Part shown: positions 1 to 41,530 of the stretch, one piece after another | Layout: the number at the start of each line of letters is the position of its first letter | Position numbering within the stretch: position 1 is the stretch's first letter | Source: a virus | Strand: one strand, 5' to 3' | Length of the DNA: 41,530 bases | IMG/VR virus record: IMGVR_UViG_3300025009_000215 | Span: 1-41,530 of that record | Program-made: the position numbers and the translations under genes | Notes under the pieces: generated by a model | The model's input: only the letters and a program-made list of their open reading frames with translations | The model's database searches: none | What the model was told of the DNA's origin: nothing

Positions 1-163
1 TCAAATCTTACAATTGAAAACGACCTTCAAGACGGTGATATTAGCTTCAAAGTAAATGACGGCGGAGTAGACAAGACAGTAATGACCTTAGACGGAGCAA
101 CAGGCAACGTCGGCATCGGGACGACGAACCCGGGGGCGAAATTAGGTTTTGCAGCCGATACAT
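1..163. repeat. Terminal direct repeat, left copy
   Basis: Bases 1-163 match 41368-41530 at 161 of 163 positions. The only differences are at 128-129 (AC here, GT in the right copy). The repeat lies inside one fibre gene and keeps its frame. It may be a physical terminal repeat or the overlap left when a circular or permuted genome was assembled. The unique length would be about 41,367 bp. Confidence 0.95.
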
Positions 164-825
164 CTAATACAGGAGGAATTGATTTTGGTGGAGATGTAAA
201 AGTCTATCGCGGATCAGCTGGCTGGCTCTATGTCGGTGGTAGCTTTTATGCAAATGGTAGTTTTGAAATAGGTTCTGCTATTCAAGGTTCTAACAATTGG
301 AAAACTTTAAATAAGGCTGGTTCTGGTTGGGTTACATGGGGAACAAGAAATACTTCTGGTTCAGAAACAGTCTTGGATTTATCAAATATAGGGACGATAA
401 CAACAGCCGGCAACGTCGGCATCGGGACGACGAGTCCGACAAATATTTTAAGTCTTGGAGGGAATGCAGTCAGAAAAATATGGATGGAACGCCACACTAC
501 CGCAAACACAGCAGGAAATACTTTAACAATCCAGGGAGGCGGAGCAACAAGTGGAGCCACAAATAAAGCAGGTGGTCAACTTATCCTTATTCCAGGGCTT
601 TCAACAGGAACAGGTGAGTCGGGTGTTACTATACAAGGATGTCCAGTAGGTTCAACAGGCACAGCAGACGGAACTCCCGCAGATATGATAAAAGTGCTTG
701 GTAATAAACTCGGATTCTACAATACCACTCCAATCGCAAGGGCTGTTTTAGCGACAGGAGCAAGCCATACTGTAGATGATGTTATAACTGCGTTGCAAAA
801 TTTAGGTTTAGTTTCACAAAGTTAA
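1..825 (+). CDS. Tail fibre protein, C-terminal part (gene starts at 41164)
   Basis: The frame is open from base 1 and joins in frame to the gene starting at 41164, giving a protein of about 343 residues. This part holds two copies of a GNVGIGTT(N/S)P motif, which is common in repetitive fibre and adhesin proteins of phages and environmental bacteria. Between them are Gly/Ser/Thr-rich beta-type segments. The C-terminus (TGASHTVDDVITALQNLGLV) resembles the short helical ends of trimeric fibre or collar proteins. It ends the structural gene run and is probably a host-recognition or head-fibre component. Receptor and exact position in the virion are unknown. Confidence 0.75.
   Translation, partial: SNLTIENDLQDGDISFKVNDGGVDKTVMTLDGATGNVGIGTTNPGAKLGFAADTSNTGGIDFGGDVKVYRGSAGWLYVGGSFYANGSFEIGSAIQGSNNWKTLNKAGSGWVTWGTRNTSGSETVLDLSNIGTITTAGNVGIGTTSPTNILSLGGNAVRKIWMERHTTANTAGNTLTIQGGGATSGATNKAGGQLILIPGLSTGTGESGVTIQGCPVGSTGTADGTPADMIKVLGNKLGFYNTTPIARAVLATGASHTVDDVITALQNLGLVSQS
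103..127 (+). repeat. GC-rich 25-bp fibre repeat, copy 1
   Basis: GGCAACGTCGGCATCGGGAC plus five more bases is identical at 103-127, 409-433 and 41470-41494. It encodes the GNVGIGTT motif and is much richer in GC than the surrounding DNA. Identity at every codon position suggests recent duplication or recombination rather than protein-level selection alone. Confidence 0.85.
409..433 (+). repeat. GC-rich 25-bp fibre repeat, copy 2
   Basis: Second exact copy of the 25-bp element at 103-127, encoding the second GNVGIGTT motif of the fibre. The bases after it (GTCCG) match the right terminal-repeat copy rather than the left one. Confidence 0.85.
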
Positions 826-842
826 TTTTTAATTTTAAATAA

Positions 843-1088
843 ATGTTAGAAACAATCAAAGCGTTTGAAAACTCTAAAGAAGAAGTAGTAAAACACATCA
901 CATTCGTCAAATCAGACGACGGAACATTGGTGTTTTTTAAAGATAACTACAACCCAGAAACTGGTGAGAAGTTGCCAAAAGAAGTTGTGAAAACAATGAC
1001 TGTTGAAGAAATAGAGAAAGATATTGTAACAAAAACAGAAGAGATAGCTGTTTTGCAAGGGTTTTTAGATGAAATAATTATTAAATAA
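843..1088 (+). CDS. Small hypothetical protein downstream of fibre
   Basis: 81 residues, acidic and helix-prone, rich in Glu and Lys, with a C-terminal heptad-like stretch (VEEIEKDIVTKTEEIAVLQG) that could be a coiled coil. No signal peptide or membrane segment. It starts 17 nt after the fibre stop with an AT-rich leader and no SD, as for most genes here. The position suggests a fibre-associated accessory or chaperone, but I do not recognise a family. Confidence 0.65.
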   Translation: MLETIKAFENSKEEVVKHITFVKSDDGTLVFFKDNYNPETGEKLPKEVVKTMTVEEIEKDIVTKTEEIAVLQGFLDEIIIK

Positions 1089-1092
1089 ATTT

Positions 1093-1221
1093 ATGAACAT
1101 CAAAAAAGAAAACGTAGAGAAAGTTAGAGAATATGTTCTAAAATCAACTTTACCAAGTTGTGACGCTCAAGCGTTGGTTGCTCTTTTAATTGAGGAAGTC
1201 GAACCTGCTGAAGAAAAGTAG
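1093..1221 (+). CDS. 42-residue hypothetical protein
   Basis: ATG at 1093, four bases after the previous stop, with TAG at 1219. The product begins MNIKKENVEKVREYVLKSTL, carries a single Cys and ends in an acidic EEVEPAEEK tail. It is helical and soluble. The tight spacing makes it a plausible operon member. No family recognised. Confidence 0.5.
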   Translation: MNIKKENVEKVREYVLKSTLPSCDAQALVALLIEEVEPAEEK

Positions 1222-1228
1222 TTTTAAA

Positions 1229-1250
1229 CCATTCCCAGATTTAGGAATGG
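1229..1250 (+). other. Intergenic hairpin
   Basis: CCATTCC (1229-1235) pairs perfectly with GGAATGG (1244-1250) around an 8-nt loop. No T-run follows at once, so it is not a clear terminator. It sits where the next reading frame opens, so it could affect initiation there. Confidence 0.45.
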
Positions 1251-1398
1251 GAATAAGCCTATTTTTAATACCAATCATATTTGCACTAAAGAAGACGTAA
1301 AACAACTCTTAGAAGAAAATAATTTAGTTAGAGATAAAAATCTTCAACAAAAACTCGATGCACAATCAGAGAAGTTTTACGCACACACTTCTAAGTTA

Positions 1399-1743
1399 AT
1401 GGCACATCCAAATACTGCTCCAAAAACTATCGAAGAACTAACTAGCATTAAAGAAACTTGTGCTTCTCGTGGAACAGAGTTAGCACTAATCAATCAAATG
1501 CAAGAAGAACAAACAAAAAGATTAGAAGAACAAAAACAACAACTAGACAAAATTCAAAAAGAACAAAGCGACAACTTTGGAATGATACAAAGAGAACAGA
1601 GAGAAAATTTTGAAAGGTTAAGTGAAAAACTAGATAAGAAATATAGCGGTAAGTGGGTTGAAACTACTTTCAAAGCTTTACTATTTTTAATCGGCGGTGC
1701 TTTAGTTTATGCTTTTTTGAAAAAACTCGGTTTAGAGTTTTGA
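1399..1743 (+). CDS. Coiled-coil protein with C-terminal membrane anchor (XhlA/holin-like)
   Basis: 114 residues from the ATG at 1399. The central part is a long Gln/Glu/Lys coiled coil (about residues 30-85, with IQKEQ and IQREQ heptads). It is followed by one hydrophobic segment (about 90-107, LLFLIGGALVYAFL) and a short charged tail. This layout is that of haemolysin XhlA-type or holin-associated phage proteins, and the GH25 endolysin lies downstream. The same frame is open back to 1228 and reads like protein (KEDVKQLLEEN and so on), but holds no ATG, GTG or TTG start, so the true N-terminus is uncertain. The stop overlaps the promoter at 1740. Confidence 0.6.
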   Translation: MAHPNTAPKTIEELTSIKETCASRGTELALINQMQEEQTKRLEEQKQQLDKIQKEQSDNFGMIQREQRENFERLSEKLDKKYSGKWVETTFKALLFLIGGALVYAFLKKLGLEF

Positions 1744-1768
1744 CAAAATCATTTTTATGTGCTATTAT
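1740..1768 (+). promoter_or_regulatory. Strong sigma70-type promoter
   Basis: TTGACA (1740-1745), 17-bp spacer, TATTAT (1763-1768). The predicted start of transcription is near 1775, only a few bases before the ATG of a short leader ORF at 1781. It probably drives the zinc-ribbon island. Confidence 0.8.
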
Positions 1769-1780
1769 CGAATTACTAAT

Positions 1781-1822
1781 ATGAAAAAGTTAGTCATACA
1801 ATCAAACTATCTTCGCCACTAA
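1781..1822 (+). CDS. Putative 13-residue leader peptide
   Basis: ATG at 1781, TAA at 1820-1822, encoding MKKLVIQSNYLRH. It would be nearly leaderless from the promoter at 1740. Its stop codon lies inside the left arm of the terminator hairpin at 1816-1837, so a ribosome at the end of this ORF would block that arm. This is the geometry of translational attenuation. There is no run of one amino acid, so any signal is unknown. Confidence 0.4.
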   Translation: MKKLVIQSNYLRH

Positions 1823-1844
1823 TTTTACTATTGGTGGTTTTTTT
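1816..1844 (+). terminator. Rho-independent terminator / attenuator
   Basis: CCACTAAT (1816-1823) pairs with ATTGGTGG (1830-1837), 8 bp with one G-U and a 6-nt loop, followed by seven T (1838-1844). It lies only about 40 nt beyond the likely transcription start. The promoter must therefore make either a ~70-nt RNA or a transcript that is regulated here. Confidence 0.75.
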
Positions 1845-1919
1845 AATCTTGGCTATCTCAATTCTCACCCAAGGAGGTAGCTATAATTAAGAACGTTAGT
1901 ACATTAAAAAGGAGGAAAT

Positions 1920-2018
1920 ATGGATACCTAATTTTGTCCTATCTGTGGAATAATAATCTATAGAAGGAATGGCAATTACCGATGTCATATTCACGGACAT
2001 TTTAAAAAAACTATTTAA
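1920..2018 (+). pseudogene. Zinc-ribbon microprotein with in-frame stop at codon 4
   Basis: A near-ideal SD (AAAAAGGAGG) precedes the ATG at 1920, but the fourth codon is TAA (1929-1931). The same frame then stays open to a TAA at 2016 and encodes FCPICGIIIYRRNGNYRCHI, a CxxC...CxxH zinc-ribbon-like element similar in style to its neighbours. Either one mutation killed the gene, or the stop is read through, or there is a sequence error. No in-frame start follows the stop. Confidence 0.5.
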
Positions 2019-2039
2019 CAGGAAAATTGGAGGGAGAAA

Positions 2040-2201
2040 ATGTACAGATTGATGACGAAATGTCCACATTGCAACCGCACTGGGATGATGGAGGTTCTGG
2101 CGGTTGTTAAAGTCAACCATTTTATTTGTAAATTCTGTTCAAGGCACTTTACAAAGGAGGTTTCAAAATGGAAGAAAACAAAAACACCAGAAGAAAACTG
2201 A
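2040..2201 (+). CDS. 53-residue zinc-ribbon protein
   Basis: ATG at 2040 preceded by TTGGAGGGAGAAA, a clear SD. The protein has CPHC (about residues 8-11) and CKFC (about 30-33) knuckles, a classical four-cysteine zinc ribbon, and a basic tail. Such small ribbons bind nucleic acid or proteins. The 3' end overlaps the next gene by 34 bp. Target unknown. Confidence 0.6.
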   Translation: MYRLMTKCPHCNRTGMMEVLAVVKVNHFICKFCSRHFTKEVSKWKKTKTPEEN

Positions 2202-2440
2202 CTGACGGAAACTGTGATTGTGGCGATGTCGCTCAAATCCCGTGGAAGTCTTATAAGTTCTGTTATCGTTGTTGGAGAAAATTCTGGTTTGAACTCACAA
2301 TAGCGAAAGGAGTTTACAATGAACCTGTCAACACGCAAAATTCGGAAACAAGAGAGGAAGCAATCCAAAGTTCCATTAAGCTCAAAGAGAAGAACGGAAT
2401 TAGACGCTCAGGCTCGTGGTATGTCAATTTTAATCTCTAA
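2168..2440 (+). CDS. Small cysteine-rich (zinc-binding) protein
   Basis: 90 residues, with SD AAAGGAGGT seven bases before the ATG at 2168. CDCG (about 16-19) and CYRC (about 32-35) are spaced like a zinc ribbon. The tail is charged and without recognisable structure. The last 122 bp overlap the next SD-led ORF in another frame, so the real C-terminus, or a frameshift between the two, is open. Confidence 0.5.
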   Translation: MEENKNTRRKLTDGNCDCGDVAQIPWKSYKFCYRCWRKFWFELTIAKGVYNEPVNTQNSETREEAIQSSIKLKEKNGIRRSGSWYVNFNL

Positions 2441-2663
2441 GATGACTCCCCCTTATGAAGACAAAAAGGGGGACACCTTCTATGATGAGGACACCAAAAA
2501 ACTTGGTTGTGTTCCTTTTTCGGGTGTATGGGGCGAATTATCGTATTGCTCCGAATGTTACTGGAAATTGTGTTGCTTGAAAAAAGAAGTCCAATGGACA
2601 ATTAAAGGAGGAAAGTGGAATGAAAAAAGAAATTACGTTCAAGGTTTGGCTCAGATGGATTAA
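2319..2663 (+). CDS. Basic protein with C-terminal cysteine cluster
   Basis: 114 residues. AAAGGAG lies six bases before the ATG at 2319. The N-terminal 35 residues are strongly basic (KIRKQERKQSK). The C-terminal half holds GCVPFSGVWG and a YCSEC...CC cluster that could bind zinc. An 8-bp GC-rich hairpin (TCCCCCTT 2447-2454 with AAGGGGGA 2466-2473) sits inside it. A later in-frame ATG at 2442, just after the preceding stop, is an alternative start without SD. The 44-bp overlap with the next ORF is unusual. Confidence 0.45.
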   Translation: MNLSTRKIRKQERKQSKVPLSSKRRTELDAQARGMSILISKMTPPYEDKKGDTFYDEDTKKLGCVPFSGVWGELSYCSECYWKLCCLKKEVQWTIKGGKWNEKRNYVQGLAQMD

Positions 2664-2799
2664 CCACGAAGGTGGAATCGTAATCGTATCTATAAGAAGA
2701 AACGATGAGCCAGTCAGACAAAAATTCTCGATTGGAGTAAAAATCGAAGACGCCGAAAAAGTCGGTGAAGAACTCATAAAAGAGTTGATGAATGAATAA
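2620..2799 (+). CDS. 59-residue phage protein
   Basis: SD AAAGGAGG precedes the ATG at 2620. The product has a beta-rich core (KEITFKVWLRW, GIVIVSIRRN, RQKFSIGVKI) and a C-terminal helix (AEKVGEELIKELMNE), so probably a small alpha/beta fold. It is the last gene of the SD-led island. A double-hairpin non-coding stretch follows. No family recognised. Confidence 0.6.
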   Translation: MKKEITFKVWLRWINHEGGIVIVSIRRNDEPVRQKFSIGVKIEDAEKVGEELIKELMNE

Positions 2800-2805
2800 G
2801 TTTGT

Positions 2806-2874
2806 GGGGGGCTAGATTCTAGCCTCCTCCTGTACCTTTAAAGATAGACTGCGCTCCCTGCCACAGTCTATCTT
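2806..2874 (+). ncRNA. Tandem hairpins after the zinc-ribbon island
   Basis: First hairpin: GGCTAG (2810-2815) with CTAGCC (2819-2824), extendable to about 10 bp with G-U pairs from 2806 to 2828. Second: AAGATAGACTG (2841-2851) with CAGTCTATCTT (2864-2874), 11 perfect pairs and a 12-nt loop. No T-run follows, so this looks like a structured 3' end or small RNA rather than a simple terminator. It exposes CCTCCTCC, which could pair with the SD sequences of the preceding genes. Confidence 0.5.
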
Positions 2875-2942
2875 CGAGGGTATAACTCGTGATTTTATTC
2901 TCTAACTAGATAGGAATAAAAAAGAACAGTTTAACTTTTTAA

Positions 2943-3092
2943 AGACTGCTTATTTGTACCTACTTAATAAGATGGCTTATAATAATTTCAGTTATAGTGT
3001 ACTTGCTTTTTAAAGCAACTTTCGCGATAGCTGATTTTAAATTAGAACCAAGAAAAAGTTTAATTCAACAACGAAGCGAAAGCTTCCAATAA
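2943..3092 (+). other. Open frame for a membrane peptide, no standard start
   Basis: The frame is open from 2943 to TAA at 3090. It encodes a hydrophobic run (WLIIISVIVYLLFKATFAIA) and then a charged tail (DFKLEPRKSLIQQRSESFQ), ending three bases before the endolysin ATG. This resembles a signal-anchor or spanin-like lysis peptide. No ATG precedes the hydrophobic run; CTG at 2946 or ATA at 2967 would be needed. It may be chance. Confidence 0.25.
2954..2983 (+). promoter_or_regulatory. Promoter upstream of endolysin
   Basis: TTGTAC (2954-2959), 18-bp spacer, TATAAT (2978-2983). It is the only good match in front of the lysozyme gene at 3095. The leader would contain TTGCTTT/AAAGCAA (3003-3018) and a GAAGC-GAAA-GCTTC tetraloop hairpin (3073-3086) ending nine bases before the ATG. 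Confidence 0.5.
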
Positions 3093-3094
3093 TT

Positions 3095-4081
3095 ATGATA
3101 AAACTAATCGATGTATCGCACTACCAGAATAAAATAGACTGGAAAAAAGTAAAAAAGACAGGAATAACTTGCGCTATTCTTAAATGTACAGAAGGAATAA
3201 AGTATAAAGACCCCACGTTTGAACTCAACAGAAAAGAAGCAAGAAAGAACGGTATTTTAGTCGGAGCTTATCATTTTTGTCGAGGGTTTAATGTTGATAT
3301 GGAGGCTAACTGGTTTATAAAATCTCTAGGAGAAATCCAGGAGGGAGAATTTATAGCGTTAGATTTCGAAGTCGAAATGGATTACCCTACAAACTGGTGC
3401 GGTCTTTGGTTAGACACTGTAACAGCAAAAACTAAATTAAGACCATTTATGTATATGAACTCATCAACAGTGGTGAGGTATGATTGGGAAGTTATATCAA
3501 AAGAGTTTGGTTTATGGGTAGCTCGGTATGGAACTAATGACGGAACTCAACAAGTTAAACCAGCGACTGGCAAATGGAATACTTGGGCTATCTGGCAATA
3601 CACCTCAAGAGGAAAAGTAGATGGAATTATCGGAAATGTGGATGTGAATGTTTTTAATGGAACTTTGACGCAACTAAAGAAATACGGCAAGCCACCTGTG
3701 AGCTCTAAAATTGACTCAGGTGAGGCGAAACCCCCAAAGGTGGTACAAACAGACACAACTCCAAAACAAGACGAAACTGTGTCAATTCCTGTGCTTGTCC
3801 ATACTACGCTCCCGGATAATTCAACAGCTAATCCCATTACTGGGGGTAGCTGGACAGTAGAAGAATATAAAAAAGAGCTAATTAGTAAATTAAATATAAT
3901 GGAACAATTGTTACAAATGTTCAAAAGTAGAACTATTATTCTGGCAGTTTTACAAGGAACTCTAGGAGTGATTATCGCTGTTGAAACTCAATATCCAACA
4001 GGCGGAACTCTCTTGATCGTAAAATCGATTATAGACATACTGCTTAGATTTTACACAACTAAACCAGTTGATACTCTTTAA
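3095..4081 (+). CDS. GH25 endolysin fused to a C-terminal holin-like membrane domain
   Basis: 328 residues. Residues 1-190 are a GH25 muramidase: DVSHYQ (6-11), ILKCTEG, ALDFE with catalytic Asp90/Glu92, WQYTS (167-171) and VDVNVF (182-187). It should cut the peptidoglycan glycan backbone. A Pro/Lys/Thr linker (about 195-245) leads to a segment with two hydrophobic stretches (about 280-297 and 303-321) ending ILLRFYTTKPV. This resembles small holin-like phage membrane proteins that end in a LRFxTxKP motif. The usual GH25 endolysin instead carries wall-binding repeats. There is no signal peptide. An AAAGTT-TTCG-AACTTT hairpin follows the stop directly. Confidence 0.9.
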   Translation: MIKLIDVSHYQNKIDWKKVKKTGITCAILKCTEGIKYKDPTFELNRKEARKNGILVGAYHFCRGFNVDMEANWFIKSLGEIQEGEFIALDFEVEMDYPTNWCGLWLDTVTAKTKLRPFMYMNSSTVVRYDWEVISKEFGLWVARYGTNDGTQQVKPATGKWNTWAIWQYTSRGKVDGIIGNVDVNVFNGTLTQLKKYGKPPVSSKIDSGEAKPPKVVQTDTTPKQDETVSIPVLVHTTLPDNSTANPITGGSWTVEEYKKELISKLNIMEQLLQMFKSRTIILAVLQGTLGVIIAVETQYPTGGTLLIVKSIIDILLRFYTTKPVDTL

Positions 4082-4121
4082 AAGTTTTCGAACTTTAAAC
4101 TGTATTAAGATTCACAACTAA

Positions 4122-4179
4122 AACACTTTTGCAAAATGGACAAACCATTTTATACGCCTTTTAATGCAAGAGTGTTTTT
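4122..4179 (+). terminator. Terminator after the endolysin
   Basis: AACACTTTTGCA (4122-4133) pairs with TGCAAGAGTGTT (4165-4176), 12 pairs with one G-U, and T residues continue to 4179. An inner AAAATGG/CCATTTT hairpin (4133-4151) stacks inside. It ends five bases before the next promoter, separating lysis and microprotein units. Confidence 0.65.
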
Positions 4180-4183
4180 AGAT

Positions 4184-4211
4184 TTGACAAATATTTTATA
4201 TCGTGTATAAT
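4184..4211 (+). promoter_or_regulatory. Consensus sigma70 promoter
   Basis: Perfect TTGACA (4184-4189) and TATAAT (4206-4211) with a 16-bp spacer. Transcription would begin near 4218, directly at the structured RNA described next. It is among the best promoter matches in the window. Confidence 0.88.
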
Positions 4212-4217
4212 GTAATT

Positions 4218-4425
4218 ACAACGTGGGCGAATATCACAAGAAGTTTCTACTCGATGACTTGTGCCACTACGTCCACGAGACTGGGGATTACCATAACCAG
4301 TCAACAACCTGAATCGGTTTATGGAGTTTAAATGCTCTTACGAGGAAAGGATAGAGTAGCGCCAAGGGACTAAAGGCGTGGGTAACGCCTCCCTTGGTGA
4401 GTATGGTGAGTATAATGTTAAATTT
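4218..4425 (+). ncRNA. Candidate structured non-coding RNA or regulatory leader
   Basis: About 200 nt with no convincing ORF but many helices. CGTGG 4222-4226 pairs with CCACG 4273-4277. CACAAG 4235-4240 pairs with CTTGTG 4258-4263. GACTGG 4279-4284 pairs with CCAGTC 4297-4302. CCAAGGG 4362-4368 pairs with CCCTTGG 4391-4397 and encloses AGGCGT 4374-4379 with ACGCCT 4385-4390. The first loop (CTACTC, 4247-4252) pairs perfectly with GAGTAG at 4354-4359, a long-range pseudoknot. There is no T-run at the end, so the RNA may run on into the membrane-microprotein genes. I recognise no known RNA family. Confidence 0.6.
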
Positions 4426-4500
4426 ATGAAAAAAGAAACTTATTTTATTTTGTTTATGACGTTAATAAATATAATATTATTTTTATGTACGACCAAATAG
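4426..4500 (+). CDS. 24-residue membrane microprotein
   Basis: ATG at 4426 right after the structured RNA, TAG at 4498. After a charged MKKE it is almost all hydrophobic (YFILFMTLINIILFL), a single membrane helix. The end overlaps the next gene by 16 bp. First of a series of tiny membrane proteins. Confidence 0.45.
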   Translation: MKKETYFILFMTLINIILFLCTTK

Positions 4501-4640
4501 AATATCACACAGCTATTTTATCAGGACATATAGAGCCAGAATTAAAAAGACTAGGAGATACAGGATGGGAGTTGGTTTGTGTTTTTCCGATAAATAACGG
4601 AGTGAGTAAATTTGTTTTTAAAAGAAAAAAGATGAAGTAG
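4485..4640 (+). CDS. DUF4177-like small protein
   Basis: 51 residues. The pattern LKRLGDTGWELVCVFPINNG followed by KFVFKRKK matches the DUF4177 style (helix, GWELV strand, then a strand ending in FKR), a small alpha/beta protein found widely in phages and bacteria with no known function. Soluble, unlike its neighbours. Confidence 0.6.
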   Translation: MYDQIEYHTAILSGHIEPELKRLGDTGWELVCVFPINNGVSKFVFKRKKMK

Positions 4641-4666
4641 AGTTTATAATTAGTAAGTTAAATTAT

Positions 4667-4783
4667 ATGGTAAAAGTTAATTGTTTAGGCTGTGCAACTT
4701 CTTTGATTGGAATTATATTGGTTATATTTATTTTAACTCATATCTCCGATATTTGGATATTTTTAGAAAACTTAATTGGTTAA
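4667..4783 (+). CDS. 38-residue membrane microprotein
   Basis: ATG at 4667, TAA at 4781. CLGC near the N-terminus precedes one hydrophobic helix (SLIGIILVIFILTHI), and the tail ends in ENLIG. AT-rich leader, no SD. Probably inserts in the inner membrane. No family recognised. Confidence 0.5.
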   Translation: MVKVNCLGCATSLIGIILVIFILTHISDIWIFLENLIG

Positions 4784-4793
4784 ATATAAAATA

Positions 4794-4874
4794 ATGTGCG
4801 ATTTATCTAGTGCTCAATTGGGAATAATATTGATATTACTATGGATTGCTCTTGTAAGGTATTATTTTAATTAG
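4794..4874 (+). CDS. 26-residue membrane microprotein
   Basis: ATG at 4794 following ATATAAAATA, TAG at 4872. Sequence MCDLSSAQLGIILILLWIAL, then VRYYFN: one membrane helix with a basic C-terminal flank, suggesting the N-terminus faces out. Confidence 0.45.
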   Translation: MCDLSSAQLGIILILLWIALVRYYFN

Positions 4875-4887
4875 TTAAATTAAAATA

Positions 4888-4971
4888 ATGGAAGGAAAAA
4901 TATTAGCATTTGCGTGCTATGTAGTGTTGATTTTTGTTTGTATGGCATTTTTTACCAAACATCCATATTAA
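4888..4971 (+). CDS. 27-residue membrane microprotein
   Basis: ATG at 4888 after TTAAATTAAAATA, TAA at 4969. A single hydrophobic helix (ILAFACYVVLIFVCMAFF) with a short KHPY tail. The leader is almost the same as that of the preceding ORF (AAATTAAAATAATG), which supports translation. Confidence 0.5.
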   Translation: MEGKILAFACYVVLIFVCMAFFTKHPY

Positions 4972-4984
4972 ATAATCTATTCCA

Positions 4985-5044
4985 ATGAGCGAATGGTGGG
5001 AGCCACGCAAGCTCGTCATTCGTTCTTTAGAGGAGGTAATATAA
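4985..5044 (+). CDS. Possible 19-residue peptide in a hairpin
   Basis: ATG at 4985, TAA at 5042, encoding MSEWWEPRKLVIRSLEEVI. The DNA also folds: CGAATGGTGG pairs in two blocks with CCAC and CATTCG between about 4990 and 5021. The element may be RNA structure rather than a gene. AGGAGGT at its 3' end lies a rather long 14 bases before the next ATG. Confidence 0.25.
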   Translation: MSEWWEPRKLVIRSLEEVI

Positions 5045-5050
5045 TTTATA

Positions 5051-5182
5051 ATGTTTAATTTTATAAAGTATATATTTGTCCCATTTTGGAAAGGAACAGA
5101 ACCAGCTGAAGATAACACGGTATTTATAAAAAAAATAATACTATTTGGGTTTACCATAGGTTATTTAAGAAAAAAACTTTAG
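5051..5182 (+). CDS. 43-residue membrane-associated protein
   Basis: ATG at 5051, TAG at 5180. An amphipathic N-terminus (FNFIKYIFVPFW), an acidic middle (AEDN), then a second hydrophobic part (IKKIILFGFTIGYL) ending in RKKL. The two parts look like a hairpin or two peripheral helices. Last of the microprotein series. Confidence 0.45.
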   Translation: MFNFIKYIFVPFWKGTEPAEDNTVFIKKIILFGFTIGYLRKKL

Positions 5183-5191
5183 GACATTTAC

Positions 5192-5205
5192 ATATCTGGT
5201 TAAGG
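5192..5205 (+). repeat. 14-bp inverted repeat, left arm
   Basis: ATATCTGGTTAAGG, the exact reverse complement of 5769-5782. The pair brackets the methyltransferase-like gene. A TATAAT (5206-5211) begins at the next base. Confidence 0.85.
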
Positions 5206-5211
5206 TATAAT
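5206..5211 (+). promoter_or_regulatory. Possible -10 element before the NPPY gene
   Basis: A perfect TATAAT at 5206-5211, but no good -35 at the proper distance. The adjoining 14-bp inverted-repeat arm could be an operator or activator site that replaces it. Confidence 0.35.
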
Positions 5212-5228
5212 TATTAACAAATAAAGGA

Positions 5229-5762
5229 GTGAAAAAAAATCAAGTCTATTATCAACAAGGCGGAGGAGATGAGCAATACACGCCTAGTTACGGAGTCGAA
5301 GTTTTACTTCCTCATATTCAACACCTAAAAGACAAAATAATTTGGTGTCCGTTTGACAGAGAGGATAGTTTATTTGTCCACATATTAAACGAGGAAGGGT
5401 TTAATGTCGTTTATTCTCACATAGATGACGGGCAGGATTTTTTGACTTATGAACCAGCAAAGTGGGATGTAATTATAAGCAATCCACCCTATAAAAATAA
5501 GAGAGTTTATTGGGAAAGAGCGCTGGATTTAAAAAAGCCTTTTGCGCTATTACTTCCACTAAATATTTTATCTGATAGCGTAATAAATACTACAATGCGG
5601 GAGCGGGAGCGGGAGTTTCAATTATTGATACCAAGCAGAAGAATGAGGTTTTTCAATAGGCAAACAGGAGCAACTGGAAATCAGCCGACATTTAAAGCAT
5701 CGTATTTTGGGGTAAATATTTTTAAACAGCAGATAATTTTGCAAGATATGGCGTTAAACTAA
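5229..5762 (+). CDS. NPPY-type adenine methyltransferase-like protein
   Basis: 177 residues from a GTG start. The catalytic motif IV of N6-adenine methyltransferases is present (VIISNPPY, residues 81-88), preceded by QYTPSYGVEVLLPHI. This is an arrangement seen in small phage DNA methylase-like proteins. The usual SAM-binding FxGxG motif I is not recognisable; the region around residues 36-66 (IIWCPFD, NVVYSHI) may replace it. It could modify phage DNA against restriction, or have lost activity. The gene is monocistronic and bracketed by inverted repeats. A Glu-Arg run (REREREF) lies near residue 125. Confidence 0.65.
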   Translation: MKKNQVYYQQGGGDEQYTPSYGVEVLLPHIQHLKDKIIWCPFDREDSLFVHILNEEGFNVVYSHIDDGQDFLTYEPAKWDVIISNPPYKNKRVYWERALDLKKPFALLLPLNILSDSVINTTMREREREFQLLIPSRRMRFFNRQTGATGNQPTFKASYFGVNIFKQQIILQDMALN

Positions 5763-5768
5763 ACCTGC

Positions 5769-5782
5769 CCTTAACCAGATAT
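5769..5782 (+). repeat. 14-bp inverted repeat, right arm
   Basis: CCTTAACCAGATAT, the exact reverse complement of 5192-5205, seven bases after the stop of the methyltransferase-like gene. Confidence 0.85.
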
Positions 5783-5817
5783 ACTAAGTGTGTTAATTAT
5801 TAAATTTTAATAAACGT

Positions 5818-6087
5818 ATGGGAGAAGATGAAAAAACTCTTGATGAAAAAATGGACTATATCAGAGTCCAAATCAAGGAAATAGCTGGATATGTCCAGGA
5901 TGTAAAAAATAACCTAGTTAATCCTCCAGTCGGTTCAACTAGAGAAAGCTTCGGTGAGGTTATGGCAAATCTAACATTATCTTATCGTCACCTTGAAGAT
6001 GCTTCGATGAGAATTGGAAAGGTTAAACAAGCTTTAAATGATGGCATAAGTGTTTACGACAAAAATGTTGTAGGAAGTCCTGAATAG
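5818..6087 (+). CDS. Small helical protein, possible Acb2/Tad1-type anti-defence protein
   Basis: 89 residues, almost wholly helical. The C-terminal half, NLTLSYRHLEDASMRIGKVK followed by QALNDGISVYDK, resembles small phage proteins that I associate with the Acb2/Tad1 group. Those sequester cyclic nucleotide signals of CBASS or Thoeris defence. The family link is from memory of sequence style, not a search. The accessory location beside a methyltransferase-like gene fits counter-defence. Alternative: an unrelated helical hypothetical protein. Confidence 0.45.
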   Translation: MGEDEKTLDEKMDYIRVQIKEIAGYVQDVKNNLVNPPVGSTRESFGEVMANLTLSYRHLEDASMRIGKVKQALNDGISVYDKNVVGSPE

Positions 6088-6138
6088 TTTTCTTCAACCG
6101 CTCTTTTATGAGGGCGGGAATAAGAAAGTTAGATATAT

Positions 6139-6149
6139 TAAGTGGCTTA
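6139..6149 (+). repeat. TAAGTGGCTTA leader element, copy 1
   Basis: TAAGTGGCTTA ends 12 nt before the ATG at 6162. The identical 11-mer at 6324-6334 ends 11 nt before the ATG at 6346. The spacing suggests a translation or mRNA-processing signal shared by two adjacent zinc-ribbon genes. Confidence 0.5.
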
Positions 6150-6161
6150 GAATTTAAAACA

Positions 6162-6326
6162 ATGGATAAAAAGGAAAAAGTAAAAGATAAAAAACACAGG
6201 CACAAATGGGAATATCACGGTAATTATGTGCGATATTGTAATAATTGCGGAGAAGAGGAGCAAATGACCCTTTTTAATGGGTGGGTTAGCACGGAAGAGA
6301 TATTAAAGAGTAGAAGTTCAGACTAA
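6162..6326 (+). CDS. Small zinc-ribbon protein
   Basis: 54 residues starting at 6162; an in-frame ATG at 6108 lies inside a small inverted repeat and is less likely. A very basic N-terminus (MDKKEKVKDKKHRHKW) is followed by YCNNCGEEEQ. HxH and CxxC could form one zinc site. The shared 11-mer leader supports the chosen start. Confidence 0.55.
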   Translation: MDKKEKVKDKKHRHKWEYHGNYVRYCNNCGEEEQMTLFNGWVSTEEILKSRSSD

Positions 6327-6334
6327 GTGGCTTA
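6324..6334 (+). repeat. TAAGTGGCTTA leader element, copy 2
   Basis: Second exact copy of the 11-mer at 6139-6149, overlapping the stop region of the preceding gene and ending 11 nt before the next ATG. Confidence 0.5.
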
Positions 6335-6345
6335 ATAAAATAATT

Positions 6346-6690
6346 ATGAAATGCAAACATTGTGGTCAAGAAATAAAAAAAACAAAGTGGACTAAAATCG
6401 GAGACTTAGAATGGAGCGAAGACTTAGGCGAAATGAATTGGTTCGAAGCTGAAAAAAAATGCAAAGAGCTAGGTGGAAGATTACCAACTAGGATTGAACT
6501 GATTAATTTGTTAGATAATCACTATGAAGAAATGACTGGAAAATTAAATGAAGCCGGCTACAACTATTGGTCGGCGACTACGTACTCGTACAACGCTCAG
6601 TACGCTTGGGTCGTGCTCTTGCCCTACGGCTACACGAACACCACTACTAAGACTACCTCTGCCAGTTACCGAGTGCGTTGCGTTCGCTAG
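6346..6690 (+). CDS. Zinc ribbon plus DUF1566/C-lectin-fold protein, likely DGR-type variable protein
   Basis: 114 residues. An N-terminal CKHCGQ zinc knuckle (3-8) is joined to a DUF1566 (Lcl C-terminal) C-type-lectin fold: MNWFEAEKKCKELGGRLPTR (about 32-51), then YWSATTYSYNAQYAWVV and SASYRVRCVR at the end. Target proteins of diversity-generating retroelements use this fold and end this way. The last ~135 bp switch abruptly to GC-rich codons dominated by TAC, AAC, ACC and ACT, unlike the AT-rich 5' half. This is what adenine-templated mutagenesis of a 3' variable region leaves. No reverse transcriptase or template repeat is visible here, so it would have to act in trans. Confidence 0.7.
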   Translation: MKCKHCGQEIKKTKWTKIGDLEWSEDLGEMNWFEAEKKCKELGGRLPTRIELINLLDNHYEEMTGKLNEAGYNYWSATTYSYNAQYAWVVLLPYGYTNTTTKTTSASYRVRCVR

Positions 6691-6731
6691 TCCTCTGGCA
6701 AATAATTTGATTATTAAAATAATTAAGTAAT

Positions 6732-6965
6732 ATGACTAATAAAGTTATTAAAAAACATCGCCATTATTTTAAGTGGAATGAAAGATGTTCAGTCGGACAT
6801 ACTAATATTGGATTTTTTAAATGTAAATGCGGAGAAATAAAACCAGGCTTTCAAGCTCCTGGATTTAAACCACTAACTTATGAAAATTATGAAAGGACGA
6901 AAGAAAAGAGAGGAAATGAAAATCTGGGGCAGGGGAAAAGTAAACGGAATCTTAAAGACCTTTAA
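6732..6965 (+). CDS. Small cysteine/histidine protein
   Basis: 77 residues beginning MTNKVIKKHRHYFKWNERC; CSVGH and FKCKCGE give a possible zinc knuckle like those in neighbouring genes. The C-terminal third is basic and low in complexity. It overlaps the next gene's chosen start by 50 bp. Function unknown. Confidence 0.5.
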   Translation: MTNKVIKKHRHYFKWNERCSVGHTNIGFFKCKCGEIKPGFQAPGFKPLTYENYERTKEKRGNENLGQGKSKRNLKDL

Positions 6966-7137
6966 GAAATGCCGAAAATGCGGTGGGACTGATCGCCATT
7001 ACGGAAAAGGATTGTGTCATAAGTGTTATCAGTCTAAATTTCACAAATCATACGAACGAAAGGATATTGAAAGACACCGGGAACTTTCGCTTGCTAATTA
7101 CTATAAGAAAAAGCTTGACAATAAATCTGATAGGTGA
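6916..7137 (+). CDS. Basic zinc-finger protein
   Basis: About 73 residues from the ATG at 6916 (in-frame ATGs at 6880 and 6889 would increase overlap with the upstream gene). CRKCGG and LCHKC form a four-cysteine zinc finger, like the N-terminal fingers of HNH homing enzymes or transcription regulators, followed by a basic helix (ERKDIERHRELSLANYYKKK). Probably binds nucleic acid. It is the last gene before the pseudoknot leader. Confidence 0.55.
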   Translation: MKIWGRGKVNGILKTFKKCRKCGGTDRHYGKGLCHKCYQSKFHKSYERKDIERHRELSLANYYKKKLDNKSDR

Positions 7138-7166
7138 GAAAATAGAATAAAGATATGCAAATAAAA

Positions 7167-7246
7167 TACACGACTACAAATAGAATAATAAATTATTGCC
7201 AGCAAGGAGTAGGTTTTGCATTTAGTCGTGTAGCCTACTCCTTTTT
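7167..7246 (+). promoter_or_regulatory. H-type pseudoknot overlapping a terminator (leader of the replication operon)
   Basis: Stem 1: TACACGACT (7167-7175) with AGTCGTGTA (7224-7232), nine pairs. Stem 2: GGAGTAGG (7206-7213) with CCTACTCC (7234-7241), eight pairs, then TTTTT (7242-7246). The 3' strand of stem 1 lies in the loop of stem 2, one base from it, so the two form a pseudoknot or compete. A terminator hairpin whose loop is locked by an upstream strand looks like an RNA switch, 13 bases before the replication gene at 7259. Confidence 0.65.
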
Positions 7247-7258
7247 GGTTGCAATTTT

Positions 7259-8101
7259 ATGAAAGAAACATTTTATTTCGCACACGACTATAATGCTAGT
7301 CAAGACCCAAAGATTTTAAATCTACTCTATGAGCTTAAGTGGGAGGGTTACGGACTGTATTGGTTGCTTATAGAAAAATTAGCTGAAGCAAATGGTAAGC
7401 TATTGCTAACCGATTTGAGAGGAATAGCTTTTTCATCACATATCGAATTAGAAAAGCTAAATTTGCTTGTAAGCAGTTTTTTTCTCTTTGAAGAAGATGG
7501 AAAATATTTTTGGAGCAATAGACTTTTAGACCACTTAAAGAGTAGGCAAAAAATATCTAATCTAAGGGCTAAACTAGGAAGATTGGGAGGTCAAGCAACA
7601 GCTAAGCAATTGCTAAGCAAAAGCTCAAGCAAAATCAACCAAAGTAAAGGAAAGGAAAGTAAAGGAAAGGAAATGAAAGAAATAGAATTTTCTAACGAAA
7701 ATTGCGCTCTCTCTTATAAAGAACCTCCAAAAGATACTTATCAAGACAAAGCTAAGACTTATAAGAAATTAGGAATACCATATAAACCACCTAAAAGGTC
7801 AGATAAACAAAATACCGCCTGGGATACCGAACTATTAGCGCGCTTTGTAAAAGACAAGGCAATGGAAATGCACCGTGTAGAGGTTTATGTGAACAAAAAA
7901 GAATCTTCTAAAAGCTGGTCAGCGCTTTCAAGGGCAATAAAAGAATTAGGAATTGAAAAAGCCAAGGGAGTTGCTGAGCATTATTTGCAAAGCGAAAAGT
8001 ATGATAAGTTTGGCGCTGATATTTCTACAATGTTTTCCGACCACTCAATAAATATGTTTTTACAAAAAAAGGAAAATAAATACGAAGGCATAACACTCTA
8101 A
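7259..8101 (+). CDS. Replisome organiser, DUF4373 / Lin1244-Lin1753-like N-terminal domain
   Basis: 280 residues. The N-terminus (FYFAHDYNASQDPKILNLLY, then WEGYGLYWLLIEKLAE) is the Lin1244/Lin1753-like domain of phage replication initiators, a winged-helix-like module that recognises the origin. A Ser/Lys/Gln-rich linker (about 105-145) leads to a C-terminal helical part (about 175-265), perhaps the helicase-loading region. The DnaB helicase gene follows four bases later, so this protein probably brings the helicase to the phage origin. Control by the upstream pseudoknot-terminator is likely. Confidence 0.75.
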   Translation: MKETFYFAHDYNASQDPKILNLLYELKWEGYGLYWLLIEKLAEANGKLLLTDLRGIAFSSHIELEKLNLLVSSFFLFEEDGKYFWSNRLLDHLKSRQKISNLRAKLGRLGGQATAKQLLSKSSSKINQSKGKESKGKEMKEIEFSNENCALSYKEPPKDTYQDKAKTYKKLGIPYKPPKRSDKQNTAWDTELLARFVKDKAMEMHRVEVYVNKKESSKSWSALSRAIKELGIEKAKGVAEHYLQSEKYDKFGADISTMFSDHSINMFLQKKENKYEGITL

Positions 8102-8105
8102 AAAT

Positions 8106-9377
8106 ATGATTTTAAAATTAAGAGAAAAATCAAAAGAAATTGAACATAAAATAATCAGCCATATTGCCAACCGGGCAAAAGACGCTGTTTCTGTCTTCTC
8201 AATTTTAAACGAGGATGATTTTTCTGACGTTAAAAACAAGAAAGCATTTATCGCAGTTAAGGAGTCGGTTTTAAAAGAAGAGGATATTTATTCTAAATTC
8301 GAAGACGCAGGACTTTTATTTTCAGACTTTGTTAATGTTGATTTTTCTGACGTAACTCACAAAGCGAGAACTTTAAAAAGAATCAGTACGGCTTTAAAAC
8401 TAAATAAACTTATCGAACGCTGGACAAATAGAATCGACAACACAAACATTGACGAATCAATATCAAACTTCACGCGTGAGTTTAGCCAGTCAACTGGGCT
8501 ATGCGAAAGAGAGCGCACTGACATTAAGTCAATTATTGCAGATTACGAAAAAGACCAAGAGCTTTATGCAGAGAAATACCGAAATGGGGATAAACTTTTA
8601 GGACTATCAACTGGGTTTGGAAAAATTGACAACGTGATTGACGGAATCCGCTCGGGGCATTTTTGGGTAATCGGTGGATACAATAACACAGGGAAAACCT
8701 TTCTTGCTTTAAATATCGTAGTTAGTCTTTTGAACCAAGGGAAAAGGGTTGTAATCTACTCAATGGAAATGAGCAAGAAAGATTTAGCCGGTCGCTTAAT
8801 GGGAATATTAGCGGATATGAACTCAGCTAAAATTTTAAAAGGAATCCTCACTTCAGAAGAATCAGAAAAGCAAATGAAAGCCAAAGGTATCTTATGGGAA
8901 AAAAATCTTAATATTTATCAAGACCTAGATGACTACGAACAAATAAAACTTTCAATGTACGAAGAAAGTATGAAAGAACTAGTGGATTGTTTTGTTATTG
9001 ATTATATGCAACTTTTAAAAAGCACAAATCTCAACGAATACCAGTTAATGACAATGGCGAGCAGTGAGTTTCAGTCAATCGGACGAAAGACTGGAGTTCC
9101 GATCATCGCTCTTTCGCAGATTTCAAACGAAGTAGCAAAAAATGCTGATAGGTCAGTGGGAGGTTACAAGGGAAGTGGAGGAATTGAAGCTTCATCTGAT
9201 ATTGCTTTGAAACTTGTCCAAACCGAAGAACTAAAAACAGTCCAGGAAAAACAAAAAAATCACGTTCCAATAAATATCGACTGCATAATAACTAAAAATC
9301 GCCACGGCATAAAAGGTTTAATCCCGATGAGCTTTGAAGGGTACACAGGAATCTTTTATGAGGGCTACGAAACATAA
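8106..9377 (+). CDS. dnaB: Replicative DNA helicase, DnaB family
   Basis: 423 residues. The RecA-like core has Walker A GGYNNTGKT (190-198), the DnaB-specific IYSMEMSKKDLAGRL (217-231) and Walker B CFVIDYMQLL (295-304). Then come a Gln-switch ALSQIS motif, GGIEASSDIAL and a KNRHG finger near residues 398-402. The N-terminal 150 residues are helical and shorter than in bacterial DnaB. It unwinds the phage fork as a hexamer and, with no phage polymerase or primase visible, works with the host replisome. Confidence 0.9.
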   Translation: MILKLREKSKEIEHKIISHIANRAKDAVSVFSILNEDDFSDVKNKKAFIAVKESVLKEEDIYSKFEDAGLLFSDFVNVDFSDVTHKARTLKRISTALKLNKLIERWTNRIDNTNIDESISNFTREFSQSTGLCERERTDIKSIIADYEKDQELYAEKYRNGDKLLGLSTGFGKIDNVIDGIRSGHFWVIGGYNNTGKTFLALNIVVSLLNQGKRVVIYSMEMSKKDLAGRLMGILADMNSAKILKGILTSEESEKQMKAKGILWEKNLNIYQDLDDYEQIKLSMYEESMKELVDCFVIDYMQLLKSTNLNEYQLMTMASSEFQSIGRKTGVPIIALSQISNEVAKNADRSVGGYKGSGGIEASSDIALKLVQTEELKTVQEKQKNHVPINIDCIITKNRHGIKGLIPMSFEGYTGIFYEGYET

Positions 9378-9430
9378 CAACATTCCCTAGATGGAAAAAT
9401 TTGGAAGACGAACAAATCAAAGCAGACTAT

Positions 9431-9568
9431 ATGCGCTCGCAAGGTCTGACAGCGGTCGATGTCGGAAGTCGCAGAGCATTGCAGAAACTTGTTATCCCAA
9501 CCTTTAAAAAGAAAACCCCTGGCTATAAATTAAAATTAACTCAATTAAAAGCTATATGGAAAAAGTAA
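9431..9568 (+). CDS. Small basic hypothetical protein
   Basis: 45 residues from the ATG at 9431; an upstream in-frame TTG at 9401 would add EDEQIKADY and give 55. The product (MRSQGLTAVDVGSRRALQKL, then a Lys-rich end) is compact and basic. The stop overlaps the next gene by 13 bp. The 5' part of the gap after the helicase is open in this frame from about 9362, so the start is uncertain. Confidence 0.45.
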   Translation: MRSQGLTAVDVGSRRALQKLVIPTFKKKTPGYKLKLTQLKAIWKK

Positions 9569-9759
9569 GACACGACGTTCAATCAAATGTCGTTAAAAAT
9601 CCACAAAAAAGAGAAGCCCTAGAAAAAGCAGAAGCAATGCGCGAGTTGCGAGAGGTTATGAAAAAAATAGAACTCCATAAAAATTACGATGACGAATGGG
9701 ACGCACTCTGGAACAGAAAACGCCAGCTTAGAAGCATACTAAACCCACAAAATGATTAG
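9556..9759 (+). CDS. 67-residue helical hypothetical protein
   Basis: Highly charged and helical (KREALEKAEAMRELREVMKK), with a Trp-rich end (DEWDALWNRKRQLRSIL). No zinc or membrane feature. It is the last gene before the promoter at 9763, so it ends the helicase transcription unit. Confidence 0.6.
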   Translation: MEKVRHDVQSNVVKNPQKREALEKAEAMRELREVMKKIELHKNYDDEWDALWNRKRQLRSILNPQND

Positions 9760-9762
9760 CAC

Positions 9763-9791
9763 TTGACAAACATTTTTTATTGTGATAGTAT
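9763..9791 (+). promoter_or_regulatory. Sigma70 promoter for the Gp157/SSB operon
   Basis: Perfect TTGACA (9763-9768), 17-bp spacer, TAGTAT (9786-9791). The next gene starts at 9821 after an A-rich leader (AACTAAAAAAATAAT). Confidence 0.8.
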
Positions 9792-9820
9792 GGAAATAGT
9801 TAATCAACTAAAAAAATAAT

Positions 9821-10084
9821 ATGAACAACCTAGACCAAGCGATTTCAATCGCTGACAAATTAAAAAAGGACACAGAGCGCATCTATCTCGAAATGGACAC
9901 TAACATTACCGAGCTAATCCGACTGTTCGCAAAAATGGCAGTAGATATTAAAACTCCGATTGACCCTAAAGACCCCGAAGAACTAGAAAGATTTAAAAAC
10001 GCACCAGACGGATACCCTGACTCTTTCGAATCAGCGCAAGAGCAACAGACCAGCGATAATCAAACTAATTATAAACGACAATGA
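9821..10084 (+). CDS. Hypothetical early protein
   Basis: 87 residues, helical N-terminal half (LDQAISIADKLKKDTERIYL) and acidic, Pro-rich middle (IDPKDPEELERF). First gene after the promoter at 9763. Its TGA overlaps the next ATG. Position in front of Gp157 suggests a recombination or replication accessory role, not shown by sequence. Confidence 0.6.
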   Translation: MNNLDQAISIADKLKKDTERIYLEMDTNITELIRLFAKMAVDIKTPIDPKDPEELERFKNAPDGYPDSFESAQEQQTSDNQTNYKRQ

Positions 10085-10194
10085 AATACAATAAATTGGG
10101 AGTCCGCTATTTTTTCGGAAACCTAATGCTTTACTGCAAACTAAATAAAATAACCACGCTGGGAGAATACCTAGTGCACAAATATGGAAAATAA
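10081..10194 (+). CDS. 37-residue hypothetical protein
   Basis: ATG overlaps the preceding stop (ATGA) and the end overlaps the Gp157 gene by 11 bp, typical of translational coupling. MKYNKLGVRYFFGNLMLYCK is basic and aromatic; TLGEYLVHKYGK follows. No membrane helix. Function unknown. Confidence 0.5.
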   Translation: MKYNKLGVRYFFGNLMLYCKLNKITTLGEYLVHKYGK

Positions 10195-10669
10195 ACTTTA
10201 CGAAATCTCAAACGCTCTTGTCGGGCTAGAGGAAATAATGGACGAAGACAACGACCCGCAACTCTACGAATACCTCGATTCTATCAAAATGGAGTTGACG
10301 CAGAAAGTTGATAACATTGTAATGCGTCTCAGGACGCTAGAATTGACTTCTAAGGCGGTTGATACTGAAATTGATAGATTAGATAGCTTAAAGAAGTATT
10401 ATGACCGCAGAGGTCAAAAATTGAAGTCATATCTTGCTCACAACTTGCAGATGATTGGCAAGGACAGACTTGAGACAGAAAAGGCGGTGTTGTCGTTTAG
10501 GAAATCAGAAACTACCGACATTCTTGACGAAAAGCTAATACCGCAAGAATACAAAACAGTCAAAACAACTGAAAGTATAAACAAAACAGCAATAAAAGAA
10601 GCCATTAATGGCGGTGTAGAAGTTCCAGGGGCAGTAGTAACTCCGCATAAGTCATTACAAATAAAGTAA
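10184..10669 (+). CDS. Siphovirus Gp157-like protein
   Basis: 161 residues with the Gp157 pattern: helical N-terminus with coiled coil (about 5-85: LYEISNALVGLEEIM, LDSLKKYYDRRGQKLKSYLA). This is followed by a beta part typical of the family, VLSFRKSETTDILDEKLIPQ, then KTTESINKTAIKEAINGG and VVTPHKSLQIK. The family is common beside phage SSB and recombinases. Its role is unclear, though it was linked to phage resistance when expressed in streptococci. Here it precedes an SSB-like gene. Confidence 0.85.
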   Translation: MENKLYEISNALVGLEEIMDEDNDPQLYEYLDSIKMELTQKVDNIVMRLRTLELTSKAVDTEIDRLDSLKKYYDRRGQKLKSYLAHNLQMIGKDRLETEKAVLSFRKSETTDILDEKLIPQEYKTVKTTESINKTAIKEAINGGVEVPGAVVTPHKSLQIK

Positions 10670-10702
10670 TTTTTAATTAGGGTGATTAAACCCTCAAAAC
10701 AT

Positions 10703-11278
10703 ATGATAAACGAAGAAATAACAATCGAGAAGCGAGAAAAAAAGGAATATCCGCCTATTCCTAAAAACATCTATCAAGCGGAAATACTAGACGTTAATTT
10801 AAACGACGCAAAAGGAAAATTTGCTAAACCAGGGGAGAAAGTGTTTTCGTTTCAGTTTGTTTTACTAGACGGAAAAGACAAAGAAGGTTCGCTAAGAGGT
10901 AGAAGTGTTTGGGCTAACTTTGTCCCGACTTATCTTTATATCGGAAAGAACGGAAAGAATGACCTATATAACATTATTGAGGCTGTATTAGAAAGGGAAT
11001 TAGAGTTAGAAGAAGAAGCTAACTTTGACAAGAACTTTGTAAATTCTCTTATTGGAAAACAACTAAGGCTTATGATTGAGCCACGGGTTACCGATAAGGG
11101 AACTTATGACAACGTGACTAATTACCTTGAGGCATCAACAAAACTAAACGCCCTCACTAGCGAGGAAAAAGAACACTCAACTGTGAAGAACAAAAAAGAG
11201 GAAGTGAAAGAGGAAAGGCAAGATGAGATTGCGGATGTTCCAGAAGAAGACATAAAAGTTAGCGATATTCAATTCTAA
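10703..11278 (+). CDS. Single-stranded DNA-binding-like (OB-fold) protein
   Basis: 191 residues from the ATG at 10703; a GTG at 10682 would add seven but lies in a small AGGGT/ACCCT hairpin. A beta-rich core (IYQAEILDVNLNDAKGKFAK, FSFQFVLLDG, LRLMIEPRVTDKG) is followed by a charged linker and the acidic tip EEDIKVSDIQF. That tip is like the C-terminal tail by which SSBs recruit partners. It resembles phage SSB/DUF669-type proteins paired with Gp157. It should coat single-stranded DNA during replication or recombination. Confidence 0.65.
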   Translation: MINEEITIEKREKKEYPPIPKNIYQAEILDVNLNDAKGKFAKPGEKVFSFQFVLLDGKDKEGSLRGRSVWANFVPTYLYIGKNGKNDLYNIIEAVLERELELEEEANFDKNFVNSLIGKQLRLMIEPRVTDKGTYDNVTNYLEASTKLNALTSEEKEHSTVKNKKEEVKEERQDEIADVPEEDIKVSDIQF

Positions 11279-11282
11279 TTCT

Positions 11283-11633
11283 ATGGCAAAATCAATCGAA
11301 ACATCAGCAATAATTTCTGGTATTCGTGCTAAGGTGGATGGCTCTTTAGGGCTATCCATCGGCACACCAGAGTTATCACCAGAAGAAAAAGTCGTTTTTA
11401 TGAGTCTTCAAAATCTGAATGTTAAAATGACAATCGAACCGACAGAAAACCCAGAGGAAAAAATCAAAGTTGAAAAAGGACTTGACGGGAAATCACCAAG
11501 TGAACGGCTCTACAATGTAATTTATGTTTATTATAAGTCTTTAAATTCTTCCGATGACTTTCAGACTTTCTATAAAAGGAATATGGAAGGAATTATTGAC
11601 CAATATAAAGCTAAACTACCTAAAGAGTATTAA
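11283..11633 (+). CDS. Conserved-looking phage early protein
   Basis: 116 residues, four bases after the SSB-like gene. N-terminal SIETSAIISGIRAKVDGSLG suggests a beta strand repeat; KGLDGKSPSERLYNVIYVYY and FYKRNMEGIIDQYKAKL are helical. The SPSERLYNVIY block looks like a small-molecule- or ssDNA-linked phage family, which I cannot name. Confidence 0.6.
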   Translation: MAKSIETSAIISGIRAKVDGSLGLSIGTPELSPEEKVVFMSLQNLNVKMTIEPTENPEEKIKVEKGLDGKSPSERLYNVIYVYYKSLNSSDDFQTFYKRNMEGIIDQYKAKLPKEY

Positions 11634-11658
11634 AAATATTAAAGACTGCACAAAAGAA

Positions 11659-11847
11659 ATGGAACAACTAGAAAAAGACCTCGCATTTCTCGGTATGCCT
11701 TTTTATGACGCTAAGCCAGTTATTGAAAAGTTTATATCCCAAGTAAGAGAAGATACTATCAATGAATGTATTTTAGAAAAAAAAATTGGCTGGCAATCTG
11801 GCTGGAACGCATACAGAGAAAAAAATAAAAACTTAACCATTAAATAA
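11659..11847 (+). CDS. 62-residue hypothetical protein
   Basis: Start at 11659 (the frame is also open upstream within the previous gene, ATG 11554, but that would overlap by 80 bp). The product begins MEQLEKDLAFLGMPFYDAKP and ends with an aromatic helix (KKIGWQSGWNAYREKNK). Soluble; no motif recognised. Confidence 0.5.
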   Translation: MEQLEKDLAFLGMPFYDAKPVIEKFISQVREDTINECILEKKIGWQSGWNAYREKNKNLTIK

Positions 11848-11853
11848 AAAACT

Positions 11854-12027
11854 ATGGAGAAAGATTTGCGATTATTAGGAAAACTTTTCGGCAGAGATAT
11901 TTTTATTGATTTGACTGATTGCGATAAGAGGATATTTGAACACGCAGAGAGGTTTCTTAGAACAGACAAAGATAATGCAGATAAGTTGAGAAAAATAAGA
12001 GAATTACTAAACAAAAATGATGATTAA
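11854..12027 (+). CDS. 57-residue hypothetical protein
   Basis: ATG at 11854, TAA at 12025. MEKDLRLLGKLFGRDIFIDL and a charged helical end (DNADKLRKIRELLNKND). The similarity of the start (EKDL.LLG) to the preceding protein (EKDLAFLG) suggests they may be distant paralogues. It overlaps the next gene by 11 bp. Confidence 0.5.
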   Translation: MEKDLRLLGKLFGRDIFIDLTDCDKRIFEHAERFLRTDKDNADKLRKIRELLNKNDD

Positions 12028-12343
12028 AAAGAAAAAACCAATTAGAAAAATAGGTAAGATAGGACAACGAAACATAGAAGCAAATAAATTTCTAAAGGAG
12101 ATTTATATTGACAAGGAAATAACCACTTGCGAGTTAGGCTTTACTGGTTGCACGCACAACAATTTCCTTTCATTTGCTCACAGACACAAACGCGAATGGT
12201 ATAGAAAATATCCAGAATTACTGTATTATTTCAACGAAACTATCTTAGCTTGTGTTAAATGCCACGATATTATCGAAGTATCAAAAGGGCTAACTGAAAA
12301 AGTATTTAATCATTTAAGACAAAAAAACAATGAAAGAAATTAA
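12017..12343 (+). CDS. Zinc-binding HNH-like nuclease domain protein
   Basis: 108 residues. A basic N-terminus is followed by CELGFTGCTHNNFLSFAHRH and then ACVKCHDIIE. The two-Cys pairs and the AHRH...CVKCH layout are those of a treble-clef HNH module, with His in AHRHKR as likely metal and catalytic site. Phage recombination genes such as NinG-type proteins look similar. It lies among recombination genes, so a Holliday-junction or DNA-processing nuclease is plausible. Confidence 0.5.
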   Translation: MMIKKKKPIRKIGKIGQRNIEANKFLKEIYIDKEITTCELGFTGCTHNNFLSFAHRHKREWYRKYPELLYYFNETILACVKCHDIIEVSKGLTEKVFNHLRQKNNERN

Positions 12344-12683
12344 ATTCAGAGCGTGGGATGAAAATTTAGGTACTTGGCACTATTTTAGCGCTGGAGACCA
12401 ATGGTATAAAAACAAGCCTATTTATCAATTCACTGGCCTCAAAGACAAAAACGGAAAAGAGATTTATGAGGGGGATATTTTAAGAGGAATAAAAGTCGGG
12501 AAATGGAGAAAGCCACCAGAAAACTTGAGGTGCGAAGTGACTATGGAACCAGATATGTATGGGTATCGCTTAATAGATAATGTCGGAAGCGGAGAATATC
12601 TTTTAACAAAAAATAATACAGAACATTGGGAAGTTATCGGCAACATCTACGAAAACCCAGAGCTAATCAATAACAAAAAATAA
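12330..12683 (+). CDS. YopX family protein
   Basis: 117 residues with clear YopX marks: MKEIKFRAWDENLGTW at the start, IYQFTGLKDKNGKEIYEGDI in the middle and WEVIGNIYENPEL at the end. YopX proteins are frequent in phages and prophages, fold as a beta barrel of unknown function and often sit among early genes, as here. It overlaps the upstream HNH-like gene by 14 bp. Confidence 0.92.
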   Translation: MKEIKFRAWDENLGTWHYFSAGDQWYKNKPIYQFTGLKDKNGKEIYEGDILRGIKVGKWRKPPENLRCEVTMEPDMYGYRLIDNVGSGEYLLTKNNTEHWEVIGNIYENPELINNKK

Positions 12684-12697
12684 ATGAAGGAGGCGCA

Positions 12698-12725
12698 TTG
12701 ACATAAAACGATAGCGTGCTATAAT
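12698..12725 (+). promoter_or_regulatory. Consensus promoter for HNH gene
   Basis: Perfect TTGACA (12698-12703) and TATAAT (12720-12725) with a 16-bp spacer, 26 bases before the HNH ATG. A dedicated promoter suits an inserted selfish gene. Confidence 0.88.
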
Positions 12726-12751
12726 TCATTCATAAGTATTTAATTTTATTT

Positions 12752-13228
12752 ATGAAAAAAGTCTGCGCTAAATGTAAAAAAAAACTACCAATCACATTTT
12801 TTCAATTGGATAGGCAACAAAAGTGCGGTTATAAGCCATATTGTAAGGACTGTTCTAACTTATTATCGCGTGAATACTATAACAAAAATAAAAGTAAAGT
12901 TGCGAAAAGAGTAACTGATTATAGAGAAAAAAACGAAGAAATAGTGAAACTTCGTAGGAAAAAGTATTATGAAAAAAATAAAGAGCGTATTTTTGAAGTA
13001 GCGAGGTTAAGGCGAAAAAAGATGAGGCTTAATAAACTATGGATGCAAAAGAAGTCAGCTAGGTCTATGGTTTATTGGGCGGTTAAAAACGGTAAACTAA
13101 AAAAGGGGTGTTGCATTATCTGTGGAGACAAAAAAGCAGAAGCTCACCATCACAGGGGGTATACTAAAAGATATTATTTAGATGTTATATGGCTATGCAG
13201 GAAGCACCACGCCAAACAAGATAATTAA
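12752..13228 (+). CDS. Free-standing HNH homing endonuclease
   Basis: 158 residues. The N-terminal zinc finger CAKCKKKLPITFF...YCKDC (5-34) precedes a long basic helix (Lys/Arg/Glu, about 40-105) and then a C-terminal HNH core: CCIICGDKKAEAHHHRGY, then IWLCRKHHAKQ. The layout is that of phage homing endonucleases, with finger and basic helix for DNA recognition and HNH for nicking or cutting. It has its own perfect promoter and an AT-rich 3' flank, in keeping with later insertion in the early operon. Confidence 0.85.
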   Translation: MKKVCAKCKKKLPITFFQLDRQQKCGYKPYCKDCSNLLSREYYNKNKSKVAKRVTDYREKNEEIVKLRRKKYYEKNKERIFEVARLRRKKMRLNKLWMQKKSARSMVYWAVKNGKLKKGCCIICGDKKAEAHHHRGYTKRYYLDVIWLCRKHHAKQDN

Positions 13229-13269
13229 AAATTAACAACAATCATATAAAAGAATCTAACATCCAAACT

Positions 13270-13656
13270 ATGTTCTCAAAGGTGATTGATATTGTCGGAG
13301 TGTATGAGCTGAAGCTGTCAAAATCAAATTCTATCCCATACAACGCCGTCAAACCCCACCAAGTCGAAGCGCTCACGAAAGCCAAGCACGAAGGACTATT
13401 CCACAAAATATCAGACGCTCTCCCTATTTTCGGTGGCAATAAGCATATGAGATTTACCGCAAAAAAACCCTTCGATTGTATGTTTTTACACTGTCCAGCT
13501 TACGTCGCAATCTGTTTTTACCAGCCACGAAAGAAAAAAGAAATATACCTAATTGACATTGACCGCTTTATCGAAACACGCGACCACGACACAAGAAAAT
13601 CACTCACAAAAGAACTGGCGGATAAAATATCAACTTATTGTCTTAATCTAAACTAA
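13270..13656 (+). CDS. PD-(D/E)XK Holliday-junction-resolvase-like protein
   Basis: 128 residues. YELKLS (12-17) gives the ExK of a PD-(D/E)XK nuclease, followed by VKPHQVEAL (27-35), KKPFDCMFL and AYVAICFY...IYLIDIDRFI. This order (ExK, HQ, strand, strand) is as in Hjc/RecU-type resolvases. The N-terminus looks short for that fold, and the frame is open upstream without an ATG, so the start may be wrong. Expected role: resolving branched DNA before packaging. Confidence 0.5.
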   Translation: MFSKVIDIVGVYELKLSKSNSIPYNAVKPHQVEALTKAKHEGLFHKISDALPIFGGNKHMRFTAKKPFDCMFLHCPAYVAICFYQPRKKKEIYLIDIDRFIETRDHDTRKSLTKELADKISTYCLNLN

Positions 13657-13666
13657 TTAAATAACT

Positions 13667-13822
13667 ATGGGAAAAGGATATTATATAATCATACAATCGA
13701 AAGATAAAAAATCAGTAGAAAAAATTGACAGGTTTAAATGCGGAGACATAATAAAAATTGAAGGTGTTGTCGTCGAAAATGACAAGAAAATAAAACAAAT
13801 AGTAATAAGTTTAGATAATTAA
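13667..13822 (+). CDS. 51-residue beta-rich protein
   Basis: ATG at 13667, TAA at 13820. Alternating strands (GYYIIIQSKD, DIIKIEGVVVE, KIKQIVISLDN) with Gly-Asp turns suggest a small OB- or SH3-like barrel. FKCGDIIKIEGVV is like the start of OB-fold nucleic-acid-binding proteins. Not assigned to a family. Confidence 0.55.
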   Translation: MGKGYYIIIQSKDKKSVEKIDRFKCGDIIKIEGVVVENDKKIKQIVISLDN

Positions 13823-13831
13823 AAAAATAAT

Positions 13832-15154
13832 ATGATCAAAGAACTTACAAAAGAACAAGAAAAACAAATCCCTAAATTTATAGAAAAGTTTGTTAAATTG
13901 GCAGAAAAACCAACAGATAGAAAAAAAGCGAAATTAGCAGTTCAAGCATTGTATGAAAGCGCTGGATTTAAAAAGCCAGTAGTTATTTTTGGTAAATCTC
14001 CTTTATCGACATTAGTAATGGTTGCAATATGCAGGATTTTATTTAAAAACTCTAAATTGGCTAGCGATGGCTCACAACTTAGCTCACAACTTAACTCACA
14101 ACTTAGCTCACAACTTGACTCACAACTTTACTCACAACTTAGCTCACAACTTGACTCACAACTTTACTCACAACTTTGCTCACAACTTGACTCACAACTT
14201 GACTCACAACTTTGCTCACAACTTGACTCACAACTTGACTCACAACTTGACTCACAACTTGACTCACAACTTGACTCACAACTTGACTCACAACTTGACT
14301 CACAACTTAGCTCACAACTTTACTCACAACTTAGCTCACAACTTGACTCACAACTTTACTCACAACTTAGCTCACAACTTAGCTCACAACTTAACTCACA
14401 ACTTAGCTCACAACTTAGATCACAACTTAGCTCACAACTTAGATCACAACTTAGCTCACAACTTAACTCACAACTTAGCTCACAACTTAGATCACAACTT
14501 AGCTCACAACTTAGATCACAACTTAGCTCAATAAACAGTAATTGGTTAAGTATTATTTGGTGGTTAGTTTGGGCTGGATGGTATTCTTTCGGGAAATATA
14601 TCGGAGTAAAATTTGAAGAAAAAGATTATAAAGTATTTATAGATTTTGTGATTAATGTTAGTTTTATTGTTCCATACGAAGGAATCGCTTTTGTTTCCGA
14701 AACTCCTAAAAAAATAAATTGGAAAGATAAATTATTACATAGTACTGAATATAAAGCGGTAGAATACTCTGACGGATATGGTTTATATTCAATCCACGGA
14801 GTAAAATTTACTGAAGAACAATTTAAAAAATCACAAACAGCTTCCACAGCGGATATTCTTTCTTGGGAAGATATTGACCAGCGTTCCGTCCTTTTAAGAG
14901 ATAGACCGCTGGAAGAATTATTAGAGGAGGTTCCTAAAAAACTGATTGATAAAACCGAAGAGTGTGGTGGATATGAATTGTATGAAATAGAATTAAAAGA
15001 CATCGGAGAAGCTAAGATACTGTCTTACAAAGGTTGGTCTTCTGATAAACCTTATGTTAAGTTTGTTAATCCAGAATCGAATAACTGCCTAGAAACAGTG
15101 TCACGCTTAAGAAAACAAACCGTAGAAGAATTAATTAATTCAATAAAATCATAA
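13832..15154 (+). CDS. DUF6745-like protein with 38 tandem SQL tetrapeptide repeats
   Basis: 440 residues. The N-terminal 79 residues are helical (KAKLAVQALYESAGFKKPVV). Residues 80-231 are 38 copies of xSQL in which only x varies (S, D, N, Y, R, C or G). Then come NWLSIIWWLVWAGWYSFGK, AFVSETPKKINW, HSTEYKAVEYSDGYGLYSIHG and a C-terminal domain (YELYEIELKDIGEAKI). The order of N-helix, short-repeat Q/V or QL tract and W-rich C-domain is that of DUF6745 proteins, which have no known function. The repeat could form a solenoid displaying the variable residue. The gene is followed by its usual type of partner. Confidence 0.65.
   Translation: MIKELTKEQEKQIPKFIEKFVKLAEKPTDRKKAKLAVQALYESAGFKKPVVIFGKSPLSTLVMVAICRILFKNSKLASDGSQLSSQLNSQLSSQLDSQLYSQLSSQLDSQLYSQLCSQLDSQLDSQLCSQLDSQLDSQLDSQLDSQLDSQLDSQLDSQLSSQLYSQLSSQLDSQLYSQLSSQLSSQLNSQLSSQLRSQLSSQLRSQLSSQLNSQLSSQLRSQLSSQLRSQLSSINSNWLSIIWWLVWAGWYSFGKYIGVKFEEKDYKVFIDFVINVSFIVPYEGIAFVSETPKKINWKDKLLHSTEYKAVEYSDGYGLYSIHGVKFTEEQFKKSQTASTADILSWEDIDQRSVLLRDRPLEELLEEVPKKLIDKTEECGGYELYEIELKDIGEAKILSYKGWSSDKPYVKFVNPESNNCLETVSRLRKQTVEELINSIKS
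14069..14524 (+). repeat. 12-bp coding minisatellite (38 units)
   Basis: Units of CTCACAACTTNN run without a break; the two variable bases set the one variable residue in xSQL. Because the unit is 12 bp, copy-number change keeps the frame, so length should vary between related phages. A second + frame is also open across it, which is a by-product. Confidence 0.92.
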
Positions 15155-15158
15155 AAAT

Positions 15159-15485
15159 ATGAAAATAAACAACCACGGAGATTTAATTCTATATCCAATA
15201 GATAAAATTAAACCTCCAAAAACAGCTAAAAAGGCAAAAGTACATATTTTACAGGAAAGTAACGCAACAGGTAATCGCCACGAAGTCGTAACTAAAAAAG
15301 GCTTTATTTTTTACTGGTCCAAAAACGGAATAGAATATATCCACTGCGATACCGATTACGAAATAAGACACGTCGGAGGAGATTGTGAACACGGAATACA
15401 GCCAGTTGAAGCAGGAACACGAGAAGTTAGGCACGAAGAAGAATATGATCCGTGGACAAATGAGTTAAAAGTTGTAATTGATTAA
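15159..15485 (+). CDS. Probable partner protein of the DUF6745-like gene
   Basis: 108 residues, four bases downstream. The pattern LILYPIDKI near the N-terminus, ATGNRHEVV (about 36-44), GDCEHGIQPVEAG and REVRHEEEYDP followed by VVID resembles small proteins I recall encoded beside DUF6745 genes. Those have TGHAH, HEEH.P...G and REY-type motifs. Conserved His and Glu residues suggest metal binding or an enzyme active site. The family link is from memory. Function unknown. Confidence 0.55.
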   Translation: MKINNHGDLILYPIDKIKPPKTAKKAKVHILQESNATGNRHEVVTKKGFIFYWSKNGIEYIHCDTDYEIRHVGGDCEHGIQPVEAGTREVRHEEEYDPWTNELKVVID

Positions 15486-15492
15486 AAAACCT

Positions 15493-15792
15493 ATGTCTAT
15501 GAAAGAAATAAAAAAAAGTATAACAATTAGTGGCGTTGGTAGTTATGGTGCAATCAATAATGATACTCTCTCCGAATACCTATCCGAACTAGAAACTAGA
15601 ATAAAAAATCTTGAAGAATTTAAAATGGACAAACTTAGCGCTAAAAAGTTAGAAGAACTTAAAATTACTGACGAGGAAACAGTTGAAGATTGGGTTGATG
15701 AAACTATGATTAAAAAGAAAAAGCACACCCATTGGATAGATGATAGGATTTTAGAAGTTCATATCCGCCAAACTCTCAAATCCCAAAAATAA
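15493..15792 (+). CDS. Charged helical hypothetical protein
   Basis: 99 residues from the ATG at 15493. A short beta start (SITISGVGSYGAINNDTL) is followed by a coiled-coil-like helix (LSEYLSELETRIKNLEEFK) and an acidic/basic end. No motif recognised. Confidence 0.55.
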   Translation: MSMKEIKKSITISGVGSYGAINNDTLSEYLSELETRIKNLEEFKMDKLSAKKLEELKITDEETVEDWVDETMIKKKKHTHWIDDRILEVHIRQTLKSQK

Positions 15793-15795
15793 AAG

Positions 15796-15897
15796 CTGAT
15801 TAAAGATATAGGTGATGAAATACTAAAAATTATGTCGTATGGAGATGATGTTATCGAATTAGACACAATCCAATCAATTCTAAATAAACATCTATGA
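15796..15897 (+). CDS. Small helical protein, possible CTG start
   Basis: The frame directly after the preceding TAA reads LIKDIGDEILKIMSYGDDVI then ELDTIQSILNKHL to TGA at 15895. The first ATG is at 15832 and would drop a coherent helix, so CTG at 15796 may be the start (33 residues). With the ATG the product is 21 residues. It overlaps the next gene by four bases. Confidence 0.35.
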   Translation: MIKDIGDEILKIMSYGDDVIELDTIQSILNKHL

Positions 15898-16127
15898 ACA
15901 TAGAAAACCAATTTCCAATAAACACATTTAAAGGAGAAACAAAAAATCAGTTAATTGAATTTATTAAAAAGGTAGAAAATAAATCCAAAGAAGAACTAAA
16001 TGCAGAAATCGAAAAGTATCAGGAAGCTCTAATTTGGTGCAGTGGGAGTGAAGATTTTCAACTAGAAGGACAAGCGAGAAAAGGTTGGGAAGAAATATGC
16101 GTGCCTCTCTTAAATAAGATAAAGTAA
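15894..16127 (+). CDS. 77-residue hypothetical protein
   Basis: ATG overlaps the previous stop. Helical and acidic (NQLIEFIKKVENKSKEELNA), with a Trp-containing second half (ALIWCSGSEDFQLEGQARKG). Soluble. Late member of the small-gene run before the terminators. Confidence 0.55.
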   Translation: MNIENQFPINTFKGETKNQLIEFIKKVENKSKEELNAEIEKYQEALIWCSGSEDFQLEGQARKGWEEICVPLLNKIK

Positions 16128-16132
16128 TCACT

Positions 16133-16273
16133 ATGAAAAAGCATTTTGATATTTATAAAAAGTATAGTCCGCCGTTATTTATCTATAATTCCAATGGTTC
16201 AATTAGGTTTTTGTTTCAAAATGTTATATTTTTTCAAGATCCAAGAATAATAAATTTAAAAAGTAATCACTAA
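16133..16273 (+). CDS. 46-residue hypothetical protein
   Basis: ATG at 16133, five bases after the preceding stop, TAA at 16271. Beta-type, aromatic and basic (FDIYKKYSPPLFIYNSNGSI, then RFLFQNVIFF). The stop overlaps the left arm of the terminator, so this is the end of the rightward early unit. Confidence 0.4.
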   Translation: MKKHFDIYKKYSPPLFIYNSNGSIRFLFQNVIFFQDPRIINLKSNH

Positions 16274-16313
16274 TCGGCAGACAGTTTTTTGTTTTATTTT
16301 CTGTCTGTCGATT
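16272..16313 (+). terminator. Terminator of the early region
   Basis: AATCGGCAGACAG (16272-16284) pairs with CTGTCTGTCGATT (16301-16313), 13 pairs with one G-U, around a T-rich 16-nt loop. The strongest hairpin in the region, though no T-run directly follows. Confidence 0.65.
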
Positions 16314-16326
16314 AGTTGGTAGTTAA

Positions 16327-16351
16327 AAGAGGCGCATAAAATGCGCCTCTT
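16327..16351. terminator. Bidirectional terminator
   Basis: AAGAGGCGC (16327-16335) pairs with GCGCCTCTT (16343-16351), loop ATAAAAT, with A-rich bases before it and T-rich bases shortly after (TTAAATTTT). It sits between converging + and - strand genes and could end both. Confidence 0.7.
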
Positions 16352-16365
16352 AAATTTTGAAAAAT

Positions 16366-16394
16366 TTGACTTATGTAAAAATAACTGTTATAAT
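16366..16394 (+). promoter_or_regulatory. Plus-strand promoter antisense to the minus gene
   Basis: TTGACT (16366-16371), 17-bp spacer, TATAAT (16389-16394). It points right, across the whole minus-strand transglycosylase unit and towards the terminase genes, so its RNA would be antisense to 16399-16955. Confidence 0.5.
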
Positions 16395-16398
16395 TGAG

Positions 16399-16782
16399 TT
16401 AAATTAAAGAATTGCAAGCCCACTCATCGAATCCTTTTTCATTGATTATCCTGATTGATTCAACTGTAGAACACTTAATATCAACCGAACATTCGTCTGT
16501 TACTTCTGGATGCCACTTTCTAGAAATCTGAAACCAACCTCTATCAAAACTACCGTTAGTTGTGTTTGTGCAGTCTTTATGGTTTATTTCACCGCATATA
16601 GGATTAAATCTTGATTCGCAATGTCCTAGCTTAATCAGTCTTTCAACCTCTTGGAAGCCAAAATCTGAAGCCACAGAACGAATAAGGTTTTCAATGTTAT
16701 GAGGGACGGGAAGCACTTCGGACTTACTCCCGCCGCCATAACTCACTGCGTGAACTTCAGAAGAAGCTTGCGCTTCCACCAC
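16399..16782 (-). CDS. Lytic transglycosylase-like domain
   Basis: 127 residues if begun at GTG 16782. LGHCESRFNP (52-61) carries the likely catalytic Glu56; FDRGWFQISRKWHPEVTDEC (79-98) and SVESI-type helices match an SLT/lysozyme-like fold with several cysteines (55, 63, 71, 98, 104, 123) that may form disulphides outside the cell. Residues before it in frame (AGFLAVGSVVEAQA) look like the end of a hydrophobic export signal without a start codon. The membrane-segment ORF just upstream lies in another frame at a T6 run, so the two are probably one protein. Role: cell-wall cleavage on entry or release. Confidence 0.65.
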   Translation of the reverse strand: MVEAQASSEVHAVSYGGGSKSEVLPVPHNIENLIRSVASDFGFQEVERLIKLGHCESRFNPICGEINHKDCTNTTNGSFDRGWFQISRKWHPEVTDECSVDIKCSTVESIRIINEKGFDEWACNSLI

Positions 16783-16793
16783 CGAGCCGACAG

Positions 16794-16955
16794 CTAAAAA
16801 ACCAGCTTATCAGATGAACACAGAACTTGGTACAAATTATAGGAATAAAGAAACGCAACACCAGTAACAACTCCTAACAGATACACAGAAACGACTTTTA
16901 ACTGAAAACGATTGATTAAATTTTTCATCTTATTGGCAATATCAGTCTCACCCAT
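16794..16955 (-). CDS. Membrane-anchor ORF upstream of the transglycosylase
   Basis: 53 residues, start 16955, TAG at 16796-16794. A short soluble part (MGETDIANKMKNLINRFQLK) is followed by one membrane helix (about 21-41) and an end at SSDKLVF. The stop follows TTTTTT on the coding strand; a -1 shift there would bypass TAG and continue as LAVGSVVEAQA into the transglycosylase. Either programmed frameshifting, homopolymer sequence error, or a decayed fusion. Confidence 0.5.
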   Translation of the reverse strand: MGETDIANKMKNLINRFQLKVVSVYLLGVVTGVAFLYSYNLYQVLCSSDKLVF

Positions 16956-17055
16956 AAAGATATTTAAAAATAATTAGTTAGTAGTTCGCGAGTTTTATGT
17001 CCTCGCTTCTCACGTTCCAGACCCTAAGAGTGGCAACGCTGGCATCGACTGTGAT

Positions 17056-17083
17056 TTGACAGAGATTAGTGGGGAATTATTAT
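17056..17083 (+). promoter_or_regulatory. Promoter towards the packaging genes
   Basis: TTGACA (17056-17061), 16-bp spacer, TATTAT (17078-17083), about 150 bp before the terminase small subunit. It lies just upstream of, and divergent from, the minus-strand promoter at 17105-17133. Confidence 0.6.
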
Positions 17084-17104
17084 ATCCCTCAATCTCATAA
17101 GTAC

Positions 17105-17133
17105 AGTATAGCAGTTAAAAAAACATTTGTCAA
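17105..17133 (-). promoter_or_regulatory. Minus-strand promoter for the transglycosylase unit
   Basis: On the minus strand: TTGACA (17133-17128), 17-bp spacer, TATACT (17110-17105). Transcription would start near 17098 and leave a ~140-nt leader before the ATG at 16955. The leader holds GAGATT/AATCTC and GCGAG/CTCGC hairpins. Confidence 0.75.
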
Positions 17134-17230
17134 GTATATTATAAATAAAGTTTTAACATATCACTATAAATATCACTAAATAACTTAATAAAGCCTATAT
17201 GGGATGTAAAAAACCGAAAGGAAAAAAGAA

Positions 17231-17596
17231 ATGAGCGAACCAGATTTACAGGAAAAATCAGGAAGAAATCCAGACGGAACTTTTAAAGAAGGTTTTTCGG
17301 GGAATCCTAATGGACGACCTAAGAGAAAATCATTCAGAGATTATTTTAGCGAATCTGATGAGGCAGAACTTATGGAAAGAGTAAAATCTGCAATGAGCGA
17401 AAAAGAGATAATGAAAATGATTGTAGAGCAGTTATTCGGTAAACCAAGACAAAATATAGGATTAGACGGAGGAGAAGAAGGAAAGGCAATAGTAATTAAA
17501 AAAATAGATTATGCCGGAAATAACAATACCGCACCTATACAATCCGAGGAAATACCAAATACCATTCCTACAAGCATTCCAGAATCAGAAATATAA
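17231..17596 (+). CDS. Terminase small-subunit-like protein (DUF5681-like)
   Basis: 121 residues. The start has the Gly/Asn/Arg-rich GRNPDGTFKEGFSGNPNGRP motif (about 11-30) of DUF5681-type proteins, often encoded right before phage large terminases. A helical middle (SEKEIMKMIVEQLFG) follows. The last 28 residues overlap the large subunit gene in another frame. Likely recognises phage DNA for packaging. Confidence 0.65.
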   Translation: MSEPDLQEKSGRNPDGTFKEGFSGNPNGRPKRKSFRDYFSESDEAELMERVKSAMSEKEIMKMIVEQLFGKPRQNIGLDGGEEGKAIVIKKIDYAGNNNTAPIQSEEIPNTIPTSIPESEI

Positions 17597-18767
17597 TAGA
17601 TTCGTCTTAGTTCATCACAGAAGATGTGGAAAGGATAAGACTACAATCAATGCAGTTATTTCGAAAATGATTGAAAAAGTTGGAACATATTATTATTTTC
17701 TTCCAACATACAATCAAGCCAAAAAAGTTATCTGGAATGGAATAGATAAAAGCGGAATGAGATTTTTAGATCATTTTCCAAAAGAGTTGGTCAAAAAGCA
17801 AAATGAAACTGAAATGAAAATTGAACTGGTAAACGGATCGGTGTTTCAGGTAGTAGGAGCAGATAATATTGATAGTATAGTCGGAACGAACCCGATCGGA
17901 GTGGTCTTATCAGAATATCCCTTAATGAAACCTAAAGTCTGGGAATACCTAAGACCAATACTTGCAGAAAATGGAGGATGGGCTGTATTTGTTTATACAC
18001 CGAGAGGAAAAAATGAAGGTTGGAAGGTTCTGCAACAAGCCAAAGAAAATAAAGGCTGGTGGTGGCAAGTATTAACAGTCGATGACACAAATGCAATTCC
18101 GAAAGAAGTTCTTGAACAAGAAAGATTAGAAATGCCAGCCGACCTATTTGAGCAAGAGTATTATGTAAAGTTTATTGACGGAGCTTCTAGCGTGTTTAGA
18201 AAGATAGATGAAAATATCCACAATGAAGAAATAAAATCAGATTTTAATAAAAAATACCAAATTGGCGTAGACCTTGCTAAGTATCAGGATTTCACAGTTT
18301 TAACCGCTATTGACCTACATACATTCAAAGTCGCAAAACAAGAAAGATTCAACAAGCTTGACTGGAACACACAAAAAGAGAACATAATCAAGTTTATAAG
18401 ATACTGGAACTCAGGAACTGTATATATGGATACAACCGGGCTAGGAGACCCGATTTATGATGACCTTGTAAAGCAAGGAATGGGTATAGAGCCGTTTAAA
18501 TTCACTGAAACATCAAGAGAGCAACTACTGAATGGACTCAAGATTTTAATAGAACAAAACAAAATCAAAATACCAAACGACGAGATTTTAATAAATGAGC
18601 TTAAAAGTTTCCAATACGAATTAGTCGGGCAGAAGGTTAAGATGAGAGTCCCAGAAGGAACTCACGATGATGCCGTTATGAGTTTAGCCCTAGCAGTATG
18701 GGGACTTGATAAAGAACTACCATTAATTGGTAACGACGACTTAGAAGAACACGAAACTGATTTTTAA
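17511..18767 (+). CDS. terL: Terminase large subunit
   Basis: 418 residues. ATPase: Walker A HHRRCGKDKT (35-44), adenine-binding PRKYQIPFL (12-20), Walker B IGVVLSEY (129-136), coupling motif TPRG (163-166). Nuclease: GVDLAKYQD (Asp254), YMDTTG (Asp307) and HDDAVMSLALA (Asp386/387), an RNase H-like fold. Together they drive DNA into the prohead and cut it. It overlaps the small-subunit gene by 86 bp; PHLYNPRKYQIPFLQ at the start is family-typical, so the overlap is real. Confidence 0.92.
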   Translation: MPEITIPHLYNPRKYQIPFLQAFQNQKYNRFVLVHHRRCGKDKTTINAVISKMIEKVGTYYYFLPTYNQAKKVIWNGIDKSGMRFLDHFPKELVKKQNETEMKIELVNGSVFQVVGADNIDSIVGTNPIGVVLSEYPLMKPKVWEYLRPILAENGGWAVFVYTPRGKNEGWKVLQQAKENKGWWWQVLTVDDTNAIPKEVLEQERLEMPADLFEQEYYVKFIDGASSVFRKIDENIHNEEIKSDFNKKYQIGVDLAKYQDFTVLTAIDLHTFKVAKQERFNKLDWNTQKENIIKFIRYWNSGTVYMDTTGLGDPIYDDLVKQGMGIEPFKFTETSREQLLNGLKILIEQNKIKIPNDEILINELKSFQYELVGQKVKMRVPEGTHDDAVMSLALAVWGLDKELPLIGNDDLEEHETDF

Positions 18768-18770
18768 AAT

Positions 18771-20567
18771 ATGAAACAAATCTACACACCAACAGAGGAA
18801 GAATTAGAAGTTATCCGCATAATGCAAGCCGAAAAAACAAACTGGGAAGAAGGTCTTGTTTGGGTAACTGATAAGATTCAATTTGTGATGTCAAACGTGG
18901 TTAAGAAAGCGCGCAAGAATTATTTAGGATTTTTTAACCAACAAAAAGACCCAATTACAAAACGAGAGAAGATTTTTATACCTTTGACTGAATGGACAGT
19001 CGAAACAATGCTCAAGAATATAGATGTTGACACAAAAGACATTGATGTCAAAGCTACTAATCACCAAGCTCATCTAAAAGCTCAGGTTTTTAGGCAAATA
19101 CTCAAAAAGAAGCTTGACGACATAGATTTTGGTAAAACTCTTAATAGTTGGCTGAGAAGAATAGCAATAGACGGAACAGCTTATCTCAAGGCTTATGAAA
19201 TTGATAATAAACTACAAGTAAGAGTTATAGATGATTTGAATATCATAGCTGATCCGAGTGTAGAATGTTTGAATGATTCAAGCGGAAAAACCGAAAGAAA
19301 TGTAATCTCAAAACCTGAATTTGATGAATTGGGTCTAGATAATTATGAAATGGTTGAAGGAACTAGCTCAGTTGACAGGACATCAATTGACGTAGGGACA
19401 AATGCTTCAGGAAATACAACCGAGATACCTTATGTTGAATTATTTGAAAGATACGGATACCTACCAGAGTTTGTAAGAACTGGCAAAGAAGAAGATAGAA
19501 ATAAATATTTTTATGCACACAGTGTAGTTTCAGGATTAAATGGGACACCAGTCGTTCATTTGGTCGAAGAAGTAGACGATGACCCGTATGGAGAAGGTAA
19601 GTTAAAAGAAGTTCCAAACAGAAGAGCTGGGAGAGGAATAGGAGAGATGTTATTCAGTATTCAGGCGTATCTCAATGAGGTAGTCAATACAAGAATGAAC
19701 AAGGCTAGAATAGTCCAACTCGGATTATTCAAAATGAAAGGCAATATCACTCCTCAACAATTTAAAAGACTGTTCACTACTGGAGGAATTAAGCTCGACG
19801 CTTCGTCTGATATTGAAGTTTTAGAGACAGGGAGCATTGACCCTTCATCATATAAGGATGAGGAGCAGGCATATCTATGGGGCAATAGAGTTACTGGAAC
19901 AACTAACGAAGATGAAATAGCAGGGAATAGACCAGCGACAAACGCTTTAATTGAAGAGAGAGGAGCTGGAAAAGGATACGGATTGAGAATTGAAGGGATA
20001 ATGCTAGAACTAGGAAAGTTCATCCAAAAAAAGATGATTCCTATTATAAAAAAGGAACTCAAAAAAGATGTTGGTCAAATTAAAAGAATAACCGGAGACC
20101 CGGAGATACTTGAAAAACTAGACAGAGCTTTTATCGAAAATAAGGTTTATTCTCAATTAGAGAGTATGACACCTTTCGAGAAAGAGCAATTACTAGCTCA
20201 AGGAATTACTCCGGAAACTTTGGTCGAAGAAGGAGTCAAATCAATCAAACAAGAATTAGGCAACGATAGGTATATCCCGATAGTTGACGAATTGCTAGAT
20301 ACTGAATTTGATGTCAAGGTTACAATAACAGACGAAAGTATCAATAGGAGTGTTATGGCTAAAATGCTTCAAGATACAATGGGAATGTTATCAAGTGCAG
20401 GATTACCAATAAGGAACACCTTAAAAGAGTTATATGATACACTAGGATTAGACGGGGAACATTTAATTCAAGATATGCCAATGCAAGGATTGCCAATGCT
20501 ACCCCAAGCAGGTGTTGAAGGCGCAGGAAGCCCGGCACAAATGATAGCTCAGCAAATGCCTCAATAA
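18771..20567 (+). CDS. Portal protein
   Basis: 598 residues, three bases after TerL. Features fit podovirus-like portals: helical N-terminus, then FIPLTEWTVETMLKNI and DFGKTLNSWLRRIAIDGTAY. Further on come RVIDDLNIIADPS in the clip/wing, an IGEMLFSIQAYLNEVVNTRM helix (about 290-310), GNRPATNALIEERGAGKGYG and a Met/Gln/Pro-rich tail. Forms the dodecameric DNA gate at one capsid vertex. Domain reading is from general family knowledge, not a search. Confidence 0.85.
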   Translation: MKQIYTPTEEELEVIRIMQAEKTNWEEGLVWVTDKIQFVMSNVVKKARKNYLGFFNQQKDPITKREKIFIPLTEWTVETMLKNIDVDTKDIDVKATNHQAHLKAQVFRQILKKKLDDIDFGKTLNSWLRRIAIDGTAYLKAYEIDNKLQVRVIDDLNIIADPSVECLNDSSGKTERNVISKPEFDELGLDNYEMVEGTSSVDRTSIDVGTNASGNTTEIPYVELFERYGYLPEFVRTGKEEDRNKYFYAHSVVSGLNGTPVVHLVEEVDDDPYGEGKLKEVPNRRAGRGIGEMLFSIQAYLNEVVNTRMNKARIVQLGLFKMKGNITPQQFKRLFTTGGIKLDASSDIEVLETGSIDPSSYKDEEQAYLWGNRVTGTTNEDEIAGNRPATNALIEERGAGKGYGLRIEGIMLELGKFIQKKMIPIIKKELKKDVGQIKRITGDPEILEKLDRAFIENKVYSQLESMTPFEKEQLLAQGITPETLVEEGVKSIKQELGNDRYIPIVDELLDTEFDVKVTITDESINRSVMAKMLQDTMGMLSSAGLPIRNTLKELYDTLGLDGEHLIQDMPMQGLPMLPQAGVEGAGSPAQMIAQQMPQ

Positions 20568-20568
20568 T

Positions 20569-20808
20569 ATGGAAAAAATTAGAAAATACGATGAGTTTAT
20601 AAAAAACAACAAAGAGGCGTTGCAACTTCTTGCTCAAAAGATTAAAAGCGTTGATACTGTTCAAGGTGTTGAAACACTGCAAGAGATGAGAGGACGAAAG
20701 TATGCGATTAAGATAATTAGCGAATGGATTACTGAACTATGGGGAATTACAACAGAAGAATTGCCAGCCCCAGAAGAAGAAGATGAATTATTTAGAGTAA
20801 TTGAATAA
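20569..20808 (+). CDS. Small protein between portal and head genes
   Basis: 79 residues, helical (YDEFIKNNKEALQLLAQKIK), Trp-containing centre and an acidic tail (PAPEEEDELFRVIE). It begins one base after the portal stop. Possibly a head-assembly helper. Not recognised. Confidence 0.55.
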   Translation: MEKIRKYDEFIKNNKEALQLLAQKIKSVDTVQGVETLQEMRGRKYAIKIISEWITELWGITTEELPAPEEEDELFRVIE

Positions 20809-20819
20809 ATTTTAAAATT

Positions 20820-21125
20820 ATGGGAAATGTACACGTGGATAATTATCCAGTAGGATGTAATATGACAGTAGTTGATTTAGCTACTGATGCGGATGTAGTC
20901 GTAACAGCTTCTCCAGCTCAATTGGTTGGGGTGTATGTCAATGTAGCTTTGTCAGCTCACGCGGCTTTAATTAAAAACAGTGCTACGACAAAATTGACAC
21001 TACCAGCTTCAACAGCAGCCGGAACGAATATTGACTGTCATAGTGCTATTTTTTCAACAAATATTACTGTTGAGTCAGATAACTCAGGAACTGGAACGAT
21101 AACTGTTTTTTGGAGAGCGATATAA
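20820..21125 (+). CDS. Beta-rich head/decoration-like protein
   Basis: 101 residues, rich in Thr, Ala and Val with alternating strands (MTVVDLATDADVVVTA, VYVNVALSAHAALI, LTLPASTAAGTNIDC, SGTGTITVFW). It resembles small jelly-roll or trimeric decoration proteins. It lies between portal and scaffold genes. Four cysteines are absent or single, so no zinc site. Function inferred from position. Confidence 0.45.
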   Translation: MGNVHVDNYPVGCNMTVVDLATDADVVVTASPAQLVGVYVNVALSAHAALIKNSATTKLTLPASTAAGTNIDCHSAIFSTNITVESDNSGTGTITVFWRAI

Positions 21126-21147
21126 TGTTAATTAGTTAATTTAAAAT

Positions 21148-21747
21148 ATGGAAGAACAAACAAACCCAGAGTCAACCGACTCGGAGATTGAAGAACTGTT
21201 TGAGGAAACTCAAGAGGAAACAATCGAAGAAGGCGACAAGGATGTTGAAGGCAAAAGCGAAGTGGAAAACTTGACGCTTTCTGAACTCAATACCATCGCC
21301 GGAAGAAAGGACAATCCTTTCAAAAGCAAGGAGGAGTACTTAAAGCACTATGAGAACCTAAAAAAACTCGTAGGAGACCAAGACCTTGCTAAAGAACGCA
21401 AGGGAAAGAAAGAAGTCAAAGAGGTCAAAGAAGACCCGACAGCTAAAGAACTGGCGGAGCTTAAAAAAGACATCGCTAAAAAAGATTTCCTTCTTGAAAC
21501 GCCAACCGCAAAAGAGTATTTAGACCTAGTTGAGGCTTACGCTGAAAAACACGGGCTATCTCTAAGTGAGGCGTGGGAAAACAAGTTTGCAAGCATCGCT
21601 GATATAAGCCAAAGGAAAGTAATAATCAATAAAAACAGGGTTAATCCTGTTGAATCCCAGCGAATCAACGATTTGGCAAAATCAGCTAGAAGCGGAAACG
21701 AATCAGCTCAAAATGCTTTGATTGATGAATTAGTTTGGAAGAAATAG
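21148..21747 (+). CDS. Scaffolding-like protein
   Basis: 199 residues. A very acidic N-terminal third (SEIEELFEETQEETIEEGDK) is followed by a Lys/Glu coiled-coil region (about 95-115) and a helical basic C-terminus. These are usual marks of a phage scaffold, and it lies directly before the major capsid gene. It would guide prohead assembly and then leave. Confidence 0.65.
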   Translation: MEEQTNPESTDSEIEELFEETQEETIEEGDKDVEGKSEVENLTLSELNTIAGRKDNPFKSKEEYLKHYENLKKLVGDQDLAKERKGKKEVKEVKEDPTAKELAELKKDIAKKDFLLETPTAKEYLDLVEAYAEKHGLSLSEAWENKFASIADISQRKVIINKNRVNPVESQRINDLAKSARSGNESAQNALIDELVWKK

Positions 21748-21762
21748 GAACCCAAAAAAGAA

Positions 21763-22683
21763 ATGGCAGCAGATAATATACTCCGAACATACGGAGATGT
21801 TACTAAGCGAGAATCAGTGCTCGGCTTGGTAGAAATTCTGACAGCTACGGAAAAGTCAATTATGAATATGATTGGCAAAACCAGAGCTATCGACACTGTT
21901 CACAGTACGTTGTTAGATTCACTAGAGACCGCAGCCTCTGGTGCAGTCGCAGAAGCGGCTGATTATACTGCAGGAGCATTGACGACTCCTACTCGTTTGG
22001 CTAATGTAGTCGAAACAGTAGCTAAGCCGTTCAAAGTTTCTCGTGTTCAGCAAGCCGTTGATCATTATCACGGAGAAAACGAACTAACTCGACAGACAAA
22101 CAAGAAGATGAAAGACTTCGGAAATTCTGCTGAGTTCGATCTCGTTCGTTCTACGCTTGTTTCCGGAGCTTCTGGAACAGTAGCTAAAATGGAAGGTATG
22201 ATCGCTCATATCTCAAAATCAACTAATGTTACAGCTCAAACTTCTGGAACTGTATGGAGTGCTTCGATAATGAAAGGTTTGATGAAAGCTAATATGGACA
22301 ACTCCAATGATGATGTCGCAACCGACATCTTTATGGGAAGCTATATTAAGGACAAAACTGATGATTTCACAAACAAAACTAATACTGTTTCCACCGGACT
22401 CAATATTAAAGAAATCGTTAGCGTAGTTGATGTGTTCGAAACAGGTCTCGGAAAACTCAAGACTCACTATCACCGATATGTTCAACAATCGTCTGATACG
22501 ACTTCAAGAGTTTTGGCAATTCGCCCAGAGAAGCACAAAACTGCTTATCTCGAAGAACCATATATCGACAAAGATTTGGCAAGAACCGGTCCTTTTGATT
22601 TCTATGCGGTAACAGGGTCTATGACTCTCGAAACAAGAAACCAAGATTCAAATTTCTTTGCCTATGGTTATTTGAAAGGCTAA
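21763..22683 (+). CDS. Major capsid protein, DUF5309/SU10-like
   Basis: 306 residues. The start ILRTYGDVTKRESVLGLVEI then TATEKSIMNMIGKTRAIDTV follows the pattern of SU10-type (DUF5309) capsid proteins (preceding Thr-rich TEKSIMNMIGK, then VHSTLLDSLE). Next come ANVVETVAKPFKVSRVQQAV and a long helix with EFDLVRSTLVSG, and the C-terminus has PYIDKDLARTGPFDFYAVTG. An HK97-type fold is expected. Scaffold before and chaperonin after fit a head-assembly block. Confidence 0.82.
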   Translation: MAADNILRTYGDVTKRESVLGLVEILTATEKSIMNMIGKTRAIDTVHSTLLDSLETAASGAVAEAADYTAGALTTPTRLANVVETVAKPFKVSRVQQAVDHYHGENELTRQTNKKMKDFGNSAEFDLVRSTLVSGASGTVAKMEGMIAHISKSTNVTAQTSGTVWSASIMKGLMKANMDNSNDDVATDIFMGSYIKDKTDDFTNKTNTVSTGLNIKEIVSVVDVFETGLGKLKTHYHRYVQQSSDTTSRVLAIRPEKHKTAYLEEPYIDKDLARTGPFDFYAVTGSMTLETRNQDSNFFAYGYLKG

Positions 22684-22707
22684 CAATTTATTAACTTAAT
22701 ATAATTG

Positions 22708-22746
22708 CTTTGGGCTGTCAGTTCTCCTGAACAGTCCAAGGAGAAC
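22708..22746 (+). promoter_or_regulatory. Bistable hairpin leader of groEL
   Basis: Structure 1: CTTTGGGCTGT (22708-22718) with ACAGTCCAAGG (22731-22741), extended inside by CAG/CTG. Structure 2: GTTCTCC (22721-22727) with GGAGAAC (22740-22746). They share bases and exclude each other; both cover parts of AAGGAG (22738-22743), a possible SD 11 bases before the groEL ATG. Confidence 0.6.
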
Positions 22747-22754
22747 AAGTAATT

Positions 22755-24167
22755 ATGAAAATATTGCAAGGTAATGAGGCGAGACAACGAATAAAAAAAG
22801 GGATTGATAAATGTGTTGATGTAGTTAAGGTATCAATGGGAGGACAAGGTAAAAATGTCTTAATCTACAATGGAGTATCTACTGAAATAATCAACGACGG
22901 GGTATCAATCGCTAGAGAAGTGAATGTTAAGGATGAAATAGAGCAAGCAGGAATACAATTAGCAAAACAGTGCGCTAACCAAACAGACGAGGACTGCGGT
23001 GACGGAACAACAACTACGCTGGTTCTTTTACAATCTATATTAGATAAAATTATCACTGATATTCCAACAGGTAACCCAAGAGAAATCAGAGAGAATTTGT
23101 TTAAGGAAGCCGAAGAAATTTTAGCTGAAATTCCAGTTAAGCAGATAGAATCAATGGATGATGTTTATAATCTAGCTTTAACTTCCAGTTTAGATGAAAA
23201 AGTAGCTGGATTAATTAAGGGAATTTATTCCGAACTTGGTGAAGACGCTCAAATTTCAATCGAGGAAACCTCACGGGACGTATTGGAAGCAGAAATCACT
23301 AAGGGGATGAGGTTTGAAAGCAAAAAAGCCGACAAATTAAGTGAAGAAAAGCAAATTATAGAAGATTGTAGCGTGTTAGTGCTAGATAATGTCGAAACAA
23401 TTGACGAAATAGGCGAAGCGGTTAAAAAAGCAAGCGGTAACGGAGAGAATAATTTGTTAGTGATAGCCAATAGTTTTTCAAGACCAGTTTTAGTTTCTAT
23501 AATGGCGACTAGAACATTTAATATTATCCCGATTGAATATAAAATGTTTACTCCGTTAGAAGATGTCAAGGAATACGCAGGGGATAAGGTAAAAAAAGCG
23601 ATTATAACTCAAGATAGTGTTACTTTGATTGAAGGGAACGGAGACGCTACTGGTAAAATAAAAGCGTTGGAGGATAAATTGGCGGTTGAAGAGTCCACTT
23701 ACGAAAAAGAAAACCTCGAGAAGCGTATTGCTCAATTAAAAGGTAAAATTGCTATTATCAGAGTAGGGAAGAACACAGATGTCGCTAGAACAGAAGCCGT
23801 TAAAAAGGTTGAGGACGCTTTGGGTGCGGTTAAAGGAGCTTATGAACTAGGATATTGTAAGGGTGGAGGGATGGCGTTAATAGATGCAATGGTAAGTTTA
23901 AACCTGTCTTGGTTTAGAGGAGATATTTATGCTAAGGATGGAAAAATAGAGACAAATACCAATCCTCGAAAAAAAATCGTTAATAATTTCTATGGGGCAC
24001 CATACAGACAAATTTGTGAAAATGCTGGGGTTGAAAAAATAGAAGTTGGGGATAATGTTATCGACTCCTATAAAACTGTTAAATATTCATTATTAAACGC
24101 TCTCTCAACTGCGACAAGTATTCTCACAGCAGAGGCGGCGTTAATTGAAGAAAAAGAAAATGACTAA
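22755..24167 (+). CDS. groEL: Phage GroEL-type chaperonin (shortened)
   Basis: 470 residues against about 545 for bacterial GroEL. Key equatorial motifs are kept: INDGVSIAREV (46-56), GDGTTTT (82-88) for ATP binding, and KVEDALGAVKGA (351-362), whose Asp354 matches the catalytic Asp398 of E. coli GroEL; GGG (370-372) follows. The apical domain is present (about 185-340). The loss is mainly after residue 380, where the usual second equatorial stretch is abridged, and there is no Gly-Met tail. No GroES gene is in the window. The position after the capsid gene suggests capsid-protein folding. Confidence 0.9.
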   Translation: MKILQGNEARQRIKKGIDKCVDVVKVSMGGQGKNVLIYNGVSTEIINDGVSIAREVNVKDEIEQAGIQLAKQCANQTDEDCGDGTTTTLVLLQSILDKIITDIPTGNPREIRENLFKEAEEILAEIPVKQIESMDDVYNLALTSSLDEKVAGLIKGIYSELGEDAQISIEETSRDVLEAEITKGMRFESKKADKLSEEKQIIEDCSVLVLDNVETIDEIGEAVKKASGNGENNLLVIANSFSRPVLVSIMATRTFNIIPIEYKMFTPLEDVKEYAGDKVKKAIITQDSVTLIEGNGDATGKIKALEDKLAVEESTYEKENLEKRIAQLKGKIAIIRVGKNTDVARTEAVKKVEDALGAVKGAYELGYCKGGGMALIDAMVSLNLSWFRGDIYAKDGKIETNTNPRKKIVNNFYGAPYRQICENAGVEKIEVGDNVIDSYKTVKYSLLNALSTATSILTAEAALIEEKEND

Positions 24168-24462
24168 CAGACAAAGATTCATTATTGATATGGTCAAAAA
24201 GTATAAAACCGACTACCCAAAAGAGTATGCTGATTTTCTTAACCTAATGAAACACCGTAAAGCTGAAATGAAAGACAAAAAAACTGGAAAGTTGCAAGGA
24301 ACAAGCGAAATGCGAAACGCGTGCAGTATTCCAGATAGACTTTATAACCTGATGAGTTATGTGATGAACGGAGTGAATGAAGAAAAGTTTTTAGAACCAA
24401 AAGGAGAAATGAAGTGGTTCATTAAAAAGTTTCCAGAGTTTTTAATCCCTAATTCTTACTAA
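24160..24462 (+). CDS. 100-residue hypothetical protein after groEL
   Basis: ATG at 24160 overlaps the groEL stop by eight bases (ATGACTAA), better than the TTG at 24145. A basic helical protein (TNRQRFIIDMVKKYKTDYPK) with SEMRNACSIPDRLYNLMSYV and an aromatic end (KWFIKKFPEFLIP). Translational coupling with groEL suggests a related role, perhaps head assembly. Not recognised. Confidence 0.55.
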   Translation: MTNRQRFIIDMVKKYKTDYPKEYADFLNLMKHRKAEMKDKKTGKLQGTSEMRNACSIPDRLYNLMSYVMNGVNEEKFLEPKGEMKWFIKKFPEFLIPNSY

Positions 24463-24463
24463 T

Positions 24464-26728
24464 ATGCTAACAGCCTGTTTAATTGTAAAACCAACGCCAA
24501 ACGAAGCGAAATTGCTCGACAGATGTCTTTCATATTTAAAAGGCAACGTAGATGAGATTTGCATTACTCAAGCAGGTAAAGAACCGATTGAGCCAGTTTC
24601 GAAGGTTATTAGAAAGTACAAGGGGAAAGAGTCATTTTACAAATGGAACAATAATTTTGCAGATGCTAGGAATTTCAATTTTTCGCAAGCGACTGGGGAT
24701 TTTATCTTCTGGTGCGATACCGACGATATTGTAAAAGGAACGGATAAGTTAAAAAGTTTGGTTGAAGAAATTAGGGATAAAAACATCGATACGGTAGCGA
24801 TGAATTATCTCTATGACTTTAACGAAAATAAAGAATGTACAGTAAAACACATTAAAACAAGAATAGTGAAGAATGGAAGCGTTAAATGGGTCGGATCAGT
24901 CCACGAGGACTTTGAAAACCTAAGAGATATAACAGCATATTTCTGCAAAGACATTGAGATAATGCACCTAACAGACGAAAAAAGACAGCAAGGAAGCGTC
25001 AAAAGAAACTTAGAGATAGCTCTTTCTGAAATTGAAAGAAACCCAAAAGACCCGAGAAGCACTTGGCTTGTGGCAAATGCTTACTGGGGGAATAATCAGA
25101 AAAAAGAAGCTATCGAGAGCTTTCAGAAGTTTCTAAAAGAAAGTGGAAGCGAAGAAGAAAAGTACGTAGCGAATATGGTGTTAGCTTCATTGACTGACGA
25201 TGAAAAATACGCTTTGGAAGCTATTAGTCTAAGACCGACTTATCCGAATGCTTATCACAAGATAGCCGAGTTTAAATTCAACCAAGGAAAATACCAAACA
25301 GCTATTGATTTCATCGAAATAGGACTGCAACTACCGATACCAGAACTCAAGATGATAGTTTTCAACCCAAGAGATTATGACTACAACCCCCTAATGGTGA
25401 TGATGAAATGTTATTGGAAGCTCGGGAAGACCAAAAAATCGGTTGAAATAGTCAATAAAATGGCTGAAATGTTTCCAAATGACAAGGTAATTAAAGAAAA
25501 AAAGGCTCTATTAGATGAAGAATTAGGCGAAATATCAAACATAGAAAAATATCTAAAGAAAACCGAGAAATTAAAAGGAGAAAAATTGAAAGTTTATATA
25601 GACAATTTACCGGAAAAAGTGAGGCAACACCCTCTAATTTGTTCGTTGAAAAATCAAAATTTCATTAAAACCGAAACAAGCGGTAAGGATTTAGTATTTT
25701 ACTGTTCTTATACAATGAAAGCGTGGAATCCTGAAATAGCTTTAACTGAAGGAGTAGGCGGAAGTGAGGAGGCTGTAATAAACCTCTCACGAGAACTCAC
25801 AAAATTAGGATGGAATGTAACAGTTTATAATAACTGCGGAAAAGGCGGAGAATGGGACGGAGTAAAATATAGACCATTTTGGGAATATAACGTTCGAGAT
25901 AAACAAGATTGGACTATCCTATGGCGACATCCTAAGCCTTGCGATTACAACCCAAATTCAAAGATAGCGGTTGATATGCACGATGTATTGAAAAGCGGAG
26001 AATTTACCGACGAACGACTGGCAAAGATTGATAAAGTATTCGTGAAGTCAAACGCCCATAGAGTTTTATTTCCGAATATTCCTGACGAGAAAGTAGCAGT
26101 TATTGCTAACGGAATAAACCCTGAAATGTTCGGGAAAAAAGAAAAGAATAAATATCTGATTTTAAATACTTCATCCGCAGATAGACACCTCGAAGCTACG
26201 CTAGATGTTTTTGAAGAACTGATTAAAAGGCAACCTGATAAACCTTGGAAGCTAGCCTGGTATTATGGCTGGGGATTATATGATGAAGTCCATAAAGACA
26301 ATCCGGAAATGATGGCTTGGAAGAATAGACAAGTAGAAAGATTTGAAAAACTAAAAAAAGAAGGACGAGCCGAAGGAGGAACTATGATAGGACACCAAGA
26401 AATTGCAGACAAGTATTTAGAGGCTGGGATATTCCTATACCCTAGCGAGTTCTATGAAATTGACTGTATCTCGGCACGGAAAGCTCAATTAGCAGGGTGC
26501 AAAATGGTAACATCAAATTTCGCCGCTCTCAATGAAACAGTTAAAACCAAAAAAGTTCATACGAACGGAAAGAAGTGGGAAACAGAGGCAACATTCGGGG
26601 ACACTGAAAACAGGGATAAATATGTAGAAGCGATTACCAACTGGGAAAATAAAAGTAACCCTAAGCTAATTTCTAAAGAGTATAACTGGTCAAATATCGC
26701 AAAACAATGGAACGAACAGTTATCTTAA
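24464..26728 (+). CDS. Two-domain glycosyltransferase (GT2 - TPR - GT4)
   Basis: 754 residues. Residues 1-170 are a GT-A fold of family GT2 (LIVKPTPNEAKLLDRCLSYL, WCDTDDIV with the DxD metal site at 85-88, and a VHEDFENL block). A TPR-like helical part spans about 170-390. Residues about 400-754 are a GT-B (GT4-like) domain with GVGGSEEAVINLSREL, VIANGINPEMF and FLYPSEFYEID. Two active sites could add sugars one after another to virion or host-surface glycans. The end overlaps the next transferase gene by 22 bp. Confidence 0.82.
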   Translation: MLTACLIVKPTPNEAKLLDRCLSYLKGNVDEICITQAGKEPIEPVSKVIRKYKGKESFYKWNNNFADARNFNFSQATGDFIFWCDTDDIVKGTDKLKSLVEEIRDKNIDTVAMNYLYDFNENKECTVKHIKTRIVKNGSVKWVGSVHEDFENLRDITAYFCKDIEIMHLTDEKRQQGSVKRNLEIALSEIERNPKDPRSTWLVANAYWGNNQKKEAIESFQKFLKESGSEEEKYVANMVLASLTDDEKYALEAISLRPTYPNAYHKIAEFKFNQGKYQTAIDFIEIGLQLPIPELKMIVFNPRDYDYNPLMVMMKCYWKLGKTKKSVEIVNKMAEMFPNDKVIKEKKALLDEELGEISNIEKYLKKTEKLKGEKLKVYIDNLPEKVRQHPLICSLKNQNFIKTETSGKDLVFYCSYTMKAWNPEIALTEGVGGSEEAVINLSRELTKLGWNVTVYNNCGKGGEWDGVKYRPFWEYNVRDKQDWTILWRHPKPCDYNPNSKIAVDMHDVLKSGEFTDERLAKIDKVFVKSNAHRVLFPNIPDEKVAVIANGINPEMFGKKEKNKYLILNTSSADRHLEATLDVFEELIKRQPDKPWKLAWYYGWGLYDEVHKDNPEMMAWKNRQVERFEKLKKEGRAEGGTMIGHQEIADKYLEAGIFLYPSEFYEIDCISARKAQLAGCKMVTSNFAALNETVKTKKVHTNGKKWETEATFGDTENRDKYVEAITNWENKSNPKLISKEYNWSNIAKQWNEQLS

Positions 26729-27555
26729 CGAATACCGCGCTAGACCATTATTACGGAACTGAAACCTGGACTTATGCAATGGCGAAAGAATTGTCCAAGA
26801 ATTACAAAGTTAAGGTATTTACATTCACTAAAGGCAAGATGTCTGAAAAGATAGAAGAGTTTGCCGAAGTAGTAACTGAAATGCCTCAAGGCGATATTTA
26901 TATAGTCAATCACATAAACTGTTATGGTAAAGTTCCTCAAAATAAACCGATAATATTTACATCGCACGGAAGAAGTGGATTAGAACAGTTTCCAGCTGAC
27001 GGATGTTTACAAGTCGGAGTTACAGAGGAAACAGCAAAAGGGAGAGAGGTCATAAGAAACGGAATTGATTGCGAAAGATTTTACGAAACACCGATAAACA
27101 AGGAATTGAAAACAGTGCTTTACCTATCACATCCAGATTATGGACGAGCTAAGGAGATAATAAGAGAAGCCTGTCAAGGGCTGGAACTCATAACCATAGA
27201 AGAAGAAACATTTAAGATAGAGAATTTAATCCATAAATCTGATTTAGTCATCACACTGGGAAGGGGAATTTTAGAAAGCCTATCTTGCGGAAGAAATGTA
27301 ATCTCGGCGGATTGGAGAGATGGCTGGATGGATGGGCTAAAAGGTGGAGGGATGATCACGGAGGATAATTTTGATTTTTTAAAGACTCACGCATTTTCCG
27401 GAAGAAACGCACCGATAGAATTTACCGCCGAAAGATTGAGGGAAGAATTTAAAAAATACGACTCTGAGATGAATTTAAGACATAAGATACAAGAAGAATT
27501 TAATATAAAAACTCAATGCGAGAAATACCTGACATATTTCAAAAAAGATATTTAG
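26707..27555 (+). CDS. GT4-like glycosyltransferase
   Basis: 282 residues. GTETWTYAMAKELSKNYKVK (17-36) is the donor-domain glycine loop style of GT4 enzymes; ITFTSHGRSGLEQF-type, RNGIDCERFY and a later TLGRGILESLSCGRNVI (the usual acceptor-site ExxxxG motif) support this. It is short for GT-B (normally 350-400), so loops or a helix may be missing. Overlaps both neighbours. Confidence 0.7.
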   Translation: MERTVILTNTALDHYYGTETWTYAMAKELSKNYKVKVFTFTKGKMSEKIEEFAEVVTEMPQGDIYIVNHINCYGKVPQNKPIIFTSHGRSGLEQFPADGCLQVGVTEETAKGREVIRNGIDCERFYETPINKELKTVLYLSHPDYGRAKEIIREACQGLELITIEEETFKIENLIHKSDLVITLGRGILESLSCGRNVISADWRDGWMDGLKGGGMITEDNFDFLKTHAFSGRNAPIEFTAERLREEFKKYDSEMNLRHKIQEEFNIKTQCEKYLTYFKKDI

Positions 27556-28052
27556 CTCATCAAGAGAGAAAGAAAAAACTACTAAATGGTGAAACACAAG
27601 ATATTTCATTTGGCGAATATGGTCAGGAAGATTATGAAAGCCTAATGCGGATAATGAGGTATAGAAGAAGCCGAAGAATGTTTAAAGGAAAAGTATCAGA
27701 TGACGAAATGAGAGTGCTGGAAAAAGCAGTAATGTATTCTCCAAGCTCGTGCAACCGAAAAGCAATCGAAGTTATTGAAAGCAAAAAAGGTGTTGAAACG
27801 CTAGTCGGAGGTAAATGTTGGGTAGATAAAGCTGATAGGATAATGTTGTTTTATGCTAATATTCAGGCTTATAAATCACCGAATGAAGTTGATTTTATGC
27901 CATATTTAGACACAGGATTTGTCGCTCAAAATATCTATCTAGTATGCGAAGTTTTAAATATTAAATGTTGCTTTATAAACCCAAATCACAGCGGAACTGA
28001 GATTGAAAGAGAGGGTTATAGGTTTTGCGGAGCAATGGCAATTGGACGATGA
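27516..28052 (+). CDS. Nitroreductase-family protein
   Basis: 178 residues. IMRYRRSRRMFKGKVSDDEM (46-65) and LEKAVMYSPSSCNRKAIEVI (68-87) match the FMN-binding start of nitroreductases. FMPYLDTGFVAQNIYLVCEV follows as the dimer helix, with GYRFCGAMAIGR at the end. The normal C-terminal arm is missing. An NAD(P)H-dependent flavin enzyme inside a sugar cassette is unusual; it might modify a nucleotide-sugar or act elsewhere. The N-terminal 38 residues overlap the preceding gene's end by 40 bp. Confidence 0.7.
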   Translation: MREIPDIFQKRYLAHQERKKKLLNGETQDISFGEYGQEDYESLMRIMRYRRSRRMFKGKVSDDEMRVLEKAVMYSPSSCNRKAIEVIESKKGVETLVGGKCWVDKADRIMLFYANIQAYKSPNEVDFMPYLDTGFVAQNIYLVCEVLNIKCCFINPNHSGTEIEREGYRFCGAMAIGR

Positions 28053-28828
28053 AAATCTACATAGTAATTCCCCATTTTATAATCAACGAAGAGCTTGTTC
28101 AGCTGGCTAAAAACGCTATCAAATCGTTCAGAGATACATCCGATTGCGTGATAGTTAGTTGTGATGACTGCTCTCCGTATGACTCAGGTTTTTTAAAAGA
28201 AATTTCAGATGTTTATATACGAAACGAGAAAAATAAAGGTTTTGCAGGAAACTGTAATGTAGGTTTTAATTGGATATTAGAAAATGAAAAAGATGACTGT
28301 TGGATAGTTTGCGCTAATAACGATATAGAAGTTTATAGTGGTTGGTTCGAAGACTTTTTAAAAACTGATCAGATGTTCAAATCTGACGCTCTCGGAGGTT
28401 ATGGATACCAAAATAAAATAGTTGAAGGACGACCAATCGAAGAATACAAAACTAACCCTGGAAGTCTTTACAACTCGAATTATGTTTCAGAAGGCGGAAG
28501 CTCAGGTGATAGATTATTCCCCGGAGGATTTTATATGATACGCAAGTCTTTGCTAGAAGAATGCGGGCTATACGATGAAAATTTTGTTCACGGAGGTTAC
28601 GAAGATATAGACCTTTTCTTTCGCTGGAAAAAAGCAGGTAAAAGACTAATTATGACACCTAAAGTACCTTATTGGCATAAAGAAGGTGCGACAAGGTTTT
28701 CTGAACAAGAAAGAGGAATACAAAATAATGTTGAACCGCTAAACAGGGAGTATTTTAAGAAAAAATGGGGAATTGACGCCCATATTGGAATGCAGAGAGA
28801 TTTTAAAGATAATAGAATAAACTTATGA
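28049..28828 (+). CDS. GT2 glycosyltransferase
   Basis: 259 residues from the ATG at 28049 (ATGA overlap with the previous stop). GT-A: IYIVIPHFIINEELVQLA (3-20), VSCDDCSPYDSGF, RNEKNKGFAGNCNVGFNW, and CANNDIEVYSGWFEDFL carrying the NDxE-type metal site. Then come LFPGGFYMIRKSLLEECGLY, HGGYEDIDLFFRWKKAGKRL and WHKEGATRF. Typical rhamnosyl- or related transferase order. Likely makes surface glycans or decorates virion proteins. Confidence 0.85.
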   Translation: MKIYIVIPHFIINEELVQLAKNAIKSFRDTSDCVIVSCDDCSPYDSGFLKEISDVYIRNEKNKGFAGNCNVGFNWILENEKDDCWIVCANNDIEVYSGWFEDFLKTDQMFKSDALGGYGYQNKIVEGRPIEEYKTNPGSLYNSNYVSEGGSSGDRLFPGGFYMIRKSLLEECGLYDENFVHGGYEDIDLFFRWKKAGKRLIMTPKVPYWHKEGATRFSEQERGIQNNVEPLNREYFKKKWGIDAHIGMQRDFKDNRINL

Positions 28829-29541
28829 ATTTAAACAACGCAAGTATCCCGAGAAAATCACTAAGAGGTGAAACAAGATACTTAACCAATACCAATACAA
28901 CAACCTATCCTAATATTGATTTAGACGCGTCTATTAACCAGTATCTTGACCTTTTCACAACTGAAATTTTAGACTCAATGGATGAATGGGATTATCAAGG
29001 CGAAACAGCAACCGCAGATTTAGTAGCTTCACAGCAAGAGTATATTTTTCCGTCAGATATTTTAAAGATTAAAAGAATAGAAATAAGTTACGACGGAACA
29101 AACTGGTACAAAGCCGAACCAATGGACATTAACGAACGAGGAGAAGCGACTGACACAACCAGTATCGCAAGTGATTTCACGACATCTGAACCATTCTTTG
29201 ACTTAATGGATAACTCAGTAATGCTTTATCCGATACCTAGCGCAAATGTAACTGGAGGAATAAAGATTTGGTACGAGAAACTGCAAACAGCTCTTTCGGC
29301 TGATACTGATGAGCCTAATTTCGCTAAACCTTTCCACAAGGGATTATGCTATGCTTCCGCTAAGGATTATTTTGAAAAATATCTCGATACAAAGGGAAAC
29401 TTAGCAAAAATGCAAAACGCAGAAAATAAAATGGAAACATATATTCAAAGAATGAAAACGTTTTATAGGAAAAAGAATCAAGATAGAGCCTACAATGTCG
29501 ATGTGGCTTTTGTAGATTATGATTTTGGAAATGATTACTAA
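28825..29541 (+). CDS. Head-tail connector/adaptor-like protein
   Basis: 238 residues, overlapping the GT2 stop by four bases. YPNIDLDASINQYLDLFTTE then a long helix, WDYQGETATADLVASQQEYI, SDILKIKRIEISYDGTNWYK and KPFHKGLCYASAKDYFEKYL. The pattern of N-helices, a YxFPSDILKIKRIE strand, beta sheet and long C-terminal helix is common among phage connector proteins (Gp4/Gp6-type adaptors). Return to structural genes after the sugar cassette fits this. Confidence 0.6.
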   Translation: MNLNNASIPRKSLRGETRYLTNTNTTTYPNIDLDASINQYLDLFTTEILDSMDEWDYQGETATADLVASQQEYIFPSDILKIKRIEISYDGTNWYKAEPMDINERGEATDTTSIASDFTTSEPFFDLMDNSVMLYPIPSANVTGGIKIWYEKLQTALSADTDEPNFAKPFHKGLCYASAKDYFEKYLDTKGNLAKMQNAENKMETYIQRMKTFYRKKNQDRAYNVDVAFVDYDFGNDY

Positions 29542-29556
29542 TTATTAAAAAATAGT

Positions 29557-29598
29557 ATGGCAATAGAATCAACAGACATCAAGTTTCAATTAAGTTAA
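29557..29598 (+). pseudogene. Truncated 5' end of the 30325 virion gene
   Basis: ATG at 29557 gives MAIESTDIKFQLS and then TAA at 29596. The last seven codons repeat exactly at 30343-30363 in the intact gene. This is the original gene start cut off by the HNH insertion. Confidence 0.75.
29575..29595 (+). repeat. 21-bp target duplication, left copy
   Basis: Starts GACATCAAGTTTCAATT; identical to 30343-30363. The pair flanks the HNH gene. The inserted unit, counting one copy, is 768 bp. Confidence 0.9.
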
Positions 29599-29612
29599 AA
29601 AAATGATATACT
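29585..29612 (+). promoter_or_regulatory. Possible promoter for the inserted HNH gene
   Basis: TTCAAT (29585-29590), 16-bp spacer, TATACT (29607-29612), about 28 bases before the ATG. The -35 is weak. Confidence 0.35.
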
Positions 29613-29639
29613 ATAGATATAAATAATAAGTTTGTATCT

Positions 29640-30320
29640 ATGGAATGTAAAAAATGTGGTAAAGTATTTATTAGGAATAGAAAATGGCAGAAATTTTGTT
29701 CAGATAAATGTGCAATAAAATTCAGAAATGGTGGACACACAATAAAATTATGCGAATATTGTAAACATAAATACAAAGGGAGAAAAACACAAAAATACTG
29801 TAGTAAGAAATGTCACTCAAGTGCATTAGTAAAATTTAAAATATGTCCAATTTGCAATAATAAATTCAGTCCATCTCATAAAGTTAATGTCTACTGCTCA
29901 AGAAAATGTTCTTCTGAAAATAAGTCAATAAAAAATAGGGTTAATACTGTCTGTAATAATTGCGGAAAAGAAATAATAAGACCGAAAAGCCAAATAAAAA
30001 ATCTTAATTTTTGCTCAAGAGTGTGTATGGGCAAGTATTATTCAGAGAATTTTTTTGGGGAAAGGCATCATTTATGGGGAGGAGGAAAAATAGACGGTAG
30101 GGGGTATAATTGGAGAAAAATAAGGAAAGAAGTGCTAAAAAGAGATAACAAATCTTGCAAAATATGTGGTGTATCTCCAGAGAACACGACAACGCTAGAT
30201 GTCCATCATATAATAAAATACAGAGATTTCGATAATTCAAAAGACGCAAATAATTTAACTAATTTAATCCTAGTTTGTAAAAAATGTCATACTAAGGTTT
30301 TTACAAATAAAGGACAATAA
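29640..30320 (+). CDS. HNH homing endonuclease with four zinc knuckles
   Basis: 226 residues. Four repeats of CxxC...(F/Y)CSxxC fall at about 3-24, 38-58, 69-89 and 105-129. They form a string of small zinc fingers for DNA recognition. The C-terminal HNH is complete: CKICGVSPENTTTLDVHHI and NLILVCKKCH (about 173-222). It splits an upstream fragment from the intact gene that starts at 30325, between 21-bp direct repeats. Its composition is more AT- and Lys-rich than the virion genes around it. A recent selfish insertion. Confidence 0.88.
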   Translation: MECKKCGKVFIRNRKWQKFCSDKCAIKFRNGGHTIKLCEYCKHKYKGRKTQKYCSKKCHSSALVKFKICPICNNKFSPSHKVNVYCSRKCSSENKSIKNRVNTVCNNCGKEIIRPKSQIKNLNFCSRVCMGKYYSENFFGERHHLWGGGKIDGRGYNWRKIRKEVLKRDNKSCKICGVSPENTTTLDVHHIIKYRDFDNSKDANNLTNLILVCKKCHTKVFTNKGQ

Positions 30321-30324
30321 AAAT

Positions 30325-30834
30325 GTGAGCATAATTTCAAGTGACATCAAGTTTCAATTAAGTGGAGGTGCCGCCAACGCAGACGTAAACGCTTCTCTAG
30401 GGGGCGCAGTTTCAAGTACTGAGATTGTGGATGATACAGTAAATAATCTTTTCGCTTACGCTCCTGCAACGGAATCAGAAGCAGGCTCGACTAAGTACAG
30501 AGGGTTTTTCGTAAAGAATACTCACGCAACAATTACCGCAGTAGCACCAAAGATTTACATCAATTCAAACACTCCGTCCGCTACAACCGCAGTAACTGTC
30601 GCTCTCGCTGCCGAAACAGGTTCACCAATGGACACCATTGCAAATGAAGATATCGCCCCTGATCCAGCAGTTACATTCGTAACCGCAGTAGATTTCGCTA
30701 ACGGTCTTTCTCTCGGAGATTTAGCTCCTGGAGAAGTGAAAGGTGTTTGGGTAAAATGGGTAATTAACGCTGGAACTATCGCAACTAATGACGTAATGAC
30801 TTTCACAGTAAAAGGAGAAACTAGCGCGACTTAA
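30325..30834 (+). CDS. Virion protein with rebuilt GTG start
   Basis: 169 residues from GTG at 30325. The sequence after the first 13 codons is Ala/Thr/Val-rich and beta-type (SGGAANADVNASLGGAVSST, FFVKNTHATITAVAPKIYIN, GVWVKWVINAGTI), like a phage capsid- or tail-surface Ig-like protein. The first residues (MSIISSDIKFQLSGG) differ from the presumed original (MAIESTDIKFQLSGG, split off at 29557) only in the first six codons, which now come from the insert's 3' end. Confidence 0.7.
   Translation: MSIISSDIKFQLSGGAANADVNASLGGAVSSTEIVDDTVNNLFAYAPATESEAGSTKYRGFFVKNTHATITAVAPKIYINSNTPSATTAVTVALAAETGSPMDTIANEDIAPDPAVTFVTAVDFANGLSLGDLAPGEVKGVWVKWVINAGTIATNDVMTFTVKGETSAT
30343..30363 (+). repeat. 21-bp target duplication, right copy
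   Basis: Exact repeat of 29575-29595. Here it continues into the intact coding sequence (GGAGGTGCC). Confidence 0.9.
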
Positions 30835-30849
30835 TTTTAAAAAAACTTT

Positions 30850-32028
30850 ATGGCTCTTGAACGAAAAGATAATATTGGCGACACAAGCACCACGACAGGG
30901 ACAGGCACACTAAATTTGGCAGCTACTGCGCAAACAGGTGCTAGAATTTTCGCTGGCAATGTAACTTCTGGTGCGACTGTTCGCTATCACATTGAAAACG
31001 CTGACCAAACAGAATGGGAAATTGGTGAAGGTGTTTTTACTGACGGTGCGCCAGATACTTTGACTCGTGTTACTGTTTACGCTTCTTCTAATGCTGGTTC
31101 TTTAGTTGATTTTTCCGCAGGGACGAAGAATGTTAGTTTGGTTCATACTGTACAAGATATGACACCAGCCACAGGAGCAGAAATAAACACTGGAACAGAT
31201 GACGCTAAATTCGCGACTCCTAAGGCTATAGCAGATAGTTTTGTAAATAATCTAAAATACGCCGCTGATGCTGGGGCTTCTGACGACTACGCTATTACTG
31301 TCGACCCTGCTCCTTCTGCTTATGCAATTGGTCAGACTTACTTATTCAAAGCAAACACTGCCAATACAGGTGCTGCGACTTTAAATGTAAACTCATTAGG
31401 AGCAAAAACAATTAAAAAGAAAGGAAATACTGATTTAGCAAATAATGATATCTTGGCTAATAATATGGTTTTAGTTGCTTTCAATGAAGTGCAAGTAGCT
31501 GGTGCAACGATTGATAGTTATTCAGAGTCTAATTACGATAATGACCAAGCTCTTAATAATACTTTTTCAAAATTAGCTCAGGCGTTTACTTGTTCAACAT
31601 TATCAATTTTAACAAGTTGTAAAATATATAGTAAAAAAACTGGTAGTCCAACTGGTAACGCTGTTGCTAAACTTTACACTATATCTGGAACGTATGGCAC
31701 AAATGCTGTTCCGACTGGTACGGCATTAGCTACATCTGGAAATTTAGATGTATCTACTATAACAACATCCAATACGCTTATTACTTTCACATTTGCAGAT
31801 GGCTATGAAATGCAACCAGGGCAGTATTGTATTTGTATAGAATATTCTAACGGCGATGCTTCTAACTATGTTAGATGGGGTTCTGACGAAACTTCTCCTA
31901 GTCACGGAGGAAATGGTTCAAGATATTCAGATTCTTGGACAGGAAGCAATGTTTGGGATTTTTGTTTCTATGTATATGGTACAAGTCGCAATATGCGTTT
32001 CGAAATGTTAAGCCAAATAGCTAATTAG
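30850..32028 (+). CDS. Tail-fibre/receptor-binding-like protein
   Basis: 392 residues. The start (ERKDNIGDTSTTTGTGTLNL, with VRYHIENADQTEWEIGEGVF) is the N-terminal domain found in many tail fibres; ATPKAIADSFVNNLKY is the helix that ends it. Middle: DYAITVDPAPSAYAIGQTYL repeat. The C-terminal half (about 225-380) is a beta sandwich with GQYCICIEYSNGDASNYVRW and SWTGSNVWDFCFYVYGT, like carbohydrate-binding modules. Likely binds a host surface sugar. Confidence 0.65.
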   Translation: MALERKDNIGDTSTTTGTGTLNLAATAQTGARIFAGNVTSGATVRYHIENADQTEWEIGEGVFTDGAPDTLTRVTVYASSNAGSLVDFSAGTKNVSLVHTVQDMTPATGAEINTGTDDAKFATPKAIADSFVNNLKYAADAGASDDYAITVDPAPSAYAIGQTYLFKANTANTGAATLNVNSLGAKTIKKKGNTDLANNDILANNMVLVAFNEVQVAGATIDSYSESNYDNDQALNNTFSKLAQAFTCSTLSILTSCKIYSKKTGSPTGNAVAKLYTISGTYGTNAVPTGTALATSGNLDVSTITTSNTLITFTFADGYEMQPGQYCICIEYSNGDASNYVRWGSDETSPSHGGNGSRYSDSWTGSNVWDFCFYVYGTSRNMRFEMLSQIAN

Positions 32029-32029
32029 T

Positions 32030-32083
32030 ATGTACGAAATAATAACTCTCTTAAAAAGATTTTGGAAGTTAATGGAAATATAA
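32030..32083 (+). CDS. Possible 17-residue peptide
   Basis: ATG at 32030, one base after the fibre stop, TAA at 32081, encoding MYEIITLLKRFWKLMEI, an amphipathic helix. The next gene begins one base later. Tight fit is the only support. Confidence 0.3.
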   Translation: MYEIITLLKRFWKLMEI

Positions 32084-32084
32084 T

Positions 32085-32429
32085 ATGTACGGAACAAGAA
32101 AATACGGAACTACAAAATACGGTGTTAGAGGAATAAGCAAATTGTATTTCATTGCTACATTGACTCTGAAACGAACTGTGCGGGCGTATGTTTCCACTAC
32201 TTCAACTCTGAAACGAACTGTAAGAGAATTTGTCAGCCAATCGCTGACTTTAAAAAGAACTATCCGAGAATTTGTTTCCGCTACACTGACATTAAGGAGA
32301 AAAATCGGGTTATGGACACCAAGAACTAAACCAACAACTAATTGGACAGAGAGAACTAAACCTACGACTCTATGGTCAGGGAGAACAAAACCGTCTACTA
32401 ATTGGACAAACAGAACTAAGCCACAATAA
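32085..32429 (+). CDS. Short-repeat basic protein
   Basis: 114 residues, pI high, built from repeats: a YGT(R/T)KYG start, four (S/T)LKRT(V/I)R(E/A)(F/Y)VS-like units (about 24-72), then (R)TKPTT(N/L)W units (about 80-112). The DNA repeats too (CTGAAACGAACTGT). No fold is obvious. The position between tail genes suggests a small tail or adhesion component that changes by repeat recombination. Confidence 0.6.
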   Translation: MYGTRKYGTTKYGVRGISKLYFIATLTLKRTVRAYVSTTSTLKRTVREFVSQSLTLKRTIREFVSATLTLRRKIGLWTPRTKPTTNWTERTKPTTLWSGRTKPSTNWTNRTKPQ

Positions 32430-32431
32430 AT

Positions 32432-33946
32432 ATGCCTAATAACGATATACAATTTGGTAAATGGTGGAACGGATTATCTGCGTTGGGAAAAATGCAACAA
32501 GATAAATTCGTTACGCTTGACAACTGCGATATTCACAGCGAAGTAGGTTTAGTTATGCCCCAATTAGCAATGACTAGCGAAAGCACTACACCAAATGAGG
32601 CTTGTTTGAATGCCATAGACCCGTCTGGAAATATCTTTTTTTGTTCAACTGCCAGTGGTAAGATTTGGAAAAGGACAACCGCAGGAGCTTATTCATTAGT
32701 GGCGACAAATTCAAACGGAGCGCATACAGGATGTAGATACTTTAATGGTTTTTTGTGGTATTGGACATCAACTAAATTAGGCTATTATCAAATTTCAGGT
32801 TCAGTTACTCTTTCGATAGCCAGCCCTTGTGTCGTTACTCTCGCCTCTCATGGACTCGTAACAGGTCAAGCGGTAACATTTTCAACTACTGGAGCATTAC
32901 CAACAGGTATTACGGCAGGGACTACCTATTATGTAAGACCAGACACTTCTCTCACGGAAGTAAATGAATTTTGGCTATATGATACAGAGGCTCACGCAAC
33001 AACCGGAGGATCGACAGGTCGTATTGATACATCCGGAAGTCAATCAGGCACGCATACTATGTTTGTGCATTCATTTGCTACCGGGACTGATTTTAGAGAA
33101 GGTATAGAGGCAAATAATACTTTGATTATTGCTAACGGAAGATATATTGCCAGAATTGACGCAACCAACACTTTTTCAGCTAACGAATTGACTTTACCAG
33201 CCCAATATAAAGCGACTTGTCTAAAAAACATCGGAGATGATGTTTTGATTGGGACTTATGTTTCAACTGATGTAGCTTATTGCAGAGTATTTTTGTGGGA
33301 TACTGTTTCGACAAGTTGGACATTCGAGGATGAAGTATTTGAAATTGGAATAAATTGCTTTGTTCAACTAGACAATATTATTGTCGCTCAATGCGGAACT
33401 TCTGGTAGATTTTATTACTGGACAGGCAGGCAGATGAGTTATTTTGGAAAGATTAGAGGCATAACGACAGCTTTGGGAGAGCAAAAATCAGTTGTATATA
33501 ACGGACGACCATTATTTGCTAACGCTACAAAGATTTACAGCATTCACAGAGAAGATTCAGCATTGCCGTTTGCTTTTTGCGGTGAGTATACTTGCACAGG
33601 GACTATCCAAAGCCTTGCGGTACAAGGGCAAACTCTCCTCGCTAGCGTAGGAACAGGAGTAGATAAAAAAGGAACAGCTTACGCCACTGCTATTATAGAA
33701 ACTCCGGAATCACAAAATAAGATTGCCGATATTAGGATAGGATATGATATTTATCCCGAAGGAGTTGGGATTGAAACAAAGATGAATGGCGGAAGCTATG
33801 TCGCACAAACTGAAATAATCGACATAAACGAAAGAGAAGTATATTTTGACGGAGGACTTGAGTATGGAGTGATTGCTCAGGCGAAAATAACCCTAACTCC
33901 AAGCGGTTCTAATATACCAAAAGTTAAATTGATTAAATTTTTATGA
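32432..33946 (+). CDS. Beta-propeller-like tail protein
   Basis: 504 residues, beta-rich with repeated short strands (NIFFCSTASGKIWKR, GFLWYWTSTKLGYY, NTLIIANGRYIARID, DDVLIGTYVSTDVAYCRVFL, IYSIHREDSALPFAF). These look like blades of a propeller, as in podovirus tail-nozzle proteins. An insertion (about 125-210) resembles an Ig/carbohydrate-binding domain (PCVVTLASHGLVTGQAVTF). The C-terminal strand region is IRIGYDIYPEGVGIETKM. Likely the tail tip or nozzle; not proven. Confidence 0.55.
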   Translation: MPNNDIQFGKWWNGLSALGKMQQDKFVTLDNCDIHSEVGLVMPQLAMTSESTTPNEACLNAIDPSGNIFFCSTASGKIWKRTTAGAYSLVATNSNGAHTGCRYFNGFLWYWTSTKLGYYQISGSVTLSIASPCVVTLASHGLVTGQAVTFSTTGALPTGITAGTTYYVRPDTSLTEVNEFWLYDTEAHATTGGSTGRIDTSGSQSGTHTMFVHSFATGTDFREGIEANNTLIIANGRYIARIDATNTFSANELTLPAQYKATCLKNIGDDVLIGTYVSTDVAYCRVFLWDTVSTSWTFEDEVFEIGINCFVQLDNIIVAQCGTSGRFYYWTGRQMSYFGKIRGITTALGEQKSVVYNGRPLFANATKIYSIHREDSALPFAFCGEYTCTGTIQSLAVQGQTLLASVGTGVDKKGTAYATAIIETPESQNKIADIRIGYDIYPEGVGIETKMNGGSYVAQTEIIDINEREVYFDGGLEYGVIAQAKITLTPSGSNIPKVKLIKFL

Positions 33947-34110
33947 GTGAATTTACATTAGAGCAACAACCTATACCTGAAACCGAAAGTGGAGAAGTGT
34001 TTAAAAATGTTAAAGAGCTAAAAATCGGAAACGGACGCTGGAAAATAGACAATACCGCGCTTAGATTATATGATGAAAATGATAATTGTATAATTTATTT
34101 AGGAGAATGA
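33943..34110 (+). CDS. 55-residue tail-region protein
   Basis: ATG overlaps the preceding stop (33943) and its TGA overlaps the next ATG. KELKIGNGRWKIDNTALRLY then CIIYLGE is a single beta meander, the kind of short head domain placed before tail fibres. Probable tail accessory. Confidence 0.5.
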   Translation: MSEFTLEQQPIPETESGEVFKNVKELKIGNGRWKIDNTALRLYDENDNCIIYLGE

Positions 34111-34538
34111 GTAAATTAAAAATATTGAAATATGGAGAAACAGATATAGAAAGCACGGATATTTGGAGATTTGCTTTTCATTCTGATTATCCAACTTTCA
34201 AAATAGCTACAAATGGTAACGATACTTTCAGCATTGCTTCAGGAAACAATTTTGGAGAAAAAGTAGTTACTCATAATTTAGGTTATATACCGTTTGTTTT
34301 CGCGGCAGTCGAGTATAATTCAAAACTATTTCTAGTTACAAGATATGTTCTTTCAGGTGAAACAGTTCCAGCTACTCACGATTGGCTAGGAGATATTGAC
34401 AGCGAATTGATTTTTGAATTAGTGATAACATCTACCCAAATAAAGATAGGCGCAAGTATATTTGATAGCCCTGATGCGACAGTAAATAATACAGTGAATT
34501 TAAGGGCGCACTGGATAATTATGTTAGATGAATTTTAA
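34107..34538 (+). CDS. Tail protein with HNLGY domain
   Basis: 143 residues from the ATG at 34107 (an in-frame TTG at 34086 is less likely). VTHNLGYIPFVFAAVEYNSK and ELVITSTQIKIGASIF form a domain shared with the next gene product. Many tail fibres have such an HNLGYxP module. Probably a tail-tip or fibre adaptor. Confidence 0.6.
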   Translation: MSKLKILKYGETDIESTDIWRFAFHSDYPTFKIATNGNDTFSIASGNNFGEKVVTHNLGYIPFVFAAVEYNSKLFLVTRYVLSGETVPATHDWLGDIDSELIFELVITSTQIKIGASIFDSPDATVNNTVNLRAHWIIMLDEF

Positions 34539-35353
34539 TGGCAATTTTAAAAGTAGCAAAACCAGGAGGCAGTATTGATGACGCAGAAAAAAACCTAGTT
34601 ATGACTAGCGAAAGAAGTTGTATGATTGAGTTTGCGAGTGGCTCTGATTCTGTAACAACATCTGGAGGTTCTGCCACAAAAAACATTTCAAATCAGCTAG
34701 GATATTTTGCAGATTATTTTATTTTCGTGAGAGACCCGGACAATACAGATAGATGGTTTCCTATAAATAATGAAATAAGTCTTAATGTTGATGTTTTTTC
34801 TGACGTTGGCAAGTATGTTGAATCTCACTTAACTACATCAAATTTAGTGCTTAGAATTTATCAGGGAAGTGAAATAGGGGATAAGACGTATAATTTTTTT
34901 TACATCATTCACGCGAATAGACCAGATAACGCAGTTGGAACTGGAAATTCTAATGTTTCAGGAAAACTAAGAATAGCTAAAGACGGATACAACGCCGAAA
35001 CTGAAACAGACGCAAGGAATATGAAGTTTTTTAGCGGAAAGAATGTGCCGAAGGTAGATGTTAATTTATCCGGAAACAATTCGCTTACTGTTTCAGCCAG
35101 GGTTGATGAATTTACTTACAGATTAGGAAGTGTAGCGATAAATCACAATCTAGGGTATGTTCCTGTATGTTATGTTGTGGACAGCAGTAATGGAGCAATG
35201 TTTCCAGCGGTAGGAATACCAAGGGACGGAGAAGATTTGATATTAAATTACTATATTACATCGACTCAATTAGTAATAACAGCAATAAATCCGGCAGATT
35301 TTTCTCAAACTGTAAATTTTAAATATAAAATACTAAGAGATAAAATTATCTAA
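34538..35353 (+). CDS. Tail protein, paralogue of the preceding gene
   Basis: 271 residues, start overlapping the previous stop. The C-terminal half (NHNLGYVPVCYVVDSSNGAM, YYITSTQLVITAINPADFSQ) aligns with the previous protein. The N-terminal half is an additional similar beta domain (NISNQLGYFADYFIFVRDPD). Suggests duplication and extension of one tail domain. Confidence 0.6.
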   Translation: MAILKVAKPGGSIDDAEKNLVMTSERSCMIEFASGSDSVTTSGGSATKNISNQLGYFADYFIFVRDPDNTDRWFPINNEISLNVDVFSDVGKYVESHLTTSNLVLRIYQGSEIGDKTYNFFYIIHANRPDNAVGTGNSNVSGKLRIAKDGYNAETETDARNMKFFSGKNVPKVDVNLSGNNSLTVSARVDEFTYRLGSVAINHNLGYVPVCYVVDSSNGAMFPAVGIPRDGEDLILNYYITSTQLVITAINPADFSQTVNFKYKILRDKII

Positions 35354-35357
35354 AAAT

Positions 35358-36332
35358 ATGGCAGAACAAATTTATCAACAACCAACACTAGCAAGCAATC
35401 TGATCACTCCGACAGCTTCTTCGGTATATTCACCTGAGAATGTAACCCAAACATTGACACAACCAGCGCCTAAGCCAAATTTGTCAGACCCATTTGGATT
35501 ATATGAGCAGTATATGAAATCTCCCGATATTTTGGCAACACAACAACAAGTATCAGATACTCAAAAAGCTATCAACGCTTCACAGCAGGCTCTCAGAGGC
35601 ACTACAAGAGCTTTAGAGGGGCAGAACATTGGAGCAATGGGTGGAACAGGGGCAAGCGTTAATTTGATTGGTCAACAGGTTGGTAGAGCCAGACAACTCA
35701 CCGCAGACGAACTAGCTGGACTAGGGGAGAATCTTCAAGCGCAAACAGCGTATTTGAATACTTTGCAATCAGACGCTCAAAATCGTTACCAAATCGCTCA
35801 ACAAGAACGAGCGCAACTGCAAGACCTAATTAGGCAAACTGGAGGAAAAGCTAATATTACTTATTCAGATAGTTATGAAACAGCGTTGCAAAAAGCCTCT
35901 AAGTATGAAGAAAAGGTCAAGGAAGATACATACAAATCAGATCTAAAAAAGACACTACAATCTTTAGGATTAAGTCTAAAGACTAAAAAAGGCGGAACAC
36001 TTGATACGAAAGGAATGGAGAAAAAACTCACCGAATACTACAAGAAACAAGATATTTCTAAAAAAGAAATGGAAGCCATCGAAAAATCTATAAAATTAAA
36101 AGAACTAAATAAACCGTATTACAAACCAGAAGGAGAATCTAAAGATGACTTAACTACAGAAGGAACGCAAGGAATAAATTCATTTTTCGATAACGTAAAA
36201 GGTGATGACGGAAAAGTTTCTCCTCAAGACTGGGCAGAAGCTAAAAGCCAATGGGCTCAAAATGGACTATCAACAGCTAGTTTTAATGCAATTTTCGGAA
36301 AGTGGAAAGACTCTAATGATAAATACCTATAA
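35358..36332 (+). CDS. Internal virion/ejection-like protein with EF-hand-like loop
   Basis: 324 residues, Gln/Ala-rich and helical in the middle (about 65-170: LATQQQVSDTQKAINASQQA, YQIAQQERAQLQDLIRQTGG). A Gly/Ala stretch (GQNIGAMGGTGASVNLIGQQ) lies within it. Near the end, DNVKGDDGKVSPQDWAEAKS looks like an EF-hand calcium loop. Followed by two very long proteins, as with T7-like core/ejection genes 14-16. Role inferred from order. Confidence 0.5.
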   Translation: MAEQIYQQPTLASNLITPTASSVYSPENVTQTLTQPAPKPNLSDPFGLYEQYMKSPDILATQQQVSDTQKAINASQQALRGTTRALEGQNIGAMGGTGASVNLIGQQVGRARQLTADELAGLGENLQAQTAYLNTLQSDAQNRYQIAQQERAQLQDLIRQTGGKANITYSDSYETALQKASKYEEKVKEDTYKSDLKKTLQSLGLSLKTKKGGTLDTKGMEKKLTEYYKKQDISKKEMEAIEKSIKLKELNKPYYKPEGESKDDLTTEGTQGINSFFDNVKGDDGKVSPQDWAEAKSQWAQNGLSTASFNAIFGKWKDSNDKYL

Positions 36333-36334
36333 TT

Positions 36335-38311
36335 ATGGCGTTCAATTTTGGAAATCTAAAAGTCAATGTTGATAAACAAAAACCTACTAAAACTAGTGGA
36401 TTTAACTTTGGGGGATTACAGGATAGGGCTAATTTAGTTTCCCAACAAAGAAAAGAAGAACAATTCAGAGTAGCAGAAGAAAATGCTAAAAAAGCTCAAA
36501 TTGAAGCAGAAAAAGCGCAAGAAAAAGTAGCTTTTTGGGAAGGGATTAAAAACATACCTAAAGAAGTTATCAAAGGAGCAATCGTCAGACCAGCGCTATC
36601 TTTAGCTGAAATTCCTAAAAATATTTATGGTAGAGTAACAGGAAAAGAACAGACTTTCGGCGAAGTTAATGTTCCATTTGTTGGTCCGGTAGAAAGCTAT
36701 CAAAGAGAATCAGGAAGAATAGCAGGAGAAATTGTAGAAGGGAAAAAACCATTGCGTTCAATTCTTGCTCCAATAGGAGAGTCTATTTTAGATGTTTCAT
36801 CTTTAGGAGTGGGAGGTAAATTAGCTAAAGGAGCTATTAAGCAAACAGGCAAACAAATATTAAAACAAGGAGTAAGGGAGGGCGCTTTGTATGGAGCAGG
36901 CTATGGATCAACACAAGCTCTCAAAGAAGGTCAAGGAGTTGAAGATAGCGCTAAAACAATTGGAACATCTACTTTAGTTGGCGCAGTTTTACCCCCAGCA
37001 ATTATTGGAGCTGGCAGATTAGCTGGTAAAATAGCAAGGACTTTAAAACCAGGAGAGCTTGCACCTATCGTCAAAGAAATTGAAGAAACAACAGCGAAAA
37101 AACTAACTCCAAGTGAAGCTTTACAAGTTAAGGCTGATTTAGAAAAAGGAATAAGTAAAGAAGCTATCATAAATGATATTATAGAGCCTCCTACACGCAC
37201 TACAAGCCCCGTAGAGGCTCCTAAACCTAAAGTAGAGGTAAAGACACCAGTTAAGGAAATAACTCCTCTACAAGAAGGAGGGTTAATTAAAGAAGCTAGA
37301 AAATATAAGAGTGCTGATGAGTTTGTTAGAAATGTCTATAATGACGAGATGCCGTTGGAATTACCAAGTGACGTTTCAAGAGCAGTCCAGAAGTTGCCTA
37401 ATAGAAAGTTAATACCGCAAGAGATACGAAAGGATGTAGAAAAAATATGGAATGGGTTAGTTAAAAACGAGAATGTTGATATTTCTACATTAAAAGCTGG
37501 TGAATACGGTCAAAATACTCAAAATCTTCCGAATGTTCTTGAAAACATATCTAAGAAAAAGAGAAACATAGATAGTCCTATAATAGTTAATCAAGACGGT
37601 CTAATTTTAGACGGTCATCATAGAGTTGCTCAAGCAATAAGAAACGGTCAAACTAATATAAAAGCTCAAGTTGTCCCGTTTAAAGGAGAGTTTGAACAAG
37701 CACTAAAAGATTTTCATAAACAATCTTTATCCCAACCCCAAGGAATAACTCCTAGGGTAGAAGTTACAATCGCAGAAAATGCAAAGATTTCTAAAATAGC
37801 AAAAAGTATAGAACAAAAAATGAAAGATGCTGGAATGGTAGATGAAGATATAGAAAAAGCTACTTTTGAAGGAATTACAGTTAAAGGACAAGCCGAAGAA
37901 ATGGCTAAAATATTACAAGATAAAAATTTAGTAGATGATATAATTTCAGGAAAAAAACCGCTAACAGAAAAAGTTAGACCTAGCTCATTTATTAAAGCAG
38001 TTGAAGATGAAGCACTTAAAACAGGAGACGCAAAAACACTTGAGAAATTAGCTAAATCAAAAATAGCAGGCGAAACATCTTTATCCGCTCAAGATTTGCG
38101 AATGGCGGCAGAAAGAGACCCTGATAGTGCTGTCATAAAAATGAGAGAAATAATCAAAGTAAGGGAAGAGGCATTACAGAAAAGACTCAAAAAAGATGTA
38201 AAAATTTCTCAAGCTAAAAAGGTTGCGGAAAAAGAAGTAGAGAAAGCGTCTAAATCTAAAAAATCAACTAAAGCGACTTGGAGTAGCTTTATTTCTGAAA
38301 TAAAATGCTAA
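36335..38311 (+). CDS. Large virion protein with ParB-like domain
   Basis: 658 residues. The N-terminal 110 residues are low-complexity and coiled (QQRKEEQFRVAEENAKKAQI), then hydrophobic Gly/Ala-rich helices (about 140-235) as in membrane-interacting ejection proteins. At about 345-455 lies a ParB-like nuclease fold: SPIIVNQDGLILDGHHRVAQ with the GxHR motif. The C-terminus is Lys/Glu helical. A ParB-like module in an ejected protein marks phage polyvalent proteins, which act on host DNA or defence during entry. Mechanism unknown. Confidence 0.6.
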   Translation: MAFNFGNLKVNVDKQKPTKTSGFNFGGLQDRANLVSQQRKEEQFRVAEENAKKAQIEAEKAQEKVAFWEGIKNIPKEVIKGAIVRPALSLAEIPKNIYGRVTGKEQTFGEVNVPFVGPVESYQRESGRIAGEIVEGKKPLRSILAPIGESILDVSSLGVGGKLAKGAIKQTGKQILKQGVREGALYGAGYGSTQALKEGQGVEDSAKTIGTSTLVGAVLPPAIIGAGRLAGKIARTLKPGELAPIVKEIEETTAKKLTPSEALQVKADLEKGISKEAIINDIIEPPTRTTSPVEAPKPKVEVKTPVKEITPLQEGGLIKEARKYKSADEFVRNVYNDEMPLELPSDVSRAVQKLPNRKLIPQEIRKDVEKIWNGLVKNENVDISTLKAGEYGQNTQNLPNVLENISKKKRNIDSPIIVNQDGLILDGHHRVAQAIRNGQTNIKAQVVPFKGEFEQALKDFHKQSLSQPQGITPRVEVTIAENAKISKIAKSIEQKMKDAGMVDEDIEKATFEGITVKGQAEEMAKILQDKNLVDDIISGKKPLTEKVRPSSFIKAVEDEALKTGDAKTLEKLAKSKIAGETSLSAQDLRMAAERDPDSAVIKMREIIKVREEALQKRLKKDVKISQAKKVAEKEVEKASKSKKSTKATWSSFISEIKC

Positions 38312-38315
38312 AAAT

Positions 38316-40481
38316 ATGGCAAAAACATATTGTCTGATTAAAGAAAAAGCCGAGGAGTTTATTAAACGCTTAAAAAGCGGAGAAATATCTCCTGAAAAAA
38401 TGGACGAAATGTCCAGCACTGAAAGACGCAAGTTCTTTGAGTCATTTCTAGGTGATGACGCTAAAAATGTCAATACTTTATACGAAAGAAAAATACTAAA
38501 TAAAAACAGAGAGCAAGGATTGATTTCTTGGGCTGAGCAAGTGTCGGGAAAAAACACAAAACAGCGTGAGGCGTTAATTAAAAGGATAAAAGAAAACACC
38601 GAAGAAAGATTGAAAAAGATTTTTAACCCAGAAGATGAAAAAGCATTTTTATCAGAATTAGCGGAACAAAGGTTAGGATTAGGTATTTCATCAGAAGAAG
38701 CTAAAACTATCTTTAAACTATCGAAAAAATTCCAAGATACAAGAGACTTTTTCAGCAAAACAAAAATTTACGATAAACTCGAAGAAATAAAAGGCTCTTT
38801 GAGTGGCAATGAAAGAAAAGTTGTTGATGAATTAATTTCAAGATTAGATGATATAAAAACGGATAAAAAACTAGTTTCTCAATCTCTCGCTAGAGTTAAA
38901 AGATATTTAGGCGAAGGTGCAGATGATTATATTAAAAAAGAAATAGAAAAATTTGCAGATGATATTGTTTCATCGCGAAAAGAGCAAGGATTGGCATACG
39001 GAGCGTCTAAAGTTGCGCTCGATGAATATATAGGAGAAATAAAACTAGGAATAAAAAATCCAAGAACGATAATAAACACAATTAAAGACGTAGCTTCATT
39101 TGCCAAGTCTGTCAAGGCTTCGGTTGATAATAGTTTTATAGGACGACAGGGATTGAAAACGTTGTTTTCTGGACATCCAGTAGTTTGGTTAAAATCTTTT
39201 GGAGAATCTTTTAGATTATTAGCTAAATCAGGGATAAAAGGGGAGGACGCTGTCAGAGGACTAAAAGCAGAAATTTTAAGCAGAAAAAATTCAAGGAACG
39301 GTTTTTATGATAAACTTAAAGTAGAACTTGGTAATATGGAAGAAGCATATCCAACGTCGTTACCAGAGAAGATACCATTATTAGGTAGAATTTTTAGCGC
39401 ATCACAGCAAGCGTTTACAGGTTCAGCTTATAGAATGAGAGCAGACTTGGCAGATGTAATGATTGAAAAAGCATTAAAGCAGGGAATTGATTTGAATGAT
39501 AAAAAACAAGCTGAAGCAATCGGAGAATTGATAAACTCAATGACTGGTAGAGGTAAAATTAAAGGTATTTCCGGCAGTGCGCAAGAAGCTTTGAATGTTG
39601 CGTTTTTTTCTCCAAAATATGTTAAATCTCAACTAGATACTGTCGGTCATATTTTTACAGGAGCAGGAGGAAGCAATTTTGTGAGAAAAGAGGCGGCAAA
39701 AAATCTAGCTGGAATAGTAGCTTCGATAGGTTCGGTACTTTACCTAGCTGATAAACTTCAACCTGGTAGCGTCGAATGGGACTCAAGAAGCTCAGACTTT
39801 GGAAAAATAAAAATAGGCAACACTAGGTTTGATGTAACTGGAGGTCTTGGTTCGTTAGCTGTTTTGGCTTCCAGAATAGCGAGACAAAGTTCAAAGAGCA
39901 CATCTGGCTTAATAACTAATATGGGAGATTATGGGGCAAGAGACGCGACAGCTTTAGTCGGAGATTTCTTAGAAAATAAAACAGCTCCTCTTTTAAGGTT
40001 GATTTCTGATTTGTATTCTGGAGAGAATTTTGATAGAGAGCCTACAGGATGGGAAGCAATCAGAAACAAACCAGCCGAAACCTTATGGACATTGGGAAAA
40101 GGATTTGTCGCACCTATTCCAGTGGAAAATGCTATCGAAGCATATAGAAATAAGGAAACAGAACCAGCTTTATCGGCGATTATACTTGATGCTTTTGGGA
40201 TAGGCTCTAATATATACACAACTAAAGAAAATTGGCACGGAAAAACAACTAAAGAAATGAAGGCGTTTAAGGAAAAAGTAGGATATAAAACTTTTGATGA
40301 AGCCAACGATGAGTTTAATAGACAAATAAACAATAAATTAGAAGAACTAAAAAAAGAGAAAGATTTTATGAATTTATCAGTCGAAGAAAAAGCTAATAAG
40401 TTGTCTAATAAAAAGCAAGAAATTAAAAAGGAAATATTTAAAAAGTATAATTTCACGCCACCAAAGCCTGAAAGAAAATAA
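38316..40481 (+). CDS. Large internal virion / polyvalent protein (LPD38-like C-terminus)
   Basis: 721 residues. The first ~250 are charged coiled helices. From about 275: RQGLKTLFSGHPVVWLKSFG, SAYRMRADLADVMIEKALKQ, INSMTGRGKIKGISGSAQEA, FFSPKYVKSQLDTVGHIF. Then SRSSDFGKIKIGNTRFDVTG and LYSGENFDREPTGWEAIRNK follow the pattern of the large polyvalent protein-associated domain that I know as LPD38. Probably ejected with the preceding protein and spans or modifies the host envelope. Family name from memory. Confidence 0.6.
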   Translation: MAKTYCLIKEKAEEFIKRLKSGEISPEKMDEMSSTERRKFFESFLGDDAKNVNTLYERKILNKNREQGLISWAEQVSGKNTKQREALIKRIKENTEERLKKIFNPEDEKAFLSELAEQRLGLGISSEEAKTIFKLSKKFQDTRDFFSKTKIYDKLEEIKGSLSGNERKVVDELISRLDDIKTDKKLVSQSLARVKRYLGEGADDYIKKEIEKFADDIVSSRKEQGLAYGASKVALDEYIGEIKLGIKNPRTIINTIKDVASFAKSVKASVDNSFIGRQGLKTLFSGHPVVWLKSFGESFRLLAKSGIKGEDAVRGLKAEILSRKNSRNGFYDKLKVELGNMEEAYPTSLPEKIPLLGRIFSASQQAFTGSAYRMRADLADVMIEKALKQGIDLNDKKQAEAIGELINSMTGRGKIKGISGSAQEALNVAFFSPKYVKSQLDTVGHIFTGAGGSNFVRKEAAKNLAGIVASIGSVLYLADKLQPGSVEWDSRSSDFGKIKIGNTRFDVTGGLGSLAVLASRIARQSSKSTSGLITNMGDYGARDATALVGDFLENKTAPLLRLISDLYSGENFDREPTGWEAIRNKPAETLWTLGKGFVAPIPVENAIEAYRNKETEPALSAIILDAFGIGSNIYTTKENWHGKTTKEMKAFKEKVGYKTFDEANDEFNRQINNKLEELKKEKDFMNLSVEEKANKLSNKKQEIKKEIFKKYNFTPPKPERK

Positions 40482-40483
40482 CT

Positions 40484-40840
40484 ATGGAAATACTAACCCC
40501 GCTAAAACCAGAGCCAATTGAACAAGTCAATGAGTCGTCTCAAATTCCAAAAGAGTTTTTGGACGCAGGAATAAACTTTAAGAATGTTCAGTTTTTGGAT
40601 TATCTCGGGCTGAAAGACGAAATGTTTAATCCGCAAATAATGGAAAAGGTTGACTTTATCGCTTCAAAAATGGAAGGACTGGATAATCTTTCTGACATTG
40701 ATATGAGATTAGGAAATGACGGAAGTATGCCAAAGTTGGAGAAGATTTATCTGCACTTGAAACTTATTGATCAAGCAAATAAAGCTAAGGAAAGACTAGA
40801 CATAATCAATCAACAAATTCAAAACAATGAGCAACGCTAA
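40484..40840 (+). CDS. 118-residue late protein
   Basis: Pro/Glu start, then a helical core (LDAGINFKNVQFLDYLGLKD, KLEKIYLHLKLIDQANKAKE). Sits two bases after the polyvalent gene and overlaps the next by 14 bp. Possibly a virion or fibre-assembly helper. Not recognised. Confidence 0.55.
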   Translation: MEILTPLKPEPIEQVNESSQIPKEFLDAGINFKNVQFLDYLGLKDEMFNPQIMEKVDFIASKMEGLDNLSDIDMRLGNDGSMPKLEKIYLHLKLIDQANKAKERLDIINQQIQNNEQR

Positions 40841-41138
40841 CGCCTCATCAGATTTAGAAAGAGCCGAACATTTGGCTTATGAAGACAGCAAAGGAGTTAA
40901 AAGAGTCTCTGTTTTTAATAATGGAGTTCAAACAAATATAGCCACCGAAGCTAAACAAGATGAGATAGTGGAGGCTATTGGAAAGGATAAATTTAATATC
41001 CCAGTTTATGACACCCAAGTCATTGATGAAACAGACCCAGACAATGTCACTATTACATATAAGCTAGATGGGACAACTGTCGCAGTTAAAACAATCGCCG
41101 TGAGTGGAACAACTACAACTATTAGCGTAACCCTATGA
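40827..41138 (+). CDS. Small tail-type protein
   Basis: 103 residues. LAYEDSKGVKRVSVFNNGVQ then TEAKQDEIVEAIGK, a helix typical of phage tail proteins (TEAKQD is frequent), and a Thr/Val-rich beta end (NVTITYKLDGTTVAVKTIAV). Probably associated with the fibre that follows. Confidence 0.6.
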   Translation: MSNANASSDLERAEHLAYEDSKGVKRVSVFNNGVQTNIATEAKQDEIVEAIGKDKFNIPVYDTQVIDETDPDNVTITYKLDGTTVAVKTIAVSGTTTTISVTL

Positions 41139-41163
41139 CAGTATTTATTTTTAATTAACGCAA

Positions 41164-41530
41164 ATGAACAAATTTGACAAAATACTAGGAGAATATAGAG
41201 AAAAAGATGAAACAGATATCACAGGGAAAGCTTCCGTGGCTCTTGATAACCTTGCTTCTGTAGCTATCAACACTTCTTTAATTTCAGATACTGACTCCAC
41301 AGACGACCTCGGTTCAATTACAAAACAATGGGCGAATGTCCACACCGATAGACTGGTTAGCACTATTTCAAATCTTACAATTGAAAACGACCTTCAAGAC
41401 GGTGATATTAGCTTCAAAGTAAATGACGGCGGAGTAGACAAGACAGTAATGACCTTAGACGGAGCAACAGGCAACGTCGGCATCGGGACGACGAGTCCGG
41501 GGGCGAAATTAGGTTTTGCAGCCGATACAT
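41164..41530 (+). CDS. Tail fibre protein, N-terminal part (continues at base 1)
   Basis: Starts MNKFDKILGEYREKDETDIT; ISDTDSTDDLGSITKQWANV is the entry to a fibre repeat (the LGSxTKxWxNV pattern of head/tail fibre repeats). It then reaches the GNVGIGTTSP motif inside the terminal repeat. The frame continues without a break at base 1 (residue 69 onward), giving a ~343-residue fibre. Confidence 0.75.
   Translation, partial: MNKFDKILGEYREKDETDITGKASVALDNLASVAINTSLISDTDSTDDLGSITKQWANVHTDRLVSTISNLTIENDLQDGDISFKVNDGGVDKTVMTLDGATGNVGIGTTSPGAKLGFAADT
41368..41530. repeat. Terminal direct repeat, right copy
   Basis: Matches 1-163 with two differences (bases corresponding to 128-129). The right-copy bases agree with the internal fibre repeat at 409-438. 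Confidence 0.95.

Follow-up and report, generated by a model that had tools for sequence, protein, structure and literature searches.

The window, a viral contig of 41,530 nucleotides (IMG/VR record IMGVR_UViG_3300025009_000215), contains a gene whose predicted 328-aa product joins a GH25 muramidase, through a disordered linker, to a two-helix holin-like membrane module, parts that elsewhere are encoded separately. We favor, with modest confidence, the interpretation that this chain is a fusion of lysis genes that tethers the enzyme to the membrane and probably works with an XhlA-like partner. The original prediction, an endolysin fused to a holin-like two-helix domain, is largely right in kind; the holin function is putative. 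The features are located in Table 1.

Table 1. Coordinates of the endolysin gene, its predicted parts, a candidate lysis partner, and examples of a second fusion type (window positions unless a contig is named).
Feature	Positions	Strand	Basis
Endolysin gene, GH25 muramidase + holin-like membrane module, 328 aa	3095..4081	+	Open frame; GH25 matches
GH25 catalytic domain, residues 5–178	3107..3628	+	Pfam; alignment; predicted structure
Disordered Pro/Thr/Ser/Lys-rich linker, residues 198–254 (57 aa)	3686..3856	+	AlphaFold2 pLDDT <50 at 205–250
Predicted amphipathic helix, residues 255–275	3857..3919	+	AlphaFold2
KSRT landmark before first transmembrane helix, residues 277–280	3923..3934	+	Sequence, motif scan
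First transmembrane helix, clear, residues 279–299	3929..3991	+	Hydropathy, AlphaFold2
Second helix, residues 305–322, weakly hydrophobic, amphipathic: marginal transmembrane or surface	4007..4060	+	Hydropathy, AlphaFold2
LLRFYTTKPV landmark, end of second helix, residues 316–325	4040..4069	+	Sequence, motif scan
XhlA-like candidate lysis partner, 114 aa, with a coiled coil and a single transmembrane helix at the C-terminus	1399..1743	+	phrog_937
Amidase-Dp1 fusion examples	L191:2056-3297, L192:2125-3318, L200:2071-3312		

The endolysin frame runs from ATG to TAA over 328 codons without interruption. Its catalytic domain matches Pfam PF01183 (2.5e-40), PHROG endolysin families match the protein at values down to 1.6e-54, and the nearest solved structure is that of the 1,4-beta-N-acetylmuramidase M1 (entry 1jfx, 5e-22). 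The expected acidic catalytic residues Asp6, Asp90, and Glu92 are the same in all 44 sequences of an alignment; the Asp/Asp/Glu set that defines GH25 membership is present. As judged from its sequence the domain is intact, and muramidase activity is predicted. A structure search returned GH25 lysozymes, most of them aligned over a stretch only about as long as the catalytic domain. Close relatives of the whole protein that share its tail were found neither in viral contigs nor in phage records, and the gene had no match in eight viral records fetched via terminase or helicase. The N-terminus reads MIKLIDVSHYQ, and a hydrophobicity scan of residues 1–200 reached a maximum of 0.51 and detected no export segment or signal peptide; lacking a hydrophobic N-terminal export segment, the protein is ruled out as a SAR or signal-peptide endolysin.

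Wall-binding C-terminal domains (LysM, SH3, and similar) are frequent, although not universal, among phage GH25 endolysins. None was detected in residues 201–328, and residues 200–328 matched nothing in Pfam, PHROGs, or NCBIfam at E-values up to 10, wall-binding and holin models included; the comparison with curated holin families that the original prediction had proposed for the C-terminal part thus came back empty. Similarity searches with the tail alone found no close relative in viral contigs or phage records. Identity of the tail with Phage_holin_Dp1 (PF16938) was rejected, hhalign giving a probability of 1.9% and no full alignment.

In the AlphaFold2 model, the barrel has a pLDDT of about 97, and the three C-terminal helices, predicted with moderate confidence, lie apart from it with the low-scoring linker between; no soluble fold that would bury them is seen. 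Kyte-Doolittle maxima in the tail are 1.88 at residues 280–298 and 1.26 around residues 302–320. The higher value is reached beyond the catalytic domain by 5 of 115 related GH25 ORFs, the comparison being of ORFs with at least 40 aa past that domain, and two of the five are holin-domain fusions. The second helix contains Lys, Asp, and Arg, has a hydrophobic moment of 0.43, and receives a crude score of 3.1 vs 0.3 for the first; it may cross the membrane only when assembled, or rest on its surface. Both segments at the observed strength appear in 2.2% of shuffles of the C-terminal 129 aa. Basic residues stand at both ends of the hairpin (KSR before the first helix, R and K after the second), and the loop has none. 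This evidence supports a membrane module, and neither a wall-binding nor a soluble domain. The hydrophobic C-terminus ending LLRFYTTKPV that had been described behind the GH25 domain is therefore confirmed as one strong and one marginal segment with an amphipathic helix in front, and the two-helix topology is borne out clearly for residues 279–299 and marginally for residues 305–322. No ribosome-binding motif precedes an internal start that would free the tail; such motifs are scarce genome-wide, occurring at 3 of the 33 starts of plus-strand genes in the window, less often than at random positions.

Small two-helix proteins of lysis cassettes offer a likely source for this module. The podovirus MW202812.1 (Manatee Spring), fetched for its homologous GH25 endolysin, encodes in its lysis region a 64-aa two-helix protein, an annotated hemolysin xhlA, and the GH25 endolysin as separate neighbors. 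This small protein (MTPKPFYLSKTVWLNVITTLVAALTFLPSVSGLIPDVALPYILGVVGVLNVILRVWFTETPVSH) and its like share with the tail an S(K/R)T that opens helix 1 and an LR-x2-3-T after helix 2 (SKT...VILRVWFTETPV in the MW202812 protein), and the pair is correctly spaced in the tail as it is in L210, L215, and L204-L206. The best library matches of the MW202812 protein are sub-threshold (DUF7940 at 0.009, two holin PHROGs at 0.02 and 0.3). The L215 protein, 42% identical to it, is encoded beside a gene that weakly matches an Rz-like spanin (0.012). L204-L206 make up a third group, in which the L205 protein has two ORFs nearby, one lipoprotein-like and the other, as judged by inspection, for a peptidase-type endolysin; L207, which has only its first 13 residues in common with this group by BLAST, matches a holin PHROG at 7e-8.

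A profile built from five of the small proteins and run against 19,651 ORFs matched the tail at an E-value of 3.8, which is not significant, in register over nearly the whole profile from the SRT to the LR end, and BLAST of the tail against the MW202812 protein gave no alignment. The motif pair combined with two hydrophobic stretches, a definition made partly after the L097/L204 group, itself noticed via a weak resemblance to the tail, and so in part circular, selects 8 of the 19,651 ORFs: six small proteins, one chance hit, and the gene at 3095–4081, against 0.55 in residue-shuffled sets. When the tail is shuffled with its composition kept, the pair itself turns up in 0.11% of cases (about 1 in 1000). 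The MW202812 and L215 proteins were not found through resemblance to the tail. Common descent of the tail and the small two-helix proteins is likely from these sequence comparisons. Of the holin-like signature ascribed to the tail, what stands is that its landmarks recur in two-helix proteins from lysis cassettes of unrelated phages; a match to a holin model does not.

Searching for like fusions elsewhere, as had also been proposed, revealed GH25 and amidase chains that carry the curated Phage_holin_Dp1 domain in viral contigs. GH25 proteins of L101 and L094 end in this domain (5.6e-13 and 1.9e-12, above the Pfam cut-off), with PHROG holin support. A scan with this Dp1 tail picked out 19 contigs: L185-L189 encode GH25-Dp1 single chains (L185 and L101 are one contig); L191-L195, L197, L198, and L200 encode amidase-like-Dp1 chains, whose catalytic domain was assigned by inspection; L190 and L196 are truncated; and L199 and L201-L203 encode stand-alone Dp1 proteins. 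An isolate-heavy phage collection held no record covering 80% of the L101 fusion, and we located no paper on GH25-Dp1 or amidase-Dp1 fusions. Like the 328-aa protein, the Dp1 fusions have a catalytic domain, a variable linker, an amphipathic helix, a two-helix module, and a short tail in one chain; their membrane module belongs to a curated holin family, whereas the tail of the 328-aa protein shows no sequence relationship to it and matches no family. Because the two modules are not detectably related by profile, endolysin-holin-type fusions probably arose more than once. The predicted structure of a Dp1 fusion (pLDDT 49.5) was too poor for use.

In most of the amidase-Dp1 genes, an AAGGAG-like motif lies 5–10 bases before an in-frame ATG ahead of the holin domain (VMIPMSNK...), which suggests that these genes also yield a free holin; the motif is absent from the GH25-Dp1 genes. 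A GH25 protein of a different kind (L126:4767-6332, Pseudoclavibacter) has one hydrophobic helix between its catalytic domain and LysM repeats.

Upstream of the endolysin gene in the window, the XhlA-like product has a weak hemolysin match (phrog_937, 8e-4), no XhlA match in Pfam, a transmembrane segment at residues 94–112, and the coil plus C-terminal-helix layout of XhlA; 1.35 kb and other ORFs separate the two genes. In the fusion that we favor, insertion through the tail would leave the two ends of the chain inside, as suggested by the missing N-terminal export signal and, under the positive-inside rule, by basic residues at the hairpin ends and none in the loop. Tethered in this way, the muramidase would build up on the inner face of the cytoplasmic membrane. 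The anchored tails would come together in an assembly that probably includes the XhlA-like protein, just as XhlA joins the holin XhlB of phage PBSX, and the complex of XhlA-like protein and tail-anchored muramidases would collapse the membrane at a programmed time. The enzyme, still tethered or clipped free, would then reach the peptidoglycan at the lesion, and the linker, up to about 20 nm when extended, should be long enough to cross the membrane. We infer such a complex because the three parts are separate in MW202812, two of them are fused in the window, and an XhlA-like gene is present. Against a holin-like fusion stand the failure of the tail to match any holin model, the non-significant profile result and empty BLAST comparison together with a partly post hoc motif, the marginal second helix, and the loose linkage and weak match of the XhlA-like gene.

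Several of these points would also suit a plain tether, a possible if somewhat unlikely alternative: the helices would anchor and concentrate the muramidase, the XhlA-like protein and/or an unrecognized holin would make the hole, and collapse of the membrane would free or expose the enzyme. The tail has a single clear transmembrane helix and no holin-model match, a separate XhlA-like membrane protein is encoded, and short ORFs with a single hydrophobic helix lie downstream of the endolysin gene (4667–4783). Moreover, three GH25 endolysins (L087:1640-2641, L047:3914-4786, L099:3884-4846) have long Pro-Val-rich linkers followed at the C-terminus by one helix, hydrophobic or amphipathic, that carries basic residues; they are possibly another membrane-attached type. 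However, the two-helix layout and both landmarks of the tail match lysis-cassette proteins, and an anchor alone requires neither.

More tentatively, and in our judgment unlikely, one chain could act as both hole-former and wall-cutter, the tail making the lesion and placing its own muramidase at the peptidoglycan; chains of this sort would have had several origins, with this module, Dp1, and the TpeE type as different starting holins. If so, hole-former and wall-cutter would be made 1:1 and timed as a single molecule. The suggestion that the protein is a one-chain endolysin-holin or a membrane-tethered muramidase thus retains its membrane module, but given the separate XhlA-like gene the phage may not rely on a single chain.

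It is quite improbable that the tails weaken the membrane and the helices invert, each taking its fused enzyme across once, by analogy with what has been proposed for TpeE/BhlA-type holins. The hydrophobic moment and marginal hydrophobicity of the second helix would agree with such flipping, which the authors of a Clostridium sporogenes fusion proposed (PMC9527704), but the polarity is reversed: the C. sporogenes holin is N-terminal with the enzyme on the amphipathic helix, whereas in the 328-aa chain the enzyme comes ahead of the first helix. An artefact, with two neighboring genes mis-assembled or the helices part of a soluble domain, is very improbable indeed: the region is known from one assembly (a 100% identical sibling record, L003, fetched for its terminase, has no match to the gene) and searches brought up no near relative of the C-terminus, but linker and tail form one open frame in which no alternative start signal is seen, the linker resembles those of other modular endolysins, the model lacks a soluble fold, and independent fusions of equal architecture exist.

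Other features of the window were observed alongside. Within 4184–4440, a perfect sigma-70-type site (TTGACA-16-TATAAT) lies just past the lysin gene, and the roughly 210 bases that follow have no evident gene, fold better than 200 of 200 shuffles (z −3.2), have no Rfam match, and are possibly a small RNA. Near-consensus sigma-70 sites occur at 1740–1768 and 4184–4211, although Shine-Dalgarno motifs are nearly absent. Farther downstream, a GroEL-like chaperonin (22755–24167; phrog_5725, 8e-70) shares about 30% identity with the chaperonins of Cellulophaga, Bacteroides, and Enterococcus phages, and both it and the terminase have distant relatives only. The small product of 6346–6690 matches the Lcl C-terminal domain (Pfam, 1.2e-12) and is possibly a variable protein of the C-type-lectin fold, and 24464–26728, downstream of the head-gene region, encodes a large protein that has both glycosyltransferase and TPR hits.

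In the usual view of phage lysis, an independent holin is the clock, and until it acts the endolysin stays soluble in the cytoplasm. When the two are fused, that independence is lost, and amount, location, and release become coupled. The recurrence of fusions with different holin-type modules (the tail described here, Dp1 with two catalytic types, and the Clostridium module) suggests that the layout is under-recorded, in part because endolysin candidates containing transmembrane regions were dropped from at least one large lytic-protein census (PMC12596118).

Among membrane-tethered lysins, SAR and LysP335-type GH25 endolysins have N-terminal export or anchor helices (PMC9371310), and the 328-aa protein has none. 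When overproduced in E. coli, M4Lys of Salmonella phage BSPM4 lyses the cells without help from holin or Sec, and needs its C-terminal transmembrane domain to do so (PMC7143992); its catalytic domain is a different one, and its authors describe one transmembrane segment with the N-terminal part predicted outside (PMC7143992). The natural TpeE/BhlA-type holin-endolysin fusion of C. sporogenes, like the 328-aa protein, unites a holin-type module and an endolysin in one chain, but that module is N-terminal, consists of one helix plus an amphipathic one, and belongs to a different holin family (PMC9527704). In enterococcal phages, XhlA never occurs without a holin of the Dp1 or phage_holin_1 type, and Dp1 is the preferred partner of GH25 endolysins (PMC10630273). 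The XhlA/XhlB/XlyA cassette of Bacillus prophage PBSX and that of MW202812 comprise, as here, an XhlA-type protein, a small membrane protein, and an endolysin (PMC10630273), yet in both the small membrane protein has its own gene, and in the window it is fused to the endolysin. The layout was predicted to differ from the usual separate genes, and it does so in that two parts of the MW202812 cassette are joined; as an endolysin-holin fusion it has precedents in M4Lys, the C. sporogenes protein, and the Dp1 fusions, and the tail module found here is a different one.

Follow-up and report, generated by a model that had tools for sequence, protein, structure and literature searches.

The window, as the whole analysed stretch of 41,530 bp is called here, is a virus record (IMGVR_UViG_3300025009_000215) with genes for a GH25 lysin, DnaB helicase, Gp157, terminase, a head-tail adaptor-like protein, a major head protein and tail-fibre-like proteins; neither an Rfam family nor a tRNA was found in it. 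The sample IMG 3300025087 also contains a fragment of this phage (L157). Immediately upstream of the replication genes, among small ORFs and away from the tail genes and the structural module, lies a short gene which the first-pass annotation had marked as the likely target of a diversity-generating retroelement (DGR) whose reverse transcriptase (RT) is not encoded nearby. The features on which the analysis relies are as follows.

6346..6690, plus strand: target gene encoding a 114-aa Lcl_C/DUF1566 protein (Pfam PF07603, E 1.2e-12; 61% orthologue in a second virus; profile match to 8q4e)
6352..6363, plus strand: single CxxC (CKHC), falling short of a zinc knuckle (seen in the sequence, missing from the second viral orthologue)
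about 6553..6687, plus strand: variable repeat (VR) (comparison of template repeats, TRs, with VRs; wobble bases 12/12; GC3 0.73)
6670..6687, plus strand: constant 3′ end of the VR, CGAGTGCGTTGCGTTCGC (RVRCVR), at the IMH position (16/18 bases equal to the TR and VR of the cellular relative G003)
1..163, no strand assigned: left record end, overlapping the right end (98.8% identity to 41368-41530, end to end)
41368..41530, no strand assigned: right record end, overlapping the left end within a tail-fibre-like ORF (same overlap)

The presence of a DUF1566/C-lectin domain in the 114-aa product was confirmed, as the Pfam match lies above threshold, and a profile search additionally aligned the protein with the solved C-terminal domain of Lcl/HbP1 (8q4e, E 2.5e-8). 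Assignment of the fold rests on these two matches since the AlphaFold model (mean pLDDT 50) failed and was discarded. The zinc knuckle proposed to be fused to the lectin domain turned out to be unsupported: the lone CKHC is devoid of a second ligand pair, no Pfam zinc family matches the protein, and the motif does not occur in the second viral orthologue. Neither a membrane segment nor a signal peptide was evident by eye, and since the gene also resides among small ORFs next to replication genes, its product, which presumably binds a ligand, is more likely an intracellular binder (e.g., a counter-defence factor) than a receptor-binding protein.

The C-terminal 45 codons of the ORF constitute the VR, which thus occupies the 3′ end of a gene for a lectin-like domain, and the protein does terminate in YRVRCVR as annotated. 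The sudden enrichment of its last ~135 bp by GC also held: segment 6556-6690 contains 55% GC compared to 34% in the preceding part of the ORF and 36% in the whole genome, and the GC-richest 135-bp stretches of the record all overlap it. In terms of GC3 the VR reaches 0.73 versus 0.29 in the genome as well as in codons 1-69 of the target ORF, the best value among 7717 other 45-codon windows being 0.58. The 16 VR codons standing at template AAY/ATC positions are all NNY, i.e., 16/16 end in pyrimidine (p 2.8e-6) and 14 of them in C (p 5.7e-6). The CGAGTGCGTTGCGTTCGC terminus probably acts as IMH. Downstream of the VR, no significant hairpin was detected by the BPP-1 type test (z −0.09); of the three cellular relatives tested in the same way, the VRs of G003 and G001 are also free of such a structure while that of G169 has it, so that a BPP-1-type hairpin is not a defining element for this lineage.

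Related templates were sought by replacing the putative (guessed) template adenines with N and scanning the resulting core pattern GCNTGGNNCGTGNNCTTGNNCNNCGGCNNCNCGNNC (window positions 6604-6639) over 84,980 species genomes. Eight matching stretches were obtained, and seven of them proved to be DGR-type repeats, six residing in metagenome-assembled genomes (MAGs) named as Patescibacteria groups (Parcubacteria, Woesebacteria, and Patescibacteria) and the seventh in a MAG lacking classification; the remaining stretch, L136 from Rhodospirillaceae, was rejected as a chance match. G169 was added after 380 genomes had been drawn from the same phylum, while a 121-aa Lcl_C protein of G026 (L193) was set aside as generic Lcl_C and not DGR-like. 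In G003 (JAKJED010000010.1) and G169 the cassette follows the order target VR, RT, TR, and bAvd, with Pfam support for both RT and bAvd, and it is in such canonical cassettes that the templates closest to the window VR, at about 75% identity, are found. No template identical to the VR outside adenines was encountered, and the differences of the nearest ones at non-adenine sites are mostly synonymous or third-position; neither the order of G003 (7 genomes) nor that of G169 (397 genomes) contained a closer TR. These Patescibacteria loci probably belong to clade 2 of Roux et al. 2021 (PMC8144416), who found the Patescibacteria DGR clade to be almost entirely cell-encoded.

Two observations concern the cellular systems themselves. 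The stretch GTGAACTTGAACAACGGCAACACGAACAACAA is identical, wobble bases included, in the TR cores of four MAGs, G001-G004 (L135, L134, L137, and L138, the last being counted as a template from its sequence alone), and this identity suggests strong constraint on the TR at the nucleotide level. In Athens0714_12 (L201, VMGY01000005.1), a DGR with TR, VR, and bAvd occupies approximately positions 6343-8457, where RT matches come in pieces with the central part missing; despite the broken RT, its TR and VR differ almost only at adenines.

As a positive control, eight cognate TR/VR pairs were compared, and changes in codon positions 1 and 2 affected 11-20 of about 41 A sites and hardly any other site. 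The same comparison of the window VR with the TR of G003, which is its nearest but non-cognate counterpart, gave 15/39 changed adenines versus 3/49 changed non-adenines (Fisher p=0.0003). The three exceptions sit in two codons, 32 and 38; in codon 38 the window has the codon of the G169 TR (AGT), and in codon 32 the AAT of the G169 TR is one adenine change away from the ACT of the window. At third positions 14/43 non-A sites differ, and for this reason the G003 TR has to be regarded as a relative rather than the own template of the window VR. Wobble bases were evaluated at those positions, 12 in all, whose base is common to at least 80% of ten TRs: the window matches the TR consensus at 12/12 of them, with 2.1 expected from its own codon usage. 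Because related TR/VR pairs adjoin RTs in Patescibacteria, the status of the gene as a DGR target, which had been proposed from its composition, is strongly supported, and its last 135 bp may be considered a genuine DGR-type VR.

The similarity to Lcl_C/DUF1566 DGRs of Patescibacteria (CPR) covers the C-terminal position of the Lcl_C domain, the VR pattern YWSAT...AW.V.L..G.TN...K....VRCVR, the AAY template codons, and near-identical wobble bases of the TR core. Their targets, however, are large chromosomal genes located beside RT, TR, and bAvd, whereas the window encodes a 114-aa phage protein and its record contains none of these elements: neither RT nor bAvd was found, tblastn gave no significant match to RT or Avd, and no template copy is present.

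Single-protein search for the target returned nothing in viral contigs, phage records, and plasmids, and scans of viral contigs with the VR 3′ anchor, the 5′ anchor, and the core pattern yielded chance matches or none. Searching with a degenerate version of the conserved GRLPTRIELI motif brought up a single viral contig, IMGVR_UViG_3300033145_000637, which encodes a target 61% identical to that of the window. The N-terminal block KWTKIG(D/N)LEWSE.LGEM is shared by both viral targets and missing from the cellular ones, while the two viruses are otherwise dissimilar, with five ORF matches at E<=1e-3 and the target by far the best of them. The VR of the second virus carries TR-like wobble bases at 10/12 positions (p 6e-5, own codon usage); its ..DSRCVR end is common, among the ten TRs, only to the Athens0714_12 template, in comparison with which the adenine test is marginal (p=0.05). 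Thus there is a virus-specific target family, whose VRs seem to track different Patescibacteria templates. Neither RT nor bAvd was found in the 45.8 kb of this contig; its target is located near the contig end and the ends do not overlap, so that an RT of this virus could lie beyond the contig. On the minus strand of the same contig (about 940-910), the target frame has no ATG, GTG, or TTG before the conserved N-terminal part; just upstream, beside an A-AAA-AAG run, a TAA closes an ORF for a membrane protein that is in frame with the target.

The reading we favor as the most probable one takes the gene to be a remote DGR target that resides on a phage and is diversified in trans by a DGR of the host. 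In the course of infection, RT, bAvd, and template-repeat RNA of the Patescibacteria Lcl_C type, all supplied by the host chromosome, would produce adenine-mutagenized cDNA, which would be incorporated at the homologous segment 6553-6687, rewriting about 16 codons of the phage protein and conferring hypervariation on a phage that does not carry the element. The phage would accordingly infect a Patescibacterium with a matching DGR, a host assignment read from the VR, as a terminase-based search gave no host link; retrohoming is assumed to operate in trans and to be still active. The finding of an orthologous target in the second RT-less virus record strengthens this interpretation. Its extension, which we regard as evenly balanced between acceptance and doubt, is that small orphan lectin targets encoded in the early region form a family carried by Patescibacteria phages and exploiting the host chromosomal DGR, so that RT and template RNA kept for surface proteins of the host hypermutate the phage gene in trans, the VRs of dissimilar phages being tuned to different lineages of host DGRs.

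Separate steps of such a scheme have precedents. Laboratory work with BPP-1 showed that avd/brt/TR supplied on a plasmid diversify a VR carried by a recipient, either phage or plasmid (PMC3240598), and in E. coli a DGR placed on a plasmid edited a reporter located separately from it (PMC12875486). Remote targets within the same genome are described for cyanobacteria (PMC7517822) and for single phages, along with second distal VRs in gut prophages (PMC12629997). With self-contained phage DGRs, such as those of Bordetella BPP-1 and others, the present case shares a phage-borne target hypermutated at adenines, and the BPP-1 DGR does work in trans from a plasmid in the laboratory. Those phages, however, possess an RT, Avd, and TR of their own, and what they diversify is mostly tail proteins; here all three are missing from the record, and the position of the gene is outside the structural module. 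Known remote targets (PMC7517822, PMC12629997) are likewise positioned away from the RT cassette and recognized by homology to the TR, but their RT belongs to the same genome, while the one proposed here belongs to another, that of the host. None of the papers we searched described a host DGR that diversifies a VR carried by a phage, an earlier mention in works on CPR DGRs being possible; in the large metagenome survey of Roux et al., remote targets were not detectable by the approach used (PMC8144416).

The alternative that survives best, although we consider it unlikely, implies that the VR was captured, i.e., that the phage took up the 3′-terminal part of a DGR target of the host by homologous recombination or by one past retrohoming event, leaving an ordinary lectin-like gene which is no longer diversified or whose only variation comes from recombining occasionally with host VRs. 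Capture of host segments by phages is common, inactive systems do exist, as exemplified by the broken RT of the Athens0714_12 relative, no cognate TR was found, and activity of the VR is presumed. Yet neither GC3 nor the wobble bases have drifted to phage values, the fraction of changed adenines (15/39) equals that of cognate cellular VRs (11-20 of about 41), and the two otherwise dissimilar viruses share the virus-specific N-terminal part while their VRs are differently derived.

Still less probable is an ordinary phage-borne DGR with RT, Avd, and TR confined to a genome part missing from the record. Known phage DGRs carry their own RT, and IMG/VR classifies the record as linear, so it might be a fragment. 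On the other hand, the 163-bp ends differ only at two adjacent bases and fall within what reads as one tail-fibre-like ORF; due to this overlap the record is probably a near-complete genome closing on itself, with a possible gap within the repetitive fibre region. The target is flanked by 6.3 kb and 35 kb free of RT, and none of RT, TR, and Avd, which together would make up a complete phage-borne DGR, was found in the record. Profile search of viral contigs for relatives of the Patescibacteria RTs gave none, and the second virus record is also without RT. The statement of the first-pass annotation that this genome contains no RT or template is therefore correct for the record but too broad in its wording, given that the record is only probably near-complete. 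That an ordinary lectin-like gene acquired such a composition by chance, with no DGR involved, is hardly credible: Lcl_C domains do occur without DGRs, but the agreement with TRs at the DNA level, including 12/12 wobble bases, and the restriction of changes to adenines (p=3e-4) would not be expected for such a gene, and the codon composition is unlike that of any other genome part.

If phages do exploit host DGRs, many hypervariable phage genes would be invisible to RT-centered surveys, the DGR would belong to host and virus alike, and the VR might serve as a marker linking uncultured phages to their Patescibacteria hosts. The locus described here makes the action of DGRs across genomes in nature directly testable.

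Some other regions of the window deserve mention on their own. Close upstream of the target, an 89-aa ORF (5818-6087) matches the Acb2/Tad1 hairpin domain (PF24729) below threshold (E 0.015), a similarity for which no PDB or phage support was obtained. Directly after the major head protein gene, a phage chaperonin (Cpn60/GroEL-like, PF00118 E 1.5e-18) is encoded at 22755-24167, and the structural module also accommodates glycosyltransferase genes (24464-27555), represented by a 754-aa protein combining two glycosyltransferase domains with TPR-like repeats and followed by another ORF.

Follow-up and report, generated by a model that had tools for sequence, protein, structure and literature searches.

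A leader RNA with a terminator loop that pairs upstream is probably an undescribed switch on replication in dozens of bacterial viruses

Guanidine-II is a kissing-loop riboswitch composed of two hairpins with paired loops, the letters of which are fixed for the ligand. Attenuators of the pT181 type act through pairing with a terminator arm. P4 immunity involves the CI RNA together with the sequences seqA, seqB and seqC; pairing inside the same leader results in premature transcription termination before the replication genes, and a SeqA-like leader, IsrK, is present in Gifsy-1 (PMC4825925). In I-complex plasmids, a pseudoknot in the repZ/repA leader stimulates translation and has a competitor in RNAI, a separate antisense RNA (PMC10724649). 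The pT181-type attenuators are cited in that article as countertranscript-driven (its ref. 8).

The DNA analyzed here, referred to as the window, is the whole 41,530-nt stretch of IMG/VR virus record IMGVR_UViG_3300025009_000215 (positions 1 to 41,530). It contains a leader that resembles the P4 immunity RNA and the I-complex rep leaders, although it shares the testable defining features of those systems only in part and thus was not filed as a member of either. The leader and the genes that follow it have these features:

7115 to 7143, plus strand: promoter-like site TTGACA-17-GAAAAT with TG, from a consensus scan; relatives have a promoter at the same place
7155 to 7161, plus strand: 5' strand of helix Pa, ATGCAAA, which holds the leader ORF start codon and pairs with 7215-7221; the helix is kept with changed letters in L006, L007, L102 and L232
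7155 to 7262, plus strand: 35-codon leader ORF that runs across every helix and has a stop codon sharing letters with the start of the replication gene (ATGA)
7167 to 7176, plus strand: 5' strand of helix Pb (K), TACACGACTA, from pairing and relatives
7204 to 7213, plus strand: 5' arm of the terminator hairpin Pc/P3, from folding and relatives
7215 to 7221, plus strand: 3' strand of Pa, TTTGCAT, in the hairpin loop, from relatives
7223 to 7232, plus strand: 3' strand of Pb (K), TAGTCGTGTA, in the hairpin loop, from pairing and relatives
7234 to 7243, plus strand: 3' arm of the terminator hairpin Pc/P3, from folding and relatives
7242 to 7246, plus strand: T-tail and predicted RNA 3' end, from the sequence; T-runs accompany kissing hairpins in relatives
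7259 to 8101, plus strand: replication gene, Lin1244_N (PF14297) domain match, E 1.1e-7
7281 to 7297, plus strand: third copy of the Pb 5' sequence, within the replication gene and able to pair with the hairpin loop, but not a general feature of relatives
8106 to 9377, plus strand: DnaB-like replicative helicase, DnaB_C match, E 1.6e-40

The initial annotation of this DNA had described an 8-bp T-tailed terminator hairpin locked in a pseudoknot by a 9-bp helix between its loop and an upstream strand. Both helices are present and both are longer than described: the terminator hairpin Pc has 10 bp (7204-7213/7234-7243) and a 20-nt loop, and Pb also has 10 bp (7167-7176/7223-7232), its 3' strand lying within that loop. 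The two were correctly placed one base from stacking, the single base 7233 separating Pb from Pc, and the replication genes said to lie downstream are there, the Lin1244_N gene starting 15 nt past the T-tailed hairpin and the DnaB_C gene following. The pseudoknot topology likewise stands, except that the window adds a third helix, Pa (7155-7161/7215-7221), which is absent from the initial annotation and crosses both Pb and Pc, and that the commoner form in relatives is two kissing hairpins. The strand order along the window RNA is Pa-Pb-Pc-Pa'-Pb'-Pc' and hence all three helices cross. Forming Pa and Pb simultaneously entails steric strain (the connectors are 1 nt and 5 nt), and the two may be alternatives. 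The T-run consists of only five Ts, two of which are paired in the stem. The consensus match of the promoter-like site predicts an RNA start near position 7150.

The window segment folds far better than chance (z -4.21). The loop helix alone was equalled by 19 of 5000 dinucleotide shuffles (upstream 70 nt), a modest improbability that is weak evidence and not decisive for a feature chosen out of 41 kb. A simple terminator scan gave no match because it does not allow loops of more than 8 nt.

Relatives of the window type were found by scanning viral contigs with a pattern for the loop helix (L006 and L007/L008) and by searches with the replication protein (L102 and L232). Four other matches to the first pattern (L004, L005, L009 and L010) were judged on inspection to be unrelated inverted repeats, and L222 and L223, found with a DNA pattern built from the L006 type, were also unrelated. 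L006 and L007/L008 have the layout of the window and the same loop helix together with different Pa and Pc sequences. Across five leaders (window, L006, L007, L102 and L232) Pa, Pb and Pc are all present in unchanged order with compensatory changes, and the gap between Pa' and Pb' is one or two bases in each. The Pa versions are ATGCAAA/TTTGCAT (window), ATGACACAC/GTGTGTCAT, ATGAAACAC/GTGTTTCAT, TGAGACA/TGTCTCA and ATGAC/GTCAT, and Pb changes from ACACGACTA to ACACAACGCTA and ACACTTGC, the complement being exact each time. The initial annotation had named relatives lacking one of the helices as evidence that would count against it; L006, L007, L102 and L232 keep both helices in changed sequence, and the same holds in generalized form for the loop complementarity of the wider class described next.

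About 290 Lin1244_N loci retrieved by protein searches had upstream sequence that could be used; they lie mostly on uncultured metagenomic contigs, and 215 of them were non-redundant. These loci were picked by the downstream protein and the class may also precede other genes. A T-tailed hairpin lies shortly before the start codon in 46 of the 215 loci, with 6-18 nt between hairpin end and start codon. Complementarity was scored within 70 nt upstream with a threshold of at least 17 (about 7-14 bp), which we set ourselves and applied equally to the control. The hairpin loop was complementary to the 5' part of its leader in 39 of the 46, compared with 3.9 expected when loops were paired with the upstream sequences of other loci, which strongly supports the earlier suggestion of a compact RNA element before the replication genes. 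At a score of at least 20 the counts were 26 observed and 1.2 expected. Other T-tailed hairpins of these loci numbered 530, and 62 of them (11.7%) reached a score of at least 17. About 30 distinct loop/anti-loop sequences are represented.

The usual form is a kissing-loop complex with both partners in hairpin loops, since in 25 of 42 leaders a 5' hairpin presents the upstream (K5) partner in its loop; perfect 7-nt kissing loops are found, for example, in L212, L219, L221, L153-L173 and L271/L272. The window type instead has an unpaired 5' strand without the 5' hairpin, plus the leader ORF. In most leaders the 5' hairpin directly follows a Bacteroidota -7 element (TAnnTTTG), and therefore the RNA start was placed at that hairpin. 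Promoter, 5' element and T-tailed hairpin thus occupy roughly 90-110 nt as one unit ahead of the replication gene. In a comparison of hairpins found without requiring Ts, runs of four or more Ts followed 25 of 36 kissing hairpins but only 9 of 46 others.

Beyond the 46, the Lin1244_N gene mostly appears to lie inside an operon. Cultured carriers of the gene include Porphyromonas phage005b, EF62phi, LBR48, two Vibrio phages and Flavobacterium phage 1/32, plus plasmid pCT01; in those examined the gene directly follows another gene, leaving no room for a leader. Among the Lin1244_N genes from Bacteroidota genomes, none of those with a start located by script had a kissing leader. Several variants were noted upstream of Lin1244_N starts. 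L057, L069, L087, L089 and L202 combine strong loop-upstream complementarity with hairpins that have no T-tail, and are possibly a translational relative of the element. In L093 the complementarity between hairpin loop and upstream sequence extends over 23 bp, far longer than in other leaders; L018 has a short second loop helix (GCAATG/CATTGC) ordered like Pa of the window, and L027 carries an additional copy of the 5' strand (CAGTCACA) directly before the start codon.

Neutral scoring of the terminator stems counted 37 G·U pairs and one A·C pair. This bias indicates that the sense transcript is the functional, selected molecule and excludes a purely DNA-level role. Covariation in alignment A6 extends to P1, K and P3, three of its four helices, and the small middle hairpin is invariant. 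Ten pairs changed on both sides, a result reached in none of 500 shuffles, a control that is lenient because the sequences are related. In the K loop-loop helix, three pairs changed on both sides and 100% of the cells were paired. The Rfam search gave no match at the gathering score and a single chance-level hit at a relaxed threshold. A covariance model of the kissing-hairpin type (R1) found L182, L193 and others, but elsewhere gave AT-rich terminators or coding sequence, showing that the model is unspecific without the pseudoknot. In the literature searched, from which most subscription journals were outside coverage, no description of such a leader was found.

Set beside that of the phage-plasmid P4, the element is likewise the leader of a phage replication operon (Lin1244_N then DnaB in the window), with predicted premature termination before the replication genes, and one segment of the RNA finds its complements within its own transcript, the window adding the third copy at 7281-7297. 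In contrast, CI is a separate processed RNA, whereas the complementary segment here is the terminator's own loop, and the Rfam search tied the leader to no described family at the gathering score. Moreover, the upstream target is general whereas the downstream target, within coding sequence, was present in the window only and showed no enrichment among relatives. As in the I-complex repZ leader, a 5' hairpin loop usually pairs with a structure beside the rep start, the window having its unpaired 5' strand instead. The distal structure is just before the replication gene in both cases, and in the I-complex the loop letters decide compatibility (PMC10724649). Unlike the I-complex, the distal hairpin here carries a T-tail, and there is no known antisense RNA. 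The leader shares with pT181-type systems a conditional terminator plus hairpin loops before a replication gene, but its terminator arms do not pair upstream: at a score of 14, the 5' arm gave 1 case (2.4 expected) and the 3' arm gave 3 (2.6 expected). The pairing thus engages the terminator loop, the arms are not enriched for upstream pairing, and there is no support for a classical antiterminator. Guanidine-II has the same arrangement of two hairpins with paired loops, but the loops here vary freely. About 30 loop pairs, the absence of conserved core nucleotides and the lack of an Rfam match speak against a small-molecule riboswitch.

In the window, L006, L007 and L232 the AUG inside Pa opens a leader ORF of 35-37 codons that crosses all of the helices; its stop overlaps the start of the next gene (window) or precedes it by 4 nt (L006, L007 and L232). 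The ORF of L102 is shorter. Between L006 and L007 the ORF has 8 amino-acid-changing and 2 silent codon differences and thus a conserved leader peptide was rejected. Ribosomes translating the leader would open the terminator and arrive at the replication gene. In the window type, where the ORF begins in Pa and ends at that gene, control coupled to translation may be added. The pairing of the hairpin loop with 7281-7297, the codons of an HDY motif, has 14 bp (-18.9 kcal/mol) and is better than that with the upstream strand; it was reached by 2 of 3000 shuffles but by 271 of 3000 synonymous recodings. Elsewhere in the window, an ORF at 6346-6690 is Lcl_C/C-type-lectin-like, and its C-terminal half (YWSATTYSYNAQYAWV...SYRVRCVR) resembles a variable region as found in targets of diversity-generating retroelements.

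Dozens of distantly related bacterial viruses keep the pairing of this leader RNA while its letters change, and the RNA probably acts as a switch on virus replication that has not been described before. With moderate confidence we read it from these sequence comparisons as a replication-operon attenuator, recognized by pairing rather than by sequence and analogous to P4 immunity RNA or plasmid copy control, through which RNA would restrain production of the replication proteins. In the window, an RNA of about 95 nt would start near 7150 and usually end about 7246, before the replication operon. Its 5' strand would pair with the loop of the intrinsic-terminator hairpin; the hairpin would terminate transcription, and loop pairing would set how frequently RNA polymerase passes, giving fewer replication proteins. 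Loop pairing could coexist with the terminator in cis, so its regulatory role is not obvious. As both partners are on one RNA, cis pairing should compete with pairing in trans. The likeliest use would be copy-number or immunity control, in which nascent leaders are acted on by the short, terminated leaders of their own phage. In our view the pairing serves self-recognition because the loop letters diverge while complementarity stays. A loop pair that changes freely with complementarity kept points away from a ligand and toward recognition by base pairing, as plasmid incompatibility loops show it.

Other explanations differ in what the structure would be for. The kissing structure could be a binding site for a protein, either the Lin1244_N initiator or a host factor, that reads the loop-loop helix by shape and shuts off its own synthesis; the initial annotation had offered binding by the replication protein as an alternative. 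Rop recognizes the ColE1 RNAI-RNAII loop-loop helix by shape, and a structure that is kept while its loop sequence varies fits such recognition, as does a replication protein gene as the first downstream gene in nearly all loci. However, in L007 (3344-3673) and also in L008, an HNH endonuclease ORF intervenes between the leader and the Lin1244_N gene and the leader remains intact, and no conserved loop or bulge nucleotides were seen for a protein to read. We consider a protein site unlikely. Somewhat less likely still is translational control, in which a kissing structure beside the start codon would help or hinder ribosome entry, as does the I-complex repZ pseudoknot, the T-run being incidental. 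The short distance from hairpin to start codon and the window-type leader ORF that ends at the start codon are in keeping with this, as is the leader-peptide/pseudoknot rule given for plasmid rep genes in work cited in PMC10724649 (its refs 9 and 18). The excess of T-runs after kissing hairpins speaks against it, as do an element that starts at a promoter and ends at a T-run and a leader peptide that is not conserved.

Two further explanations have little left to recommend them. If the inverted repeats in front of the initiator gene were initiator binding sites or part of an origin, with RNA pairing a by-product, no strand bias would be expected; the G·U to A·C ratio largely refutes such a DNA element, and the repeats have no common sequence and directly follow the promoter, which makes this explanation very improbable. 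An ordinary terminator with chance complementarity has in its favor that the shuffles equalled the window taken alone, but is refuted by the relatives, namely the excess of complementary loops (39 of 46 vs 3.9 expected) and the compensatory changes, and is the least credible of all. Within the attenuator reading that we prefer, a broader proposal is tentative and more doubtful than not, though less so than a protein site: phages of Bacteroidota and some other bacteria would practice self-recognition by RNA only, the terminated leader finding nascent leaders of its own kind by fast-changing kissing loops and shutting the replication operon. Copy control and superinfection exclusion would follow, and there would be many types that do not recognize one another, much as plasmids fall into incompatibility groups.

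Control of phage replication is mostly credited to proteins. If the leader is an attenuator, it would represent a new and widespread family of replication-gene attenuators with a loop pair kept by compensatory change in about 30 versions. It would offer a designable, loop-programmed terminator and would make RNA-based 'incompatibility' among uncultured phages predictable from sequence.
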